Origin: Embleya scabrispora DSM 41855
GTDB lineage: Bacteria > Actinomycetota > Actinomycetes > Streptomycetales > Streptomycetaceae
Direction of reading: 5' to 3'
Assembly (NCBI RefSeq): GCF_000372745.1
Contig: NZ_KB889686.1
Location: forward strand, 269,914-333,913
Length of the DNA: 64,000 nucleotides
Part shown: positions 1 through 64,000 of the stretch, piece after piece
How positions within the stretch are numbered: position 1 is the stretch's first letter
Layout: the number at the start of each line of letters is the position of its first letter
Translations under genes and position numbers: made by a program
The notes under the pieces: generated by a model
What the model saw: only the letters and a program-made list of their open reading frames with translations
Database searches by the model: none
Told to the model about the DNA's origin: nothing

Positions 1-2
1 TC

Positions 3-512
3 CAGGACCGGGGCACGGTGGCGGCGATCAGCGTCAAGCCCGGCATCTCCACCACGGACGCCCGCCTGAAGGGCTTCGAGACCGAGATCAAGAAGCACCC
101 CGGCATCACCTACCTCGGCGTGCAGTACAACGACGACGACCCGGCCAAGGCCGCCTCCATCGTCACCTCGACGATCGCCTCGCACCGCGACCTGGTCGGC
201 GTCTTCGCGGCCAACGTGTTCAGCGGCGAGGGCGCGGCCACCGGCATCGAACAGGCCGGCAAGGCCGGCCAGGTCAAACTGGTCGCCTTCGACGCCACCC
301 CGAAACAGGTCGAGGCCCTGCGCAAGGGCTCCATCCAGGGCCTGATCGCCCAGAAGCCGTTCGACATCGGCTCCCAGGGCGTCGAACAGGCGGTCGCCGC
401 ACTCGACAAGAAGCCGGTCCCCAAGACCATCTCCACCGACCTGGTCGCCGTCACCAAGGAGAACGTGGACCAACCCGAGGTGAGCAAGTACCTCTACAAG
501 GGCGCCTGTTGA
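3..512 (+). CDS. Sugar ABC transporter substrate-binding protein, C-terminal part
   Basis: This is the last 169 codons of a gene that begins before the window; the frame is open from base 3. The fold is that of type 1 periplasmic binding proteins of the ribose/LacI-like group, which bind a sugar outside the membrane and deliver it to an ABC permease. Visible family features are the segment ending VGVFAANVFSGEGAATG, the AFDATPKQVEALRKGSIQG stretch (the usual 'D-x-x-P-x-x-x-x-x-[LI]-[RK]-x-G' region) and IAQKPFDIGSQGVE, which forms part of the ligand cleft in relatives. The protein ends in a free Cys. The permease and ATPase genes must lie upstream, outside the window. The substrate cannot be told from this part. 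Confidence 0.85.
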   Translation, partial: QDRGTVAAISVKPGISTTDARLKGFETEIKKHPGITYLGVQYNDDDPAKAASIVTSTIASHRDLVGVFAANVFSGEGAATGIEQAGKAGQVKLVAFDATPKQVEALRKGSIQGLIAQKPFDIGSQGVEQAVAALDKKPVPKTISTDLVAVTKENVDQPEVSKYLYKGAC

Positions 513-597
513 GCCCAGCCACCGCCCGCCCGGCGCCCGACGGCGCGGGCCGATCCGCTCCGAATCCCCGACGGCCCGCCCACGTCCCGACGCGCGA

Positions 598-622
598 CCG
601 GCCCCGGCCCCCCCGGGGCCGG
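598..622. terminator. GC-rich perfect hairpin
   Basis: Ten-base arms 598-607 and 613-622 (ccggccccgg / ccggggccgg) enclose a five-C loop. No T tract follows, as is usual for actinomycete terminators. It lies 86 bases after the binding-protein stop codon. Confidence 0.55.
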
Positions 623-678
623 CTCGCGACAGACCGGCGGCTCGGTCCCGAGCTCGCGAGTCCGTGGCCGGACGCGCG

Positions 679-708
679 AACGGCCCCGTAGAGAGGTACG
701 GGGCCGTT
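679..708. terminator. Bidirectional terminator hairpin
   Basis: Twelve-base perfect arms 679-690 and 697-708 (aacggccccgta / tacggggccgtt) flank a six-base loop. It sits between convergent genes ending at 512 (plus) and 844 (minus), so it can serve both. Confidence 0.7.
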
Positions 709-843
709 GTCACGCGACTTCACCGTGCGCCCGCGTGCCCGCCTCCGGCGCTGCGCCGGACCCGGCCGGGGTTCGGTGCGCGGGCATGGCATCGGGTGCG
801 TCGCACGGTGCCGGCGGGGGAGTGGTGGTCGCCCGCCGGGTCG

Positions 844-1413
844 CTACTTGATGACCGTGGTCAGCGGTCGCTTGTCCTCGCGCTCGATGATGCACGCGGC
901 CTGGTGGTTGCCGTGGTTCCAGGACTCCATGTCGAGCGGGTACGAGAACGAGAAGGTGATCTTGGGCGAGGCGGGCTGCCGGTCCACGATGGGGCCGATG
1001 TACTGCTCACACAGCTCGCTGACCTTGTCCTCGTAACCCGGCGTTGCCGGCGTGACCGTCGCCGGCAGGTCGAACGCCTTGCCGACCTGGCCACTGTGCG
1101 GCTTGGTGCAGGCGACGTCCGTGGTCTTGGCGCCGTCCTGGTTGATGCATTGGCCGGTCTTGTACGTGAAGGCGTCGATGACGTCGGCCGTGGACGTGCC
1201 GGAGGCGGTGCCGGTGGGCTTCGTGGTGCCGCCCGGCTTGCCGGACGGGCTCGTGGTGGCCTTCCCCGTGGGTGATGCGGTCGAAGGGACGACGGGAGTC
1301 TTGCTGCCCTTGTCGTCCTTGTCGTTGCCGAGACAGCCGGACAGCAGTGCGGTGGCGGCGACGACTCCGGCCACGGCCGGCGCGATCACACGCAGGCGGT
1401 GGGAGGTGGGCAT
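844..1413 (-). CDS. Secreted lipoprotein with septum-formation-like domain
   Basis: A 189-residue lipoprotein. The start at 1413 (MPTSHRL) is chosen because gaaagg stands 11 bases upstream. A signal peptide (residues about 6-26) ends in the lipobox LLSGC, so the mature protein should be lipidated and held on the outer face of the membrane. A Lys/Thr/Ser/Pro-rich linker (about 28-70) leads to a domain of about 100 residues with several cysteines (GQCIN, VACTKPHSG, ELCEQY, AACI). The pattern 'GxC....V.C..PH..' resembles the actinobacterial septum-formation domain family (PF13845-like), whose biochemical role is unknown. It is transcribed in the same direction as the peptide-export operon upstream but is separated from it by 102 bases and a weak hairpin. 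Confidence 0.75.
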   Translation of the reverse strand: MPTSHRLRVIAPAVAGVVAATALLSGCLGNDKDDKGSKTPVVPSTASPTGKATTSPSGKPGGTTKPTGTASGTSTADVIDAFTYKTGQCINQDGAKTTDVACTKPHSGQVGKAFDLPATVTPATPGYEDKVSELCEQYIGPIVDRQPASPKITFSFSYPLDMESWNHGNHQAACIIEREDKRPLTTVIK

Positions 1414-1459
1414 GTGGGACACAACCTTTCGCTTTGGGACGCCCAAGATCCTGTCGCGA

Positions 1460-1482
1460 TCCCTCACCGAAACGTCGAGGGA
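1460..1482 (-). terminator. Weak hairpin after the export operon
   Basis: Arms tccctc (1460-1465) and gaggga (1477-1482) pair across an 11-base loop, about 35 bases after the S26 peptidase stop codon. The stem is only six pairs, so termination is uncertain. Confidence 0.3.
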
Positions 1483-1515
1483 AACGGTGCTTGATTTTTT
1501 GCGAAGCCGAGGGAA

Positions 1516-2142
1516 TCAGGTCCCTCGTCGTTCACCGTCCGGCACACCCGTTTCCGATCCGCTGCAATCCTCGTATGTCGGCGCCGCCCACACCAGCCCC
1601 GCGCGGGAAGTTCGTGGCCCACCGGAAGGTGCGATCCGCCGCACCGCCACCCCGACCACTTGGTCGCGGTGCACGAAGCCGTACGCGCGCGAGTCCCAAC
1701 TCGACGCGGCGTTGTCCCCCAGCACGACCAGGGCGCCCGCGGGCACCGCTTCCCCGGCGGCGTCGCGCAGCACCGGGAATTGCTCCACCGGCACCGGATC
1801 GCCCGCCACCGCCACCGCGCGTTTGACCATCAACCGGCCCTGCGGCGCCGGCGCCAGGTCGATGCGCTCCGGGATCGCGGCGAGTGTCGCCGGATCCGAC
1901 TCCCGCAGACCCGGCGGCAGTCCGGCCACCACCGGCGGATGGGGGACGCGTACGACCACCACCTGACCGGCGCGCACCCGCCCGGTGCGGCGCACCAGCA
2001 AACGATCGCCCGGGAAGAGCGTGGGCTCCATGCTCGGGCCCTCGACCGCGGCCACCAGGTAGCGCCGTTGCACCCACAGCAGCGCCGCGACGCCGATGCC
2101 GGCGCTCGCGAGCACGGCCGGCCCGACCCGTCGAGTGTTCAC
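1516..2142 (-). CDS. S26 family signal peptidase
   Basis: A 208-residue type I signal peptidase-like membrane protease. The GTG start at 2142 has aggagg four bases upstream and overlaps the TGA of the ABC exporter (GTGA). A single membrane segment (about residues 9-24) anchors it with the catalytic domain outside. The catalytic Ser37 lies in GPSMEPTLFPGD and the general-base Lys107 in LMVKRAVAVAGD. The later box LGDNAASSWDSRAYG is also present, so the Ser/Lys dyad is complete. As last gene of the overlapping operon with a thiol-redox pair, an exporter and a cysteine-rich peptide, its likely job is removing the leader of that peptide rather than general secretion. That role is inferred from position only. 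Confidence 0.85.
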   Translation of the reverse strand: MNTRRVGPAVLASAGIGVAALLWVQRRYLVAAVEGPSMEPTLFPGDRLLVRRTGRVRAGQVVVVRVPHPPVVAGLPPGLRESDPATLAAIPERIDLAPAPQGRLMVKRAVAVAGDPVPVEQFPVLRDAAGEAVPAGALVVLGDNAASSWDSRAYGFVHRDQVVGVAVRRIAPSGGPRTSRAGLVWAAPTYEDCSGSETGVPDGERRGT

Positions 2143-3956
2143 TTCGCCTCCTGGTAGCCGGCCGCCTGGAGCCGGAACAGGCTCGCGTAGTGGCCCTCGC
2201 GGTCGAGCAACACCTCGTGCGGGCCCTGTTCGACGATCCGGCCGCCGTCCAGGACCACGATCAGGTCCGCGTCGCGCACCGCGCCGAGCCGGTGCGAGAT
2301 GAGCAGGCTGGTGCGTCCCTCGCGGTGTTCGCGCATCCGGGTGTGCACCTCGTGCTCGGCCTGCGGGTCCAGGCCCGAACCGGGCTCGTCCAGGATCATC
2401 AGCTCGCGCCCGCCGCGGACGAACGCCCGGGCCAGGGCCAGGCGTTGCCACTGGCCGCCGGAGAGCACCACGCCGGTGTCCGGGTCCTCCTTGTCGGCCT
2501 CGCTGAAGAACATCCGGGTGAGCAGCGTGTCGTAGCCGCGCGGCAGTGCGGCGAGCCTGTCGTGGATGCCCGCGCGTTCGGCGGCGGCCTCGATCCGGGC
2601 CCGGTCCGTGAGACTGTCCGCGTCGCCGAGGGCGATGTTCTCCGCGGCGGTCATGTCGTAGTTCATGTGGTCCTGGAACACCGCGCTGATCCGCCCGCGA
2701 AGCTCGGCCGGCGGGATGTCGCGCAGGTCCACGCCGTCCCAGGTGATCCGCCCGCGGGTCGGGTCGTACATCCGGCACAGCAGTTTGACCAGCGTGCTCT
2801 TGCCCGCGCCGTTGAGCCCCACCAGAGCCAGCGCCCGACCGCGCGGAATCCGCAGGTCGACCCCGCCCAGCACCCAGGGGTGGTCGTCGCTGTAGCGAAA
2901 CCACACGTCGTGGAACTCGATGCCCACGCCGGGCCTCGGCGCGGCCGGGGTCTCGGTCGCCGAGGCCAGATCGGGTTCGGCACGGGCGACCGCGACGTAG
3001 TGGGTCAGGCCGAGGAGTTGTCCGTGTGCGGAGGCGATCGAGGAGACGAGTCGGTCCAGGGCCGCCTGGATGCCGCCGACCGCGGCGACGAACATGGTTA
3101 CGTCGCCGACGCTGAGCGTGCCGCGCCGGGCAGCGGCGATGGCCCACCACAGGCCGCCGCCGGCGACCGCGGCGCCGAGCGCGCCCAGTACCGCCTGGGT
3201 GGCGAACTCGCGCAGGTCCATTCGGCGTTCGGCCTCGTTGGCGCGGCGGCGCTCGCGCATCATCCGGGTGCGCAGGAAGGGGCCGACGCCGAAGAGACGG
3301 ATCTCGGTGGCCGCCTCGACATCGGTCAACAACCGGCTGTAGAAGAACTCCCGACGGTGCACCTGCTCGAAGTCCCACTGCATGGCGGCGCGCAGTCGGG
3401 ACAACCGCAGTTCGGCGACCAACACGGGCACGGCGGCGAGCAGGACCAGTGCGGTCATCATCGGGCTGAGGATCAGCAGCGAGGCGACGAAGCCGAACAG
3501 CGTCAAGGCGCCCTGGAGGGTGCCGCCCGCGCCGTCCACCAGGACGCCGAAACTCGACGTGCTGCTCTGGCCCAGGCGCAACCGGTCCAAGAACGCCGGG
3601 TCCTCGAACCGGCGCAGTCCCACCTGGCGTTCGGCCGCGGCGAACAGGCGGTCGGTGCCCACGACGCCGGTGGCCCGGCCGATCTGGGCGCGCAGGTAGC
3701 GGCCGATGCCCGGCAGCATGGTGGCGACCAGTCCGGTGACCGCGAGCGCGATCGCCAGGCCGCCGATCGCGCCGTGCCCGCTGGTGAGTCGGTCGATGAC
3801 CAGCTTGGTCAGCCACGCGATGGTGATCGGCACGCCCGCCGAACCCAGGGTCACCGCCAGCGACCCGACCGCCTGGGCGGGGGCCGCGTGGAAGGTGAGC
3901 GACACCGCCTCGCGGGCGGCGGCGAACAGGTCACGGGCCGAAATCCGTGGGCTCAC
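2139..3956 (-). CDS. ABC exporter, fused permease and ATPase
   Basis: A 605-residue half-size type I exporter. The GTG start at 3956 overlaps the upstream TGA by GTGA. Residues 1-320 form the membrane domain (hydrophobic segments around 30-55, 65-85, 150-185 and 255-275), and residues about 343-600 form the nucleotide-binding domain: Walker A GLNGAGKST (380-388), signature LSGGQ (498-502), Walker B ILDEP (521-525) and a switch His in SHRLG. There is no N-terminal C39 peptidase domain, so it cannot itself cut a double-glycine leader. That fits the separate S26 peptidase encoded next. An insertion near 480-495 (FFSEADKEDPD) precedes the signature. The subfamily is common in peptide natural-product clusters. 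Substrate inferred from context: the cysteine-rich peptide at 5362-5520. Confidence 0.9.
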   Translation of the reverse strand: MSPRISARDLFAAAREAVSLTFHAAPAQAVGSLAVTLGSAGVPITIAWLTKLVIDRLTSGHGAIGGLAIALAVTGLVATMLPGIGRYLRAQIGRATGVVGTDRLFAAAERQVGLRRFEDPAFLDRLRLGQSSTSSFGVLVDGAGGTLQGALTLFGFVASLLILSPMMTALVLLAAVPVLVAELRLSRLRAAMQWDFEQVHRREFFYSRLLTDVEAATEIRLFGVGPFLRTRMMRERRRANEAERRMDLREFATQAVLGALGAAVAGGGLWWAIAAARRGTLSVGDVTMFVAAVGGIQAALDRLVSSIASAHGQLLGLTHYVAVARAEPDLASATETPAAPRPGVGIEFHDVWFRYSDDHPWVLGGVDLRIPRGRALALVGLNGAGKSTLVKLLCRMYDPTRGRITWDGVDLRDIPPAELRGRISAVFQDHMNYDMTAAENIALGDADSLTDRARIEAAAERAGIHDRLAALPRGYDTLLTRMFFSEADKEDPDTGVVLSGGQWQRLALARAFVRGGRELMILDEPGSGLDPQAEHEVHTRMREHREGRTSLLISHRLGAVRDADLIVVLDGGRIVEQGPHEVLLDREGHYASLFRLQAAGYQEAK

Positions 3957-4495
3957 GCGTGCGCTTCGCTGGGCCGATGGGTGGTGGGCAGATCGGTGTC
4001 GGGCAGATCCGTCGTCCTCAGGCCGGCCGCCACCACCCGCCGGTCCGCGCCGAGCAGGTACATCGCCGGCGTCCAGGTATTGCGGAAGGCCGCCTGGACC
4101 ACCCCGTCGTGCTCCTCCACGATCACCCGGGCCACCGGCGTCAACAGCGCGAGCAACTCGGCGTCGTCGCCGGCGATCACCGCCAGCGCGCGCTCTCGGC
4201 CCAGCGCGCGGGCCCGCTCGGCGAAGCGCGGTGCCTGCACGTGGCAGGGCTCGCAACCGGCGGAGAAGAACCCGACCAGCCCGCCGACGTCGAGGTCGCC
4301 CACCTGCTCGCCGGTGATCGTGGTGGCCGTGAACACGCCGGGACGCATGCCGGGCCGCAGCTCCATCGGCGGCCCCGAGGAGTGCGCGGTCTGCGGTTGT
4401 TGTCCGCGCAGCCTGCGCAGTACGCCGAGCAGGAGCACCAGGTTCAACGCGGTCACCAGGCCGATGAGCACGACCGCGACGACAAGTATGGGCAT
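3953..4495 (-). CDS. TlpA/MauD-like membrane-anchored thiol oxidoreductase
   Basis: A 180-residue protein with one N-terminal membrane anchor (about residues 3-25) and a thioredoxin-like domain facing outside. The redox motif is Cys81-Glu-Pro-Cys84 in GFFSAGCEPCHVQAP, and the cis-proline region is the TWTPAMYLL segment. The start ATG overlaps the preceding stop as TGATG, so it is translationally coupled to the MauE-like gene. In methylamine dehydrogenase systems MauD, a protein of this kind, works with MauE to form disulfides in the cysteine-rich small subunit. Here no mauA/mauB is present, and the only cysteine-rich client nearby is the 52-residue peptide, so I infer disulfide formation or shuffling on that peptide. 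Confidence 0.85.
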   Translation of the reverse strand: MPILVVAVVLIGLVTALNLVLLLGVLRRLRGQQPQTAHSSGPPMELRPGMRPGVFTATTITGEQVGDLDVGGLVGFFSAGCEPCHVQAPRFAERARALGRERALAVIAGDDAELLALLTPVARVIVEEHDGVVQAAFRNTWTPAMYLLGADRRVVAAGLRTTDLPDTDLPTTHRPSEAHA

Positions 4496-5019
4496 CAGGC
4501 ATTCCTCGCGAACAGGTCGACGATGTCGTCCAGGGAAATGATCAGGAGCGCGCCGACCAGCCCGACCACCATCGCGACGGCACAGCCGGCGAGCGGGGGC
4601 AGCAGGTCGGCGGAGGAGCCGACGCCGGTCGCCGACAGCCCGGCGATCGAGGCGGCGAGCAGGACGCCGTTGCGCACCAGATGGCGCGGGCCCAACGGCG
4701 CGTCGGAGGCGCCGAAGCAGCGGCAGGAGGAGCGCCGACCCCGGCGCAGCGCCGCACCGATGGCCGCGGTGAACGCGGCGAGCAGGACACCGGCGATTGC
4801 GAAGCCCGGGCCGCGGGTCGGCGGGACCGGGACGAGCACGGGGACCGAGATTTCCCCGGCGACCACCGCGTACCCGATCGGGCGGGTGGATCCGGCCCGC
4901 ATGGGCACCAGGCCCGGTATCGAGTCGACGAAGCCGTCGAAATCGCGGAGCTTGGTGACCGCGGAGGCCGCGAATACGAGGCCGATCAGACAGGCACAGC
5001 CCACATATATGTAGCCCAC
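4495..5019 (-). CDS. MauE/DoxX-like redox-associated membrane protein
   Basis: A 174-residue integral membrane protein. The GTG start at 5019 is supported by a run of G bases 8 to 13 bases upstream. Four hydrophobic segments are visible (about 4-22, 48-66, 74-92 and 143-163). The central SSCRCFG (Cys99, Cys101) matches the CxCFG signature of MauE-type proteins, which pass electrons between a membrane partner and a thioredoxin-fold protein. It is first in the four-gene overlapping unit and overlaps the TlpA/MauD-like gene by one base, so the two should be made in equal amount. Cys8 and Cys10 near the N-terminus may also take part. The direction of electron flow (oxidising or reducing) is not visible. 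Confidence 0.85.
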   Translation of the reverse strand: MGYIYVGCACLIGLVFAASAVTKLRDFDGFVDSIPGLVPMRAGSTRPIGYAVVAGEISVPVLVPVPPTRGPGFAIAGVLLAAFTAAIGAALRRGRRSSCRCFGASDAPLGPRHLVRNGVLLAASIAGLSATGVGSSADLLPPLAGCAVAMVVGLVGALLIISLDDIVDLFARNA

Positions 5020-5048
5020 GGCTATCCCCCCTTTTTGGCGCGCGGAAA

Positions 5049-5078
5049 CGGCGGGCGGCGAAAGTTCGCCGCCCGCCG
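5049..5078 (-). terminator. Long hairpin just before the mauE-like gene
   Basis: Fourteen-base perfect arms 5049-5062 and 5065-5078 surround a two-base turn, ending about 30 bases before the GTG start at 5019. Its place in the leader of the operon suggests an attenuator or transcript-stabilising element rather than an end-of-operon terminator. Confidence 0.55.
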
Positions 5079-5310
5079 TCGAGTCCGGCAGGATCGCCCA
5101 ACACATTTCGAGGTCGCCACTACACGCAAATTCGCCGGATTCGTGGTGACGAAGATACGTGTCGTACTACGCCGAACGCAGTTGTCGATGCGATCCTTCG
5201 CGGCGACCACCTTGTGGGTGGTCCGCCCCGATAACGACGGCGCGATAATAAATCCCGCGGCGGTCAATCCCGCTGCGCGATATTGCATCGCGGAATATCA
5301 CCAACGACCG

Positions 5311-5343
5311 CGATGGGCGGAGGCGGACGAACCCCGCCCATCG
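5311..5343 (-). terminator. Hairpin directly after the peptide gene
   Basis: Ten-base perfect arms cgatgggcgg (5311-5320) and ccgcccatcg (5334-5343) lie 18 bases after the peptide stop codon. Partial termination here would make far more peptide transcript than maturation-gene transcript, as is common in peptide natural-product operons. Confidence 0.55.
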
Positions 5344-5361
5344 ACGGCTCCCGGGCCGAGG

Positions 5362-5520
5362 TCAGCAGTTGCCCACGCGCGTGGTGGTGCAGCCTTCGTC
5401 CTTGCAACACTGGTACAGGAAGAGCACACCGCCACCGCAGAAGTAGGTGTTGCTACAGCCTGCCTCGACCGTGGCCTTTTGGGTCAGACGGTTCAACAGG
5501 CGATCGGCGAGACGCATCAT
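5362..5520 (-). CDS. Small cysteine-rich peptide, candidate exported disulfide peptide
   Basis: A 52-residue open frame, begun by ATG-ATG at 5520/5517 with gagaggag 5 to 8 bases upstream. The N-terminal 21 residues are helical-looking and basic (MMRLADRLLNRL...) with no hydrophobic core, so this is not a Sec signal. The following 31 residues hold six cysteines (22, 28, 38, 39, 44 and 52; segment GCSNTYFCGGG, then QCCKDEGC, ending VGNC). Six cysteines allow three disulfides. The stretch V18-E19-A20 before Gly21 fits the small-residue -3/-1 rule of S26 peptidases. Downstream on the same strand are a MauE-like and a TlpA/MauD-like protein, an ABC exporter and an S26 peptidase. I infer that the peptide is the substrate of all of them: leader removed, core oxidised and exported. 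I recognise no known family; activity (antimicrobial, signal or structural) is unknown. Confidence 0.75.
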   Translation of the reverse strand: MMRLADRLLNRLTQKATVEAGCSNTYFCGGGVLFLYQCCKDEGCTTTRVGNC

Positions 5521-5566
5521 GACGTCTCCTCTCCCGGCCGGGTGGGCCGTTTGGATTGGTAATCGG

Positions 5567-5596
5567 ATTATTGCCAGTCCCGCTTTTTATTCGCAA
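5567..5596 (-). promoter_or_regulatory. Possible promoter of the peptide gene
   Basis: On the minus strand TTGCGA (5596-5591) and AATAAT (5572-5567) are 18 bases apart, in a clearly AT-richer patch about 47 bases before the peptide ATG. The match to the vegetative consensus is moderate. Confidence 0.3.
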
Positions 5597-5773
5597 GACC
5601 CAAATCACCAACCATCGGAGATGATCAAGGAAAGGCCGGCGCGGTCAATTCCCGACGGCGTACGACCGCGAATCGGCTCGATTCGCCGAATCCGGCGGAT
5701 AGGCTCGATATGTCGCTTCCGATCCGTCCGGGCGCCGATACACGTGTGACACACGCGTCGATGCCCGGGAAAT

Positions 5774-5800
5774 GGCCCGCCCGCGCGGATATGGCGGGCC
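5774..5800 (-). terminator. Terminator hairpin of the sortase operon
   Basis: Eight-base perfect arms ggcccgcc (5774-5781) and ggcgggcc (5793-5800) begin at the sortase stop codon. It separates the sortase operon from the peptide gene, which therefore needs its own promoter in 5521-5773. Confidence 0.6.
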
Positions 5801-6549
5801 TACGGGACGAGGTGGGCGAAAACCACGACGTTGCCGGAGTAGTGGCTCTTCCTGCTGTAGGTGCCGCCGCAGGTGAGCAGGCGCAACTCCGGCCGGGGCG
5901 CGTCGCCGAACACGCGCGCGGTGGGGAACTCGTTCCGGGCGAACACCTCGACCCCGTCCACCACGAAGGCCGCGACGCTGCCGTCCTCGCGATCGATCTC
6001 GATCCGGGAGCCGCGCGGCAGCGCGCCCAGCGGATAGAAGACCGCGGGACCGGCGGCGGTGTCCACATGGCCGGCGATCGAGGCCGTGCCCTTCTGGCCG
6101 GGCGTCACGCCGCCCTGGTACCAGCCGGCCAGGTTGCGATCCCCCTGCGAGGGCACGTCGATGCCGCCCGCCTGGTCCAGGCCGACCCGGGCCAGCGGGG
6201 CCGAGATGCCCAGCTCCGGAATCCGGATCCGGGTCGGGATCGAGGCACGCATCGGCGGCGCGTCCGGCGGCGGGGGCGGCCCCTCGGAGGGCGGCGCGGG
6301 TGCGGGTGGCGCTGCGGGATCGGCGGCCTGCGCCGCGGGATCGGCGGGCGTCGCCGGCGGCGCGATCGGCACCGCGGCTGCGGCAGGCGGGCGCGGCGGC
6401 GGTGCGGAGGCGTCGTATCCGGCATACAGAAGACTGGTGCCGCCGATCGCCAGCACGCCGCTGGCCGCCGCCCAGAGCAGGCGGCGGCCACCGGTTCGGT
6501 GCTGCCGATCCGCGGCACTCACGGGTGCCTCGGGTGCGGAACGGGACAT
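5800..6549 (-). CDS. Class F-type sortase
   Basis: A 249-residue membrane-anchored cysteine transpeptidase. A membrane segment (about 24-44) is followed by a long Pro/Ala spacer (about 48-100) and the sortase beta-barrel. Catalytic residues are His161 (IAGHVDT), Cys227 (LRLLTCGGTYS) and Arg233 (YSRKSHYSGN). Sortases of this actinobacterial group act outside the membrane and cleave LPxTG-like signals to attach proteins to the cell wall or to pili. No clear LPxTG protein is encoded in the window. The neighbouring upstream gene (6553-7023), three bases away in the same operon, has a C-terminal membrane segment and basic tail and may be a non-canonical client or accessory protein. Confidence 0.9.
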   Translation of the reverse strand: MSRSAPEAPVSAADRQHRTGGRRLLWAAASGVLAIGGTSLLYAGYDASAPPPRPPAAAAVPIAPPATPADPAAQAADPAAPPAPAPPSEGPPPPPDAPPMRASIPTRIRIPELGISAPLARVGLDQAGGIDVPSQGDRNLAGWYQGGVTPGQKGTASIAGHVDTAAGPAVFYPLGALPRGSRIEIDREDGSVAAFVVDGVEVFARNEFPTARVFGDAPRPELRLLTCGGTYSRKSHYSGNVVVFAHLVP

Positions 6550-6552
6550 CGG

Positions 6553-7023
6553 TCAGGCGAGGTTCGAGGTGCGGCGGCGCAGCGCGACGAAGCCGGTACC
6601 GGCCGCGCCCGCGAGCACCAGACCGCCCACCACGCGCAGAGCCGGGTCGCCGTACTGGATCCCGCCGAACCCGGCCGTGGACGCCATGGTCGGCGCGCCG
6701 CCCATCACGTGCAGGCTGCCGATCAGCTCCTGGCCGTCGCCGCAGACCACCTTGACCTCGTAATCGCCGGTGGGCACGTCCTTGATGGTGGCCTGCCCCT
6801 TGACCTCGTCGCCGCTGCGGTTGAGAGTGACCACGGTCGTGAACGCGTTCGAGGAAGCGGTTGCCGTATTCGCGGTGCAGTGCTTGTCATCCGACAGGAG
6901 CACCGTGTCGCCGGGACGACCGGAATCGGCCTGCATCGGCGTGGCGGCGAACGCCGCGCCTGCCGAACCGCACACGGTGAGACCGACGATGGTGCCGACG
7001 ACTGCGAGACGGGCACAGCGCAT
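6553..7023 (-). CDS. Secreted protein with C-terminal membrane anchor, sortase partner
   Basis: A 156-residue protein starting at 7023 with ggagg six bases upstream. A signal peptide (about 1-27, ending AGAAFAATP) is followed by a domain of about 85 residues with cysteines in DDKHCTAN and VKVVCGDGQ, and a beta-rich look reminiscent of immunoglobulin-like secreted domains of streptomycetes. The C-terminus has a membrane segment (about 130-148) and the basic tail RRRTSNLA, the layout of a cell-surface anchor, but no LPxTG-type motif. It is first in a two-gene operon with the class F-type sortase. This arrangement recurs in streptomycetes; the function is not known. Confidence 0.75.
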   Translation of the reverse strand: MRCARLAVVGTIVGLTVCGSAGAAFAATPMQADSGRPGDTVLLSDDKHCTANTATASSNAFTTVVTLNRSGDEVKGQATIKDVPTGDYEVKVVCGDGQELIGSLHVMGGAPTMASTAGFGGIQYGDPALRVVGGLVLAGAAGTGFVALRRRTSNLA

Positions 7024-7400
7024 TTCGTCCTCCAATGGACGTGCAGACAATGGACATGCGGAACCGAACCCGTCGAACCGGGTCACAGGGGGAGCTCCGC
7101 TACAAGGAACGTAGGAAGCCGCCCCACCCCCCGCCACCGCTGGCCGCCGAACGGTGGATCACGTCGGGCGTGGGGGTGGAATGGGGCCACCCGAGGGTTA
7201 GCGGGTGTCGTCAACCTCCGCCTCGCCCACCTGACGGGCCGCCATCGCCGCCGATGTCGTCCGCCATCGGCGGCACCACCGTCTCGTGCACAATCCCGCC
7301 GGCGAGCACCGCTCGCGGCACGTCCTGGGGTACGTCCAGCCCCCGAAGCGCCTCGGCGATGCCGCACGACGTGCTCGCTCGCCGGGCGGGCCCGGGGCGC
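7024..7400 (-). other. Intergenic region with a coding-like stretch
   Basis: No start codon-supported gene is seen. On the minus strand the frame ending at 7211 reads like protein from about 7375 (segment GIAEALRGLDVPQDVPRAVL) with third-position GC bias, but no start codon or ribosome site precedes it. A ten-base perfect hairpin lies at 7247-7274. Confidence 0.4.
7247..7274 (-). terminator. Hairpin after the acyltransferase gene
   Basis: Arms gccgccgatg (7247-7256) and catcggcggc (7265-7274) pair perfectly across eight bases, 127 bases past the acyltransferase stop codon. Confidence 0.4.
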
Positions 7401-8420
7401 TCAGGCGCCGGGCGCGTCCGACGGCGCCGCGAGAGCGGCCAGATCCTGGTGCAGCAGGCCGGCCGCCCGCAGCGCGCAGGCGACCCGGGCCAGGTCGGCA
7501 CCGGCCGTGACCGGTACCACGGTGCGCGCCCGGGCATCGGCGGAGCGCGCGAACGGACCGAGCACGTTGCGGGCGCCGGTCTCCACGAACACCTCGATCC
7601 CGCGCTCGCGCAACGTGGTCACCGCATTGCGGTAGCGCACCGGGTGCCGCAACTGGCCCACCACACCGTCGCGGAGCTCGCGCTCGTCGGCGTAATCCCG
7701 GCCCAACAGCGGCGACAGGACCGGATAGCGCGGAGCCCGGAAGTCGACGTCCGCCCCGAGCCGGCGCCACTCGGTGGCGGCCGACTCGCGCAGCCGGTTG
7801 TGGAACAGCGTGCGCACCGTCAACGCCTTGGACACCACCGATCTGCGCTTCGCCAACGCCGCGAACGTGGCCAGCGATTCGTCGGGGCCGGAGACCACGG
7901 TGTGCTCGATGGAGTTGTCACAGGCCAGATCGAGCCCGGGCAACTGCGCCGAGCACAACAGTTCGAGCGTGTGCCCCGACGCCAGGCGCAGGGTGAGCAG
8001 ACCGCCCGGATCACTGGTATGGATCGTGCACGCCGCCGCCCGGGCCAGGTACAACCGGGCGCCGTCTCCCGCCGTGTACACCCCGGCCGCGGCCAGCGCC
8101 GCCGTCTCGCCCAGGCTGTGCCCGAGCAGCACGTCGGGTCGAATCCCGAAGTCGCCTTCGAGCAGTCGGAACGCGGCCAGCGCACCGGTGTAGATGGCCA
8201 GATGCAGGGACAACTCGTGCCGGTCCATCAACTCGTGGGCATCCGGTGCCTTGGGATCGATGAGCAGACGCGAGGGCGAGAGCGTGGCCCGGTCGCCGAC
8301 CGCGTCGTCGACCTCGGCCAGGGTGTCCCGAACGGCGGGCCGATCCTGGAGCCGGCGCAGTGAGCCCGGCACATAGGAGCCAACGCCGGGCATGATGATC
8401 GCGGTGCGTGGCACGCTCAC
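7401..8420 (-). CDS. Stand-alone malonyl-CoA:ACP acyltransferase-like protein
   Basis: A 339-residue discrete acyltransferase. The GTG start at 8420 (VSVPRTAIIMPG) is chosen for gggagag just upstream; an in-frame ATG at 8459 has no ribosome site. The nucleophile Ser is in LLGHSLGETAAL (the GxSxG elbow), the acyl-carboxylate-binding region follows, and the catalytic His is in RTLFHNRL. Such enzymes load malonyl or another acyl group from CoA onto an acyl carrier protein. There is no FabH, ACP or ketosynthase beside it, so this is not the usual fab operon fabD; a trans-acting AT for a polyketide or related pathway is more likely. The usual substrate-specificity motifs are too divergent to name the acyl group. 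Confidence 0.8.
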   Translation of the reverse strand: MSVPRTAIIMPGVGSYVPGSLRRLQDRPAVRDTLAEVDDAVGDRATLSPSRLLIDPKAPDAHELMDRHELSLHLAIYTGALAAFRLLEGDFGIRPDVLLGHSLGETAALAAAGVYTAGDGARLYLARAAACTIHTSDPGGLLTLRLASGHTLELLCSAQLPGLDLACDNSIEHTVVSGPDESLATFAALAKRRSVVSKALTVRTLFHNRLRESAATEWRRLGADVDFRAPRYPVLSPLLGRDYADERELRDGVVGQLRHPVRYRNAVTTLRERGIEVFVETGARNVLGPFARSADARARTVVPVTAGADLARVACALRAAGLLHQDLAALAAPSDAPGA

Positions 8421-9051
8421 GGAGACTCTCCCTTGGCTCTCGGTGGTCTCTGCTGCCATGGCCGGGAGGTTTACGAACCCCGGCCACGGGTCAGGGGGTG
8501 AATCCGGAGAGCGACGGTATGGACGCGCCGTGCGATCTCGCGGATCCGCCCCGCTCATGACGGAAACCCGGGCTCGCGTGAAGGGGGCGCGCGTCCGGGC
8601 CGGATCGGGACGGGGGTTGGTCGGCGGGGCTTTCGTAGCGGACCGGGATGCGGTGTCCGTGGCGGGCCGGGATGCGAATGGCCCCGGCGGATCGGGAGAC
8701 GGGTGACCCGGCGGACCGGGTGGGGACCGTCCGTCGGGTTGTGTTCGCTGTGGTCGGGACAAGGGCTCGTTCCCAGGAGAGTCGAGCCGGCCAGGGAGCG
8801 CAACCGCGCCCGGTGCCGCGCGCTCGCGCCCGGCATCGATCCGCCGTCCGGACGGGCGGGCAACTCATGTGGTGTCGACGGAAGCTGACTCCAAGTCAGT
8901 CCGCCCCGCCGGCGGGCATTCGGCGGCGTTCGCACCGCCGTTCGGGGGTATTCCATCCGGGTGGTTCGGGCACGACTCTCCCGCGCCGATTCGGGTGGCC
9001 GCCGACGCCTGCCCGTCGCCTCCGGCCGCCTCGATCGTTGGGCCGAACGTG
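8421..9051. other. Divergent intergenic region
   Basis: A 631-base gap between a minus-strand and a plus-strand gene. Open frames here are arginine- and serine-rich shadows without ribosome sites. It should hold the promoters of both flanking genes, but I cannot pick out a clear one. Confidence 0.4.
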
Positions 9052-9618
9052 ATGAATCCCAGTCGCGTACTGGCCGCCGGACTCGTCTCGGCCGCCGCCC
9101 TCGTCGCATCCGCACCCGCCGCGCTCGCCACCGAGGAACCCAACACCGGCATCACGGTCGTGTTGACCGGCGACGACCACTACGTGGCCGCGGACGACGT
9201 CGTGGTTCGGCAGAATCCCACCGAGCAGTCCGCCGTGGTCGAGATCGCCCACCACGGCGACGTGTTCACCGTGCACGACCCGCGCATCCCGGACGTGGAC
9301 GCCGGCCGGGACGACGCACGCCGGTGGCTGGAGGCCGGCAATCGACGCACCGGCGCCCACGGGTACGTACAACGTGGCCGCCTGCCCGCCGAATCGGCGC
9401 GGAGCACGGCCGAGCATCCCGGAGCGGGGCAGGGGCCGGCGGGGCATGGGGCGGTTGAGGGCGGGGCGGCCGTGTCGGCCGTCGAGGGGCCGTCGGGGGT
9501 CGGGCGCGCGCCGGTTGGCGAGGGCGCGTCGGCCGCCGAGGGCGCGGGCTCGGCGGGCGTGCCGGGAGGGCGTGTGCCTGCCGTCGAGGGCGCGGGGCCG
9601 GCGAAGGTACGGGAGTGA
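9052..9618 (+). CDS. Secreted SH3-like protein with low-complexity tail
   Basis: A 188-residue protein whose true start is the ATG at 9052, because a typical signal peptide follows (MNPSRVLAAGLVSAAALVAS, then APAALATEEP). Residues about 35-115 look like a bacterial SH3-type domain (VVVRQNPTEQS at its start, AHGYVQRGRL at its end), the module that exported proteins use to contact peptidoglycan. The last 75 residues are Gly/Ala/Glu/Pro-rich repeats of the form 'V-E-G-[AP]', probably a disordered cell-wall spacer. No catalytic domain is present. The neighbours do not suggest a pathway. Confidence 0.65.
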   Translation: MNPSRVLAAGLVSAAALVASAPAALATEEPNTGITVVLTGDDHYVAADDVVVRQNPTEQSAVVEIAHHGDVFTVHDPRIPDVDAGRDDARRWLEAGNRRTGAHGYVQRGRLPAESARSTAEHPGAGQGPAGHGAVEGGAAVSAVEGPSGVGRAPVGEGASAAEGAGSAGVPGGRVPAVEGAGPAKVRE

Positions 9619-9774
9619 AACGAGGCCGGCGGTGCGAACCCGGCCCGGGCGACCCTCGCGAGCGCAACGATTCGGGTCGGCGCCGCACGATCCTTGCCCG
9701 AACGCGTGTGCATATGCTGGCGGGGCCGTGAACCGGACGCGTGGCCCGGCGGCGCCGGCGGGAGGAGTGGCCTG

Positions 9775-10683
9775 ATGAAGGTTGGCGTCATCGGTCTGGG
9801 CGACATCGCCGAAAAGGCATACCTGCCCGTCGTCTCGACCCTGCCGGACTTGGACCTGCACCTGCACACCCGCACACCCGCGACGCTGAGCCGGGTCGCC
9901 GAGACCTACCGGGTGCCGGTCGAGCACCGGCACGCCGACCTGGAGGGGTTGCTCGCCGAGGGGCTGGACGCCGCCTTCGTGCACGCGGCGACCTCGGTGC
10001 ACCCCGAGATCGTGACCCGGCTGATCGAGGCGGGCGTGCCCACGTACGTGGACAAGCCGCTGGCGTACAGCCTGGACGAGAGCGCGCGCCTGATCGACCT
10101 GTCCCGGGCGCGCGGCGTCGGCCTGATGGTCGGCTTCAACCGGCGTCACGTGCCCGCCTACGTGGAGAGTCGCGCATTGCCGCGCGACCTGATCGTGATC
10201 CGGCGCAACCGCGTCGACACCGCACGCGAACTGCGTACGGTCACCTTCGACGACCTGATCCATGTGATCGACACGCTGCGCTTCCTGGCGCCGGGCGAGA
10301 TCGAGCACGTCGATGTGCGGGCCCGGGTCGTGGACGGATTCGCTCAGCACTTCGTGCTGCACCTGTCCGGCGCGGGCTTCAGCGCGATCGGCATGCTCAA
10401 CCTGCGCAGTGGGTCGAACGAGGAGATCCTGGAGGTTTCCGGCCGGGACGCCACGCGCGAGGTGTACAACCTGGCCGACGTGGTCGACCACCACCACGGC
10501 CGCCCGACCACACGCCGACGCGGCGACTGGACCCCGATCGCACGCCAACGCGGCATCGAGCAGGTCGTGCTGACCTTCCTGGACGCGGTCCGCACGGGCA
10601 TATTCCCCGACCTGGACGACGCGCTGCGTACGCACGAACTGTGCGAACTGGTGGTCGGCGAGGTGGAGAAGCAACTCGGCTGA
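9775..10683 (+). CDS. Gfo/Idh/MocA family oxidoreductase
   Basis: A 302-residue NAD(P)-dependent dehydrogenase-like protein. The ATG at 9775 is preceded by ggaggag. The N-terminal Rossmann fold shows VGVIGLGDIAEKAY, and the family motif around the catalytic lysine is YVDKPLA (EKP in most members). The C-terminal half is the usual alpha/beta sheet substrate domain, somewhat short (family about 330-360 residues). Members oxidise or reduce sugars, inositols and related polyols. The substrate is not evident, and neighbours are unrelated single genes. Confidence 0.85.
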   Translation: MKVGVIGLGDIAEKAYLPVVSTLPDLDLHLHTRTPATLSRVAETYRVPVEHRHADLEGLLAEGLDAAFVHAATSVHPEIVTRLIEAGVPTYVDKPLAYSLDESARLIDLSRARGVGLMVGFNRRHVPAYVESRALPRDLIVIRRNRVDTARELRTVTFDDLIHVIDTLRFLAPGEIEHVDVRARVVDGFAQHFVLHLSGAGFSAIGMLNLRSGSNEEILEVSGRDATREVYNLADVVDHHHGRPTTRRRGDWTPIARQRGIEQVVLTFLDAVRTGIFPDLDDALRTHELCELVVGEVEKQLG

Positions 10684-10878
10684 CATCTCGGCCGAGTGGA
10701 TTGGGCGGGGTTCGGGCGGGCGCGGTGCGGGCGAAGGCGGGTGCGGATCCGTCGTGGTGCCGAGGGCAGGGGTGCCGCGCGGCCGAGGGTCGGCCGGATG
10801 TGGTGGCCGGGCCGGGCCGGGTTCGGTGGTTGGTGGTGGGCGGGTTGCGTGATGTGTCGGGTGAGGAGGGGGAGCAAC

Positions 10879-11361
10879 TTGCGGGCGGAGTTGATACCGC
10901 CGGTCGTCGATCCGGGGCGGCAGGCCGAGGTGGCCGCCGAGATCGAGCGGATCGGTGAGCTGATCCGGGGTGATGGCGGATCGGGCGCCGCGGTGGCTGC
11001 GATGGCTGCCTTTCGGGTGGCGACGGGGCACGACTACCGGATCGGGGACTTCGTCGAGTACCACGCATCGCGCACGCTCGCGGAGTTCGCCTTGGAGGCG
11101 GCTCGACCGGCCTGGCCCAGGGTTGCCGACGTCACCCGGGCGGAACTGGTGGAGATCGTCCGGCGGATCCTGGCCGGCGATGCCGAACTCGACTGGTATC
11201 TACTGGTGTTGACGGCGAACGTGCCGCACCCGGCGGTGAGCGACCTGATCTTCGGGTGGCCGGCGCAGGTGGCCGGACCCCTCGGATCCGACGATGATCC
11301 GCTCGGCTCCGCCGAGGAGATCGTCGACGCGGCGTTGGCTCATCGTCCGATCGTGTTGTGA
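10879..11361 (+). CDS. Hypothetical protein
   Basis: A 160-residue soluble alpha-helical protein of unknown function. I place the start at TTG 10879 because gaggaggggg lies just upstream; earlier in-frame GTG and ATG codons (10861, 10852) would add residues rich in Arg/Cys/Trp that look untranslated. It includes GDFVEYHASRTLAEFALEAA and ends in DAALAHRPIVL, with no cysteines, no membrane segment and no recognised motif. It resembles small conserved cytoplasmic proteins of streptomycetes but I cannot name a family. Confidence 0.6.
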   Translation: MRAELIPPVVDPGRQAEVAAEIERIGELIRGDGGSGAAVAAMAAFRVATGHDYRIGDFVEYHASRTLAEFALEAARPAWPRVADVTRAELVEIVRRILAGDAELDWYLLVLTANVPHPAVSDLIFGWPAQVAGPLGSDDDPLGSAEEIVDAALAHRPIVL

Positions 11362-11734
11362 AGCGGACGAGGGTTCGCGATCGGCTGCCGCGCGCTCTCG
11401 GGCCGTTCGGGGACAGGTGAGGGCGATGCGTCGGTCCTCGTGGGTGGCCCCGGGCCTTTCGTCGGTTGGCTCGAACCGATCGTCGGCTCGAACGGCGCCC
11501 GGATGAGGCTTCGTTCGGGCGCGGCAGCGGTCTTGTGGCGCCGGTCGGGCCGTCGCGCGGGTGTTGCCCGACGGGCCGACACCGGGATGCCCTCCCGAAC
11601 ATTGCCGGACAACGGCGGCCGGCCGCCGGGCGGTCTTCGACGCGGGGTTCGGGCAGGATCGCCGTTGCGGCGAGCATTCGTTCGACGGCAGCAGGCCCGG
11701 CGCCTTCGGCCGCTCGGTCCCGGCAAGGGATTGC
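11362..11734. other. Convergent intergenic region
   Basis: No gene is supported in these 373 bases between convergent genes. Open frames on both strands are Arg/Pro-rich shadows. Confidence 0.4.
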
Positions 11735-12166
11735 TCAGCCGGTTGTTCGTGGCGGATCTGCGCCGGCGGCCAGGAGGGCGGCCACGGTCTCCGGGTAGGG
11801 GCCTCTGGCCGCCCAGTCGATCGGGGCGTGGCCGGTACCGTGGTCCTCGCGGAGATCGGCATCGGCACCGTGTGCGAGCAGCGCGCGGACGGTGTCGGTG
11901 TGGCCCCAGCAGGCCGCCGCGCACAGCGGGGTGCCCTCGGAGCCGGTCCCGCTTTCGGTGTCGGGCGCTGCGCCGGCGCCCAGGAGGAGCAGGACCACGT
12001 CCGTCGCTCCGTGTACGGAGGCCGCGTACAGCGGGGTGGTTCCGTATCGGTCGGCCCCGTTCGGATCGGCGCCGGCCCGGAGTGCGGCGGCCGTCTCGGC
12101 CGGCCGGCCCAGACCGGCTGCGCCCACCAGCAGCCGTGACAGTCGTTTGCGCTCGCGATGGTTCAC
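11735..12166 (-). CDS. Ankyrin repeat protein
   Basis: A 143-residue protein from the GTG at 12166. It consists of about four ankyrin repeats with the typical units ALRAGADPNGADRYGTTPLY, ASVHGATDVVLLLLGAGA, AACWGHTDTVRALLAHGADA and TVAALLAAGADP. Ankyrin repeats form a protein-binding surface; no enzymatic domain is attached. The partner is unknown. No strong ribosome site precedes the start, so the first few residues are uncertain. Confidence 0.8.
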   Translation of the reverse strand: MNHRERKRLSRLLVGAAGLGRPAETAAALRAGADPNGADRYGTTPLYAASVHGATDVVLLLLGAGAAPDTESGTGSEGTPLCAAACWGHTDTVRALLAHGADADLREDHGTGHAPIDWAARGPYPETVAALLAAGADPPRTTG

Positions 12167-12364
12167 GCGGCCGAGGGTAGTGGGCCGGTCGCGAACGTGC
12201 CCTCGAATATCGCCGCGTTCCGGGTGCGGGTGTGGAGGTTGTCCGGGCCGGGTCCGTGGGCGCGCCTCGCCGTTGGGTCGGATCCTGTCCGTGAGTCGTG
12301 TACCGCCCCCGTGGGTCCGCATTCCGTCCGTGGATCGCGTACCGCCTCGCGGGGCGCCGGCCGC

Positions 12365-12835
12365 TCAGTGGGTGGCGTCCGCCGCGCCGCCGGGTCGGTG
12401 TCGGCGGGTGGCGCGGGTTGCGGCGATTTCGGCGGATACATCCACCCAGGTGCTGCCGTACTCGCGGTCGAGGCGGTCCCGCTCGTCCTGGGAGAGGCGT
12501 TCGAGCGCCGGCAGCAGATCGCGTTGCTCGTGCACCAGGAGGCCGTCCATCGCGGACGCGGCGTCCTGTGCCTCGTCGTGGAATCCGGGGCCTTCCGGGC
12601 CGAGCTGCTCGGCCGAGTCGAGGAAGCCCTCGATCCGGCGGCTCTGCGCGATGGCGTCGTCGACGTAGCCGCTGCGGTGGCCGTCGGCGTCCCGCACCGC
12701 CGGATACAGCACGCGCTCCTTGGTCGCGAGGGTCACCCGGATCGCGTCGTCGGCCTCGTCGAACAGGGCGACGGTGCTCTGCGGGGTGGCCCGCCACCGG
12801 CGGATCAGCTCACGAAGGTTGCGGTTGTCCAGCAC
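12365..12835 (-). CDS. Hemerythrin-like HHE-domain protein, degenerate metal site
   Basis: A 156-residue helical protein with a GTG start at 12835 and ggag six bases upstream. The layout follows hemerythrin HHE proteins (FDEADDAIRVTLATKERVLYPAV, then a long helix, then LVHEQRDLLPALERL), but the first two iron-binding histidines are not where expected and only HDEAQ and VHEQRDLL keep the histidine-rich spacing. The metal site is therefore probably incomplete. The C-terminus is basic and low-complexity (RATRRHRPGG). Two better-preserved hemerythrin-like proteins lie at 43184-43861 and 54436-55095. Confidence 0.65.
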   Translation of the reverse strand: MLDNRNLRELIRRWRATPQSTVALFDEADDAIRVTLATKERVLYPAVRDADGHRSGYVDDAIAQSRRIEGFLDSAEQLGPEGPGFHDEAQDAASAMDGLLVHEQRDLLPALERLSQDERDRLDREYGSTWVDVSAEIAATRATRRHRPGGAADATH

Positions 12836-12927
12836 GGCTGTCTCCTTGCGCGTCGACTCGGCTCACGCGGCCGTCGGCGCGGGCCGGCCGCGACCACATC
12901 CCGTGCCACTGCCCTTTTCGAGCCGGA

Positions 12928-13337
12928 TCATCCCTTGGCCACCACACGGAAGGGATGCCCGTCCGGGTCGGCCGATACCACGAAGTCGGGGTCGTCCGGG
13001 TAGTCCCACGGCAGGTTCTCGGCGCCGAGATCGAGCAGACGGTGTACCTCGCCGGCCTGGTCGTCGGCGTACGGGTCCAGGCGCACCCGGACCGGTTCGG
13101 TACGCTCGCGGACCTCGCCCACTCGGAGGCTGAGTCGTTCCGCGCTGTCGGTCGCGGCGGGGTCGGTGTCGCCGTTCGCGGTGGTGCCGGGGTGGAAGCT
13201 CGGGTCGATCAGGACCACGAAGTCGGTGTCGGGGCCGACCGCGTCGCGGGTGCGCAGGCCGAGCGCGGTGGTCCGAACGCGACGGCGCGCGGCAGTTCGG
13301 CGGTGGTGAGCACGGGAGGTCCGATACGAAGGGTCAT
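12928..13337 (-). pseudogene. VOC (glyoxalase-like) protein gene with one-base deletion
   Basis: From ATG 13337 the protein begins as a normal VOC domain (MTLRIGPPVLTTAELPRAVAF), then the sense frame changes at about 13274/13275 and continues as TTALGLRTRDAVGPDTDFVV to the stop at 12928. Restoring one base would give AFWTTALGL, the expected 'F-[YW]-x-x-x-L-G-[LF]' motif of this family, so one T of a TGG codon appears lost. VOC proteins bind a metal and act as lyases, dioxygenases or resistance proteins; this one (about 136 residues when restored) ends with PDFVVSADPDGHPFRVV. It may be a real pseudogene or a sequencing error. Confidence 0.75.
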
Positions 13338-13444
13338 GGCGCGACATCCGCCCGTTCGATGGGATTCGAGGCCGGCTCCGGTCGCGGAACGCGAAGGCGC
13401 CAGGCGGCTGCGCAGTCGGTCGACGAGCCGGCAGGGTGGGGCAA

Positions 13445-14398
13445 GTGACTGAGCCATCGCGTAATCGACTCGCCAGGTCCTTCGTCGCCACCACTGTCGC
13501 CACCGCCATGTTGCTGGTCGCGGCGGCCTGTTCGTCGGACGATCCGGTCGACTTCAAGGACGGCGACCGGTCGGATTCCGTCGACGGGACGCTCGGACGG
13601 GACTTCGCCGAGGCCACGTTGCAGCCGGAAACCTCCTTGGCGGCATCGCAGTTGACGGCAGCGGCGACGATCGTTCGCAAGCGGGCGAGTTCGGGTGGCC
13701 TGCCGGTGAAGAATGTGACAGTGCGGGACGGCACCTTGGTGGTGCGCGTCTCGTTGACCAAGTTCGGCGCCGATACGAAGCAACGACTCGCGGCGATCGT
13801 CGGGACCGGACGGCTGACGGTGCGTGCGGTGAGCAGTGTGACGCCGTTCCCGCCCGGGACCGCGGGGCCGGGGACGCCCGGAACCGACACCACCCCCATG
13901 GGCGGATCCGAGTGCGGGGACTCGTCGGCGTCTGGGGCGGACCCGGCGGGTTCGGAAGTCAGGGCGTGCGACGACAAGTCGAAGGAGAAGTACGTACTGG
14001 CGCCCGCCGTGATCACCGGGGCCGACGTCGCCGGGGCCGAGGCCAGGGCGCCGGAAGCGGCCGGCCTGGGCTGGACCGTGGCCGTCAAGTGGACGAACAA
14101 GGGGCAGGACGCCTTCACGCGGCTCACGATCGAGGCCGCCGGCGGTCGGCTGCCGACCAATCGCATCGCGATCGTGTGCGATGGCAGGGTGCTGGTCGCG
14201 CCGAGCGTGCAGTCCGGGATTCCGGGCGAGGCGGTGATCTCCGGTACGTACGACGAGGCCGACGCTCGGCAACTCGCCGGGACCATCGACGGTGGAGCGC
14301 TGCCCACCGGGTTCAGGATCGCCTCGTACGTGGAGGGGCAACCGGGAGCCGGGAACGAAGGTGGGTCGCCGCGACCGGGACCGACTGTGACAGGCTGA
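13445..14398 (+). CDS. Lipoprotein with SecD P1-head-like domain
   Basis: A 317-residue lipoprotein; GTG 13445 has ggtgggg upstream. The signal peptide ends in the lipobox LLVAAAC. Residues about 60-120 (VVRVSLTKFGADTKQRLAAIVGTGRLTVRAV) and the C-terminal 130 residues (VKWTNKGQDAFTRLT, NRIAIVCDGRVLVAPSVQSG, EAVISGTYDEADARQLAG) match the periplasmic P1 'head' and base of SecD, where the same TxxGxxxF..., 'AIxLDGxVxSAPxI' and 'I-x-G-x-F-[ST]-x-x-x-A-x-x-L-A' order is found. None of SecD's six membrane helices is present, so this is a free, lipid-anchored version of the SecD head, whose role is unknown. Confidence 0.75.
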   Translation: MTEPSRNRLARSFVATTVATAMLLVAAACSSDDPVDFKDGDRSDSVDGTLGRDFAEATLQPETSLAASQLTAAATIVRKRASSGGLPVKNVTVRDGTLVVRVSLTKFGADTKQRLAAIVGTGRLTVRAVSSVTPFPPGTAGPGTPGTDTTPMGGSECGDSSASGADPAGSEVRACDDKSKEKYVLAPAVITGADVAGAEARAPEAAGLGWTVAVKWTNKGQDAFTRLTIEAAGGRLPTNRIAIVCDGRVLVAPSVQSGIPGEAVISGTYDEADARQLAGTIDGGALPTGFRIASYVEGQPGAGNEGGSPRPGPTVTG

Positions 14399-14513
14399 CG
14401 AGAGTCTCGGGGCGAGTTCGGCGACCTGGTGCGGGCGTTCCACGCACGAAGGCCATCCGGATGGCCGTCGGCCCGCCGAAGTCCCCCTCCCCGAAGGACC
14501 GAAGGACCCACCC

Positions 14514-15533
14514 ATGACCTCCCGATCCCCTTCCCCGTCGCCAACTTCCTCGGAGTCCTCGAATCCCCCGAAGTTCCCACAGCTTCCATATCCCGCCATC
14601 GAGCCGTACGACCACGGGATGCTCGACGTCGGCGACGGCAACCACGTGTACTGGGAGACCTGCGGCAATCCGGAGGGCAAGCCCGCCCTGGTCGTACACG
14701 GCGGACCGGGGTCCGGCTGTTCGACGGGAGTGCGGCGACTGTTCGATCCGCAGTGCTATCGAGTCGTGCTCTTCGACCAGCGGGGATGCGGTCGCAGCAC
14801 CCCGCACGCGAGCGACCCCACTACGGACATGCGGTTCAACACCACCGAACACCTGCTCGCGGACATGGAGCGACTACGCGAACACCTCGGACTGGACAGG
14901 TGGTTGCTGTACGGCGGTTCCTGGGGCTCGACGCTGATCCTGGCGTACGCACAGCGCCACCCCGAACGGGTGGCGGAGATCGTCATCCCCGCCGTCACCA
15001 CGACCCGCCGCTCCGAAATCGACTGGCTGTACCGCGGCGTCGGCCGCTTCCTGCCCGCCGAATGGGAGCGCTTCCGCGACGGCGTCCCACCGTCCGACCG
15101 CGACGATCTCGTCGCGGCCTACGCCCGCCTGGTGGAACACCCGGACCCGGCAACCCGCGAGCGAGCCATCAACGCCTGGTGCGCCTGGGAGGACGCGGTG
15201 GTCGCCACCGAACCGAACGGCAGCCCCGACGCCTACTCCGGCCGCCCCTCGGCAGCCCGCTCCGCCCTGGTCCGCATCGTCACCCACTACTTCGCCCACG
15301 GCGCCTGGCTCCCCGAAGGCATCCTTCTCGACAACGCCGACCGCCTCGCCGACATCCCGGGCGCCCTCATCCACGGCCGCCTGGACCTCGGCAGCCCACT
15401 CGACACGGCCTGGCATCTGTCCAAAGCCTGGCCCAAAGCCACCCTCACGGTGATCTCCGACGCCGGCCACCTCGGCAGCCCCACCATGCGGTCCCAAATC
15501 CACTCCGCCCTCACCCGCTTCGCCACCTGCTGA
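14514..15533 (+). CDS. pip: Proline iminopeptidase
   Basis: A 339-residue alpha/beta hydrolase of peptidase family S33, which removes N-terminal proline from peptides. The oxyanion segment VHGGPGSGCSTGVRRLFDP, the DQRGCGRSTPH motif and the nucleophile Ser136 in LYGGSWGSTL are all present; the acid is in the HGRLDLGSP region and the His in ISDAGHLGSP. These match the enzyme family closely. The N-terminal 25 residues are Ser/Pro-rich and not part of the fold; the ATG at 14514 follows ggaccgaaggacc. It stands alone between a lipoprotein gene and a convergent kinase-like gene. Confidence 0.92.
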   Translation: MTSRSPSPSPTSSESSNPPKFPQLPYPAIEPYDHGMLDVGDGNHVYWETCGNPEGKPALVVHGGPGSGCSTGVRRLFDPQCYRVVLFDQRGCGRSTPHASDPTTDMRFNTTEHLLADMERLREHLGLDRWLLYGGSWGSTLILAYAQRHPERVAEIVIPAVTTTRRSEIDWLYRGVGRFLPAEWERFRDGVPPSDRDDLVAAYARLVEHPDPATRERAINAWCAWEDAVVATEPNGSPDAYSGRPSAARSALVRIVTHYFAHGAWLPEGILLDNADRLADIPGALIHGRLDLGSPLDTAWHLSKAWPKATLTVISDAGHLGSPTMRSQIHSALTRFATC

Positions 15534-15603
15534 TACGAAATTCGCGGGGCGCATCGTGGCGCCGAGGTGGCCGTGTCGAGGGTCGCGCCGCGCCGAGGCG
15601 ACG

Positions 15604-16461
15604 CTATGTCCACGAGTCCGCCCATGAGCGGGCGGCGTGGGCGATCTCGGCCGCTCCCCAGACGCCGTCTGCCGCGTACTCCTCCCAGCGCCTGGCCTCG
15701 GCCCGGGTGAACGTGCGTACGCCCTCCACGGTTGCCGTACGCCATCCGGGAGTTCGGGACACCCAGGAACGCGCCTGTTCGGGGGTGTGGCCGCCGGCGG
15801 AGATGAGGCGTAGGCCCCATAAGGCCGGATCGACCCAGGCCGGCCCGAGAGCGGGCCAAGCCCAGTCGACCAGGCGGGCTCGGACGCCGTCGACCAGGAC
15901 GTTGCAGGCGGCCGGGTCGGTGTGCAGCAGGCACGTACCGGAGAGCAGCGGTTCCTGCGCCGGATCGCACCAGTAGCCCCAGCGATCCCACGCACTCGGC
16001 AATCGCAGCCCCGGCGCCGGACAACTGCTCAACTCGGCCAGCGCGCACACCACCAGGGGCAGGTCGGGCGATCCGGGTGTGTAGTCGGCGTGCCGACCTT
16101 CGATCCCCTCGAACGCCAGGAGGTGCCACCCCGCGACCTCCAGGTGCCACAGTACGCGTGGAGCGCTCGTGGGCAGGAAGGCGTTCACCCGTTCCTCCTG
16201 GCCGAGTTCGTCGACCGGTCCCCAGGCCGGCCCCCACCAGCCGAACTCCCCGCCGGGGACACCGCCGGCGGGTGTGGCGTCGCGTTCACGCTGGGCCTTG
16301 ACGAACACGGTGCGCCCGTCGGGGAGGGTAAGCAGCGCCGAGGCACCGCAGTTCGCGCCGCCGACCGTATCCACCGCCGTCGGCTCCGCGCCGAGTCTCC
16401 CGCTGACCGCGTCGAGTGCCTCGACGGGAAGCCGATCCCACGCCACGCGGGCGATCGTCAC
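15604..16461 (-). CDS. Aminoglycoside phosphotransferase-like kinase
   Basis: A 285-residue protein from GTG 16461 (VTIARVAWDRLP); the frame is open further upstream, and 16641 is possible but adds a Gly/Ala-rich non-conserved extension. The fold is the APH/choline-kinase type: VFVKAQRERD carries the ATP-binding lysine, LLHTDPAACNVLVDG is the catalytic HxDxxxxN loop (Asp as base), and ARLVDWAWPALGPAWVDPAL is the metal-binding segment (DW). Family members phosphorylate aminoglycosides, other antibiotics or small metabolites. No drug cluster adjoins it, so the substrate is open. Confidence 0.8.
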   Translation of the reverse strand: MTIARVAWDRLPVEALDAVSGRLGAEPTAVDTVGGANCGASALLTLPDGRTVFVKAQRERDATPAGGVPGGEFGWWGPAWGPVDELGQEERVNAFLPTSAPRVLWHLEVAGWHLLAFEGIEGRHADYTPGSPDLPLVVCALAELSSCPAPGLRLPSAWDRWGYWCDPAQEPLLSGTCLLHTDPAACNVLVDGVRARLVDWAWPALGPAWVDPALWGLRLISAGGHTPEQARSWVSRTPGWRTATVEGVRTFTRAEARRWEEYAADGVWGAAEIAHAARSWADSWT

Positions 16462-16756
16462 GGTGCCGGGGGCGGCGGATGCTCGGGCGGCGCCGGCGGG
16501 TTCTTGTCCGGCGACCTCGGCCCGGGCGGCCGCCCCGGGTTGTCCGGAGTCGACGGCCCACGCGGAGACGTGCGTCCCTCTCGCATCATGCCCGCAGCAT
16601 AGGCTGCCCGCCCTCGTTGGGCCGGCCCCCCGGTTCGGCACCGGCGCGATGGCCCGACGGCGCGGGCGAGAGGGCTTCGGGAGACGAGTGGATCGGGTTG
16701 TCGGATGGGGGTGGTGTCATCGGGGAGAGATATCGGTGGTTGGGGATGGAGGGGCT
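16462..16756. other. Divergent intergenic region
   Basis: About 295 bases between divergent genes. Part may encode an N-terminal extension of the kinase-like protein. The stretch 16690-16760 is unusually GT-rich on the plus strand. No promoter is clear. Confidence 0.35.
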
Positions 16757-17248
16757 GTGGGCGGCCGGGGTGTTTTGTTTGCGGTGGAGGAGGGGGATGG
16801 GGCGCGGCTGTTGGGGGCGGTGGACGACACCGGGGTGATGGCGGTTGTCGAGGAAGTCGAGGAGCGGTGGGAGCGGGGGTGGTTGGTGGAGTTGGACAAG
16901 GCTTGGGATGCGTTGCATCGGTGTTTGACGGATGGCACGTTGACCTATGACGGTGGCGAGTATCCGTTGTCGCACGCGATTCTCGGTGGATATCTGTTGC
17001 ATGAAGGGGACGAGTATGTCGTTTCCTATGCGACCCCTGATGAAGTACGGGCGGTTGCCGCGGCGTTGGCGCGGTTGGATGCGGAGTGGGTACGGGGGCG
17101 GTTCGAGGTTCTGGAGTTCGTGGAGTACGACGGGACGGCCGGCGAGGACGACATTGCCTATACGCAGGCGTTCTTGCCTGACCTGAGAGACTTCTATCGG
17201 TGTGCTGCCGACGCGGGACGGGCGGTGATCTTCACCGTGGATCCGTAG
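16757..17248 (+). CDS. DUF1877 (YfbM-like) family protein
   Basis: A 163-residue cytoplasmic protein. The start at GTG 16757 is supported by ggagg four bases upstream. It follows the DUF1877 family over its length: an N-terminal LFAVEEGDGARLLG, then WLVELDKAWDALHRCLTDG (the family hallmark 'DKAWDxxHxxL'), ILGGYLL, the VVSYATPDEVRAVAAAL segment, and the end FYRCAADAGRAVIFTVDP. The family has known structures but no established function. The first 20 codons use unusually G-rich codons compared with the rest of the gene. Confidence 0.8.
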   Translation: MGGRGVLFAVEEGDGARLLGAVDDTGVMAVVEEVEERWERGWLVELDKAWDALHRCLTDGTLTYDGGEYPLSHAILGGYLLHEGDEYVVSYATPDEVRAVAAALARLDAEWVRGRFEVLEFVEYDGTAGEDDIAYTQAFLPDLRDFYRCAADAGRAVIFTVDP

Positions 17249-17301
17249 GTGGGGGCGCAATCGGGTTGGCAGGGTGGTTGGCGGCCCGGCATGCTGGGGC
17301 G

Positions 17302-17790
17302 ATGTTGATCAGGGAAGCCACCGAGGGTGACTGGGCGGGTATCTGGCCGTTCTTTCACGAGATCGTCGCCGCCGGCGAGACGTTTACGTATCCGCTCGAT
17401 TTGGGTGCGGACGAAGCTCGCGGGTGGTGGTTTCCGGCCGCGCCGTCTCGAACCGTGGTTGCGGTGGACGAGGCCGGAACGGTTCTCGGCACGGCGAAGA
17501 TGAACCGCAATCACATGGGGAACGGCTCGCATATCGCGAGTGCGAGTTACATGGTCGATCCGGCGCGCTCGGGGCGGGGAGTCGGGCGGGCGCTGTGTGA
17601 GTACTCGATCGAGTGGGCTCGTGCGCAGGGGTATCGGGCGATGCAGTTCAACGCGGTGATCGAGACGAACGTATATGCGGTGCGGCTGTATCGCGACCTC
17701 GGGTTCGAGGTGATCGGCACGTTGCCGGAGGGCTTCAGGCATCCGAAGCATGGTTATGTCGGAATGCACATCATGCATTTGGCGCTTTGA
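17302..17790 (+). CDS. GNAT family N-acetyltransferase
   Basis: A 162-residue acetyltransferase with a start at ATG 17302 (MLIREATEGDW, the typical N-terminus). The acetyl-CoA pyrophosphate loop is in SGRGVGRALCEYS, and the C-terminal segment NAVIETNVYAVRLYRDLGFEVIG is the standard GNAT motif B. The DPARSGRGVGR and PEGFRHPKHGYV segments resemble the YhhY/phosphinothricin-like subgroup. It lies 53 bases after the DUF1877 gene in the same direction. Its acceptor substrate is unknown. Confidence 0.88.
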   Translation: MLIREATEGDWAGIWPFFHEIVAAGETFTYPLDLGADEARGWWFPAAPSRTVVAVDEAGTVLGTAKMNRNHMGNGSHIASASYMVDPARSGRGVGRALCEYSIEWARAQGYRAMQFNAVIETNVYAVRLYRDLGFEVIGTLPEGFRHPKHGYVGMHIMHLAL

Positions 17791-17858
17791 GGAATCCCGT
17801 GCGCCGGTGCGCCGAGCGGTCGGGGCGTCGATGGGCTTCCGGTGATTCGGTGGTGACG

Positions 17859-17893
17859 GGGCGCGGCGTGGCCAAGGTTTCGACGCCGCGCCC
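17859..17893. terminator. Convergent terminator hairpin
   Basis: Eleven-base perfect arms gggcgcggcgt (17859-17869) and acgccgcgccc (17883-17893) with a 13-base loop, between the GNAT gene end at 17790 and the esterase remnant end at 17903. Confidence 0.55.
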
Positions 17894-17902
17894 GACTCGT
17901 GG

Positions 17903-18110
17903 TCAGGTGTTGAAGGCGGCGTGCGGGTGGGTCAGGCGTACGCCGTCCTGGAATGCGCCGCCGCCCTCATGGCCGTTGAAGGGGTGGACCTCGATGCGTT
18001 TGGCCGCCGGGTAGCGGTTGTAGGAGTTCGCCGCGCTCGGATCGACCACCGACGACGGCATCCCTGACCCGAACCCTGATGTACAACTCGTCGACAGGGC
18101 CGCCGATCCC
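17903..18110 (-). pseudogene. Remnant of an acetylxylan esterase (AXE1-like) gene
   Basis: The frame ending at 17903 contains AANSYNRYPAAKRIEVHPFN followed by GHEGGG, which closely matches the C-terminal end of acetylxylan esterase/cephalosporin-C deacetylase proteins ('F-A-A-Y-N-x-Y...K-x-I-x-V-Y-x-x-N-x-H-E-G'), including the catalytic His in NGHEGG. Just upstream (about 18041-18110) a different frame reads LYIRVRVRDAVV, as expected for the strand before it, so the gene is frameshifted near 18041-18055. The remaining 250 or so residues of the enzyme are absent. This is a decayed fragment, not a working gene. Confidence 0.65.
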
Positions 18111-18515
18111 CGCCCCAGGGGCAAGGTCGGTCTCCGCGCGGCGCTGCCCGTACTCGCCGCCCGCCAACGTCGCCGACTGCCCGGGAGATCGTGGGCGACG
18201 TACTGGGAGACGCCCCCGGACCTGGCTTTCGCCGGGTTGAAGCGAACCGTCGAGCGGGTCGGGGGTGTTCCGAGCGGACGCACGGCGCCCCCTCGTGGGT
18301 GATGATCCCGCAGAGGTATGTAGCCATCGGGATAGGCGCGAGGGCGTACTTTCGTCACCCCATCAGTGCGTCGCCGGGAGTAGTACCCCTAGGGGCGGCT
18401 CCTCCCCAAGCAGTAACCGTAGTACCTACACACGACTGATTCCGTGCTGCTTGATCGCCCCTAGATTTAAGGAGCAGAAGACGAGGAACAGCCGAAGAAG
18501 AGGACCGGGGGACCC
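18111..18515. other. Intergenic region before the gtrA-like gene
   Basis: About 400 bases with no supported gene. The last 150 bases are clearly less GC-rich and include several gtagtacc-like repeats around 18370-18435, likely the promoter region of the GtrA-like gene. I cannot assign -35/-10 boxes with confidence. Confidence 0.4.
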
Positions 18516-19190
18516 ATGAGCGCCGCAACGAAGTCGGGGACGGTAGCCGCGTTCATGCGTTTCGTCTTCTTCGGTGGTGGCACCGGACTCGCGTCCGGCG
18601 CCGTGCTCGTGGCCCTGTCCGGGCACCTGTCCATTGTTGTCGCCAACGCCGTGGTGACCGTGGTCTTCACGCTGCTGGCCACCGAGTTGCACAGCCGGTT
18701 CACCTTCCGCGCGGGTCGGGCCCGCGGTCGGGTCCATGTCCAGTCGGCGCTCTCGGCGGGGGTCTCCTACCTGTTCACCACCGGCGCGATGCTGGCGCTG
18801 CACGCGATGCAGCCCGCGCCGGGGGTGCTCAAGGAGCAGGCGGTATACCTGACGGCCTCCGGCGCCGCGGGCATCGCCCGGTTCCTGTTCCTGCGGTTCG
18901 TGGTGACACCGAAGGCGCTCGTGGCGACGGTCGTGCCGGCGAGCGCGACCACGGGTGTCGACATGCGGACGGTGGAGCCGACGGTCGTGGTCGGTACGGC
19001 TGCCGCTGCCGGGGCGCCGACGTCGACCCCGAGCGCGGCCCCGGCCCCGAAGGTGATGCCGATTCCGACCCCGGCCCCCGTGCCCGTGCGGGTCGCCGTT
19101 TCGACCTGGGCGTCCGTCGCCACAGTTGTGCTACCCGCGATGGGAGAGCGGACCGTGCCGACCCGCGCGTCGCTCGTCGCGACCGCGTAG
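18516..19190 (+). CDS. GtrA-like membrane protein
   Basis: A 224-residue protein starting at ATG 18516 after aggaccgggggac. Residues 1-135 form the four-helix GtrA fold: FVFFGGGTGLASGAVLVAL, VVANAVVTVVFTLLATELHS with the conserved basic RFTFRAGRARGR after it, a third segment near 85-100 and the fourth ending IARFLFLRFVV. GtrA-type proteins take part in moving polyprenyl-phosphate-linked sugars or in cell-wall polysaccharide assembly. The last 85 residues are an Ala/Pro/Val/Thr-rich tail without known motifs. Confidence 0.8.
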   Translation: MSAATKSGTVAAFMRFVFFGGGTGLASGAVLVALSGHLSIVVANAVVTVVFTLLATELHSRFTFRAGRARGRVHVQSALSAGVSYLFTTGAMLALHAMQPAPGVLKEQAVYLTASGAAGIARFLFLRFVVTPKALVATVVPASATTGVDMRTVEPTVVVGTAAAAGAPTSTPSAAPAPKVMPIPTPAPVPVRVAVSTWASVATVVLPAMGERTVPTRASLVATA

Positions 19191-19232
19191 GTCAGGAAGT
19201 TCGCCCTGGAACGTTCGAACGGGAGTCCCGGT

Positions 19233-19988
19233 ATGACCAGCGCCGCTACCGACCACTACGAGCGGCTACTCGCCGAGAACTACACCTGGATGTTGGGCGG
19301 CGAACTGATGCCGATCGTCGCCGGGCAGGCCGAGTTGCTCACCGAGTTGGGTGTCGCTCCGACGGCGACGTCCGGGATCTCGGTGGATCTGGGGTGTGGG
19401 CCCGGCAACCAGAGTCTGGCGCTGGCGGGCCTGGGCTTCACCCGAGTCCTCGCGGTCGACACCAGTCGCGTCCTGCTTGCCGAACTCGCCGAACACGCGG
19501 CCGGCTTGCCGGCGATCGAGCCCGTCCACCAGGACATCCGCACCGTACTGCCCGGGCTCACCGCGCCGGGCGAGGTCGCGGCCGTCGTGTGCATGGGCGA
19601 CACGCTCACCCACCTGCCGTCGAAGGCCGACGTGATCGCGCTGCTCGGCGACATCGCGAAGGCCCTCGTGCCCGGTGGTCGGCTCGTCGTCACCTACCGG
19701 GACCTGACCGAAACCCTGCATGGAATAGATCGATTCATCCCGGTCCGGAGCACGGCCGACCGTGTGCTCACGTGCTTCCTGGAGTATCCGGACGCCGACA
19801 CGGTCCTCGTATACGACCTCCTGCACATCCACGACGGCACCGCCTGGACCCAGCACGTCGACAGCTACTCCAAGCTCCGGATCGCCCCGACCTGGCTCGC
19901 CGACCGTTGCCGCGAAGTCGGCCTCTCCCTCGAACGCAACGAATGCGGATCTGACAGTCTGCGGGTGCCGGCGGCGCGGAAGGAGTGA
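19233..19988 (+). CDS. Class I SAM-dependent methyltransferase
   Basis: A 251-residue methyltransferase. Motif I is ISVDLGCGPGNQS, motif II ends AVDTSRVLL, and the acidic residue and aromatic strand follow in AAVVCMGDTLTHLPS and ALVPGGRLVVTYRDL. The start ATG 19233 has cgggagtcccggt upstream. The substrate is not evident from sequence and there is no cluster beside it. The protein is complete in length for a small-molecule methyltransferase. Confidence 0.85.
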   Translation: MTSAATDHYERLLAENYTWMLGGELMPIVAGQAELLTELGVAPTATSGISVDLGCGPGNQSLALAGLGFTRVLAVDTSRVLLAELAEHAAGLPAIEPVHQDIRTVLPGLTAPGEVAAVVCMGDTLTHLPSKADVIALLGDIAKALVPGGRLVVTYRDLTETLHGIDRFIPVRSTADRVLTCFLEYPDADTVLVYDLLHIHDGTAWTQHVDSYSKLRIAPTWLADRCREVGLSLERNECGSDSLRVPAARKE

Positions 19989-20200
19989 CGGCCCGGCTCG
20001 GGTCGTCGCGGGGCCGCGGGTCGTGCGGATGCGCGGGTGGCCGGGTGATGGGTGCGCGAGCTGCTCGGGTGGCCGAGTGGTCGGTGACCGAGTACCGGGG
20101 TACTGGGTCCCGGGTGTGGTCGACCGAGCGCGCGGTGGGCGAACCCGGGGCCCGAAATTCGTAGGCGGTTCGGCCGTCGGTCGTGATACTCCAGGCTCTC

Positions 20201-20788
20201 ATGGGAGACCTTGAAACCACACGGCTCGTACTGCATCCACTGACCGTCGCGGAGACGGAGCGGGTGGTGATCGGTACGCCGGCCGACGACGCGCACTGGG
20301 CGCCCGGTTACCCCACGCCGGGCGACGTGGTCGGAGGTCGGCGGTTCCTGGAGACGTGCGCGAGCAGCGGCGATCCGGGCCCGTTCGGCAATTATGAGAT
20401 TCGCCGTCGCGCCGACGGTCGGGCCATCGGTGGGCTCGGCTTTCACGGAGCGCCCGACGCGAGCGGCACGGTCACCATCGGTTACGGGCTGATCCCGGCG
20501 GCGCGGGGCCACGGCTACGCGACCGAGGCCCTGCGCGAACTCCTGCGCTTCGCCCGGGAGGCGGGCGCCATCCGCGTACAGGGCGACACCGCGCACGACA
20601 ACGTCGCCTCCCAACACGTGATGACGGCGGTCGGCATGCGGCTGACCAAGGAGGACGCCGGCCTCAAGCACTACGCGATCAACTGGGCGGAGACGGAGAC
20701 GGAAACGGACGTGCAAACGGTCCCGGAAGCGGAATCCGACCCGGAGGCCCATTCCGACATGGCCGCAGACGCGGCGGCCGAGGCGTGA
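20201..20788 (+). CDS. GNAT family N-acetyltransferase, RimJ-like
   Basis: A 195-residue acetyltransferase from ATG 20201 (MGDLETTRLVLHPLT, the classic 'L-x-T-x-R-L-x-L' opening of RimJ/RimL-like GNATs). The fold continues through ADGRAIGGLGFHG and the acetyl-CoA loop PAARGHGYATEALRELL to DNVASQHVMTAVGM. The last 30 residues are acidic (TETETDVQTVPEAESDPEAH) and lie outside the domain. No ribosome site is obvious; GTG 20183 is the alternative start. Acceptor unknown. Confidence 0.85.
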   Translation: MGDLETTRLVLHPLTVAETERVVIGTPADDAHWAPGYPTPGDVVGGRRFLETCASSGDPGPFGNYEIRRRADGRAIGGLGFHGAPDASGTVTIGYGLIPAARGHGYATEALRELLRFAREAGAIRVQGDTAHDNVASQHVMTAVGMRLTKEDAGLKHYAINWAETETETDVQTVPEAESDPEAHSDMAADAAAEA

Positions 20789-20905
20789 TCCGCCGGCGTT
20801 CGCCCGCTGCGCGGAGGAGTGCCCGGGTGCGATGGGCCGCAATCGTTCCGTTCGTGCGTCCCCATATTTCCGCCGCGCTTCGTTCCAACCCCGGCCGCGT
20901 GTCCC

Positions 20906-22141
20906 CTACTCCGGCCGTAGTACCCGGCGCATCGGGCTGTTGAGCAGGCCCGCGACGCCCGCGGCGCCGATCGCGGCGGCGCACAGTGCGGTCGCGGTCG
21001 TCGGGCCGGTGCCGTCGGCGAGTGCGCCCAGGACGTTGTTGGCCGGAAGCAGCGCCACGCTCTGGACGAGGGTGAGCAGTGTCTGCATCCGGGACAGGTG
21101 GGTGTCCGGTACGCCGGTCAGGACCAACGGGCCGATGTGGCAGGCGAACACCCCGGAACCGCCGCCGAGGACGACGCCCGCGATCACCGCGACGGCGACG
21201 GTCGGGGCGAGGGCCATTCCGGCGATCCCGACGGCGGCGACGCACAGGCCCAGGGCCGCGCCCACGCCGGTGCGGCGTACCTGGCCTCGGCGGGTGATGA
21301 GCAACGCCACCGCGATCATCCCGAGGCTCTGGCCGCCGGCCACCAGCCCGGCGGCCCCCGCGTCCCACCCGTTCCGACGTGTCAGCAGCGGGTTCAACAG
21401 CGACACCACCGGCAGCAGGAACCCGGCCGCGACGGCGGTCAGCAGCAGCGCGGGCCGCAGGATCGGATCGGCGAACGCGAGCTTGACGCCGGCGACGGCA
21501 CCGGTCACCAGGCGCTCGTCCCGAGGGGCTCGTTCGACCTCGAAGGCGGGCCGGACGCAGACCAGTACGACCAGGACGATCGCGAACGTTCCGGCATCGA
21601 GCAGGGCCGCGCCGGGCGCTCCGGCGGAGGCGATCAGCACCGCCCCCAACGGCGCACCGAGCAGCGCGGCGACCTGACCACCGGCCTGGCGCAGGGCCAA
21701 GGCCCGGGGGAGTTGCGCCGAGCCGACCAATCGGCGCGGCATCGAGCCGGTGGCCGGTAGATGGAATGCGTCGACCACGCCGATCAGCGCGGCGATCGTG
21801 ACGAGCAGCCAGACGGGTGTGCCGAATCGGTAGGTGGCGACGGCCAGTCCGAGCGTGGTCACGAGCATCGCGGCGTCGCCGAAGATCAGTACGCGGCGCG
21901 CGCCGAACCGGTCGCCTACCGCGCCGCCGAGCAGCAGGAACAAGGCGCGCGGCAGCATCACGGCGGTGAGCACCAGGGCCGCGGTGCTGCCGCCGTGGGC
22001 GGTGGCGGCCCAGCCGAGGGCGAAGTACAGGGCGGCGTCGCCCAGGAGCGAGGCCTGGGTGGCGGCGAGCCAGACCAGGTAGGTGCGGGGGAGCGGTGCG
22101 GGGCGAGCTGCCACGGGGTGGTCGGTGCCGAGTGACGCCAT
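20906..22141 (-). CDS. MFS transporter
   Basis: A 411-residue polytopic protein with about 12 membrane segments, of the major facilitator superfamily, likely an exporter (enterobactin-exporter/MefA-like group). The loop 2-3 signature is GGAVGDRFGARRVLIFGDAA. The middle loop is basic (VERAPRDER). It is followed downstream by a convergent GNAT gene. Upstream on the same strand lies an AraC regulator, 161 bases away, which could control it. Substrate not visible. Confidence 0.85.
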   Translation of the reverse strand: MASLGTDHPVAARPAPLPRTYLVWLAATQASLLGDAALYFALGWAATAHGGSTAALVLTAVMLPRALFLLLGGAVGDRFGARRVLIFGDAAMLVTTLGLAVATYRFGTPVWLLVTIAALIGVVDAFHLPATGSMPRRLVGSAQLPRALALRQAGGQVAALLGAPLGAVLIASAGAPGAALLDAGTFAIVLVVLVCVRPAFEVERAPRDERLVTGAVAGVKLAFADPILRPALLLTAVAAGFLLPVVSLLNPLLTRRNGWDAGAAGLVAGGQSLGMIAVALLITRRGQVRRTGVGAALGLCVAAVGIAGMALAPTVAVAVIAGVVLGGGSGVFACHIGPLVLTGVPDTHLSRMQTLLTLVQSVALLPANNVLGALADGTGPTTATALCAAAIGAAGVAGLLNSPMRRVLRPE

Positions 22142-22302
22142 GGCGGTCGACCCTACGAGCCGCGGGTGACATGGCGGCCGTTGGCCGGGTGCCGCGGTGG
22201 GTGGCGACGGCGCTTGGGGCGATTCTCGCGGTTCGGTCGCCTGTAGGGGCTTCGGGTGGCTTCGGTGATCGCCCCGCGGCGACGTTGACTCTCGTGGCGG
22301 GT

Positions 22303-23322
22303 CTAGGAAGGAAGGGTTGTGGCGCGGCGGTAGGCGTCGGGGGTTTGGCCGGTCCAGCGGTGGAAGGCGCGGCGTAGGGCGCGGGCGTCGGTGTAGCCGA
22401 GGCGGCCGGCTATGGATTGGACCGGCAGGTCGGTTTCGCGCAGGAGGGTGCCGGCGCGTTCGTGGCGAACGGATTCGATTTCGTCGCGCCAGGTGGTCTC
22501 CAGGTCGTTGAGCCGCCGTTGGAGGGTGCGCGGGCTCATCGCCATGCGTTGGGCGACCAGTTCGAGGCTGAGCTCCTCGCCCAGGGCGTGGGCGACCACC
22601 GAGCGGAATCTGCCGTGCCAGCCCGATGCGGGGCGGGAGTTCTCCAACATGTTGTCCGCGTATCGGCGCAGGATCACGCCGAGTTCGTCGTCCGGGCCGG
22701 GCGGACGCGGCGGCTCGGTGTCCAGGTCGAGGAAGGTCATCGAGTTCGTCCGGGTGCCGAAGTCGATGGATCGGGTGCCGAACGCCTCGATCAGGTGCCG
22801 ATGGCTCTTCGGGGCCTCGTGCGCGAGGGCGACGTGGACGGGGACCACCGCCGGTCCGCGTGCGTCTCGGGCCCGCCTGAGCATGAGCGCCATCGCGAAC
22901 TCGTCGATCGCGGTCACCGCTGCCGGCGAGTAGAGCGCGATGCCGTAGTTGATGGTCAGTCGCCGGTCCTCCTCGAGCACCGTCATCTCGACGCCCGGGT
23001 CCGTCATGATCGGCAGGTAGCGGGCGGCGTCGCGGCAGCCTTCGGCGAACGTACCGGCCGTGGTGAACAGGTAGTCCCACACGTGCAGCCGCCCCCGCGC
23101 GGCCGTTTCGGCGGCCCGGACGCCCGCACCGGCCGGGCCGCTGCGCGCGATCAGTTCCCAGATGCGGATCAGGCTGGCGGTGGGTACACGCAGCAGCGGA
23201 TCCGCCAGTGTCTCCGGTTCCAGTCCCGGCAGATGCGCGAGTTCGGTGTGGGCCACCCCGGCCCGGAGCGCGGCATCTCGCACAACGCGTGCCATGTGCG
23301 AGGAAACCGTGTAGTCGATCAC
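22303..23322 (-). CDS. AraC family transcriptional regulator
   Basis: A 339-residue regulator with a GTG start at 23322. The N-terminal 200 residues are the 'Arabinose-binding-like' OruR/ArgR-type sensor domain (HVWDYLFTTAGTFAEGCRDA is typical), and the C-terminal 100 residues carry the AraC helix-turn-helix: LSLELVAQRMAMSPRTLQRR and the second helix pair SIAGRLGYTDARALRRAFHR followed by WTGQTPDAYRR. Regulators of this group usually control a nearby metabolic or efflux gene; the MFS gene downstream in the same direction is the best candidate. Confidence 0.88.
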   Translation of the reverse strand: MIDYTVSSHMARVVRDAALRAGVAHTELAHLPGLEPETLADPLLRVPTASLIRIWELIARSGPAGAGVRAAETAARGRLHVWDYLFTTAGTFAEGCRDAARYLPIMTDPGVEMTVLEEDRRLTINYGIALYSPAAVTAIDEFAMALMLRRARDARGPAVVPVHVALAHEAPKSHRHLIEAFGTRSIDFGTRTNSMTFLDLDTEPPRPPGPDDELGVILRRYADNMLENSRPASGWHGRFRSVVAHALGEELSLELVAQRMAMSPRTLQRRLNDLETTWRDEIESVRHERAGTLLRETDLPVQSIAGRLGYTDARALRRAFHRWTGQTPDAYRRATTLPS

Positions 23323-23542
23323 GGGCGGAGCATATCCGGACGGTCAAGCGCAATACAGATCCGGGAGATGGCGTGGATGGTCCCCTGCTCGGCGTGGATG
23401 GTCCCCCCGATTGCGGCGGCCGGGTACGACTCGGCGGCGGTCGGAATCCGGGCCCGTCGGCTCGGATCCGCCGCCGCCGTGGTCGGCGCGGACATGACGA
23501 GCGGGCCGGCCGCGACGGTCGATGTCGCGGCCGGCGGGTGGG

Positions 23543-24049
23543 TCAGGCGCCGACCGTCCCGTCGATGCCCTCGCGGAGGAAGTCGGCGTGGCCGTTGTGC
23601 CGGGCGTACTCGTGGATCAGGTGCAACATGACCAGGCGCAGCGACACGTCCTCGTCCCATTTGGCGTTGTGGCCGGTCACGTCGAGGGATTCGGCGGCGG
23701 CCTCGATCCGGCGCGAGTGCTCGATCTCGGCCTCCCAGGCGGCGAACGCCTCGGCTCGGGTGGACGTGCTCGCGTCGTAGGCCACCTGGAAGTCGCCTTG
23801 GTCCGACCATACGAGCGGGATGTCCTCACCGTTGATCACCCGCCGGAACCAGTTCCGCTCCACCTCGGCCATGTGTCGGACCAGGCCGAGCAGGCAGAGC
23901 GTCGAGGGCGGCATCGACTGCCGACGCAGGTCTTCGTCGGAGAGGTCGTCACACTTCATGGCGAGCGTCGCCCGGTGGTAGTCGAGGTAGCCGCGGATCA
24001 TCTCGCGCTCGTCGGCGATCAGGGGCGGCTCGGGGCGTTCGGTGGTCAT
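23543..24049 (-). CDS. DinB superfamily protein (DUF664-like)
   Basis: A 168-residue four-helix protein from ATG 24049. Metal-ligand histidines expected in DinB proteins are present in LLGLVRHMAEVERNWF and LIHEYARHNGHADFLREGIDG (the 'HExxRHxGHxDxLRE' signature of the DUF664/MDMPI-like subgroup). These proteins are linked in actinomycetes to mycothiol-dependent transfer reactions. No partner gene lies nearby. The upstream segment KRAV before the ATG is not conserved. Confidence 0.88.
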   Translation of the reverse strand: MTTERPEPPLIADEREMIRGYLDYHRATLAMKCDDLSDEDLRRQSMPPSTLCLLGLVRHMAEVERNWFRRVINGEDIPLVWSDQGDFQVAYDASTSTRAEAFAAWEAEIEHSRRIEAAAESLDVTGHNAKWDEDVSLRLVMLHLIHEYARHNGHADFLREGIDGTVGA

Positions 24050-24361
24050 GACGGCTCGCTTTCGGTCGGGGTGGGTGGTGGTGGGTGCACTCCTCGGGTT
24101 GGTGAGCCTAATCCCGGCCGGCCGGGCGCCCGCCCCATCCCCTGGTGGTCCGCGTTCGGGTGCGCGCCGGGTGCCGCCGGAAGTGCCGCCACGCCGGCGC
24201 GAGTACGCCGGGCGGGGTCCGTCGCGACTGTGTCCCAGACGTGCTGCGGGCGGGTCACAGGCCGGATCGGGGCGTGACGTGCATCCGGCGGCGATCGTTT
24301 CTTCAACCGAACGTTTGCAGCCGCAAGCAGGCTCTTGTCCCCGTTCGAGTCGGAGGCCGTC
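24050..24361. other. Divergent intergenic region
   Basis: A 312-base gap between the divergent DinB and HIT genes with no supported gene. Promoters for both must lie here; none is clear. Confidence 0.4.
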
Positions 24362-24973
24362 GTGTGTGGTTCCCAGGTGCCCGGATCCCGCCCACCGATC
24401 GCGTCCACCTGGCCGCAGCGGTACGCGGAACCCGCAGCCGGCGTGGCCTGCTCGATGTGCGACAAGGATTTCACCGCGCCCGACATCGGCTGGGGGGTGT
24501 TGCTCAAGCGCGGTGTGTACGGCAACGCGTATCTGTGGCGCGCCGGTCGGGTGCGCGGCTACGTCGTGGTTGTCTGGACGGGTGGACACGTTGCTCGATT
24601 GACCGCGCTGTCCGCCCGCCAACTCGCGGGCTTCATGGCCGAGGTGACCTCGGCCGGACGCGCGATCGAGGCGCATTATCGGCCGGTACCCACACTCAAC
24701 GTGTCGCTGCTGGAGAACGACATCCCGCATCTGCACGCACACCTGATCCCACGTCACCGCGACGAGCCGACACCGGAACGCGCACCGGCGTTCGCCCACC
24801 TCGAACACGACCACCAGGAGGAGGACGGCATCCAGTCCGACGCCGCGGCGTTGCGCGCGCTCCTGGCCTACACGGAGGCAACTCCTCTGGCGACTCCCGG
24901 AGATGGGCCGTGTGGCGATCTGGGTGCCGGTGGCTCGGCCGGTCCTGATGGCGATGAACGGCCGACGGGATGA
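24362..24973 (+). CDS. HIT family (histidine triad) protein
   Basis: A 203-residue protein from GTG 24362, chosen because cggagg stands five bases upstream. The C-terminal part of the HIT fold has the triad PHLHAHLIPRH (HxHxH) and NVSLLENDIPH before it; a possible zinc pair CSMC is near residue 31. HIT proteins hydrolyse nucleotide phosphoramidates, dinucleoside polyphosphates or adenylated side products. The segment between (ALSARQLAGFMAEVTSAGRA) is typical. A Gly/Ala-rich tail of about 40 residues is extra. Confidence 0.85.
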   Translation: MCGSQVPGSRPPIASTWPQRYAEPAAGVACSMCDKDFTAPDIGWGVLLKRGVYGNAYLWRAGRVRGYVVVVWTGGHVARLTALSARQLAGFMAEVTSAGRAIEAHYRPVPTLNVSLLENDIPHLHAHLIPRHRDEPTPERAPAFAHLEHDHQEEDGIQSDAAALRALLAYTEATPLATPGDGPCGDLGAGGSAGPDGDERPTG

Positions 24974-25226
24974 GTGGTGGGGGCGGGAGCGCTCGGGCGT
25001 GCTGCCGGTGCCGACCGGCGGTCGGGGCGGAAGCTAGGGTCGGACCGTGTATGCGACGTGGGTACGGGAGTCGATGCATGCCACACGGTCGATGCGCTCG
25101 ACGCGGTCGCGCAGGTGCGGCGGGGTCGACGCGCTCGGGGTGCCCGGCTCGGTCGAATCGTATTCGTCCGGCATCCTCGTCGTCTTCGGCATCCTCGGCA
25201 TCCCGATCAGGTAAGGACGTTCGTTC

Positions 25227-25868
25227 ATGGGTGTTGGTGAAGTGAGCGCCTCCGGTGACGGGGGCTCGGCGCAGGCCGGGTACCGGCGCTCGGCGGGGTC
25301 GCCGCGTGGTGAGGCGCGACGGCGTGAGCTGCTCGATCGGGTCACCGAGGACCTTGCGGTCAACGGCCTCGTCGACTTCTCGTTGCGTCGGGCCGCGCGG
25401 GCGGCGGGGACCACGCACAAGGTGCTCCTCTACCACTTCGACGGCGCCGACGACCTGCTCAAGCAGGCGATCCTGCAACTGCGCGACCGGCGGATAGGCA
25501 AGTCGTCGGCCGCTGCCGGCGGCGGGTCGACCCGGTTGTCACTGGGCGAATGGGTGCGCGCGGTCTGGCCCGTCCTGGTCGGCGAGGAGGCCCGGGTCCT
25601 GGACCAGGCCATCGGCCTGGCGATGTACGACCCCGACCGCTACGCGGAACTCGGTCGCGGCGCGTCCCAGCAGTACCTGCCCACGCTGCTGGCCATCTGC
25701 CCCGAGCACTGGTCGGACCGACGCAGGCTCGAAGTCGCCGAGATGATCCTCGCGGTGCTGCGGGGCTTCCTGGTGGACGCACGGACCAGCGGCGACATGG
25801 AGGGGGTGGCCGCCGGGTTCGACGCCCTGACCCGAGCCCTGGAGCGCGAGGAGGCCGCCGACGCGTAG
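25227..25868 (+). CDS. TetR family transcriptional regulator
   Basis: A 213-residue regulator with aagga nine bases before ATG 25227. The first 25 residues are Gly/Ser-rich; the DNA-binding helices follow (RRRELLDRVTEDLAVNGLVD, then the recognition helix region RAARAAGTTHKVLLYHFDGA with the family 'Y-H-F' motif). The C-terminal domain is a ligand-binding helical bundle of unknown ligand. It stands 89 bases from a convergent MDMPI-like gene. Its target may be itself. Confidence 0.88.
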   Translation: MGVGEVSASGDGGSAQAGYRRSAGSPRGEARRRELLDRVTEDLAVNGLVDFSLRRAARAAGTTHKVLLYHFDGADDLLKQAILQLRDRRIGKSSAAAGGGSTRLSLGEWVRAVWPVLVGEEARVLDQAIGLAMYDPDRYAELGRGASQQYLPTLLAICPEHWSDRRRLEVAEMILAVLRGFLVDARTSGDMEGVAAGFDALTRALEREEAADA

Positions 25869-25956
25869 TGCCTGTACACACCGTGCCGGCGGTCGGGGCC
25901 GGGTTTCGTCGGGCTGCCCGTGCCGGTTCGGCCCGCCGGCGGGCACGGTCCGGGGG

Positions 25957-26730
25957 TCAGAGGAAAACGCGTGCGTTGTCCAGCCACTTCTGCGCGTCCT
26001 CGCCGACCGCCGTGAGGTCGGTTTCGGCTGGGGACCGGCGTTGGGTGACGCGGAGGCAGAAGTCGAGGGCACTGCCCTGTACCCGTTGCATCGCATCCTC
26101 CGGGCCCCATGTCCAGGTTCGGCCGTCGGGACCGGTCAATTCGACACGGAACGGCTCTGCCGGAGCGGGTAGTCGGGCGGCATGGAACGACAGCTCTCGT
26201 CCTATCACTCCCAGGAAGGCCACATGCCGGAGCCGGCTCGTCGGGCGGCGTGGGACACCCAGTGCATCGAAGATGTCCTGCCCGTGGGCCCACACTTCCA
26301 TCAGTCGAAGCGGTGCCATGAGCGCAGCGGTCACCTGAGAGCCGTACCAGGGAAACCCACGATCCTGCGGTGCGTCACGCAGCGCCGCCGCCACCTCGGT
26401 TCGACCGGCGCGCCATTGTTCCAGCAGAACCGATCGCGGTTTGGCGGCTCCCGCTGCGGCGTCGAGATCGGCATATCGGCTGCCCGCGGCCTCCACCTGC
26501 TTCAGTACGGCGTCGAACGCATTCGGGGTTCGTGTGGCGATGAGAACGTTCGCATCGGCCGAAGCAAGATGAGCGATCTGGTGGGCGATCGTCCAGCCCG
26601 CTGCCGGTGTGGGCCTGGTCCAGTCGGCCTGCGCCGAGACCAGGGCGTCGAGTTCGTCTCCTTCGGCCACCAGGTCGGGCAGAGCGACATCGCGCTCCGA
26701 ACCGGACATGTCAAGGCCGTAGTTCAGCAT
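25957..26730 (-). CDS. TIGR03084-like metal-binding protein (mycothiol maleylpyruvate isomerase family)
   Basis: A 257-residue protein with an N-terminal DinB-type helical domain containing the metal-binding histidine in TIAHQIAHLASAD and the second pair in LMEVWAHGQDIFDALG. The order of the two domains (four-helix MDMPI-N then a C-terminal alpha/beta domain) matches the actinobacterial TIGR03084-like group. Related enzymes use mycothiol to isomerise maleylpyruvate; the true substrate of this subgroup is unknown. It is followed downstream by a VOC gene in the opposite spacing order (same strand, 26802-27236 upstream). Confidence 0.8.
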   Translation of the reverse strand: MLNYGLDMSGSERDVALPDLVAEGDELDALVSAQADWTRPTPAAGWTIAHQIAHLASADANVLIATRTPNAFDAVLKQVEAAGSRYADLDAAAGAAKPRSVLLEQWRAGRTEVAAALRDAPQDRGFPWYGSQVTAALMAPLRLMEVWAHGQDIFDALGVPRRPTSRLRHVAFLGVIGRELSFHAARLPAPAEPFRVELTGPDGRTWTWGPEDAMQRVQGSALDFCLRVTQRRSPAETDLTAVGEDAQKWLDNARVFL

Positions 26731-26801
26731 CAGATATCACCTTTCGGTTCGACTGGCAGTGCGGCGTGCGCACATGGCGAACCGCACAGTCCGGCGGCCA
26801 C

Positions 26802-27236
26802 TCAGTCGAGACAGAACTCGTTGCCCTCGACGTCCCGCATGACGAGGCACGACTCGTTGTCGGCGTCGGCAGTCAGCAGTTGCACGCGTATCGCGCCGAG
26901 CGCGACCAGTCGTGCGCATTCGGCCTCGAGCGCGGCCAAGCGCTCTTCCCCCACGAGCCCGGTGCCGACCCGCACGTCGAGATGCACCCGGTTCTTGACC
27001 ACCTTGCCTTCGGGAACCCGCTGGAAGAACAGTCGCGGGCCCACACCCGAGGGATCCATGCACGCGAACGCCGAACCCTGGCGCTCGGGCGGCAGCGCGC
27101 GATCGAAATCGCCCCAGGTGGCAAACCCCTTGGGTGGCGGCGGTAGGACGTACCCCAACACCTCGCACCAGAAACGAGCGACGCGCTCGGGTTCCGCGCA
27201 GTCGAAGGTGACTTGGAACTGCTTGGTCGATGCCAT
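26802..27236 (-). CDS. VOC family (glyoxalase-like) protein
   Basis: A 144-residue protein from ATG 27236 (MASTKQFQVTFDCAEPERVA). It contains the family motif RFWCEVLGYV, the central LFFQRVPEGKVVKNRVHLDV with the metal-ligand His, and the terminal DVEGNEFCLD with the Glu ligand. The double module gives one metal site on dimerisation. The family includes lyases, dioxygenases and drug-binding resistance proteins; I see no basis to choose. It lies 71 bases upstream of the TIGR03084-like gene on the same strand. Confidence 0.85.
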   Translation of the reverse strand: MASTKQFQVTFDCAEPERVARFWCEVLGYVLPPPPKGFATWGDFDRALPPERQGSAFACMDPSGVGPRLFFQRVPEGKVVKNRVHLDVRVGTGLVGEERLAALEAECARLVALGAIRVQLLTADADNESCLVMRDVEGNEFCLD

Positions 27237-27476
27237 CGGTCCACCATAGAGGCGAAGTCTTCCTGCCGTCTCCACAGGCCCGCCCCCGGCCGGATGGTGG
27301 CGCAGGCGGCCGACTCGCGGCGATGAGTGGGACCTTGCGCCATGCGGTTGGACCTTGTCGCAACCGGCTGAGCGCGCGTCCGTGAGCCACCCGTCCGGCG
27401 GGGTGCCGTGGACAGTTTGCGAACCGCGTGGTTCACTTTTTGTGTGGGATGAAGCGTCGTCCACTCGGAGGTCGGT

Positions 27477-28565
27477 GTGCCAATGTCCAGGGAACGCGAG
27501 AAAGTGCACTTCGTCAGCGGTGGGACACGGTGTGCCGCCTGGCACTACCCGGGAGGCAACGGCGGCTGCGTGATCATGGCCGGCGGCTTCGCGGTGACCA
27601 AGGAACCGGGCACCGATTTGTTCGCGAAGCGGTTCCACGAAGCCGGGTTCGCCGTACTGGCCTTCGACTACCGCGGACTCGGCGAAAGCGACGGGCAACC
27701 GCGCCAGGTGGCTCCGATCGGTGGGCAACTCGCCGACTGGCAGGCCGCGATCGAGTTCGCCCGGACGTTGCCCGGTGTCGACCCGGCCCGGCTCGCCGGT
27801 TGGGCGTTCTCCGTTTCCGGCGGCCATGTCCTGCGTGTCGCGGCGCGCACGGCGCGCCTTGCGGCGGTGGTCGCGCAGACGCCGAACGTGGACGGCCCGG
27901 CCGTCCTGCGCAACGCCGCGCGCTACCAGACGCCCCTCGCGCTGCTGCGCCTCACCGGTCGCGGAGTCCTGGACGCGCTCGGCGGCGCGGTCGGACGCCC
28001 GCCGCTGCTCGTACCGCTCGCCGGAGAGCGCGGCACGGTCGCGCTGCTCGCCACGCCGGATGCCCAGGAGACGGACCGCGTCCTGAATCCGGAGAACATC
28101 CATCCGGAGTGGCAGCAGAGCGTCGCCGCCCGATCGACGCTTGCCCTCGGCTGGTACCGGCCCGGCCGGGATGCCTCGCGGGTACACTGCCCGCTCCTGG
28201 TCGTGGTGTGTGATCAGGATCGGACCGCGCTCGCCGAACCGGCCGTGGCCGTGGCGAATCGGGCACCGCGTGCCGAACTGCTTCGGGTGCCCGGCGGGCA
28301 CTACGCACCCTTCACGACCGCACACGAGCAGGTGGTCGAGGTCGAACTGTCTTTTCTGAGGCGGCACTTGCTGGAGGCTACGCCGAAGGCGTGTGCGCCG
28401 GTGCAGGGCGTGCCGGCGGAACGCGCGGCGAACGAACCTGTGCCGAACGAACCTGCGCCCAACTCGGAGCACCCGGCCGCTGGCGTCCCTACCACCCCGG
28501 CTCTCGCCGCCCCCGCCGCTGCTGCCGCCGGCTCCGCCTCGGCCTCCACCGACCCGCGGGGTTGA
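27477..28565 (+). CDS. Alpha/beta hydrolase
   Basis: A 362-residue hydrolase beginning at GTG 27477 with ggagg five bases upstream. Family features are VLAFDYRGLGESDG (strand and 'DYRG' motif), the nucleophile elbow GWAFSVSGGHVLR (Ser in 'SVSGG'), the acid in LVVVCDQDRTAL and the His in VPGGHYAPFTT. The group resembles acetylxylan/dipeptidyl-like esterases of the 'alpha/beta hydrolase superfamily dienelactone-type'. The C-terminal 70 residues are Ala/Pro/Asn-rich and not part of the fold. The next hydrolase starts 12 bases later, so the two probably form one operon. Confidence 0.82.
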   Translation: MPMSREREKVHFVSGGTRCAAWHYPGGNGGCVIMAGGFAVTKEPGTDLFAKRFHEAGFAVLAFDYRGLGESDGQPRQVAPIGGQLADWQAAIEFARTLPGVDPARLAGWAFSVSGGHVLRVAARTARLAAVVAQTPNVDGPAVLRNAARYQTPLALLRLTGRGVLDALGGAVGRPPLLVPLAGERGTVALLATPDAQETDRVLNPENIHPEWQQSVAARSTLALGWYRPGRDASRVHCPLLVVVCDQDRTALAEPAVAVANRAPRAELLRVPGGHYAPFTTAHEQVVEVELSFLRRHLLEATPKACAPVQGVPAERAANEPVPNEPAPNSEHPAAGVPTTPALAAPAAAAAGSASASTDPRG

Positions 28566-28576
28566 GGACGATGACC

Positions 28577-29431
28577 ATGCGCGAGATCGAGTTGTCCGCC
28601 GGGACGATCGAGTACCGGGACACCGGAGGCACCGGCCCCACGGTCGTGCTGTTGCACGGGCTGCTGATGGACGCCTCGTTGTGGGATGAGTCGATCGCCG
28701 TCCTGTCCGCCGAACACCGCTGCGTGGCACCGACGTTGCCGTTCGGCGCACATCGGCGCGCGATGCGCGCCGAGGCCGACCTGTCGTTGCCCGGAATCGC
28801 CCGGCTGGTCGCGGAGTTCCTCGACCGCCTCGACCTGGACGACGTCACACTCGTCGGCAACGACACCGGCGGCGCGCTCGTGCAATTGCTGATGTGCGAC
28901 ACCGAGGCCGCACGGGTCGGCCGGGTCGTACTGGCCTCGTGCGACGCGTTCGACAACTTTCCGCCGGGCCTGACCGGCAAGACGCTCCTGCTCACCGGGA
29001 AGCTCTCGCCCCGGCTGTTCGGGCTGTTCATGCAGCAGATGCGGCTTCGGCCGGTCCGTCGCCTCCGGATCGCGTTCGGGTGGCTGACCAAACGCGGCGA
29101 CGCCGCAACCGCCCGCTGGCTCGCTCCGATCCTGACCCGGGCCGAGATCCGTCGCGACACCGTACGGATGTTGCGCGCGGCGGCAGCGGACACCGACATC
29201 CTGCTCGCCACAGCCGAAATGTTGCCCGGCTTCGACCGTCCGGGCCTGGTGGTCTGGGCGAGCGAGGACCGGGTCATGCCGCCCGACCACGGTCGCCGCC
29301 TGGCCGAACTCCTCCCATGGGGGCGGCTGGTCGAGATCGGGGACAGCTACACCCTCATTCCACTCGATCAGCCTGCCGAACTCGCTCAGGTCATCCGCGA
29401 GTTCATCCTCACACCCGAGACGGCCCGGTGA
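28577..29431 (+). CDS. Alpha/beta hydrolase, haloalkane-dehalogenase-like, odd catalytic site
   Basis: A 284-residue hydrolase. I prefer ATG 28577 (MREIELSAG) over 28571 because the gagga ribosome site is then seven bases away. The oxyanion motif is VVLLHGLLMDASLWD and the nucleophile elbow is VGNDTGGALVQ, in which the nucleophile position is Asp, as in dehalogenases and epoxide hydrolases, not Ser. The acid is in WASEDRVMPP. The expected catalytic His is replaced: the segment reads IGDSYTLIPLDQPAEL with no His. Either the enzyme works differently or it is a binding protein. It is downstream of a second hydrolase with a complete triad. Confidence 0.8.
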   Translation: MREIELSAGTIEYRDTGGTGPTVVLLHGLLMDASLWDESIAVLSAEHRCVAPTLPFGAHRRAMRAEADLSLPGIARLVAEFLDRLDLDDVTLVGNDTGGALVQLLMCDTEAARVGRVVLASCDAFDNFPPGLTGKTLLLTGKLSPRLFGLFMQQMRLRPVRRLRIAFGWLTKRGDAATARWLAPILTRAEIRRDTVRMLRAAAADTDILLATAEMLPGFDRPGLVVWASEDRVMPPDHGRRLAELLPWGRLVEIGDSYTLIPLDQPAELAQVIREFILTPETAR

Positions 29432-29488
29432 CCCCGGCCCGGCCCGGTGCCACCCTCCTTCCGCCGACCGAGCCCGACCACGTCCGCT

Positions 29489-30619
29489 TCAGCGGGTGAC
29501 ACCACCGACCTCGGCCATCGGCCGCCGTCGCCGCCATCGCGCCAACCGGCGCAGAGGTGCTCTCGACCCCGGCCGGGGTTCCGATTCCGGCCCCGGACCA
29601 GGCTCCGGCCCCGATCTCGATCTCGATCGCTCGGATTCCGATCCCGGTCCGGGGCCCCGACCCCGGACCAGGACGCGCACCATCGCGATTCCCACCGCCA
29701 CCGCGATCACGTGCAGAATCGCCGCGCAGGTGAGGTTCTCCGGCAACGTGGTGCCCGCCGGGCTTGCCTGCGCCACGTACAGCGTGAGCGGCAGTTTCCA
29801 CCCGCTCCAGGCGAACAACGAACCGGACCCGATCCAACCCAGAGCGACCGGAACTCGCCGCAACAACCGGCCGGGTCGGCCACAACCGATCATCGCGGTG
29901 GCGACGGCCGCCACGAGTGCCCAGCCGCCCCAGATGCCGGTCAGGATCCGCCAATCGGCGTCGCGTGCCTGCGGGTGTGCGACGCCCAGCGTGCCGCCGA
30001 TCGCCCAGTACAGCCACACCGCTCCGAGCCCGGCGCCGCCGACCGCCGACCAGGGGATGCGCCGAAGTCCCGATCCGAAGGGCGTGATCCGATCGCGGAC
30101 CGCGTCGCCGACCCGCCCCGCGAATACGTCCGGCCAACGTCGACACAGATATGCGGGCAGTGCGAGGGCCAACCCCGACCCCATCCCTACGAAGCCGATC
30201 TGGATCAGGGCCGCCTCCCAACCCGGCATGGACGCGTCGTCCGCCCCCGCACCTCCACCCGTGCCAGCGGCCGATTCCGGGTCGTCGCCCGAGGACGCCG
30301 CCAACGAACTCGATACCGTATACGGCAAAACGGGCACCAGAAATCCGGTCCCGACCCACGCGCAGAATGCCAACGGAGCGCCCGGAATCCGCATCCCCCA
30401 CGGGCGGACCAGCGCAAGTGCCACGGCGATCCCGATCGCGGCCATGCCCACCGTCGCGGTGTTGAGCACCACCCACTCGGTCAACCCGAACCCCGAGCCG
30501 ACCGGCAGCACGCCGAGCAGGGAACCGATCACCCACGACACCTTGATCACCGGATAGGGCGTCAACGAGAGTGCCGCTCCGTATGCCGCGCCCCGACCCA
30601 CCCGATCCCACCGTCGCAC
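29489..30619 (-). CDS. Polytopic membrane protein of unknown function
   Basis: A 376-residue protein with a GTG start at 30619 and ggggag five bases upstream. About eight hydrophobic segments are visible (for example LNTATVGMAAIGIAVALALV, WALVAAVATAMIG and ILHVIAVAVGIAMVRVLV). The C-terminal 60 residues are a highly charged Gly/Pro/Ser/Arg tail (RGRGPGPGSESERSRSRSG) likely in the cytoplasm. There is no known transporter motif. It lies convergent to the alpha/beta hydrolase operon. Confidence 0.7.
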   Translation of the reverse strand: MRRWDRVGRGAAYGAALSLTPYPVIKVSWVIGSLLGVLPVGSGFGLTEWVVLNTATVGMAAIGIAVALALVRPWGMRIPGAPLAFCAWVGTGFLVPVLPYTVSSSLAASSGDDPESAAGTGGGAGADDASMPGWEAALIQIGFVGMGSGLALALPAYLCRRWPDVFAGRVGDAVRDRITPFGSGLRRIPWSAVGGAGLGAVWLYWAIGGTLGVAHPQARDADWRILTGIWGGWALVAAVATAMIGCGRPGRLLRRVPVALGWIGSGSLFAWSGWKLPLTLYVAQASPAGTTLPENLTCAAILHVIAVAVGIAMVRVLVRGRGPGPGSESERSRSRSGPEPGPGPESEPRPGSRAPLRRLARWRRRRPMAEVGGVTR

Positions 30620-30699
30620 CGGAACTCCCCTTTCAGCTCGAGGAATTCCAGCCTCCGCGGCGGAGCCGCCCGCCGGCGTCCGCCCGCGGGTGTGCGCCT

Positions 30700-30717
30700 G
30701 TCCCCCGAACGGGGGAC
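30700..30717 (-). terminator. Hairpin after the maleylpyruvate isomerase-like gene
   Basis: Arms gtccccc (30700-30706) and gggggac (30711-30717) with a gaac loop, 185 bases after the stop codon of the 30902-31600 gene. Confidence 0.4.
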
Positions 30718-30796
30718 GGCAACGACCGCCCCGAGGCGATGCCGGCCCGGTCTCATCCCTCCCGACCAGACCTCACCCCGGCCCGGTCCGGTCCGG

Positions 30797-30820
30797 CTCA
30801 GCCTCAGCCTCAGCCTCAGC
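30797..30820. repeat. Tandem repeat, four copies of ctcagc
   Basis: Four perfect 6-base units lie in an untranslated gap. No function is suggested by context. Confidence 0.6.
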
Positions 30821-30901
30821 CGAGTCCACCCGGCCAGGTCCCACCCCGCCCGGCCGCACCCGACCCGGCCGGGACCCGACTCGCCCGCCGCCCCGAGCAC
30901 G

Positions 30902-31600
30902 CTATGCGCGAGGTTCCCCATACCAGCGCCAGGTCGTGCGTCGCTCGTGGCCCGGCAGGTCCGCGCGACCGGTGGCCCACAACATCGTGGGCCAGGGGTC
31001 GGTGTCCTGCGGGACGTCCGGGAAGAGCCGGGCGAGTACTCGTGCGCACAGGTCGGCGGGCGGGGTCCAGGTCACCCCCAGGCCCTCGGCCAGGTCGTGG
31101 GTGTGGACGAGCGTCTCCACGATGCCCATCGCGGCGAAGCCCTCGGGATCGGCGGCGCCGAAGCCGTGGTGGGCGCGTACGCTCGACGGCCTCATCCGCA
31201 CCATGGCGACCAGCAGCGCGCCGCTCGCCTCCAACACCTGCAACAGCCCGTCCGGGCCCGCCGCGTGGTTCGCGTGGATCGCGTTGGCCGGGCCGCCCGG
31301 CCGCCGACTCGCCCAGACGAACGGCACCTCGCCCGACATCGGCGGGACCCTGGGGCCCAATTGGGCGGCGTATGCGAAGAGGTCGTCGCTCAGGTGCTCG
31401 ACCGTCTCCCAGCGGTCCCATTCCAGCGGGCCGGCCTTCGCCTCCCACGCCGTGGCCGGCACGCCCCGCAGCGCTGCCACCGCGAGTTGCACGGCCCGAT
31501 CCAGATCGTCGGCGGTCACCGGCCCCGGTCCGTGCTCCGGCGGCGCGGACGCGGCGCCCGCCGAGGTTGTGGACGCGTCGTCTTCGGGTGATTCGAGCAT
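30902..31600 (-). CDS. Maleylpyruvate isomerase N-terminal domain (DinB-like) protein
   Basis: A 232-residue helical protein. The typical metal-binding histidines are in DRWETVEHLSDDLFAYA and GIVETLVHTHDLAEGLGV (the 'HxxDLAxG' signature of mycothiol-dependent maleylpyruvate isomerase N-domains). Residues 1-25 are low-complexity. It is divergent from the TetR gene at 31837, with the candidate operator between them, so TetR control is plausible. Its substrate is unknown. Confidence 0.85.
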   Translation of the reverse strand: MLESPEDDASTTSAGAASAPPEHGPGPVTADDLDRAVQLAVAALRGVPATAWEAKAGPLEWDRWETVEHLSDDLFAYAAQLGPRVPPMSGEVPFVWASRRPGGPANAIHANHAAGPDGLLQVLEASGALLVAMVRMRPSSVRAHHGFGAADPEGFAAMGIVETLVHTHDLAEGLGVTWTPPADLCARVLARLFPDVPQDTDPWPTMLWATGRADLPGHERRTTWRWYGEPRA

Positions 31601-31795
31601 GGCAGGACCGTATCGTCACCATGCCCGAACCCGCCGAGGCGGGCCGGTGTCCTGGCGTCGTGCCGTGAACCACGTGAGTGACGTCGTCGGGAACGACGCG
31701 CGATCCGGGACGGGACGGTGAACCGAGCGGGGTCGAAAACCCTCTCCACGTATCCGCGTCGTGCTGTCGGGCAGGGCAACGCCAAAGCGGCCACA

Positions 31796-31822
31796 CTGTA
31801 GTGGTCTGATGTCGTACTACAG
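31796..31822. promoter_or_regulatory. Candidate TetR operator (27-base inverted repeat)
   Basis: CTGTAGT (31796-31802) and ACTACAG (31816-31822) are perfect arms 13 bases apart, 14 bases upstream of the TetR start codon. Size and place are typical for TetR autoregulation. Confidence 0.5.
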
Positions 31823-31836
31823 CCGGAGTGGTGTCA

Positions 31837-32412
31837 ATGGTTCGCAGGAACGCCGAGCGCAGGGCGGCGCTCGTGGATGCCGCCATCGAGGTGCTGGCCA
31901 AGGAGGGCGCTCGCGGGCTGACCTTTCGGGCGGTGGACGTCGAGGCCGCGGTGCCGCCCGGTACCGCCTCCAACTACTTCGCGAGCCGCGACGACCTGCT
32001 CACCCAGGCGGGCGCCCGGGTCTACGAACGGCTTCGGCCCGACGACGCGATGATCGCGCGGCAGCGGGCGGGCACGCCGGACAAGGAGACGTACACGGCG
32101 CTGATGCGCGAGGTGGTCGGCCGGGTCAGCGCCTTCCGGACCGGCTATCTCGCACTGCTCGAACTGCGTCTGGAAGCCACCCGGCGACCGGAGTTGCGGG
32201 CGGTGCTGACCGAGCGCGTCCGCGCCGACGTGGAGGCCAACGTCGCCTACCTCGACGAGTCCGGGTTGCCCGGCGACGCGACCGCCGTCCGCCTGCTGTA
32301 CCTGGCCTTCAACTGGCTCATCGTCGAACAACTCACCCTTCCCGGGGTGTTCTCGGAAGCCGAGCGCGAACAACTCGTCAGCGCCGCGGTCGAACGCATC
32401 GTGACCGTGTGA
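31837..32412 (+). CDS. TetR family transcriptional regulator
   Basis: A 191-residue regulator. ATG 31837 has ggag eight bases upstream; the in-frame GTG 31828 overlaps that site. The helix-turn-helix is AAIEVLAKEGARGLTFRAVD, then EAAVPPGTASNYFASRDDLL (with NYF in place of YYHF). The C-terminal domain (TGYLALLELRLEATRRPELR) is the TetR_C form often seen with drug-efflux or redox operons. The palindrome at 31796-31822 is the likely binding site. The frame continues past the TGA with protein-like sequence. Confidence 0.88.
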   Translation: MVRRNAERRAALVDAAIEVLAKEGARGLTFRAVDVEAAVPPGTASNYFASRDDLLTQAGARVYERLRPDDAMIARQRAGTPDKETYTALMREVVGRVSAFRTGYLALLELRLEATRRPELRAVLTERVRADVEANVAYLDESGLPGDATAVRLLYLAFNWLIVEQLTLPGVFSEAEREQLVSAAVERIVTV

Positions 32413-33008
32413 TCGCGTGACCGACGAGACACGGCGAACGAGGAATCGGCAGGCGAGGAATCGGCAGGCGAGGAAACCGCGGACGAGGGCGCCGCAGGCG
32501 CGGCATCCGCGGACGATGACACACACGACGAGGCAAGCCCGGACGAGGACGCGGCGCCGGCATCGGGCCGTTGGCGGCGGATGGGCGAGGGGAGAGTGGC
32601 CGGCGTCGGCGTCGGTCGAGAACTCGTGCAAGCCGCCGCCTCGTTGCGGCCGGACGACGGGACGATCCTCACCGGTACCGCTTCGTAGATGCCGAACAAC
32701 GGGGTGCGGCTGTGCCACGAGACAGGCGCGATCCGCGAGGCGGACAAGCTCGGGCGGCGCGTGCTCGCCACGGTGTGCGTGAGGATCCGGTGGCGATGGT
32801 GGTTGCGCGTCGGTGCCGGGGCCGTGGCGAACGTGCTTCCGACGGTTCGGGCGTGACGTCCCTCCATGGCCCGTCGTTGGTCCGGGCGGAGGTGTGGGTC
32901 CCGGCGCGCGGGCCGGTTTCGAGGTTCGACGCGTGCCGGGCGCCGACATCGCCGCGCAGCCGGGAGCGACGCCCGAAGCACCCGGATCGACCATGGGGAG
33001 AGCGACAC
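32413..33008 (+). other. Long gap with acidic coding-like stretch
   Basis: About 600 bases without a gene that has a ribosome site. From the TetR stop the same frame reads on as 80 or so codons of acidic, repetitive sequence (SAGEESAGEETADEGAAG) up to TAG near 32688. A perfect 15-base direct repeat (32440-32454 and 32455-32469) causes part of the pattern. The remaining 300 bases look untranslated. Confidence 0.4.
32440..32469 (+). repeat. Tandem direct repeat, two 15-base copies
   Basis: The unit gaggaatcggcaggc is present twice without mismatch, followed by a six-base partial third copy. Confidence 0.7.
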
Positions 33009-33449
33009 TTGAGCGACCATCGCCACAACGCCATCGCCTATGCCGCCATCATCCTCGAACGCGCGGACGGCGCGGTGCTGTTCATGGAACGCAAGGACAC
33101 CGGCTTCGCCGACGGCCTGCTCGCCCTGCCGGGCGGCCTGGCCGACCCGGGCGAACTTCTCATCGAGGCGTGCGCCCGGGAGACCAAGGAGGAGATCGCC
33201 ACCGATGTCGCCACGGCGGACCTGCGCACGGCGTATGTGGCCCAGGTGCTCGGCGACACCGGCGCGCCGGTGATCGGCTGGTACTTCCACACCACCGCCT
33301 GGTCGGGGGACCCGGTCAACGCCGAACCCGACCAGTGCGCCCGGCTGGCCTGGCTCGACCCGGCGGACCTGCCGGCCGACGTGGAACCGACCGACGCCGG
33401 CGCGGTCACCGCCTGGCACCGCGGGACCGCCCCGGCCCGCTGGGCCTGA
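33009..33449 (+). CDS. Nudix hydrolase
   Basis: A 146-residue protein. I place the start at TTG 33009, eight bases after ggggag, because no ATG or GTG fits the conserved N-terminus SDHRHNAIAYAAIILERADG. The Nudix box is GGLADPGELLIEACARETKEE followed by IATD, with all catalytic glutamates in RETKEE. The family hydrolyses nucleoside diphosphates linked to another moiety; specificity is unclear. The segment PVIGWYFHTTAWSGDP is typical for small nucleotide-cleaning Nudix enzymes. Confidence 0.85.
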   Translation: MSDHRHNAIAYAAIILERADGAVLFMERKDTGFADGLLALPGGLADPGELLIEACARETKEEIATDVATADLRTAYVAQVLGDTGAPVIGWYFHTTAWSGDPVNAEPDQCARLAWLDPADLPADVEPTDAGAVTAWHRGTAPARWA

Positions 33450-33501
33450 CCGGGCCGCGAACCCGACGGACGACGGCCGTCTCGCAGACCTGGTGAGCGG
33501 C

Positions 33502-33999
33502 CTACCCCGCCTCCCGGTCGGGCCACTGCACCCGACCGTCCCGAAAGGCCAGCGGGCGGGCCTCGGTGTCCTCGATGAAGCGCAATCGGCCGAGTACGAC
33601 CGAGCCGTCCGGACCCGTGTGTGCGTCCTCGACCCGCGCGGCCAACCAGACCAACAGCTCGCCGACCTCGTCGAATTGGTCGGGATGCAGCTCCCGACGC
33701 ACGGTCAGCGCCCAACCGCCGCCGGCGATCGGTGCCAAACCGGTGGCCGACTCGCCACCGATCCGCAGCGCGATCCCGTCCGGGCCGCCCAACACGGGAT
33801 GCGGATCGTCCAGCACCGTCGGCACCCCGAGGTCGTCCACCACGACCACCGGGAAGGCGGCCACGATGCGTCGACCGCCCGCCTCCGGAACCGCCCCGTC
33901 CGCGAGCCCCACATGCCACCGCAACTCGGCCACTTCCGGACCCGAGAGCCGCCCGGCGCGCAACGCCACGTCAACGGTCAACTCGTATAGATCACTCAC
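33502..33999 (-). CDS. Conserved hypothetical protein
   Basis: A 165-residue cytoplasmic protein from GTG 33999. It starts with YELTVDVALRAGRLSGPEVAELRWHVGLADG and has a beta-rich central part (GGWALTVRRELHPDQFDEVGELLVWLA). It ends in RFIEDTEARPLAFRDGRVQW. The 'YELTVDVALR...ELRWHLG' pattern recurs in streptomycetes, but I know of no function. There is no motif for catalysis or nucleic-acid binding. Confidence 0.65.
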   Translation of the reverse strand: MSDLYELTVDVALRAGRLSGPEVAELRWHVGLADGAVPEAGGRRIVAAFPVVVVDDLGVPTVLDDPHPVLGGPDGIALRIGGESATGLAPIAGGGWALTVRRELHPDQFDEVGELLVWLAARVEDAHTGPDGSVVLGRLRFIEDTEARPLAFRDGRVQWPDREAG

Positions 34000-34242
34000 A
34001 CGCCGGGACCCTACCGTCCCACCGCCCGTGCCCCCACCGCCCGTGCCCGCTCCGAGCCGCCGCGCGCCCGCTCACCTTGCCCGGTTGCCACCAGTTCGTC
34101 ACGCGGAGGTGCGGAGGTGCGGAGGTGCGGTGGAGCGGCGATGCCGAGCGGCGTGCGCGCTCACCTTGGGGGCCGGCGCACCGTCGGGATCGGGCCGACC
34201 CACCGTCCACCATCGATGGGCAGGCAACTTGCCCGCACTTGT

Positions 34243-34944
34243 CTACCCGGGGCCCAGCCCCGCGCGGTACGCGATGATCACCAGGTGCACGCGATCGCGC
34301 GCGCCGAGCTTGGCGAGCAGGTGGCCCACGTGCGTCTTGGTGGTGCCCTCGGTGATGTGCAGGGTCCGGGCGATCTCGGCATTGGTGCGACCGGCCGCGA
34401 TCAGTACCAACACCTCGCGTTCGCGCGCGGTGATCGCCCGCAACGCGGCGGGCTGCGGCGGTTCCGGTACGGGCGCTGCGGCGGCCCGCGCGCCGGGCAC
34501 CTCCGGGCGGCGGGCGAACTCGGCGATCAGCCGCCGGGTCACGCTCGGCGCCAGCAGTGCCTCGCCGGCCGCGACCACCCGGATCGCATCGAGCAGGTCC
34601 TCGGGCGCGGTGTCCTTGAGCAGGAAGCCGCTGGCCCCGTTGCGCAGCGCCGCGTAGATGTGCTCGTCCAGATCGAACATGGTCAGGATCAACACCCGCA
34701 CCCCCGGCACCCCCGGCGGACCGCTCGCACCGGTGATCAGCCGGGTCGCCTCCAGGCCGTCCATGCCCGGCATGCGAATGTCCATCAGCACCACGTCGGG
34801 CCGCTCCCGACGGGCCGACTCCACCGCGGCCAGACCGGTGGCCGCCTCGCCGACCACGGTGAAGCCCGGCGCCATGTCGATGATGCCGCGAAAGCCCGCA
34901 CGGACCAGCGTCTGGTCGTCCGCGACCAGCACCCGCACGCTCAT
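34243..34944 (-). CDS. NarL/LuxR-type response regulator
   Basis: A 233-residue two-component regulator. The receiver domain has the acidic pair in LVADDQTL, the phosphorylated Asp55 in DVVLMDIRMPG and Lys in FLLKDTAPED. The LuxR helix-turn-helix is at the C-terminus (ITAREREVLVLIAAGRTNAE, then IARTLHITEGTTKTHVGHLL). Its start ATGA overlaps the kinase stop by four bases, so kinase and regulator are coupled. The likely targets are the divergent ABC ATPase/permease genes at 36397-38123. Confidence 0.93.
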   Translation of the reverse strand: MSVRVLVADDQTLVRAGFRGIIDMAPGFTVVGEAATGLAAVESARRERPDVVLMDIRMPGMDGLEATRLITGASGPPGVPGVRVLILTMFDLDEHIYAALRNGASGFLLKDTAPEDLLDAIRVVAAGEALLAPSVTRRLIAEFARRPEVPGARAAAAPVPEPPQPAALRAITAREREVLVLIAAGRTNAEIARTLHITEGTTKTHVGHLLAKLGARDRVHLVIIAYRAGLGPG

Positions 34945-36215
34945 CCGACCCGCTCACTCAACGGCAGCACGGCGGCCACCCGAAATCCCCGCCCGGGCAG
35001 CGGCCCCGCACTGAACTCCCCGTCGTACAGCCCGACTCGTTCGCGCATCCCGGCCAACCCGTGCCCGTACGGCGGATCATACGACTCGGCCGACTCGGCG
35101 CCCGCGAACGCGGGACCCAGGCCCACCCCCTCATCGGTGATCTCGATCGCCAACGCGTCCGCGCGATAGTCGACCCGGACCCGACCGGACCCGGTGTGCG
35201 CGTGCCGGCCGATATTGGTCAGCGCCTCCTGGACGATCCGGTACGCGGACAACTCGATCCCGGCGGGCAGTTCGCGAACGCCGCCCGAGACGCTCAGGTC
35301 CACGTGCAGGCCCGCCTCGGCGGTGCGCTCCAGCAGGGCGGGCAGATCGGCCAGGCCAGGCGCGGGCAGCCGGTCGGCCGGGCCGTCCGCGCGCAACACC
35401 CCGAGCAGGCCGCGCATCTCGCGGATCGTCTCGCCGCTGATCCGGTGGATCGCCGCGAGCGCCTCCCGCGCCTGCTCGGGCCGCTGATCGAGGACGAAGC
35501 CGCCGTATCCGGCCTGGACGTTCACCACACCCAGGCTGTGCGCGATCACGTCGTGCACCTCGCGGGCCAGCCGAAGCCGTTCCTCGGCGAATTCGGATCG
35601 GACCAACTCGGCGTGGTGCTCGCGCAGTGCCGCGGCGTATGCGCGGTGTCGCCCGACCGCGTAGCCCACCGCCCACGCGGTGCCCGTGAACAGCAGCGCG
35701 AGCCACGCGTTGCGGCGCACATCGGCCGAACCCGCCAACCACCACTGCCCGCCGCCGAAGATCCCGACCGCGAGCACCGCGAGACCGCCCCGCGGCGAGT
35801 ACGTCACCGCCGCGCTGTACACCGCGGCCATCGACACCAGCACCACGAACGGCCCGCCCAGCGCGAGGGCGATCGCCGTCTCCCCGGCCACGCACACCAC
35901 CACCGCCCACGTCGCGACCAGGACGCCGATCGCGAGCGCCGGCCGCGTGCGACGCAGCATCAGCGCCACGCCGAGCGCGCCGATCGCGAGCAGTGCGACG
36001 GTCAGCTGGGTCGAGGTCGGATCAGGGTAGCCGCGCCGATGCGGGTCGTAGTCGTGGGAGGCGTCCAGCACACGCAGCGCGGCGACCCACATTCCCACCA
36101 AGGCCGCGAACACGTCCAACGCGACCCAGTGCCGGGTGCGCAACCTCTTGGTCAACGGGCGCAACGGCTCCGAATTCATGCCACCGAGAGTAGGCAGGAC
36201 GCCGGTTTCGCTCAT
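34941..36215 (-). CDS. Sensor histidine kinase (HisKA_3 type)
   Basis: A 424-residue membrane kinase. Four to six hydrophobic segments lie in residues 30-185; the dimerisation helix has the phospho-accepting His in LAREVHDVIAHSLGVVNVQAG; the ATP-binding domain has ELSAYRIVQEALTNIGRHA (N box), EITDEGVGLGP (G1) and GHGLAGMRERV (G2). The start is either ATG 36215 or ATG 36179; neither has a strong ribosome site. It is paired with the response regulator and divergent from an ABC pair, a common arrangement in which the kinase senses the exporter's substrate or envelope stress. Confidence 0.92.
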   Translation of the reverse strand: MSETGVLPTLGGMNSEPLRPLTKRLRTRHWVALDVFAALVGMWVAALRVLDASHDYDPHRRGYPDPTSTQLTVALLAIGALGVALMLRRTRPALAIGVLVATWAVVVCVAGETAIALALGGPFVVLVSMAAVYSAAVTYSPRGGLAVLAVGIFGGGQWWLAGSADVRRNAWLALLFTGTAWAVGYAVGRHRAYAAALREHHAELVRSEFAEERLRLAREVHDVIAHSLGVVNVQAGYGGFVLDQRPEQAREALAAIHRISGETIREMRGLLGVLRADGPADRLPAPGLADLPALLERTAEAGLHVDLSVSGGVRELPAGIELSAYRIVQEALTNIGRHAHTGSGRVRVDYRADALAIEITDEGVGLGPAFAGAESAESYDPPYGHGLAGMRERVGLYDGEFSAGPLPGRGFRVAAVLPLSERVG

Positions 36216-36396
36216 CGCCCGGGAGACCTACGACCACGGTCGTACCCGAACGCCGATCCGGACCGCGCACTCCGGCCACGGTCCGACGACGGCGCGCCGG
36301 CGACCCGACACGGTGGAGGACGTATCGCCGGCGACGCGGCATCGACGTGGTCGCGTTCGCCGCAGCGAATCCGGGAGAAGGGCGGAAGGGGCAAAG

Positions 36397-37344
36397 ATGA
36401 TCGAAGTGCACGGACTCACCAAGAGATACGGCGCGCGGGTCGTCGTGGACGATCTGACGTTCACCGTCGAACCGGGGCGGGTGACCGGCTTCCTCGGCCC
36501 GAACGGCGCGGGCAAGTCGACCACCATGCGGATGATTCTGGGACTGGCCGCGCCCAGCGCCGGCCACGCCTGGATCGAGGGACGGCCGTACCGCTCGTTC
36601 GACCGGCCGCTGCGCCGGGTGGGCGCGCTCCTGGACGCGGGTGCGATGTCGGGTGGGCGTGGCGCGTACCACCACTTGGCGAGCATCGCCGCGAGCAACG
36701 ACATCCCGCGCACCCGGGTCGAGGAGGTGCTGGAACGGACGGGTTTGTGCGAGGTGGCCCGGCGGCGGGTGGGCGGCTTCTCGCTGGGCATGAAGCAGCG
36801 GCTCGGGATCGCGGCCGCACTGCTCGGCGAGCCGCGGGTGTTGCTGCTCGACGAGCCGGTCAACGGGCTCGATCCGGACGGGGTGCGCTGGATCCGCACG
36901 CTCATGCGCGAACTGGCGGCCGAGGGACGCACGGTGTTCGTCTCCAGCCATCTGATGAGCGAGATGGCGCTGACCGCCGACCACGTGATCGTGCTCGGTC
37001 GGGGCCGGGTGATCGTGGACACCGACATGGCCGAGTTCGTCCGGACCGGCTCGCGCGGTGACGTGCTGGTGCGCTCGCCGCACGGTGCGCGGTTGGCCCG
37101 GCTGTTGACCGAGCACGGGGCGTCGGTGACCGCGGAGGCGGACGGCGCCCTCGCGGTTACCGACCTGGCGTTCGTCCGGATCGGCGAGCTGGCCGCCGCG
37201 CACGGCCTGGTGATCCACGAACTCGCGGCCCGACAGGGCTCGTTGGAGGAGGCGTACCTGCGGATCACCGAGGACGAGGCGGTCCACCGGGCGGTGCACC
37301 CGGTGGGTGGGGCGGGCGCCGTCGGCAAGGGGGCGGGCGCGTGA
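36397..37344 (+). CDS. ABC transporter ATP-binding protein
   Basis: A 315-residue ATPase with ggaagggg upstream of ATG 36397. Walker A is GPNGAGKST, the signature is FSLGMKQRLGIA (LSxGMxQR form of the CcmA/BcrA-like group) and Walker B is VLLLDEPVNGLDPDG. The extra C-terminal segment RHVHP-like (HELAARQGSLEEAYLRITED) is typical of export-type ATPases paired with single permeases. It overlaps the permease gene by GTGA. The divergent two-component system is the likely controller. The substrate is unknown; relatives export antimicrobial peptides or lipids. Confidence 0.92.
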   Translation: MIEVHGLTKRYGARVVVDDLTFTVEPGRVTGFLGPNGAGKSTTMRMILGLAAPSAGHAWIEGRPYRSFDRPLRRVGALLDAGAMSGGRGAYHHLASIAASNDIPRTRVEEVLERTGLCEVARRRVGGFSLGMKQRLGIAAALLGEPRVLLLDEPVNGLDPDGVRWIRTLMRELAAEGRTVFVSSHLMSEMALTADHVIVLGRGRVIVDTDMAEFVRTGSRGDVLVRSPHGARLARLLTEHGASVTAEADGALAVTDLAFVRIGELAAAHGLVIHELAARQGSLEEAYLRITEDEAVHRAVHPVGGAGAVGKGAGA

Positions 37345-38123
37345 GGTGGTTCTCGCTGCCACGCGGGGTGCTCGCGGCCGAGTGGATCAAGCTGCGGACC
37401 CTTCGCTCCATGTATTACACCGCCGTGATCTCCGCGGTCGCGGCACTCGGGCTCGGCGCGTTCGACCTGGGCAATCTGGTCGCCGACTGGGACGGGTTGT
37501 CGGCCGAGCGGCAGGCCGCGTTCGACCCGGTCCGTTTCGGCTTCAGCGGCGGCTACTACGTGGTCGTGCTCGCGCTGGGCACGCTCGGGGCACTGGTCGG
37601 CGGCTCGGAGTACGGATCGGGGCTGATCGCGACCACGTACACCGCGGTGCCTCGGCGGCGCCGGGTGTTCGCGGCCAAGGTCGCGGTCACCGGCGCCGCG
37701 ACCTTCGTGGCGGGCGAGGTGATCGCGTTCGCGACCTTCTTCATGGGTCAGGGGATCCTGGCCGACAAGCACCTGAATGTGAGCCTGGGCGACCCGCACG
37801 TGCTGCGTGCGGTGACGGCCACCGGCGCGTTCGTGAGCGTGCTCGCGGTGATCGGGCTCGCGCTGGGCACCATCGTGCGGCATTCGGCGGGGGCGATCGC
37901 CGCGCTGTTCGGGCTGTTCTTCGTCGCCCCGATGCTCACCGAGGCGGCCGGCGACGCGGTCGAGCGCGGCACCCTGCAACCGGCCTTCCAGGCACTGAGC
38001 AGCACCACCGGGCCGGTGGATCCGTCCCGTCCTTCGACGGCGGCGGCGTGTGTGGTGTGCGTGGTCTGGCTCGCGGTCGCGCTGGCGGTTGCCGCGTGGT
38101 CGGTCGAGCGTCGGGATGTGTGA
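37341..38123 (+). CDS. ABC transporter permease
   Basis: A 260-residue membrane protein with six hydrophobic segments, from GTG 37341 overlapping the ATPase stop codon. The N-terminus LAAEWIKLRTLRSMYYTAVI is the signature of ABC-2-type permeases (the 'E-x-x-K' motif), and the region GGSEYGSGLIATTYTAVPRRR is the usual cytoplasmic loop. Together with the upstream ATPase it forms a complete two-gene exporter under the divergent two-component system. Confidence 0.9.
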   Translation: MRWFSLPRGVLAAEWIKLRTLRSMYYTAVISAVAALGLGAFDLGNLVADWDGLSAERQAAFDPVRFGFSGGYYVVVLALGTLGALVGGSEYGSGLIATTYTAVPRRRRVFAAKVAVTGAATFVAGEVIAFATFFMGQGILADKHLNVSLGDPHVLRAVTATGAFVSVLAVIGLALGTIVRHSAGAIAALFGLFFVAPMLTEAAGDAVERGTLQPAFQALSSTTGPVDPSRPSTAAACVVCVVWLAVALAVAAWSVERRDV

Positions 38124-38168
38124 GCGTGGGGACGGAACATGATTCGTTGCAGATCCCGTAACGACATG

Positions 38169-38239
38169 CCATGCACATTGCCATGCAGCACACCATGCAG
38201 TCTGCCATGCAGCTCGCCATGCAAGTACCAGGTCAGAGG
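38169..38239. repeat. 12-base tandem repeat plus conserved block, copy A
   Basis: Five copies of ccatgca occur exactly 12 bases apart (38169, 38181, 38193, 38205, 38217). The last is followed by aagtaccaggtca, and the 28-base block 38212-38239 matches 61534-61561 with only two differences. On the minus strand the block reads TWYLHGELHGRLHG. It lies between the convergent ABC permease (ending 38123) and DrrA-like genes (ending 38314). Confidence 0.75.
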
Positions 38240-38313
38240 CTCATTTCGAGTACCGCTCGGCTTCATCGTGGTTGGTCGATGCGAAGCCGATACTTCTGAC
38301 GAGCCCATCGTGC

Positions 38314-39321
38314 TCATCGCGGGTTCCGCCGGTTCGGCCACGGCCGGCCGGCGCCGGGAGCGCGGTCGGCGTGGGCTCTGCCGGTGAGGGCGAGGAAGAC
38401 ATCGTCGAGGTCGGGAGTGTGCACGGTGAGCGACTCGGCGCGGATGGCCGCGTCGTCGAGTGTGTCGAGGAGGGTGCGCAGCGTCGGGATGCTGTCGTCG
38501 CCGGGGATGTCGAGGGTGAGTGTCTCGTCGTCGCAGGTGGTGGCGCGGAAGAGGTCGGCGGCCACGTCGAGGTGGTGGGGGTTGTTGAACCTGACCCGGA
38601 TGTGCGCGCCGGGAACGCGGCGCTTGAGCTCGGCGGCGGTACCCTCGGCGACGAGCCGGCCGTAGTCCAGGACCGCGATCCGGTCGGCGAGTCGGTCCGC
38701 CTCCTCCAGATATCGGGTGGTGAGCAGGACGGTCACGCCCTGCTCGGCGACCAGTTCGCGGATGATGTTCCAGATGACTCGGCGGCTGCGCGGGTCCAGG
38801 CCCGTGGTGGGCTCGTCGAGGAAGATCACTCGGGGGTCGCCGATCAGGGTCATCGCCAGGTCGAGCCTGCGGCGCATGTCGCCGGAGAGGGTGACGACGG
38901 CTTTGGAGGCGGCCTCGGTGAGGTCGAATCGGGCCAGCAGTTCGTCGGCCCGGCGGCGGCCCTCCACCCGGCCCAGATGACGCAGGTCCGCCATCAGGAT
39001 CAGGTTCTCCCGGGTGGTGAGCAGGTTGTCCACGGCGGCGAACTGGCCGGTGACACCGATCGCCCGGCGTACCGCGTCGGCCTCACGGGCGAGGTCGTGG
39101 CCGGCCACGTGTACGCGGCCGGCGTCGGCGCCGACGAGCGTGGACAGGATCTGCAGGGTGGTGGTCTTGCCCGCGCCGCTGGGACCGAGGAGGGCGAAAA
39201 CGGTGCCCTCGGGGATGTGCAGGTCGATGCCGTCCAGCACCACCTTGTCGCCGTACGACTTGGCCAAGCCGACGGCGCTGATCGCGGCCGAGCGGCTGCC
39301 GGCCGCGGAAGTCGTGGTCAT
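38314..39321 (-). CDS. Daunorubicin-resistance-type (DrrA) ABC ATPase without a permease
   Basis: A 335-residue ATPase of the DrrA group. Walker A is GPSGAGKTT, the signature is TLSGDMRRRLDLA (Asp in place of the usual second Gly) and Walker B is VIFLDEPTTGLDPRSR. The C-terminal DRA extension has HTPDLDDVFLALTG. DrrA normally pairs with the DrrB permease encoded immediately downstream; here downstream lies only the 12-base repeat and a convergent, unrelated permease. Either the permease is elsewhere or this gene is orphaned. It is 57 bases downstream of a DUF4097 protein gene, in the same direction. Confidence 0.88.
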   Translation of the reverse strand: MTTTSAAGSRSAAISAVGLAKSYGDKVVLDGIDLHIPEGTVFALLGPSGAGKTTTLQILSTLVGADAGRVHVAGHDLAREADAVRRAIGVTGQFAAVDNLLTTRENLILMADLRHLGRVEGRRRADELLARFDLTEAASKAVVTLSGDMRRRLDLAMTLIGDPRVIFLDEPTTGLDPRSRRVIWNIIRELVAEQGVTVLLTTRYLEEADRLADRIAVLDYGRLVAEGTAAELKRRVPGAHIRVRFNNPHHLDVAADLFRATTCDDETLTLDIPGDDSIPTLRTLLDTLDDAAIRAESLTVHTPDLDDVFLALTGRAHADRAPGAGRPWPNRRNPR

Positions 39322-39378
39322 GGCAGGGGGACCCCTTCGATCGTGGCTCTGCGGTCTCGGCCGGGCCGCGCGCCGAAC

Positions 39379-40215
39379 TCAGGCACGCCGGATCAGAATG
39401 TGGCCGAAGGAGGTCCGGGCGCGGACCTCGACGGACTCCTCGGACTCCTCGGGACTCTCGGTCGCGCCGAGCGAGTTGCGTACGCTGCCCATCCGGGTCT
39501 GCACGTCCAGCCAGGCTGCGGTGGCCTTGCGGATGCCGACCTCCAGGTCGCCGACGCCGGTGTGGAGATGGACCTGGCCGCGGGCCACCTCGTCGATCCG
39601 GATCGCGCCGTGGGCGCACTTGGCGTCGACGTCGGCGTGCGCGACGCCGACGGTGATCCGGCCGTTGGAGGAGTTGGCCCGCAGGTCGCCCCCGACCTCG
39701 CCGACGGTGGTTTCGCCGTTGGTGTTCCTGATCGTCGCCGCGCCGGTGACGGTGCCGATCTCGATCCGGCCCGCCGCGATGATCTCGGCGTCCCCGGTGG
39801 TGCGGGCCACCCGGATGTCGCCGTGGTCGGTCCTGGCGTACAGGGCCCGGGCCTCGTCCATGCGGATGGTGCCGACCGAGGTCTTGAGCCGGCAGTCGCC
39901 CAGCGGGCCCGAACAGGTGAAGTCCGCCATGGGCGTGGCGGCCCGCACGTCGGAGCCCGCGGGCAGTTCGACGGAGATCTCGACGGAGCCGTTCTTGCCG
40001 AACAGCGAGCGCTTCTTGGGCCCGTTGATCAGCAATCTGCCACCGGAGCAGGTGACCGTGGTCTGTTGTGCGGCACGCACGTCGATCTCGTCCGCGCTGT
40101 TGCCGGGCACTACCTCGACCACCGTGTCGGTGCGGTCGCTCGCGCTGATCCGGACCGAACCGATGTCGAATTCGAGGGTGGCGGAAATCGGCTTCGGGGT
40201 GTCGAACCTGGGCAT
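39379..40215 (-). CDS. DUF4097 family beta-strand repeat protein
   Basis: A 278-residue protein from ATG 40215, with gagagga about 10 bases upstream. It is made of repeating short beta strands (VRISASDRTDTVVEVVP, then ADVDAKCAHGAIRIDEV, then HTGVGDLEVGIRKATAAW), the right-handed beta-helix-like DUF4097 fold. No membrane anchor or signal peptide is seen. In streptomycetes this family is often encoded between a ribbon-helix-helix protein and a DrrA ATPase, as here. Its function is not known. Confidence 0.85.
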   Translation of the reverse strand: MPRFDTPKPISATLEFDIGSVRISASDRTDTVVEVVPGNSADEIDVRAAQQTTVTCSGGRLLINGPKKRSLFGKNGSVEISVELPAGSDVRAATPMADFTCSGPLGDCRLKTSVGTIRMDEARALYARTDHGDIRVARTTGDAEIIAAGRIEIGTVTGAATIRNTNGETTVGEVGGDLRANSSNGRITVGVAHADVDAKCAHGAIRIDEVARGQVHLHTGVGDLEVGIRKATAAWLDVQTRMGSVRNSLGATESPEESEESVEVRARTSFGHILIRRA

Positions 40216-40466
40216 CGTGGTGCGTTCCTCTCGGCTGTGGGCTCCCGTTGGCACGCCGGCCGGGTGGGCGGGGCCGGCCGGAAGTCCGGTGCGGTGTCGG
40301 GGGTCGGTGCCGTGTGCGATGCGTGGACAGCGGTGCTTGCGCGACGTCTGCGGGGGCGATGCTTGCGTGGTGGAGGTGCGTGGCGGAGGCGCGTGTGTTG
40401 TGTCCGTGTCCGTGTCCGCGTATGCGGTGGCGCGGGGCGGTGGTGTGGCGCCGTGCGTTGTGCCGG

Positions 40467-41009
40467 TCAGCGGACCCAGCCGGTGTAGCCCTGGCGGCCC
40501 CGATGTCGGCTGGTGGGGTCGGATGCGCCGTTGCGGGCGGGATCGGGTGCCAGCGCGCCGGTGGCGGCGCGTACCAGCCAGGCGTTGACCGACAGGCTCT
40601 CGCGCGCTGCGGCGGCCTCGACTCGGGACTTGAGGTGGGCGGGCAGCCGGAAGTTGATCCGTGCCATGCCGCCCTCGTCGCCGTCCGCCGGCGCCGCGAA
40701 CGACGTCGGTGTGGGCACACTCGGCGCGCCTTCCGGCCGGTCGGGTCTCGCGTAGACCTCCGGGGCCGGCGGCGCCGTCACCACGAACTCGGGGTCGAGC
40801 CCGCGCAGTCGAAGCTCGACCGATCCGGGGGCGAGGTCGCCGGTGACCTCGGCCATGGCGGCGGACAGCGCACTGAGCAGAACGAGCCGGGTGGCCGATT
40901 CCAGCGGGGCGGTGAGGCGCTCGGCCAGCTCGCGCGCCTCGCCACCGCCCGCATTCGCGGCGACCGCGAGCTCGTTCCGAAGATTGTCGACGTACGGTGT
41001 GAGATCCAT
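40467..41009 (-). CDS. Ribbon-helix-helix (HicB/Arc-like) DNA-binding protein
   Basis: A 180-residue protein from ATG 41009. The N-terminal 90 residues are helical (ELAERLTAPLESATRLVLLSALSAAMAEV); the C-terminal third has the antitoxin-like ribbon-helix-helix RINFRLPAHLKSRVEAAAAR followed by ESLSVNAWLVRA. It probably represses itself and the DUF4097/DrrA genes downstream on the same strand; no toxin gene (HicA) is visible beside it, so it is not a normal toxin-antitoxin pair. Confidence 0.78.
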   Translation of the reverse strand: MDLTPYVDNLRNELAVAANAGGGEARELAERLTAPLESATRLVLLSALSAAMAEVTGDLAPGSVELRLRGLDPEFVVTAPPAPEVYARPDRPEGAPSVPTPTSFAAPADGDEGGMARINFRLPAHLKSRVEAAAARESLSVNAWLVRAATGALAPDPARNGASDPTSRHRGRQGYTGWVR

Positions 41010-41447
41010 GACGCCATGGTGGCACATTGATGGCGCCGTTGCGAGATGTCTCGACGTCATAGATGCGCCATCCGCATCTGGGCCAGGAGGTACGGGTGTT
41101 GCGGAGGAGGCAGGCGAGCGGCTGAATGCCGACGGGCGTCGGGCCGGTCCGGATACTCGCGGCGACGGGCACACGCTGCGCCATGACGGCTTCCGGTTGC
41201 GCCACGGTGCCCATTGCGCCACGCCGGCGCGGGCTCCGGGCGACGGCCCGCCGGGAGCGCCGGGGCGCGGGCGGGGGCGCGGCGGCCCGTGGTGCCGGTG
41301 TCCGGTGGTGCCGGCGTTCGGTCCGGCCGTCTCGGTCGATCGGTGGCGCCTGCGCCGCATGGGGCGTCGACACCGGCTCTAGAGTGATCATGACGGGGTG
41401 GCACGACGAGTGACACGACGCGGTGTGCGGCGAGGGGGTTTGGGGAC
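41010..41447. other. Divergent intergenic region
   Basis: A 438-base gap between divergent genes without a supported gene. It should contain the promoters for the ribbon-helix-helix operon and for the following plus-strand gene; I could not pick out clear boxes. Confidence 0.4.
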
Positions 41448-42380
41448 GTGGCGATACGGGATCAACTGCGGGGCATCAGTGGGGCGGTGGGGGCCGCGGC
41501 GGCGTCGGGGCGCGCGGCCGTGGGAGGTCGGATCGGCGCCGGTCGGGCCCGGGTCGCGTCGGGGGACTGGGTGCACGGGACGTTGGACGCCCTGCCCGCG
41601 CCGGCCGCGCCCGCCACCGTGGCCTGGGAGTTCTCGTTGGGCGCGCTGGTGTGTCGGCATCCGAAGATGCCTGCGATGACCGCGCGACCGCTGCGGCTGC
41701 TCGACGGCCTGGGCGCGGTGCGCTTCGGCCCGGAGACGGTCGGCTTCGACGGGGAGGACATCCCGTGGGAGAAGGTGGTCCGGCTCACCCTGCACGACGC
41801 GTTCGCCTCGATGACCACGGCCGCACTCGATACCGAAGTGGACCGGATTCGCGACGTGCTGCCGCCGTTGCCCGGCCGCAAGTGGGCGGTCGGCAAGGTG
41901 GTGGAGGGCCTGCTCACGGTGGTCCTCGCGTCGCTGGAACAGGCCGACGACCGCCGCCTGGACAGCGCGGAGGTGGCCTGCGAAATCACCTACCGCGGCT
42001 TGCTCGGCCGGGAGAAGACGCTGCGCGCCGGCCTGTTCGCCACCGCCCTGTTGGCCCGGCAGGCCGCCGTCGAGGACAGTCTGGTGGCCACCGCGCGCGC
42101 CCACGGCGTCGAGGTGGTCGCGGCCGTACCCGAAGGCGGCGCCGGCGACGCGGCGGCGGCCGAGCGAATCCGCGTCCTGCGGGCCCGGACCGACGCGGTC
42201 TCGGCCAAGCTGCGCGCCCAGCGCGAGCAGGCCGCGGAGATCGCCCCGCCGGTCGAGCCGACGGCGGTCGCGGGTAGCGCGCCGAACGCGACAGCCGCTC
42301 CCGCCTCGCGCATCGCCGGCCCCGGCAACGCCGCCCACCCCAGCGACGCCACCGACCCCACCGACCCTTTCGCCTGCTGA
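41448..42380 (+). CDS. Hypothetical protein
   Basis: A 310-residue soluble protein from GTG 41448. The central 150 residues are the conserved part (for example FSLGALVCRHPKMPAMTARP, IPWEKVVRLTLHDAFASM and GLLGREKTLRAGLFATALLA). The first 40 and last 60 residues are Ala/Gly/Pro-rich. No membrane segment, no cysteine pattern and no known catalytic motif were seen. It stands alone between a repressor-like and a GNAT gene. I do not recognise a function. Confidence 0.6.
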   Translation: MAIRDQLRGISGAVGAAAASGRAAVGGRIGAGRARVASGDWVHGTLDALPAPAAPATVAWEFSLGALVCRHPKMPAMTARPLRLLDGLGAVRFGPETVGFDGEDIPWEKVVRLTLHDAFASMTTAALDTEVDRIRDVLPPLPGRKWAVGKVVEGLLTVVLASLEQADDRRLDSAEVACEITYRGLLGREKTLRAGLFATALLARQAAVEDSLVATARAHGVEVVAAVPEGGAGDAAAAERIRVLRARTDAVSAKLRAQREQAAEIAPPVEPTAVAGSAPNATAAPASRIAGPGNAAHPSDATDPTDPFAC

Positions 42381-42382
42381 TC

Positions 42383-42399
42383 ACCCGGTGCGACCGGGT
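42383..42399 (+). terminator. Short terminator hairpin
   Basis: Arms acccggt (42383-42389) and accgggt (42393-42399) pair with a three-base loop just after the stop codon at 42380. Confidence 0.5.
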
Positions 42400-42617
42400 C
42401 GGCTCGCCTCTTCTCGGCTGACGCGAGAGCCAGGGCCCGTCCGGCGGATCCTGGTGGATGGGGCCGCGCCGTCCCGTGCCGTGGCCGGTGGTGCCGGCGA
42501 AGCGGCCGCGTAGTGGTTCTGTTCGGCGGTTTCTCCGGTGCGCCGAGACGAGCGCAGCGAGGAGCCCGAAGGGCGAACGGCAGCCGGCGCGACCCGCCGG
42601 GATGCGCCGGACAGGTC

Positions 42618-43124
42618 CTATCCGCGGGCTTCCATCCCGTAGGGCCGCAGGCCCCGGGCGCGATAGTTGACCAGGGCATTGGGGTGGTCCTCGGAGGAGG
42701 TGTGCAGCCAGACTCGGCGGACCGGCTCGGTGTTCGCGTAGGGGGCGGTGTGCCAGGCCTGGCGGAGCAGCAGGGTCAGTGCGCAGCCGCCCAGGCCGGT
42801 GCCGACGTATTCGGGAAGCAGGCCGAACGTGACCACCTCCACGTTTCCGCCGGGCTGGGGCTCCAGATTGCCGATGCCCGCGGTCCGGCCGGCGTGCGTG
42901 ATCAGCCAGGCTTGCAACAACGGGCGCGTGGCGTGAAGTTCCGCCCACTCGTGCTCGGTTCGGGATGCGCTGCGCCAGCCGTACGGTGCGCCGACTCGGG
43001 CCAGCAGGTCGTGCACCAGGGGCGTGGCGAGGTCGACACGGCGCAGCGCGAGCGCCGGACCGGGGCGGGAGGGCCGGAGGTCGTCGAGCGAGGTCATCTC
43101 CAGGTACATCACGGTCTTACCCAT
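42618..43124 (-). CDS. GNAT family N-acetyltransferase
   Basis: A 168-residue acetyltransferase from ATG 43124. The fold is visible in LQAWLITHAGRTAGIGNLEP, VVTFGLLPEYVGTGLGGCAL (acetyl-CoA loop 'VGxGxG') and LHTSSEDHPNALVNYRARGL (motif B). The N-terminus has the LRPSRPGPALALRRVDLATP segment. The acceptor is unknown. It lies 59 bases upstream of the hemerythrin gene end, in the same direction. Confidence 0.85.
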   Translation of the reverse strand: MGKTVMYLEMTSLDDLRPSRPGPALALRRVDLATPLVHDLLARVGAPYGWRSASRTEHEWAELHATRPLLQAWLITHAGRTAGIGNLEPQPGGNVEVVTFGLLPEYVGTGLGGCALTLLLRQAWHTAPYANTEPVRRVWLHTSSEDHPNALVNYRARGLRPYGMEARG

Positions 43125-43183
43125 CGCGGCAGGTTATCCACGGCCGCCGACACCGGGGGCCCGGGCCGGCGATCCCGACCTCG

Positions 43184-43861
43184 TCACGTCCCACGCGTGC
43201 GGCGGACGGTGGGCCGGCTGCCTCGGGTGCCCCACGGATCCTGCGCGTCGTACGCCGGTTGCCACAGGTTCAGATACGTCGGACGCACAGAGTCCGGCAG
43301 TTGGCCGAGGATGATCGCGGTACTCTCGGCGCTCGCGTGATCGAGCAGCCACGGCAGGTAGCGGCACGTACCGGAGCCGACCCGTCGGCCGTGTTCGGCG
43401 CCGAAGCGGCGCATCTGCTCGGCGGAGACCACCGCGTCGATCAACGGCAGCGCCTCGTCCTCCTCGTGCCCGAGATGCCCGCGCAGCCCGCTGACCAGTC
43501 CGTCGAGCAGGTCACCGAGCCGCAGACTTCCCGTATCGCGGTCGGCGAGCGCCGCGTCGATGGCATCCAACAGCGGTTCGAACGTGGCGTGTTCGGCCTC
43601 CATCACCGCGATCACGCCCAACTCGTCCGGCCGGTCGGCCAGCGCCTTGCGCAGCACCGGCCACAGCAGGTCGTCCTCGGCTCCCAGGTGCACCCGCAGG
43701 TACCGGCGGAACAGGTCCCATCCGGTGCCGACCCGCAGGATGTGCCACGGGTCGTCATCCGTACGCGCGGCGACCCGGGCAAGTCGTTCCAGATCGCGGC
43801 GCAGCGCGTCGTGGATCGCGAACATCATCGTCATGTCGTGTCGGAAGACCTTGCCGCGCAC
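43184..43861 (-). CDS. Hemerythrin-like HHE protein, copy 1
   Basis: A 225-residue protein from GTG 43861 with gagga four bases upstream. The iron-site histidines and glutamates are present: FAIHDALRRDLERLARVA, FRRYLRVHLGAEDDLLWPV, VMEAEHATFEPLLDAI and GHLGHEEDEALPLIDAV. The fold is a duplicated-helix hemerythrin domain that can bind a di-iron centre for oxygen or nitric oxide sensing, with a C-terminal extension ending YLNLWQPAYDAQDPWGT. A close paralogue of the same length lies at 54436-55095. Confidence 0.9.
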   Translation of the reverse strand: MRGKVFRHDMTMMFAIHDALRRDLERLARVAARTDDDPWHILRVGTGWDLFRRYLRVHLGAEDDLLWPVLRKALADRPDELGVIAVMEAEHATFEPLLDAIDAALADRDTGSLRLGDLLDGLVSGLRGHLGHEEDEALPLIDAVVSAEQMRRFGAEHGRRVGSGTCRYLPWLLDHASAESTAIILGQLPDSVRPTYLNLWQPAYDAQDPWGTRGSRPTVRRTRGT

Positions 43862-44162
43862 GGGATCCTCGCTTGTCGAGCGTTGTGGTCGTCGGGAACG
43901 GGCGGAGCCGGTGAGGGGCCCGGCTTCCTTCGTCCGGGCCCCGAACTCGGGCCCCGGGCCCGGGAAACCTCCGTCTCGGTGCCGAAGCGGTCGGCCGTGG
44001 ACGGAACTCCATCCCGTTGACGGACGCCGGCCCCGCGATGTGACCGCCGCCCCGCGCCCACCTTCCCGTGGCCGGATGGGGTCGCCATCGGCAGGAGCAC
44101 GCCGCCGCTCGGACGCACGCGTGCCCGTGCGTTGTCGGTGGCCGGCGATAGGGTGCCCGATC
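43862..44162. other. Divergent intergenic region
   Basis: A 301-base gap between the divergent hemerythrin and methyltransferase genes. No gene and no clear promoter boxes were seen. Confidence 0.4.
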
Positions 44163-44840
44163 GTGATTGAACCCGACTTCCTGCAGGCCACCCGGACGTC
44201 CTACGACGCTGTCGCCACCGAGTACACCGAATACGCCCGGACGGATCTCGCGAACAAGCCACTGGACCGGGCCCAACTCGCCGCCTTCGCCGAATTCGTC
44301 GGCTCGGCCCACGCCGGAACCGGATCCGTGGCCGACGTCGGGTGCGGGACCGGTCGGATCACCGCGCACCTGCGCGAGCTCGGGCTGGACGTGTTCGGGA
44401 TCGACCTGTCGCCGGGGATGATCGCGGTGGCCCGCCGCGAGCACCCGGACCTGCGCTTCGAGGTCGGCTCGATGACGGACCTGGACCTGCCGGACGGCTC
44501 CCTCGCCGGCTTGGTGGCGTGGTACTCGATCATCCACGTTCCGGTGGAGCAGCTGCCGGGCGTGTTCGCCGAGTTCCACCGTGTCCTGGCACCCGGCGGC
44601 CGGCTCCTGCTGGCCTTCCAGGTCGGCGACGAACCGCTGCGGCTGACCGAGGCGTTCGGCCGAGCGGTATCCCTCGACTTCCACCGCCGCCGACCGGAGC
44701 GGATCGCCGGCCTGGTGACCGATGCGGGTTTGACCATGCACGCGCAGATGATCCGCGAGCCCGATCCCGGCGAGGGCGTACGACCCACACAGCACGCATA
44801 CCTGTCGGCCCGGAAGCCCTTGCCCGCGCAAGACGACTGA
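44163..44840 (+). CDS. Class I SAM-dependent methyltransferase
   Basis: A 225-residue methyltransferase from GTG 44163. Motif I is VADVGCGTGRITAHLRELGL, the ribose-binding acid follows in FGIDLSPGMIAVARREHPDL, and post-motifs are SLAGLVAWYSIIHVP and VLAPGGRLLLAFQVGDE. It is the UbiE/Methyltransf_11 type that acts on small molecules. The substrate is not visible and no operon partners are seen. Confidence 0.88.
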   Translation: MIEPDFLQATRTSYDAVATEYTEYARTDLANKPLDRAQLAAFAEFVGSAHAGTGSVADVGCGTGRITAHLRELGLDVFGIDLSPGMIAVARREHPDLRFEVGSMTDLDLPDGSLAGLVAWYSIIHVPVEQLPGVFAEFHRVLAPGGRLLLAFQVGDEPLRLTEAFGRAVSLDFHRRRPERIAGLVTDAGLTMHAQMIREPDPGEGVRPTQHAYLSARKPLPAQDD

Positions 44841-45022
44841 ACCGATCCGCGCACCGCGGGCCGGCCCGGACCGTAACCGGTCGACCCCTTGCGGGAGCGA
44901 GTGTGGATCGCCGCTCGGACGGCGGCGTCGAGGGAGTCGGCGTGCACGCGTGCGGTCATGGTGTAGACCGCGCGATCGCCGATGCCCTCGACGCCGTCCG
45001 TACCGCGGCCGGGTCGGCCGGT

Positions 45023-45451
45023 TCAGGCCAGCGAAGCCGTCAGGGTGATCTCGGTACCCGGCGAAAGCAGCCTGGAGATCGGGCAGTTCTGCTTGGTGAC
45101 ATCTGCGATCTCGAGGAACTCCGACTTGTCGATCCCGGCGGCCACGACGGTGCTCTCCAGGTCGATTCGGGTCACCGTCGGGGCACCCTCGACCTGGACC
45201 AGGTGCACCTTGGCCGTGCTGTCCACCGAGGTCGCCGGGAAGCCCGCGTCGCCCAGGCCCTTGGCCAGGGCCATCGAGAAGCAGCCCGCGAGCGCCGCGC
45301 CGATCAGTTCCTCGGGGTTGGTGCCCTCGCCCTCCTCGAACCGGGACTTGAACGAATAGGCACCCTCCAGGCCGCCCTTGCCGGTGCGGATGGTGCCGGC
45401 GCCCTCGAGGATGGTGCCCTGCCACTGAGCCGTCGCGCTACGAATAGTCAT
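45023..45451 (-). CDS. OsmC family peroxiredoxin
   Basis: A 142-residue OsmC/Ohr-like protein. The two catalytic cysteines are in GAALAGCFSMALAKGLG and TKQNCPISRLL, at the spacing of OsmC proteins that reduce organic hydroperoxides with thiols. The N-terminus (MTIRSATAQWQGTILEGAGT) matches the family too. No OhrR-type regulator gene is beside it. Its own promoter probably lies in 45452-45544. Confidence 0.92.
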   Translation of the reverse strand: MTIRSATAQWQGTILEGAGTIRTGKGGLEGAYSFKSRFEEGEGTNPEELIGAALAGCFSMALAKGLGDAGFPATSVDSTAKVHLVQVEGAPTVTRIDLESTVVAAGIDKSEFLEIADVTKQNCPISRLLSPGTEITLTASLA

Positions 45452-45544
45452 GGGGCGATGCTAGTACCGTGACGCGCGCCGGCCGGTCAGGCACCCGTTC
45501 GCGAGCCCCGCGTCGGACGTCGGGCGCGACTCCGGGACGCGCGA

Positions 45545-45573
45545 CGCCGCCCCGGAACGGATCCGGGGCGGCG
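45545..45573. terminator. Terminator after the MFS exporter
   Basis: Twelve-base perfect arms (45545-45556 and 45562-45573) with a five-base loop lie 90 bases after the exporter stop codon and 94 bases before the OsmC start. Confidence 0.65.
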
Positions 45574-45662
45574 CGGCGCCTGGCAGGATCGACCGCCGGC
45601 CCTACCTGCGGCGCCGACCTGCGACGTCCGCGAGATCTACGACGCCGGCAAGTCTGTGCCGC

Positions 45663-47234
45663 CTACAAGGTCTGCGACGCCTGCGCGTCGACCCCCGCCG
45701 GCGTCCCGAGGTCGGGCCGGGTCTCCGGCGTACCGACCCGCCCCGTACCGCCCTGCCCCGTCCCCGCGTTCGCCACCGCCTCGGCGGAGCTCATCGAGCC
45801 CTTGCCCTTCGGCATCAGCAGTATCGCGAACAGCAGCGCGACCGCGCCCAGGCACGCGGCGGACAGGAACGCGTCGTGATTGACCGCCAGTTGCGCCTCG
45901 CGGATGCGATGCCCGTTGTCTCCGGCCGCGGCCATGTCGTCGGCGAAGCCGCTGTACGCGATGGTCGCGACCACCGCCAGGCCCAGCGCGCCGCCCGCCT
46001 CCTGGCTGGTGTTGATCAGGCCCGCGCCCATGCCCGCCTCCTCCTCGCCGATCCCGACGAACGCGGCGATCTGCAGGGTCACGAAGCACATGCCGCAGCC
46101 GAGGCCGAGCGCGATGAACGCGGGCAGCACGTCCACCGGATAGCTGCCGTCGACCGGTGCACGCCACAGCAGCAACAGTCCCACCGTGGTGATCGCCAGG
46201 CCCGCGATGAGCACCGGCCGGGCGGCCACCTTGGTGATCAGCCCCGAGGCGACGCCCGCGCCGATGGCCACACACACCGCGAGCGGCACGTACGCGAAGC
46301 CCGCCCGCAGCGGCGTGTAGTCGTACACCTGCTGCATGAACAGGCTCGCGAAGAAGAACATGGCGCCGAACATGCCGAACACCAGGATCGCGGAGAGGTT
46401 CGCGGTACGCATCGTGGCCAACCGGAAGACCCGCAGCGGCAGGATCGGCGATGCCGCTCGCGCCTCGATCACCACGAACGTGGTGAGCAGCACGAACACA
46501 CAGCTCAGGCTCACGATGGTGCGGGCGGTGGCCCAGCCGACCGTGGTGGCCTCGCCCAGGGTGAAGATCAGCAGCAGCAGGCCGCTGGTCAAGGTGATCG
46601 CGCCGGCCAGGTCGAACGGCCGACCGCGCTCCTCGGCCACGCTCTCCGGCAGCACGCGCGGCGCGAGTACGGCCACGCCCAGGCCGATCGGCACGTTGAT
46701 CCAGAAGATCCACTCCCACCCGGGCCCGTCGGCCAGTACGCCGCCCAGGATCACGCCCAGGATCGACGCGATGCCGGCCAGTGAGCCCCAGATGCCCAGT
46801 GCCTTGTTGCGTTCGGCGCCCTCGGCGAAGGTGTTGGTGAGGATGGACAGCGCGGCGGGCGCGATCATCGAGGAGCCGAGGCCCTGGAAGCCGCGCGCGG
46901 TGATCAGCATGGTGCCGTTCTGGGCGAGACCGGAGGCCAGCGAGGCCAGCGCGAACACCACGAAGCCCGCTTGGAGCAGGCGGCGGCGGCCGAAGGTGTC
47001 GGCGAGGCGCCCGCCGAGCAGCAGGAAGCCGCCGAGCACGGTGCCGTACGCGGTGACGATGTAGTTCTGGCTGACCTCGGACATGTCCAGGCCGTCCTTG
47101 ATCGACGGCAGTGCCAGGTTCACGATCGACACGTCGAGGAACACCATGAACTGGCCCAGGCACAGGAAGGCCAGAATCGCCCCGGTGCCGACGCCGGGTC
47201 CTGATCGGCTCGGGGCCGAGTCGGTGGCAGACAT
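45663..47234 (-). CDS. DHA2-type MFS drug exporter
   Basis: A 523-residue polytopic protein with about 14 membrane segments, of the EmrB/QacA group. I place the start at ATG 47234 (aggag seven bases upstream); GTG 47237 is possible. Motif A is GGRLADTFGRRRLLQAGFVV and the family motif C lies around GIWGSLAGIASILGVILGGV. The C-terminal 50 residues are polar and glycine-rich. It is divergent from the ECF sigma factor across a 7-base tandem repeat, so the sigma factor may control it. Confidence 0.9.
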   Translation of the reverse strand: MSATDSAPSRSGPGVGTGAILAFLCLGQFMVFLDVSIVNLALPSIKDGLDMSEVSQNYIVTAYGTVLGGFLLLGGRLADTFGRRRLLQAGFVVFALASLASGLAQNGTMLITARGFQGLGSSMIAPAALSILTNTFAEGAERNKALGIWGSLAGIASILGVILGGVLADGPGWEWIFWINVPIGLGVAVLAPRVLPESVAEERGRPFDLAGAITLTSGLLLLIFTLGEATTVGWATARTIVSLSCVFVLLTTFVVIEARAASPILPLRVFRLATMRTANLSAILVFGMFGAMFFFASLFMQQVYDYTPLRAGFAYVPLAVCVAIGAGVASGLITKVAARPVLIAGLAITTVGLLLLWRAPVDGSYPVDVLPAFIALGLGCGMCFVTLQIAAFVGIGEEEAGMGAGLINTSQEAGGALGLAVVATIAYSGFADDMAAAGDNGHRIREAQLAVNHDAFLSAACLGAVALLFAILLMPKGKGSMSSAEAVANAGTGQGGTGRVGTPETRPDLGTPAGVDAQASQTL

Positions 47235-47777
47235 CACAAATCTCCTAAGCCATGCGGAATCGGGCGAGCGAGGGACCGGGCGCCCGGCCGATCACGCTGT
47301 CGGTGCCCCGAGTTCGTTCGTCTTCGGTCTTCGGTCTTCGGTGCTCGGTCTTCGGTGTCGGGTCTTCGGCGTTCGAGAGCGGCCCCGGCGTCGCCGGAAC
47401 GGCCGCTGAACACCACCGGGCGCGGAGTCGTGCCGGGCGGCTGCGAAACCGGCGGGTCGTACCCTCCGCACCGGTTCCGCCCCCGGCCACAGCGGCCGGC
47501 GCTCGTTCGTCACCGCATTGACGGATCTCGCCGGCCGAATGTGACCACCCACCGGCACCGATTTCTTCGACGTGGTCCCCCACCCCCGACCTCGGCGCGG
47601 AAGCACCCCCGGCATGCCCGCCGTCCCGGCACTCGCGCCGCCGCCCCACCCCGTCCCGCCGGCCCACGCCCACCACCCCACGCCGCCCCGCGGTGTCACA
47701 TCGATCGCGCCGCTTACGTCAGGGAACCGAGAGTCGCGCCAACGACCGAGACGCGACCGGACGACGGGATGAGGCCG
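47235..47777. other. Divergent regulatory region with tandem repeat
   Basis: A 543-base gap between the divergent exporter and sigma-factor genes. It contains the seven-copy tandem repeat at 47321-47369, described separately. No gene is supported, and no promoter boxes are obvious. Confidence 0.5.
47321..47369. repeat. Seven-copy 7-base tandem repeat (tcttcgg)
   Basis: Seven consecutive 7-base units fill 47321-47369 exactly; five are tcttcgg and the fourth and sixth are tgctcgg and tgtcggg. It lies in a divergent promoter region about 90 bases from the exporter start. It could be a protein-binding array, a length-variable repeat or neutral. Confidence 0.75.
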
Positions 47778-48662
47778 ATGAACGAGCACGACTTTCTGGC
47801 GGAACGCTTCGAGGCGCACCGCGGCCACCTGTCGGCCGTCGCCTATCGGATGCTCGGCTCGCTGACCGAGGCGGACGACGCCCTGCAGGAGACCTGGCTC
47901 AAACTCAGCCGCTCCGACCCGGACGAGGTGGACAATCTGGCCGGCTGGTTGACCACGGTGGTCGGTCGGGTCTGCCTGGACATGCTGCGCTCACGCCGCT
48001 CCCGCGGCGAGGAGCCGCTGGACGCGCAGGTGCACATCCCCGACCCGATCATCGCCGGCATGCCCGACGCCGACCCCGAGCACGCGGTACTCCTGGCCGA
48101 CTCGGTCGGTCTGGCGCTCCTGGTGGTGCTGGAGACGCTCGCGCCCGCCGAGCGGCTGGCCTTCGTTCTGCACGACCTGTTCGCGGTGCCCTTCGACGAG
48201 ATCGCGCCGATCGTGGACCGTACGCCCGCCGCGGCCCGGCAACTCGCCAGCCGCGCGCGCCGACGCGTCCAGGGAGCCGCGCCCTCGCCGGACGGCGACC
48301 TCGCCGTGCAGCGCGAGGTGGTCGACGCGTTCCTGACCGCCGCCCGCGGTGGCGACTTCGACGCGCTCGTCGCGGTGCTCGACCCGGACGTGGTGGCCCG
48401 TGCCGACGGCGGCGCGCTGCGCCCGAGCGGTGTGATCCGAGGCGCGGAGCAGGTGGCCGGACAGGCGCTCACCTTCGCGCGGTTCGCCGCGGTGGCCCGG
48501 CCCGCACTCGTCAACGGTACGGCCGGCATCGTGTCGGTGGCCGCCGGGCAGCCGATGTCGGTGCTGGCCTTCACGATCGTGCGGCGCCGGATCGTCACCA
48601 TCGACATCCTGGCCGACCCGCAACGCCTGAACCGGCTCGACCTGACGGTGCTCGCGAGCTGA
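47778..48662 (+). CDS. ECF sigma factor, ECF41-like with SnoaL-like C-terminal domain
   Basis: A 294-residue sigma factor from ATG 47778 (ATG 47769 is possible). Region 2 is MLGSLTEADDALQETWLKLS and region 4 is RLAFVLHDLFAVPFDEIAPI followed by VDRTPAAARQLASRARRRVQ. The C-terminal 120 residues (AFLTAARGGDFDALVAVLDP) form a SnoaL-like domain, as in ECF41 sigma factors, where it controls activity in place of a membrane anti-sigma factor. ECF41 genes usually sit beside a carboxymuconolactone decarboxylase, oxidoreductase or exporter gene; here the DHA2 exporter is divergent and is the natural target candidate. Confidence 0.9.
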   Translation: MNEHDFLAERFEAHRGHLSAVAYRMLGSLTEADDALQETWLKLSRSDPDEVDNLAGWLTTVVGRVCLDMLRSRRSRGEEPLDAQVHIPDPIIAGMPDADPEHAVLLADSVGLALLVVLETLAPAERLAFVLHDLFAVPFDEIAPIVDRTPAAARQLASRARRRVQGAAPSPDGDLAVQREVVDAFLTAARGGDFDALVAVLDPDVVARADGGALRPSGVIRGAEQVAGQALTFARFAAVARPALVNGTAGIVSVAAGQPMSVLAFTIVRRRIVTIDILADPQRLNRLDLTVLAS

Positions 48663-48672
48663 CCGTCCGTGA

Positions 48673-50217
<1,545 letters not shown>

Positions 50218-50225
50218 CGGTGCGA

Positions 50226-50251
50226 CGGCGCGACCTCGACGGGTCGCGCCG
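50226..50251 (+). terminator. Strong hairpin terminator after guaB1
   Basis: Ten-base perfect arms cggcgcgacc (50226-50235) and ggtcgcgccg (50242-50251) with a six-base loop, starting 8 bases after the stop codon. Confidence 0.75.
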
Positions 50252-50334
50252 CCTCGTCCGGTCCGGCGCGCGCCCTCGTGACACCCGCCTCACCCGGCCG
50301 GCAAACGGTTTGACGAGTGCGGAACACTTTTGCC

Positions 50335-50874
50335 ATGCCCACCGCCGCACGCAGCACGCAGACCTGGACGATCGCCCCGCGCGCGGTCGACTCGCCCGAG
50401 GCGCTCGCGCTGCTGCGCGCGTACTTCGTCGAGGTCAGCGACCGCTACTACCGGCTGCACGAGGGCCGGGACTCGACCCCGACCGAGATCGAGGAGGGCC
50501 TCGCCGACGCGCCGAGCGACCATCTCGCGCCGCCGCAAGGACTCTTCCTGATCGGCAGGTACGGCACCGAGCCGGCCGCGTGCGCGGGGCTGCTGCTGCG
50601 GGACGGGCACACGGCGGAACTGACCCGCGTGTTCGTGCGACCGGACCTGCGCGGCACCGGCGGCGGGCGACTCCTGATGGCCGCCGTCGACGACGCCGCC
50701 CGCGCCGTGGGTGTGACCCGGATCGTGCTGGACACCCGCCTCGACCTGATCGAGGCCCGCACCCTGTACACCAGGACGGGTTACGTCGAGGTGCCGGCGT
50801 ACAACGACGGCAAGTACGCCGAGATCTGGTACGCCAAGGACCTGGCAGCAGCCGATCGGCCCGATGCGACCTGA
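50335..50874 (+). CDS. GNAT family N-acetyltransferase
   Basis: A 179-residue acetyltransferase from ATG 50335 (GTG 50317 would add six residues). The acetyl-CoA loop is RPDLRGTGGGRLLMAAVDDA, and motif B is RLDLIEARTLYTRTGYVEVP. The middle FLIGRYGTEPAACAGLLLRDG is typical. It resembles small phosphinothricin/aminoacyl-type acetyltransferases, but the acceptor is unknown. Confidence 0.85.
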   Translation: MPTAARSTQTWTIAPRAVDSPEALALLRAYFVEVSDRYYRLHEGRDSTPTEIEEGLADAPSDHLAPPQGLFLIGRYGTEPAACAGLLLRDGHTAELTRVFVRPDLRGTGGGRLLMAAVDDAARAVGVTRIVLDTRLDLIEARTLYTRTGYVEVPAYNDGKYAEIWYAKDLAAADRPDAT

Positions 50875-50948
50875 GTCGGCGGGACGTGGCGACATCCGGC
50901 GGCGCGATGCCGCGACCCGAGGACGGCTACGACGAACGGAAGCGGCCG

Positions 50949-52271
50949 ATGACCGACAGCGGCGAGCGCAAGACCTGGCGGACCATGGGATGGGGGCCGT
51001 GGGACGACGAGGGCCTGCCGTCCGAGCCGTTGGACGATCAGACCCGCGAGCAACGCGAGTTGCCTCGGACACTGGTGTCCGTGGGTGACCCCGGGGTGCG
51101 CCAACGGCCGGTCTTCGACCCCGCGTTGAAGCAGTACGGCAGCGCGATGCGGGCCGGTGAACCGCAGTTCGCCTCGCCCGGAGTCGCCGAGCGCTGGCAC
51201 ACCGCCCGCCGGCGCGCCGTCGACCACGTGTTGGCGACGGTGGCCGAGTCGCCCTGGGCCGCACACCTGGTGCTGCGCGGGAGCATGCTGCTCCGGGCCT
51301 GGTACGGGCCGGCCGCCCGCGAGCCCGGCGACCTCGACTTCGTCGTGGTGCCGGCCACCTGGGAACTGGTCGAACCGCGCACCGACCGGATGTTCGCCGA
51401 CATCGCCCGCGACGCGGACGCCCGCTCGCGTGCGGCCGGAGGCGTGCGGATCGACGCGGCCGGCGCGGTCGACGACGAGATCTGGACCTATGACCGGGTG
51501 CCCGGGCGACGTCTGGTGCTGCCGTGGCGGGCGGACGGGTTGCCGTCGGGCATCGTGCAACTCGACTTCGTCTTCAACGAGTCGCTTCCCTCGGCGGCCG
51601 AGTACACGGACGTGCCGCGCGGGGACGGCTCCGGGGCGCACCGCATCCTGGCGGCGACCGCCGAGCAGTCGCTGGCCTGGAAACTGCTGTGGCTGCTCTC
51701 CGACTCCTACCCGCAGGGCAAGGACCTCTACGACGCGGTGTTGTTGGCCGAGTCGACGCCGCTGCGGGCCGAACTCCTGCACCGGACGCTGGTCGCCGGC
51801 GAGCCGCACTGGGCCGGGCGACGCATCTCGGCCGGCACGTTCGTCGACCAGGACGCCGACTGGGACGAGTTCGTCAAGGAATACCCGGACGTGCACGGCG
51901 CCGCAGAGGAGTTCATGGGTCGCCTGCTCTCCGCGCTGGAACCGGTCTTCGCCGAGGAGAGCGCCGGACCCGCCGTCGACGGCTACGCGTGGCGCCTGCG
52001 CTGGTTGGCGCAACTGCTCCCCGAGGCACGCCGAGAGGCGGCCCGCGCGGGCATGCCCGCACTGGTGGCGTGGCTCAAGGGCCGCGCACTGGGCCTGGCC
52101 GAGAGCATCGTGATCATCCGCGAGGTGGTCGGCCCGGAGCAGTGCACACCCGAACAGGCGGCCGACGCGTACGTCGCCCAACTCCCGTACACATCCGGCG
52201 AACTCGGCTACTACACGCGCAACCCCGGCGTGATCGGGGACGCACTCGCGGCGCTGCGGGACCAGGTCTGA
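50949..52271 (+). CDS. AbiEii-like nucleotidyltransferase
   Basis: A 440-residue protein from ATG 50949 (ATG 50907 is possible). The central 200 residues are the AbiEii/AbiGii toxin-type nucleotidyltransferase fold: HLVLRGSMLLRAWYGPAARE and the metal-binding DLDFVVVP, then IVQLDFVFNE, and EQSLAWKLLWLLSDSYPQGK DLYDAV with the conserved Lys and DLYD motif. Such enzymes add nucleotides to RNA or proteins and are often toxins with a transcriptional repressor partner (AbiEi), which is absent here. The next gene, 177 bases on, is of unknown function. The N-terminal 80 residues are extra. Confidence 0.8.
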   Translation: MTDSGERKTWRTMGWGPWDDEGLPSEPLDDQTREQRELPRTLVSVGDPGVRQRPVFDPALKQYGSAMRAGEPQFASPGVAERWHTARRRAVDHVLATVAESPWAAHLVLRGSMLLRAWYGPAAREPGDLDFVVVPATWELVEPRTDRMFADIARDADARSRAAGGVRIDAAGAVDDEIWTYDRVPGRRLVLPWRADGLPSGIVQLDFVFNESLPSAAEYTDVPRGDGSGAHRILAATAEQSLAWKLLWLLSDSYPQGKDLYDAVLLAESTPLRAELLHRTLVAGEPHWAGRRISAGTFVDQDADWDEFVKEYPDVHGAAEEFMGRLLSALEPVFAEESAGPAVDGYAWRLRWLAQLLPEARREAARAGMPALVAWLKGRALGLAESIVIIREVVGPEQCTPEQAADAYVAQLPYTSGELGYYTRNPGVIGDALAALRDQV

Positions 52272-52448
52272 CCGCACCGGTCGTGCACCCGCGCCCGAGG
52301 GATGCCCGTGTGGGCTCGGCGGATGCCCGCGTGGGTGGGCGGATGCCCGCGCGAGCCCGACGGACGCTCGCGCGAGTCGGTACGTCGGCGTCGGCCACCC
52401 GCGTGCCGGTCGACGCGCGCCCGTCCACCCACCGCACCGGAGGATCCC

Positions 52449-53777
52449 GTGAACAGCATCGACCCGTCCGTGGTCCGGGCCGTCTTCACCCTGGCCGACC
52501 CCGCCCTGGCGCCGGCCCTGGTACAGCGGCTCGGCACCGAACTCGTCCCGGCGCTGCGGGTGATGGCCATCGTGCCGACGGCTCTGACCGACGCGGTGCG
52601 CGCCTCGGGCCAGGCCGAACTGATCGCCGCGATCGAGGGGTGCGAGGCGCGCGACGCGCGCGGAACACGCGTCGGCCGGCCGATGCCGACCGCCGCGCCA
52701 CCACTCTCGCTGCCGGCCTTCGCCGGAGCGCGACCCGATCGGGCCGCCGCCGAGGACCCGGTCGAACGGGCCGCCCGCGGCGACCTGACCGCCGCCGAGG
52801 TGGACGCCCTCCTCGACCTGGACGATCCGCATGTGGACGCCCGGCTGTTCGCCGGCTCGCTGCTGTCCGACGCGGAACGTGCCCGGCTGCTGGCGGGCGT
52901 TCGCCGCGACGGCACGCGAGGTCCGGTACCCGGCCCGCTCACGACCCTGTTGTGGGAAGCCGAACTGGGCCGCTGCGCCGCGTGGCTGGTGGTCGGGATG
53001 ACCTCGGGCGATCCCGAGGTGGCCCGGGTCGTGGTCAACCGGCTGCCGTTGCGCACCGAGGCCGGTCGGTTGCGGGTGGTGGTCGGGGTGTGGACACGAT
53101 ACGGCCGTACCCCGGCCCGGCGGTTGCCGGCCGAGGCCGACTTTCCCGCCGACTCGCGCGAACGGATCGAGGACGCCTTCGCCCGGCGTGACGGCCTGGC
53201 CGTGCTCGGCGCGCGGCTGAGCGCCGAGGAGGACCCCGAACGGGTCGTGGCGTACCTGCGCGACGGCGAGGACCAGGAACAGCGCGAGCGGGTCGATGCC
53301 ATCCTGGCCGATGGCGGCGACATCCCGTGGGCGGAACTGCTGCGCTCGCACCGGGCCGCCGCGCTACCCGACCCGCTGCACACCCGTCTCGCCGAACTCC
53401 CGGACTGTCCACACGAGTTGTCGGTCGCGCTGCTGGCCCGGGGATTGCCCGAGCAGGCCCGAAACGAGCGGCCGTGGCTGCACGAGGCGCTGGCCCACGG
53501 CCGACTGTCCGGCGCCGACCTGCTGCGGTACGCCCGCCCCGCCCCGGTGGTGCTGTCGATACTCGCCGGCACCGACGACCGGACCTCACCCGAGTGGTGG
53601 GCCTCGGGCGCACCCCGTGCCGAGGCGGACGCGCTGGTCGACGAGTACCTGGGCGGCAACGCCGAGGCGTGGATCGTGGCGCTGCGCCTGTTCCCGGAGT
53701 TCGCCGGCACGATCGTGGAACTGCTGGCCACCGCCCGCGCGGTGGCCGCCGGCCGGAGCGGGTCAGCGACCGAGTGA
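52449..53777 (+). CDS. Hypothetical protein, repeat-like
   Basis: A 442-residue soluble protein from GTG 52449 with a perfect ggagg five bases upstream. It is mostly helical and Leu/Ala/Asp-rich (for example VDALLDLDDPHVDARLFAGS, LDDPHVDARLF, RAAALPDPLHTRLAELPDCP), with spacing that suggests short HEAT- or TPR-like helical pairs but no clear consensus. No known domain or membrane segment was seen. It is the last gene before a convergent zinc-ribbon-like gene that it overlaps by 15 bases. Its function is unknown. Confidence 0.6.
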   Translation: MNSIDPSVVRAVFTLADPALAPALVQRLGTELVPALRVMAIVPTALTDAVRASGQAELIAAIEGCEARDARGTRVGRPMPTAAPPLSLPAFAGARPDRAAAEDPVERAARGDLTAAEVDALLDLDDPHVDARLFAGSLLSDAERARLLAGVRRDGTRGPVPGPLTTLLWEAELGRCAAWLVVGMTSGDPEVARVVVNRLPLRTEAGRLRVVVGVWTRYGRTPARRLPAEADFPADSRERIEDAFARRDGLAVLGARLSAEEDPERVVAYLRDGEDQEQRERVDAILADGGDIPWAELLRSHRAAALPDPLHTRLAELPDCPHELSVALLARGLPEQARNERPWLHEALAHGRLSGADLLRYARPAPVVLSILAGTDDRTSPEWWASGAPRAEADALVDEYLGGNAEAWIVALRLFPEFAGTIVELLATARAVAAGRSGSATE

Positions 53778-54113
53778 GCCACCCGCCGGCGCCGGCGCCG
53801 GGGCCGAACCGGCGAACAGCGAGTCGGCCGCGCCGGTGGACGCCTCGTCCGGGTCGTCGTCCGGCTCCTCGTGCTCGACCGCGTCGCGATCCTCGCCCGG
53901 CATGGCGTCGAAGCCGAGCAGGTCCAGTTGGGTGGGGCCGGTGGCACGGCCGGTCGCCTCCGCTGCCGGTGTCCACGACCCCCGGCAGGAGATCGGTGCG
54001 TCGTCGGCGCGAGCGTGGCCGGGATCGTCGTGGCGCCAGACCGCGTGCGTCTCGGTCACCGCGACGCGGCGACCGCACACGCCGCAGGTGCCTCGTGGCC
54101 GATGCGTGTTCAT
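53763..54113 (-). CDS. Small protein with zinc-ribbon-like N-terminus
   Basis: A 116-residue protein from ATG 54113 with gggg upstream. Residues 8-44 (CGVCGRRVAVTETHAVWRHD, then DDAPISCRGSW) carry a CxxC pair and a further Cys and His at a spacing that could hold zinc. The rest is acidic and low-complexity (DRDAVEHEEPDDDPDEA). It overlaps the end of the convergent upstream gene by 15 bases. Proteins of this size and layout recur in streptomycetes with no known role. Confidence 0.55.
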   Translation of the reverse strand: MNTHRPRGTCGVCGRRVAVTETHAVWRHDDPGHARADDAPISCRGSWTPAAEATGRATGPTQLDLLGFDAMPGEDRDAVEHEEPDDDPDEASTGAADSLFAGSAPAPAPAGGSLGR

Positions 54114-54435
54114 GTCCCCATGATGTCCGATCGGGCGGACAACGGCCGGTTCGCGCCGCCCGGGGCAGCCGGCGCCTGTGTGCGGTGGACAACGGCGGTT
54201 CCACGGCGGGTCGGCGCCCGAGGGCGGGCGGCGCGGGAAGAGTCGTGGGCGCGGATCGGTCACATTCGTGGGTTGTGATCCGTCATGAGTGTGTCGGGCG
54301 GCAGCGAGCCGCCGAGGACGAGCCGACGAACAACGAGCCGAACGGACCGGCAGCGGCACTGCGGTGGCAGTGCCGCCGTGCCCGGGGGCACCCCGCCGCG
54401 GCCGAGGTCGGCAGAACGCGAAATCGGAGCACACC
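54114..54435. other. Divergent intergenic region
   Basis: A 322-base gap between the divergent zinc-ribbon-like and hemerythrin genes. No gene is supported and no clear promoter boxes were found. Confidence 0.4.
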
Positions 54436-55095
54436 ATGACCGGCAAGACCTTCAAGAACGACATGTCGATGATGTACGCGTTCCATGACGCGCTTCGTCG
54501 GGAGCTGGGGCAGATCGCCAGGGTCACCGCCGAGGCGACCGACGACCCGCGTCAGGTCCTCCAGGCGGCGCTGGGCTGGGAACTGTTCAAGCGCTACCTG
54601 CACGTCCACCACGGCGCCGAGGACGACGTGCTGTGGCCCGCGATCCGGTCGGCCGTCCAGGACCTGCCGGACGAACTGGCCGTGATCGAGGCGATGGAGG
54701 CCGAGCACGCCATCGTCGACCCGGGCCTGAACGCCGTCGACGCCGCACTGGCCGACCGCGAATCCGGTCCGGAACGACTGGCGATGATCGTCGAGCGCCT
54801 GGTCGCCGGCCTGGGCGGACACCTCAAGCACGAGGAGGACGAGGCACTCGCGATCGTCGACCGGCACGCCACGCCGGAACTGCTCCAGCGCTTCGGCGCC
54901 GAACACGGGATCCGGGTCGGCAACGACAGTCCCCTGTACGTGCCGTGGTACCTGGACGGCGCCGGCGAGGACGTCGTCGCGACCGTACTCGGCCGCCTGC
55001 CCGAACCGCTGCGCCAGGCATACCGGGACGAGTGGCAGCCGGCCTACGCCGCGCTGGACCTGTGGGGCCCCAAGCAGGGCTCCACCCGGGCCTGA
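54436..55095 (+). CDS. Hemerythrin-like HHE protein, copy 2
   Basis: A 219-residue paralogue of the 43184-43861 protein, from ATG 54436 with ggag six bases upstream. The same di-iron ligands are in place: YAFHDALRRELGQIARVTAE, FKRYLHVHHGAEDDVLWPAI, AIEAMEAEHAIVDPGLNAV and LGGHLKHEEDEALAIVDRHA. The C-terminal extension EWQPAYAALDLWGPKQG matches the tail of copy 1. Two such proteins in one window suggests duplication. They probably bind oxygen, nitric oxide or other small gases, or handle iron. Confidence 0.92.
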   Translation: MTGKTFKNDMSMMYAFHDALRRELGQIARVTAEATDDPRQVLQAALGWELFKRYLHVHHGAEDDVLWPAIRSAVQDLPDELAVIEAMEAEHAIVDPGLNAVDAALADRESGPERLAMIVERLVAGLGGHLKHEEDEALAIVDRHATPELLQRFGAEHGIRVGNDSPLYVPWYLDGAGEDVVATVLGRLPEPLRQAYRDEWQPAYAALDLWGPKQGSTRA

Positions 55096-55131
55096 ACGGC
55101 CCCGCCACGAACCCGCGCCCGCCGCCCGGAC

Positions 55132-55163
55132 GCGGACCGGATCGCGGCGGCGATCCGGTCCGC
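55132..55163. terminator. Convergent terminator hairpin
   Basis: Fourteen-base arms (55132-55145 and 55150-55163) with a four-base loop lie between the hemerythrin gene and the convergent SDR gene ending at 55206. It is one of the strongest hairpins in the window. Confidence 0.7.
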
Positions 55164-55180
55164 GTCCCGGGTGCCCCGGG

Positions 55181-55212
55181 GGTTGTCGGCTACCAGGGTT
55201 GTCGGCTACCAG
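55181..55212. repeat. Perfect 16-base tandem duplication at the SDR stop codon
   Basis: The unit ggttgtcggctaccag is repeated without mismatch. The second copy contains the stop codon and last sense codon of the SDR gene (ending 55206), so the duplication extends the gene's 3' end by copying its terminal codons. Confidence 0.8.
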
Positions 55213-55811
55213 CCCACGCGGAAGTTCTGTCCGGTCTGGCCACCCTCTACCGAGCGGCGGTACGCCATCGCGGCCGCTGCGGCGTCCACCGGTGGGAAGC
55301 CCGGGAAGAACGTGTCGTACGCCTCCAACGACTCGGTGAACATCGTCGGGCTGACCGAGTTGATCCGCAACCCGCGCGGCAGCTCGATCGCGACGCCGCG
55401 CACGAACGCGTCGATGCCGCCGTTGGCCATCGAGGCCATCGACCCGGTCGGGATGGCCTCGCCCGACAGGATGCCGGTGATCAGCGTGAACGAGCCGTTG
55501 TCCGCGACGAAGTCGAGCCCACCCCGGACGAGTTCGACCTGACCGAGCAGCTTGTCCAGCGCCGCGCGCTTGACCTCGGCGTGCGTCAGCTCACCGATCG
55601 CCTTGAACGGCACACCGCCCGCCGCGCACGCGACCGCGTCCACCCGGCCGACCTGCGCGTACATCGCCGCCACCGACTCGGGGTCGGTGATGTCCACCGC
55701 GACATCCGTCTTCCCGCTCCGGGAGGCGGTGACCACGTCGTGCCGTGCGGACAACAGCGTGGTGACCGCCGTACCCAAAGTGCCGGTGGCACCGACCACG
55801 AGGACCTTCAC
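55206..55811 (-). CDS. Short-chain dehydrogenase/reductase (atypical)
   Basis: A 201-residue protein from GTG 55811 with ggagg five bases upstream. The N-terminal cofactor loop is LVVGATGTLGTAVTTLLSAR (GxxGxxG), the central NAG-like segment is AVACAAGGVPFKAIGELTHA, and the active-site region is in TLITGILSGEAIPTGSMASM, where the normal YxxxK is not seen in the usual spacing. It belongs to the atypical SDR group (like NmrA or short oxidoreductases) and may bind NADP without classical catalysis. Its neighbour is a threonine dehydratase-like gene, 129 bases upstream. Confidence 0.75.
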   Translation of the reverse strand: MKVLVVGATGTLGTAVTTLLSARHDVVTASRSGKTDVAVDITDPESVAAMYAQVGRVDAVACAAGGVPFKAIGELTHAEVKRAALDKLLGQVELVRGGLDFVADNGSFTLITGILSGEAIPTGSMASMANGGIDAFVRGVAIELPRGLRINSVSPTMFTESLEAYDTFFPGFPPVDAAAAAMAYRRSVEGGQTGQNFRVGW

Positions 55812-55940
55812 AACAACCTCCAGAGTCGACCGATATCGCTCCTGATCCTTGCCTGGCCGATCGGGATGGGCAAACAACGTGTCCCGACGAGGGCTCGCAC
55901 CGTTCGGGACATCGGCCTGCCGCCCGCACACCGGACCGGG

Positions 55941-56927
55941 TCAGCCGCCGTCCCGGCCCAGCGCCGCGATCTCGGCCGAGGAGGCGTTGCCCCCCGAGCA
56001 CACGACGGCGATCCGCCGGCCCGCGAACTCGGTCGGGTGGGCCAGTACGGCCGCCAACGCGGCGGCACCCGCGCCCTCGGCGAGCGTGTGCGCGTGCGTC
56101 GCGAGCAGTCGTTGCGCGTGCGCGATGTCGGCGTCCGAGACCAGGAGGAAGTCGGCGAGCCCGGATCGCAGCACCCGCTGCGGCAGTTCGAATCCCCGGC
56201 CGGTGGCCAGGCCGTCCACGACGGTGGTGTTGGCGCGGGTGACGCAGGTCCCGGCCCGCCACGAGTCGTGCGCGGCCGGCGCGGCGGCCGACTGCACGGC
56301 GATCACCCGGCAGGCCGGGGCGAGTTCGGCGGCCACCAGCACCGCGCCGGCGGCTCCGGTGCCACTGCCCACCGGGACCACCACGGCGTCCAGATCGGGT
56401 TCGGCGCTGAGCGTCTCCAGGTACACCGTACCGACCCCGGCCACCAGCGCGGCGGTGTCGCCGGGGCTGACCAGGAGCCTGCCCTCGGCAGCCGCGTACG
56501 CCTCGGCCCGCGCCTGTGCGTCGGCCATGTTCGCGCCGTGCAGCAGGACCTCGGCGCCGAGCGCGCGCACCGCCCGCACCTTCGCCGGGTTCGCCTCGGC
56601 GGGCATCACCACCGTGCACGCCGCGTCGAAGGCGGCACACGCGTACGCGATCGACTGCGCGTGGTTGCCCGTCGAGTAGGTGACCAGACCCCGGGCACGC
56701 TCCGCCGAGCTCAGTCCGGCCAGCAGGTTCAGCCCGCCTCGGACCTTGAAGGCGCCGACCGGCTGCACGTTCTCGTGCTTGACGAACACGTGCGCGCCGG
56801 TGGCCGCGTCGAGCGCGGGATACGACCACATCGGGGTCGGCGGAAGGTGCTCGGCGAGGAAGTCGCGGGCGGCCACGACGTCGGCGAAGGTGGGATCGGC
56901 TGCGTTGAGGGTGTGGTCGGCTTGCAT
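55941..56927 (-). CDS. PLP-dependent threonine/serine dehydratase-like enzyme
   Basis: A 328-residue fold-type II PLP enzyme from ATG 56927. The Schiff-base Lys is in ENVQPVGAFKVRGGLNLLAG, the substrate loop is VTYSTGNHAQSIAYACAAFD, and the phosphate cradle is PVGSGTGAAGAVLVAAELA. The C-terminal sequence VCSGGNASSAEIAALG binds the PLP pyridine in the family. Such enzymes deaminate threonine or serine to a keto acid; the short length and missing regulatory ACT domain point to a catabolic or racemase-like form. Specificity is unclear. Confidence 0.85.
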   Translation of the reverse strand: MQADHTLNAADPTFADVVAARDFLAEHLPPTPMWSYPALDAATGAHVFVKHENVQPVGAFKVRGGLNLLAGLSSAERARGLVTYSTGNHAQSIAYACAAFDAACTVVMPAEANPAKVRAVRALGAEVLLHGANMADAQARAEAYAAAEGRLLVSPGDTAALVAGVGTVYLETLSAEPDLDAVVVPVGSGTGAAGAVLVAAELAPACRVIAVQSAAAPAAHDSWRAGTCVTRANTTVVDGLATGRGFELPQRVLRSGLADFLLVSDADIAHAQRLLATHAHTLAEGAGAAALAAVLAHPTEFAGRRIAVVCSGGNASSAEIAALGRDGG

Positions 56928-57084
56928 GTCGCCATCGTGGGGCGCGGGCACCCCATCGGTCCAATGCCGGCCCCGCGGGACGTCCGTATGCTCCGGGACG
57001 GCCATGGGCTCCGCGATGCCCGCGGACACCGTCCGGATGTCGCCCGGCGATCCCCGACGAGCGGGAGGGCGAGAGCGAGAGGGC

Positions 57085-57948
57085 TCAATCCCCATGGATC
57101 CGGGCCAGGATCTGCGGATTGCTCACGTGCACCGGGACGTGGTCCTCGTCGAACAGGCCGAGTCGGTGCAGCGCGCCGCCTTCGACCGGGATCACCGCGC
57201 CGGTCGTGTACGCGGACAGGTCGCAGATCAGGAACAGTACGGCCGCCGCCACGTCGGCCGGCGTCCCCCGCCGGCGCAGCGGCACCCCGCGGCCCGCGAG
57301 CGCCGGATCCTGGGCGGTGGCGGTCGCGCGGGGCGTGGTGATCGAGCCGGCCGCGACGCCGTTGACCCGGATCCCGTATCGGCCCCACTCCAGGGCCAGC
57401 GTCCGGGTCAGCCCGAGCACCGCGGCCTTGGCCGTCCCGTAGCCCACGTGGTAGGGCGCCGCGACCACGCCGCCGGTGGAGTTGATGGTCACGATCGAAC
57501 CGGGCGATTCGTGGGCGACCAGATGCCGGGCCACGGCCTGGGACAGCCACATCACATGATGCAGGTTCAGGTCCAGCGCCTGGTCCCACTGTTCGCGATC
57601 GAAGTCGAGCGCGGGTGCCCAATGCGGCAACAGGCTGCCGCCGACGACGTTGACCAGCCCGTACAACTCGCCCGGCGCGGCGGCGGCCCGCTCCACCACG
57701 GTCGCGACGCCGTCGGCGGTCGACACGTCCGCACACACCGTCAGCAGCGTGCCGGGCGGCCCGCCCAGGCCCGTCGGGTCGGCCAACTCCGCCTCGATCG
57801 CGGCCAATCGCTCGGCGTCGCGATCCACGCCCAGCACGGTGGCCCCGGCTTCGAGCAGCGCGCGTGCGCAGGTCGTACCGATCCCACCGCCGCCCGCGCC
57901 GGAGACGATCACCGTCCGGCCGGCCAACCTGATGCGTTCGGCTATCAC
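57085..57948 (-). CDS. SDR family oxidoreductase
   Basis: A 287-residue classical SDR. The glycine-rich loop is VIVSGAGGGGIGTTCARALL, the catalytic tetrad follows with NSTGGVVAAPYHVGYGTAKA (Ser, Tyr, Lys in 'YxxxK'), and the cofactor-binding region RVNGVAAGSITTPRAT is typical. The GTG start overlaps the stop codon of the LLM gene by four bases, so the two are coupled: flavin monooxygenase and SDR often act in the same catabolic pathway. The C-terminus ends DHVPVHVSNPQILARIHGD. Confidence 0.88.
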   Translation of the reverse strand: MIAERIRLAGRTVIVSGAGGGGIGTTCARALLEAGATVLGVDRDAERLAAIEAELADPTGLGGPPGTLLTVCADVSTADGVATVVERAAAAPGELYGLVNVVGGSLLPHWAPALDFDREQWDQALDLNLHHVMWLSQAVARHLVAHESPGSIVTINSTGGVVAAPYHVGYGTAKAAVLGLTRTLALEWGRYGIRVNGVAAGSITTPRATATAQDPALAGRGVPLRRRGTPADVAAAVLFLICDLSAYTTGAVIPVEGGALHRLGLFDEDHVPVHVSNPQILARIHGD

Positions 57949-59138
57949 TGTTGTGCTCCCTGTGTGGTCGATTCGTTGCCGGGCGCCACCTCGCGCATCG
58001 GAGGTGCGTCGGCGGCGCCTGCCGGATCGACTCCGGCGCCGCGTGCCGCTCCCGCGTCCGCGTCGGTTTCGGTATCACGTGTCGGATCGGTGGCGGTGGC
58101 GGTGGCGGTGGTGTCGGTGTCGGTGGTGGTGGCCCGCAACCGCGGCAGCACCTCGTGGCCCAGCGCGGCGATCTGCTCGCGGGCCGCCTCGGCGGACACA
58201 CCGGGTACGTGGATCCGCAGGTTGAGGCACGTGGCGCCGACCTTCGCGCGCAGCGAGGCGAGTTCGTCGGCCAACGCCGCGGCGTCGGTGTGGCAGACGA
58301 ATCCGGTGCCGCGCCAATGGCGCAGGGCCGTCGCCGGGGAGTAGCCGCGATATACCTTCGACTGCCGCTCGAACGCCTCGCGCGGAGGGTCGCCGAGCCA
58401 CACCCGACGGATCAGCACACGTGGCCCGGCACCTCCGGCGTCGAGATATCGATCCGTCAGTTCGCGGAGCCGAGCGGCCTCGGAGCCGCCGTCGAAGAGG
58501 ATCCCGACACCGGCGTGCGCCGCCCGACGCACCGCGCCCGGACTCATCGCCGCGCTCACCACCGGTACCGGCCGCGCGGCGCACCCGAACAGCGCCCGAT
58601 CACCGCTCAGTTCGCCCAGCTCCGCGCCACGCAACAGTGCCGCCAACCGGGGCAGCGCCGGCGCGAACGCGGCGGCGCGAGCCGCGAAGTCGAGCCCCAT
58701 GACTCGGAAATCGAGCTCCAGCCCGCCGACCGCGACTCCGATGCCCACTCGTCCGGGATGCAGGGCGGCCAGCCAGGCCACCTCCTCGGCGAGCAGCGCG
58801 ACCGGCCGCAACGGCAACAGCACGGGTGCCGCGGCGGCCCAGCCGGCCGGCATGCGGTCGAGCATCCAGCCGGCCATCTGGAGCGGATTGGGCAGGTAAC
58901 CGGCGAAGCCGCCGTGGTGCTCACTGGTCATCACGCCGTCGAAACCGTGCCCCGCGGCGAGCACGGCCTGCCCGGTCGCCTCCGCGACCACGCCCGCGGC
59001 GTCGAGCCGGTCGTGCGGATAGATCCGCAGTGAGATCGAACCGGTCCCGAACGGCGCCGCCGCCGAGACCGGTTCGCCTCGTCCGGCCGGATTTCCCCAT
59101 TCCACATGTTCTGCCGGTTTCGTGTGCTCCGCCGACAC
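57945..59138 (-). CDS. LLM class flavin-dependent oxidoreductase
   Basis: A 397-residue luciferase-like monooxygenase from GTG 59138. The family pattern is MTSEHHGGFAGYLPNPLQMA near the N-terminus and HPGRVGIGVAVGGLELDFRV in the middle. It binds FMN or F420 and oxidises an organic substrate; the specific one is unknown. The last 60 residues are a Thr/Asp/Ala-rich tail, produced by a run of ggcggt/gtcggt repeats at 58090-58131, outside the enzyme fold. The start GTG has gagggg 10 bases upstream; other in-frame GTGs lie close. Confidence 0.85.
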   Translation of the reverse strand: MSAEHTKPAEHVEWGNPAGRGEPVSAAAPFGTGSISLRIYPHDRLDAAGVVAEATGQAVLAAGHGFDGVMTSEHHGGFAGYLPNPLQMAGWMLDRMPAGWAAAAPVLLPLRPVALLAEEVAWLAALHPGRVGIGVAVGGLELDFRVMGLDFAARAAAFAPALPRLAALLRGAELGELSGDRALFGCAARPVPVVSAAMSPGAVRRAAHAGVGILFDGGSEAARLRELTDRYLDAGGAGPRVLIRRVWLGDPPREAFERQSKVYRGYSPATALRHWRGTGFVCHTDAAALADELASLRAKVGATCLNLRIHVPGVSAEAAREQIAALGHEVLPRLRATTTDTDTTATATATDPTRDTETDADAGAARGAGVDPAGAADAPPMREVAPGNESTTQGAQQ

Positions 59139-59311
59139 GCCACCACATCCCCTCGATCGGGTGCCGGCGATCATGGCAGAGCGTTCGCGCCGATGAAACC
59201 ACCACGAGGTGTGCTACCGGGGCCGCCCCGAGTCGACGCCGGCGGGACCGGGCCCGCGCGCGGCGATGTCGGCGGCAGCCGGGACAGCCCGCGCCGCGCC
59301 GCCGCTCGATT

Positions 59312-59791
59312 TCACGGAAGGAGCCGCAGCGTCACCGTCTGGCGTGCGAAACCGTTGCGTTCGTAGAAGCGGATCGCATCGGCGTTGGAGCAATACGCGG
59401 TCACCTCGGCCAGTTCGGCCCCCACTTCCTTCGCCCAGGCCGAGAACTCGTTGACCAGGCGGACTCCGAGCCCACCATGGCGGTGGGCCGGGTCCACATA
59501 CAGACTCACGAGCGTCGCGGTCCGCGCCGGTCTCTTCGCGGATCCCTCGGCCACGGACCCGGCAAGGAACGCGACGACCCGTCCCGCGTAGTCCGCGACG
59601 AGAAGAAGCATGCTCGGGTCGTCCATCCCGGCCGCGAAGTGTGCGGGTCCGTACTCGCGAGGCCAACTCACGTCGACGCTCGGGTCCCTCGTACCGGCAT
59701 CCTCCGCGAACAGCGCGGAGCTACAGGCGATTAGTCCGTCCAGGTCGGCGGGCCGGGCACGGCGGACGACGACCTCAAGCTGTTGATCACT
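59312..59791 (-). CDS. GNAT family N-acetyltransferase
   Basis: A 159-residue acetyltransferase from ATG 59791 (MSDQQLEVVVRRARPADLDG). The acetyl-CoA loop is DPAHRHGGLGVRLVNEFSAW, and the GNAT motif B is AYCSNADAIRFYERNGFARQ. The middle VADYAGRVVAFLAGSVAEGS is typical for single-domain GNATs. Acceptor unknown. It lies downstream of the DUF3068 gene on the same strand, after a 194-base gap. Confidence 0.85.
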   Translation of the reverse strand, partial: SDQQLEVVVRRARPADLDGLIACSSALFAEDAGTRDPSVDVSWPREYGPAHFAAGMDDPSMLLLVADYAGRVVAFLAGSVAEGSAKRPARTATLVSLYVDPAHRHGGLGVRLVNEFSAWAKEVGAELAEVTAYCSNADAIRFYERNGFARQTVTLRLLP

Positions 59792-59985
59792 CATGGACGC
59801 AAGGGTAGATGCCGACCGGCGCGCCGAGCGGTGCGTGATCGGGGCACGATACCTCGACGGTTGGCGGCAATCGCGGTGGCCCGCGGCCGAAAGGGATCGC
59901 GCTCCGGTCCTGCCCGGGCGGACGGACGACCCGCCGCGGCCCACCCTCGCGGGAGTGGGATTCGGTTGCCGCGGCGGGCCGGCGC

Positions 59986-61203
59986 CTAGTTGGTGGTCGG
60001 GGCGTTGCTCTCCGTGTCGGAAACGGCGGCGGAGCCGGCATGGGATGTGGAGCCGGATTTCGAGCCCGATCCGGAGTCGGATCCCGAGCCCGATCCGGAG
60101 GCGGGGCCCGCGCCTGGTTCGGGGTTCGATGCGGCGGTGGACGCCGGGGGCGGACCTGCGTCGGGGGTCGGGCCGGGGGCGGTTTCGGTCCGCGGGCCGG
60201 GCAGCGTCGTGTCGGATCGGCCTCGACGGGAGCGGCGTTCGAGGTAGGCGGCCAGGCCGAGCAGGGCAAGACCGAGCAGGAGCGCGGCCAACGGCGCCAC
60301 GACGCCGAGCAGCCACAGCGCCTGGGCGCCGTCGGCGGCGGTGTCGGCCAACTCCGCGCGGGAGGCCGGTGTCGTGGTCATCTTCAGCGACAACACCGGG
60401 AAGACCTCGGCCTGCGCGCCGGAGGCCGACGCGGCGGTCGCGGTGACGGCCTGGGTGGACTCCAGGTCCACGGTGACCCCGGTCTCGGTGTCGACCCAGC
60501 CGGTGAGGTCGGTGGTCGCGGTGTAGGCCAGTGGGACCGGGTCGGCCTGCCCGGCCGGTTCCACGGGCCGATCCGGGAACGCGACGGCGGCCAGGCCCTG
60601 AACCGCCGCCCTCGGCATGGCCGGCGGCAGCGTGCGCAGCGACTCCGGGTCGGCGAGCGGGCCGCTGGTACGGATCGTGAAGACGTACGTCTCCCGGCCC
60701 GCACGTCGCTCGGTCCGCACGTATGTGGCCGGGATGGTGGTTTGGGTCGGTGAATCCCAGTAGGGATAGTTCTTCTTCTTGGGCTCCAACGGGAAACCCG
60801 CAGTCAGGCCCCGATGCGGTTCGGCCGCGACGCCTTTGGGGATCGGCCGGTCGAGCAGGGACTTGCGGTCCACCGACCACCGCTTCTCGATCGTGGTGAG
60901 CGCCTGCTTCTGCGGGCCGGACACCACCGTGCGGTCGCTCAGGACGACGGTCGACCCGGACGTGTGCACCGCGTGCACGTGCCGGTCCACGGTGACCGGC
61001 AGGTCGCGCACGATGGCCCCGGACAGATTGCCCGCCTGCAACGCCTGTGGGTCCAACAGGGTCATGCCGCCGGCGAAGTGCATCGTGAAGTCGGCGTCGT
61101 CGGGCACCTGGTGCACGGCGGGCAGCACGACGAACCGGGTCACCGCACTCGTCGCGACGAGCAACGTGGCGGCGGCGCCGAGACACCAGGAAGTCTTGCT
61201 CAT
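59986..61203 (-). CDS. DUF3068 (PorA-like) membrane protein
   Basis: A 405-residue protein from ATG 61203 with ggagg eight bases upstream. One membrane segment lies at the N-terminus (about 9-30) and one near 307-330; between them is a beta-rich extracytoplasmic domain with the family features FTMHFAGGMTLLDPQALQAG, PKKKNYPYWDSPTQTTIPAT and DLTGWVDTETGVTVDLESTQ. The last 75 residues are a Gly/Ser/Pro-rich tail. DUF3068 includes porin-like and resuscitation-linked envelope proteins in actinobacteria. Exact role unknown. Confidence 0.85.
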   Translation of the reverse strand: MSKTSWCLGAAATLLVATSAVTRFVVLPAVHQVPDDADFTMHFAGGMTLLDPQALQAGNLSGAIVRDLPVTVDRHVHAVHTSGSTVVLSDRTVVSGPQKQALTTIEKRWSVDRKSLLDRPIPKGVAAEPHRGLTAGFPLEPKKKNYPYWDSPTQTTIPATYVRTERRAGRETYVFTIRTSGPLADPESLRTLPPAMPRAAVQGLAAVAFPDRPVEPAGQADPVPLAYTATTDLTGWVDTETGVTVDLESTQAVTATAASASGAQAEVFPVLSLKMTTTPASRAELADTAADGAQALWLLGVVAPLAALLLGLALLGLAAYLERRSRRGRSDTTLPGPRTETAPGPTPDAGPPPASTAASNPEPGAGPASGSGSGSDSGSGSKSGSTSHAGSAAVSDTESNAPTTN

Positions 61204-61882
61204 CAAACCAGCCTCCGCAGGTCGCCGGATGGCCCGGGAGGGCCGGATGTCCTCCCGTCGCGTCGGCGCACGCGACCTGATGGCCCGTACCCCACCAGGA
61301 TTGGAAACGGATCACGCCGGATACCACGATTCCCGTCCCGGTCCGACCTGTTGGTGGTATATCGGGCACCCGCCCGGACCCGCGGCGCCGGAACCACGGG
61401 CCGTCGCACGCCTGTTCGCGAGCGCACATCGCCCGGGGCCGCACTGCCTGCGACCCGGCCCATCGGCGGAATCCCGCGCGCCACAGGGCGCGTTGCGACT
61501 CCCGCTTCACATCGCCGTACATCTCGCCATGCATCTCGCCATGCAAGTACCAGGTCACAGGCGCGTTCGAGGTCGCCAGGGGAAACGATGGGCCGACCTC
61601 GCCGGCGCGTCCTGCCGAGGCTGTCCCACCTGCCTGGCCGGAGGTCAATACGCGTTCACCCTATGGCAATTCGCGCACACCCTGAAGGCGCATCGTGCGC
61701 TGTACGGTTCCGCGACAACGAGCCGCCGGGACGGAATGCGGCGTCGGATGTCGTCCATGCCATGCCGATTCGAGCCGCCGGGGGAGTCCGGTGGTTCCGA
61801 GCATGCGTGCGCCCGATTCCGGGGCTCGTGGTGGCGTCGCGCAGTTCGGCGCGGCGGGGTGGAATCAAAGACGGGAGTACAT
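61204..61882. other. Divergent intergenic region with 12-base repeat
   Basis: A 679-base gap between divergent genes, holding copy B of the dispersed repeat. No gene with a ribosome site is supported. On the minus strand a frame reading TWYLHGEMHGEMYGD runs through the repeat. Confidence 0.5.
61515..61561. repeat. 12-base tandem repeat plus conserved block, copy B
   Basis: Three 12-base units (ccgtaca at 61515, ccatgca at 61527 and 61539) precede the same aagtaccaggtca block as in copy A; 61534-61561 match 38212-38239 with two differences. The minus-strand reading is TWYLHGEMHGEMYGDV. It is in a divergent intergenic region, unlike copy A, which is convergent. Confidence 0.75.
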
Positions 61883-63085
61883 GTGGCGAACGCCGATGTG
61901 GTGGCTCGCGCGCGAGTCGTGCTGTTCGACGTCGACCGGGTGTCGGCGGAACGACTGGTCGGGATCTATCGCGTCCTGGGGGAGGTCGACGGACCCGCGC
62001 ACTACGCTCGACGGTTGGCCGTGGCGCTGCACACGACCGGGCATATCTTCGGGCACAACGGGGCCGACATGGGCCTCACGCTCGGCAGGCTGACCGAGGC
62101 GATCCACCTGTGCCGAAGCCTGGACCCGGCCGAACACCGGGACCGGGACGCCGTGTTGCGAGGCATGCTGAGCACTTACCAGTGGGCGCTGTACCGCTAC
62201 GACCGACGAGCCGAGGCGCTCGCCGTACGGCGCGAGATCCTCACCCTGGCCCGCGCCGGTGCCCGCACGGGTGACCGGTGGTTCCTGGCCGAGGCGCTCC
62301 TGGAAGTCGCCGTCGCACTGGTCGAGGACGGCCGCGACGACGAGGCCGAACCGCTGTTCGCCGAGGCGGTGACGGTGACCGCCGGCCTCACCCGAGGCCA
62401 TGTCCCGACCGCCGACCGCCACTGGTACATCACCGCACACGCGGGCAGGCTCGCCACCCGCGGCCGGTTCGTCGACGCGGCCGACGCGTACCGACCGCTC
62501 CTGGAGACGACCCACGAGGACCGCCAAGTTCCGATCCTGCTGTACGGCGCGCAATTGCTCGCCGCCGCGAACCGACCCGCCGAAAGTCGGACGGTGCTGA
62601 CGCGTGCCGTCGAGGCGTATCGCACGCGCGCCGCGCACAGCCCCGGCCGAGGTCTGCGTCACGACCTGCTCGCCCACCACCTCGCGGTGCTCGGCGCCGC
62701 GGACGAACCGGCCGACATCGCCCACGCCACCACCTTCGACCACTGGTCGCCCACCCGCCTGATCCGGCACATCGAGGCCGAACCCGCGCTCCGCGCCGCG
62801 CTCGACGCACCGACCACCACACCCGCACAACGCGTCGTGCTCGAACGCCGAGTCAACGTCCGCGCGACCTTCGCGCCGATGTCCCGTACGGCCGCGACCC
62901 GCCTACTCGTGCCCGCCTACGCCAAGGCCCTCGAACACGCCCGCTCGCTCGCGATCGCCGACCCCACCGTGGCAACCCCCCTGCTGGCCCGCGCCCTCAC
63001 CGACTACGCCCTCGTCCTGGCCGGCGTGGGCCGCGCCCGCGACGGCATCCCCGCCCTGGAAGAGGCAACCACCCTGCACGGCTGA
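61883..63085 (+). CDS. Tetratricopeptide-like helical repeat protein
   Basis: A 400-residue soluble protein from GTG 61883 (gggag five bases upstream). It is built from helical pairs with TPR-like positions, such as AVLRGMLSTYQWALYRYDRR, AEALLEVAVALVEDGRDDEA and LLYGAQLLAAANRPAESRTV. No DNA-binding or enzymatic domain is attached. Such proteins mediate protein contacts. It is similar in style to the TPR halves of SARP or NB-ARC regulators but is free-standing. Confidence 0.7.
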   Translation: MANADVVARARVVLFDVDRVSAERLVGIYRVLGEVDGPAHYARRLAVALHTTGHIFGHNGADMGLTLGRLTEAIHLCRSLDPAEHRDRDAVLRGMLSTYQWALYRYDRRAEALAVRREILTLARAGARTGDRWFLAEALLEVAVALVEDGRDDEAEPLFAEAVTVTAGLTRGHVPTADRHWYITAHAGRLATRGRFVDAADAYRPLLETTHEDRQVPILLYGAQLLAAANRPAESRTVLTRAVEAYRTRAAHSPGRGLRHDLLAHHLAVLGAADEPADIAHATTFDHWSPTRLIRHIEAEPALRAALDAPTTTPAQRVVLERRVNVRATFAPMSRTAATRLLVPAYAKALEHARSLAIADPTVATPLLARALTDYALVLAGVGRARDGIPALEEATTLHG

Positions 63086-63108
63086 GGGCCGACGGCCGAC
63101 GGTCCGGT

Positions 63109-63132
63109 CTCGGCGCGAGTGCTCGCGCCGAG
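63109..63132. terminator. Convergent terminator hairpin
   Basis: Eleven-base perfect arms ctcggcgcgag (63109-63119) and ctcgcgccgag (63122-63132) separated by two bases, between genes ending at 63085 (plus) and 63175 (minus). Confidence 0.65.
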
Positions 63133-63174
63133 GCTGGCCGGCGCGGGCGCCGAGCGAAGCCGAGTCGGCCGGAG

Positions 63175-64000
63175 TCAACTCTCCGCCTTTGCCGTGCGCG
63201 CGTGCGGAATGGGCGGTGCGGCCGGTTCCGACCGGATGCCGTACTGCGCCGCCTGGGCCGTGTACATGGCCCGATACCGACCCGCGTCGAGCGCCATCAG
63301 GCGGTCGTGGTCGCCCTGTTCGATCAGCCGCCCGTCCTCCAGCACGTAGATGAGGTCGGCGGTGGCGGTCGCGGCCAGCCGGTGGGTGATCAGCAGTACC
63401 GTCGTCCCGTCCTCGGTCATCGACCGCAGCGCGGCGAACGCGGCGATCTCCGCCTCCGGATCCAGCGCGGAGGTCGGCTCGTCGACGATCACGAACGGCG
63501 CGCCGCGGTAACGGGTCCGGGCATTGCCGATCTTCTGCCACTGCCCGCCGGAGATCTGCGAACCGCGTTGGTAGCCCTTGACGATCAGGGTGTCCCAGCC
63601 GTGTGGCAACCCGCCGACCAGGTCGCTCGCATCGGCTCGGGCGACCGACCCCTCCACCCGGGCCTGGTCGAGCGGCCGATCGGGGCGGCCGATGAAGACG
63701 TTCGCCCGCGCGGTCATCGCCCAGCGCGGAAAGTCCTGGCCGAGCACCGCCACCCGGTCGAAGATCCGGTCCCGATCGGCCTCGCGGACGTCCACGCCGC
63801 CCCAGCTCAGGGTGCCCTCGCTGGGCAGCAGCAGACCGGCGACCAGCTTGGACAGTGTGGTCTTGCCCGAGCCGTTCTCACCGACCAACGCGACCACCTT
63901 GCCCGCCGGGATACGCAGGCTTACCCGGTCCAGCGCCGGCGCGTCGTTGCCGGGATAACGGTACGAGACGCGGTCCAGTCGCACCTCGTCCACGACATGC
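63175..64000 (-). CDS. ABC exporter ATPase domain, N-terminal part outside window
   Basis: The frame is open to the window edge, so this is the C-terminal part of a longer protein, most likely a fused permease-ATPase exporter. Visible are Walker A GENGSGKTT, the signature QISGGQWQKIGNARTRYR and Walker B FVIVDEPTSALDPEAE with a switch His in LLITHRLAAT. The sequence between (QDFPRWAMTARANVFIGRPD) is close to that of the 2139-3956 exporter and to those of lanthipeptide and lasso-peptide clusters. Whether a peptide cluster lies beyond the window cannot be seen. Confidence 0.85.
   Translation of the reverse strand, partial: HVVDEVRLDRVSYRYPGNDAPALDRVSLRIPAGKVVALVGENGSGKTTLSKLVAGLLLPSEGTLSWGGVDVREADRDRIFDRVAVLGQDFPRWAMTARANVFIGRPDRPLDQARVEGSVARADASDLVGGLPHGWDTLIVKGYQRGSQISGGQWQKIGNARTRYRGAPFVIVDEPTSALDPEAEIAAFAALRSMTEDGTTVLLITHRLAATATADLIYVLEDGRLIEQGDHDRLMALDAGRYRAMYTAQAAQYGIRSEPAAPPIPHARTAKAES

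Follow-up and report, generated by a model that had tools for sequence, protein, structure and literature searches.

The window, by which we mean the whole 64,000-nucleotide stretch of DNA analysed here from the Embleya-like soil bacterium Embleya scabrispora DSM 41855 (contig NZ_KB889686.1), carries on its reverse strand a five-gene cassette that begins with a very small gene for a cysteine-rich peptide. The precursor gene (5362-5520, minus strand) is an open frame of 52 codons that reads MMRLADRLLNRLTQKATVEA|GCSNTYFCGGGVLFLYQCCKDEGCTTTRVGNC, with GGGAGAGGAG located 6-15 bases upstream of the ATG. The first 20 residues, MMRLADRLLNRLTQKATVEA (5461-5520, minus strand), form a leader that is basic and not hydrophobic (pI 10.7, GRAVY -0.21) and ends V-E-A, while the remaining 32 residues (5365-5460, minus strand) form the predicted mature core, which contains six Cys in the arrangement C-5-C-9-CC-4-C-7-C and would have a monoisotopic mass of 3392.35 Da if three disulfides form; the position of cleavage between the two is inferred from the family described below. 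Just downstream of the stop codon lies a predicted GC-rich hairpin with 10-base arms (5311-5343, minus strand), and a GC-rich hairpin is predicted there in nine of nine window-type loci folded, although the comparison used mononucleotide shuffles only and the signal, at 1.5 to 5.1 SD below the shuffle mean, is weak for the window itself at 1.8.

The precursor gene is followed on the same strand by four genes whose starts were read from the sequence and which overlap by 1, 4 and 4 bases. The first (4495-5019, minus strand; likely GTG start, 174 aa) encodes a MauE-family membrane protein (PF07291, E 1.4e-27) with a CRCFG motif, both Cys of which are invariant in 31 of 31 aligned rows, and for which a structural model with a pLDDT of 89.6 predicts six helices. 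The second (3953-4495, minus strand; 180 aa) encodes a TlpA/ResA-like thiol-disulfide protein with an N-terminal membrane anchor, read from the sequence, a CEPC motif and a TP consistent with the cis-Pro. This protein itself has no Pfam hit, but 21 of 24 aligned family members hit AhpC-TSA, and the family profile finds ResA at 1.6e-13 and DsbF at 7.9e-10. The third (2139-3956, minus strand; 605 aa) encodes an ABC exporter composed of a membrane domain and an ATPase, with a match to ABC_tran (1e-29), a match to ABC_membrane just under its cut-off (27.5 of 28 bits) and no C39 peptidase among the families listed. The fourth (1516-2142, minus strand; 208 aa) encodes an S26 signal-peptidase-like protein (PF10502, E 2.7e-21) with PSM, KRA and GDN motifs.

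An earlier note on this locus had proposed, from the sequence alone, that these genes form a machine dedicated to oxidising, exporting and trimming one small peptide, and the observation on which it rests is confirmed. The frame is short, and other frames over the same bases are open too, but it is more than chance: there are two full-length homologues at 71% and 65%, whole-gene dN/dS is below 1 in 22 of 22 pairs, although dN/dS of the core alone exceeds 1 in 2 of 22 pairs, and GC by codon position is 0.51/0.51/0.79. The six Cys are retained in 17 of 18 window-type precursors compared, from several genera. The 17 rows of this alignment were chosen by us, with two loci left out as duplicates of others, and the second copy in locus L127 (41% by tblastn; five Cys; loci from other genomes and from this one are given L numbers) was left out of the alignment and is counted here as the miss. 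The core is modelled with confidence as an all-beta structure (pLDDT 95.3) of three strands, yet no match at E<=0.001 was found with Foldseek, sequence searches against solved structures gave nothing credible for the core, and Pfam and NCBIfam gave nothing credible for the window peptide or for ten more precursors. A search of 391 order genomes with the single peptide gave a match at E<=1 in 182 genomes, but apart from the own genome the best was E 0.018, and these matches were treated as noise, while in viral contigs no relative of the peptide or of MauE was confirmed.

To ask whether the association extends beyond the window, we examined 80 loci selected by MauE only, of which 68 have TlpA, 64 have S26, 60 have ABC and 59 have all four proteins. 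A leader HMM trained on other loci finds a precursor at iE<0.05 in 60 of the 80 loci and in 52 of the 59 complete sets; where weaker hits (iE below 2) that carry at least 5 Cys are admitted, a rule on which five loci (L122, L124, L129, L167 and L172) depend, these values rise to 65 of 80 and 56 of 59. The remaining three complete sets (L169, L176 and L180) have a precursor identified by eye, such that all 59 carry a short Cys-rich frame with a related leader. In contrast, of the 12 loci without TlpA only one, L178, has such a frame, although a further member of this group, L138, stops about 100 bases after its MauE match, so its lack of TlpA means little. The leader model is also specific, as 66 of 66 hits at iE<0.05 are followed by 4 or more Cys although the model covers the leader only, against a background of 10.3% of 8,914 short frames, measured on the last 40 residues. 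Genome-wide, 26 of 29 leader hits at E<=1e-3 in 100 relatives lie within 5 kb of a separately found TlpA hit; five of the 27 rows of the alignment used come from genomes searched with it, and a second leader model includes test-set leaders, so its 38 of 39 regions is not independent. Thus, neither of the two observations that the note had said would refute its proposal, namely homologous gene sets lacking a short Cys-rich frame or a lack of conservation of the six Cys, was made.

The cores themselves differ widely, yet their number of Cys is even in 43 of 43, 70 of 73 and 26 of 26 cores of three sets, and in 80 of 83 non-redundant cores (binomial p about 1e-20), whereas control frames with 5 or more Cys are even in 109 of 383, which argues that the Cys pair. 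Of these sets, A was filtered for 3 or more Cys and B for 4 or more, which removes Cys-poor cores, C is 26 of the 42 matches of a search of class genomes, and the non-redundant count removes repeats such as the three loci shared by A and B. The three cores with odd counts are those of the second copy of L127, L140 and L178. Ala or Val is found at -3 in 139 of 142 leaders, while the Ala at -1 is built in, because the leader model ends there.

Taken together, we favour, with a probability of about 0.8, a reading in which the five-gene cassette makes one secreted, disulfide-locked peptide. In this model, for which there are as yet no expression, mass or activity data, and in which the order of steps, transport, oxidation and cleavage site are inferred, the precursor is recognized by its conserved leader (consensus MxxxxxxLxDRLLxRxVPKxxAxA) and passed through the membrane by the dedicated ABC exporter. 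Outside, the membrane-anchored TlpA-like thioredoxin would form or sort the disulfides, with MauE recycling it, and the S26 peptidase would cut after the A/V-x-A at the end of the leader to release a 32-residue peptide with three disulfides. Not every locus fits: L108 and L111, which have window-type peptides, have no exporter like that of the window within 7 kb, nor has L128, and the C90 system of the own genome (L071) has no MauE hit within the 16 kb examined. Foldseek with the MauE model found no PDB hit at E<=0.001, so a DsbB/VKOR-like role has no structural support here.

The interpretation in the earlier note is supported, but with corrections. The peptide is not a one-off, as this genome has four such systems and related machinery sits beside very different cores in other actinomycetes and in two myxobacteria; the statement in the note that no described family combining these parts was known to its author is only partly right, as discussed below; and oxidation is an inference. 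We consider it more likely than not that these loci represent a single broad class of bacterial disulfide-locked peptides, found in many actinomycete genera and at least two myxobacteria, in which one kind of machine (leader, MauE, TlpA, ABC, S26) processes hypervariable Cys frameworks, mostly with 6, 8 or 10 Cys, analogous in logic to conotoxin-type libraries, with a conserved leader, conserved machinery and a freely evolving core. A self-contained cassette whose relatives work with very different cores would be a source of new natural products and possibly a production tool, and the shared leader makes the family easy to mine, a 24-position model having found precursors across many genera with few false hits.

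The most likely role of the product is antagonism of competitors, in the manner of a bacteriocin, followed by intercellular signalling, although neither has experimental support. That the product is instead a self-directed signal or envelope component of the producer is a possibility we regard as doubtful; the window-type core is fairly conserved across genera and less variable than expected of an arms race, but cores of the wider family are extremely variable and cassettes are patchy, being found in 19 of 394 class genomes at E<=5e-4, which is a lower bound. Less likely still is that the redox pair works in the reducing or isomerising direction, with MauE feeding electrons to TlpA, which corrects wrong disulfides or keeps Cys free, while disulfides form spontaneously or by housekeeping oxidases. 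The TlpA profile matches ResA, which probably acts as a reductase, better than DsbF and MPT53 (3.3e-7), which are likely to be actinobacterial oxidants, so oxidation is not established, and the two residues between the Cys vary widely among the 24 aligned relatives. The profile nevertheless matches both kinds of protein, and the even number of Cys indicates that disulfides are the end state but not who makes them.

A use of the Cys for thioether, sactionine or metal-binding chemistry is very unlikely. Cys-rich cores with Ser/Thr may also occur in lanthipeptides and sactipeptides, and three cores have odd Cys numbers, but the even count in 80 of 83 non-redundant cores speaks against it. In addition, clustering of frames of 140 aa or more outside the module in 66 of the 80 loci, the other 14 being left out as near-duplicates, gave six clusters shared by 6 or more loci, three of them regulator-like (BTAD and/or TPR), one ABC ATPase-like by similarity and two without a Pfam match, with no known modifying enzyme among them, albeit without running models for lanthionine or radical-SAM enzymes on the loci. 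Finally, a chance ORF beside an unrelated redox/export operon is contradicted by the homology in several genera, the dN/dS values, the shared leader and the even Cys number.

No characterized member of the family surfaced in our searches of the open-licence literature (PMC8406197, where 'MauE' is an author's name, proved irrelevant), but several known systems share individual features. The Mau operon likewise appears to pair MauE with a thioredoxin-like partner (see also PMC7794033), but no methylamine dehydrogenase light chain was found over cut-off in this genome. Glycocins such as sublancin seem to use cluster-encoded thiol oxidases to make disulfides in a bacteriocin, but also seem to be glycosylated and to use a C39-type ABC exporter, whereas no C39 domain was found in the exporter here. 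Actifensin and related bacterial defensins (PMC6989792) are actinobacterial secreted peptides, actifensin having 37 residues, three disulfides, a leader and many variants. Its locus as described has several ABC genes, a subtilisin-like protease, a hydrolase and a LuxR gene, with no MauE, TlpA or S26 named in the text consulted; its Cys pattern, C-x5-12-C-x3-C-x9-10-C-x4-5-C-x-C, is not that of the window (spacing 5-9-0-4-7), and it combines helix and sheet where the model of the window core is all-beta. TMcin (PMC13252029) is a RiPP whose cluster encodes a thiol oxidoreductase, TmcD, that makes its disulfide, with maturation at the membrane, but it has a transmembrane precursor, one disulfide, a DsbA-family oxidase and an S2P-type metalloprotease. 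The closest precedent comes from decRiPPter (PMC7794033), which in 2020 flagged three MauE-containing candidate RiPP families in Streptomyces, one also with MauD, in putative clusters with a Cys-rich precursor and no other mau genes, and whose authors suggest a role in precursor modification and note the disulfide role of MauE. The window encodes a precursor with a leader and core and likewise has MauE beside a small Cys-rich precursor, the dehydrogenase light chain being the only other mau gene sought. In the text consulted there is no shared leader, S26/A-x-A, parity or cross-genus analysis. The three families were reported with precursors of at least 8 Cys; the window peptide has 6, and the Streptomyces loci L129, L130, L157, L167 and L184 have 8-10 in the core.

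The window lies on contig C125 of an 11.39-Mb genome, and on its minus strand, from 5520 to 1516, five genes follow one another in a single direction, namely a 52-codon precursor, MauE, a TlpA-like protein, an ABC exporter and an S26 peptidase. The last four overlap by 1, 4 and 4 bases, while 342 bases separate the peptide from mauE. Motifs that probably underlie function are present in each of the four proteins, these being CRCFG in MauE, CEPC in the TlpA-like protein, GLNGAGKS and LSGGQ in the exporter, and PSM, KRA and GDN in the peptidase. Directly after the stop codon of the peptide, at 5311-5343, is a predicted GC-rich hairpin, which is predicted at the same place in nine of nine window-type loci folded and could raise the level of the peptide over that of the machinery.

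The peptide is a real gene. Its closest named matches are two Embleya records, in which it is conserved at full length (71% and 65%), and it is also conserved in the three further genomes of the genus examined. It is found in other genera too, with 17 aligned precursors from Embleya, Sphaerisporangium, Nonomuraea, Actinomadura, Planomonospora and Amycolatopsis keeping all six Cys; those from Embleya include locus L107, which was deposited as Streptomyces sp. SID3343 but has the same length and sequence as a contig of genome G393 of this genus. Three of the 17 (L112, L113 and L120) have a three-residue insertion and another, L133, has two extra Cys, while an 18th precursor, the second copy in locus L127, was not in the alignment and lacks the fifth Cys. 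Whole-gene Nei-Gojobori ratios are below 1 in 22 of 22 pairs (0.10-0.62), although the ratio for the core alone exceeds 1 in two pairs, both with Actinomadura kijaniata.

The cassette is flanked by genes at 844-1467, 5800-6549 and 6553-7137 that we read from the sequence as lipoprotein-like, sortase-like and small secreted genes. Homologues keep their order in loci L031, L032, L103, L104 and L109, but the sortase-like and lipoprotein-like genes were not found in the other 12 loci compared, some of which end within a few kb, and the flanking genes were not found in L107 or the other genera compared; the cassette is shared in part or whole. In L031 and L032 (NZ_CP108777.1 and NZ_CP108785.1), the cassette sits on very large linear replicons (3.1 and 5.7 Mb) labelled as plasmids in Embleya. 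Genome G391, placed in the same genus and having two contigs with the lengths of the Embleya hyalina records L109 and L141, also provides an example of a decaying cassette (contig C19; locus L102, 7604-8583), where a window-type precursor lies beside remnants of tlpA and s26.

The machinery behaves as a module. A TlpA profile hit 18 of 100 relatives, mostly beside MauE, ABC and S26 homologues. We then scanned 84,980 species genomes with a MauE alignment and kept the best 80 of 82 loci, which represent a sample, as the scan uses two short peptide patterns. Of these 80 loci, TlpA is present in 68, S26 in 64, ABC in 60 and all four proteins in 59. A leader HMM trained on other loci finds a precursor in 60 of 80 at iE<0.05, including 52 of the 59 complete sets, and when weaker hits with at least 5 Cys are allowed these numbers become 65 of 80 and 56 of 59, with the other three complete sets (L169, L176 and L180) having a frame with the same layout that was found by eye. 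Of the 68 loci with TlpA, 67 thus have a precursor by one of these routes, the exception being L115 (Actinoallomurus, no ABC or S26 match), whereas of the 12 without TlpA one has a precursor (L178, five Cys). Hosts include Nonomuraea, Microbispora, Streptosporangium, Actinomadura, Streptomyces, Amycolatopsis, Lentzea, Micromonospora, Kribbella and Nocardiopsis, as well as Pyxidicoccus (L160) and Corallococcus (L176), which are myxobacteria. Similar cores (C-I/V-PEHGQCC...) occur in Pyxidicoccus and Actinosynnema and are related also to cores in the own genome (L160 5386-5541; L168 6756-6914; L071 7146-7316; L084 9463-9693), suggesting transfer between phyla. Large BTAD and/or TPR-type regulator-like genes recur near the cassette, those at 627-3764, 11250-14414 and 3658-6303 of L112 having matches in 22, 21 and 18 of the 66 loci clustered, although such genes are common in actinomycetes and these counts were obtained without a control.

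The modular arrangement is not without exceptions. Loci L108 and L111, which have window-type peptides, and L128 have no exporter like that of the window within 7 kb, although L108 and L111 do have more distant ABC ATPase matches and L111 has an ABC-2 type membrane protein beside one, on the other strand; L134 ends 1.6 kb after its MauE match and so cannot be judged. MauE homologues 51-55% identical to that of the window are found in Nonomuraea (L116-L119) without a TlpA, ABC, S26 or leader match in the locus, perhaps reflecting a different role for MauE. In the own genome, a further MauE (G000:C114:24385-24783) has its best match to the Pfam model and no leader hit on that contig at E<=0.05.

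The leader is largely specific to this setting. With a leader-only alignment, 29 matches at E<=1e-3 occur in 100 relatives, and 26 of these lie within 5 kb of a TlpA hit found separately, one of these TlpA hits being the remnant on contig C19 of G391. The other three are an orphan precursor with 8 Cys and no module match within the 16 kb around it (L217, 7821-8036), a precursor whose leader survives but whose core frame is lost, with a weak TlpA match (L218, 7388-8197), and a false hit (L219). In 394 class genomes, 19 have a match at E<=5e-4, which is a lower bound since the model misses divergent leaders. The genome studied here has four systems, on contigs C125 (the window), C90, C103 and C109, of which the C90 system has two peptides and, as a further exception to the modular arrangement, no MauE hit in 16 kb. 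Two precursors beside one machinery set are found in L127, L143, L147, L158, L156, L159, L071 and L089, including a copy with 5 Cys next to a copy with 6 in L127.

That the Cys form disulfides is inferred, mainly from their number. Core Cys counts are even in 43 of 43, 70 of 73 and 26 of 26 cores in three sets (A, B and C, respectively), and in 80 of 83 after reduction at 60% identity and 65 of 68 at 45%, with the exceptions being the second copy of L127, L140 and L178. Other short frames in the same loci with 5 or more Cys in the last 40 residues are even in 109 of 383 cases; with 4 or more the figure is 594 of 868, because 4 is the commonest count. An even count is what would be expected if every Cys is paired, and it sits beside two thiol-redox proteins. 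AlphaFold gives a confident three-stranded model for the window core (pLDDT 95.3, pTM 0.54; strands 2-9, 12-19 and 23-31) with no solved match at E<=0.001, although a model of 32 residues is weak evidence by itself.

A probable route for maturation can be inferred from these features. The leader has no hydrophobic stretch (GRAVY -0.21), so export by Sec is unlikely and the ABC exporter would be the natural route. Leaders have Ala or Val at -3 in 139 of 142 cases and Ala at -1, the latter being built into the model, a pattern that fits the likely cleavage rule of S26 peptidases and the presence of the S26 gene in the cassette. The TlpA-like protein and MauE would then act on the exported peptide, in a redox direction left open by the TlpA profile, which matches ResA, DsbF and MPT53. 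That MauE has no solved match at E<=0.001 counts against this reading.

No characterised member of this family was recognised in the openly licensed literature searched, but candidates of a related kind have been reported before. The decRiPPter study described three candidate families with mauE, one also with mauD, with precursors of at least 8 Cys, and proposed a role in modification (PMC7794033). Actifensin (PMC6989792) differs from the system here, as does TMcin (PMC13252029). Relative to this earlier work, the new part is the unifying leader, the inferred S26 site and the parity rule for the Cys of the core.
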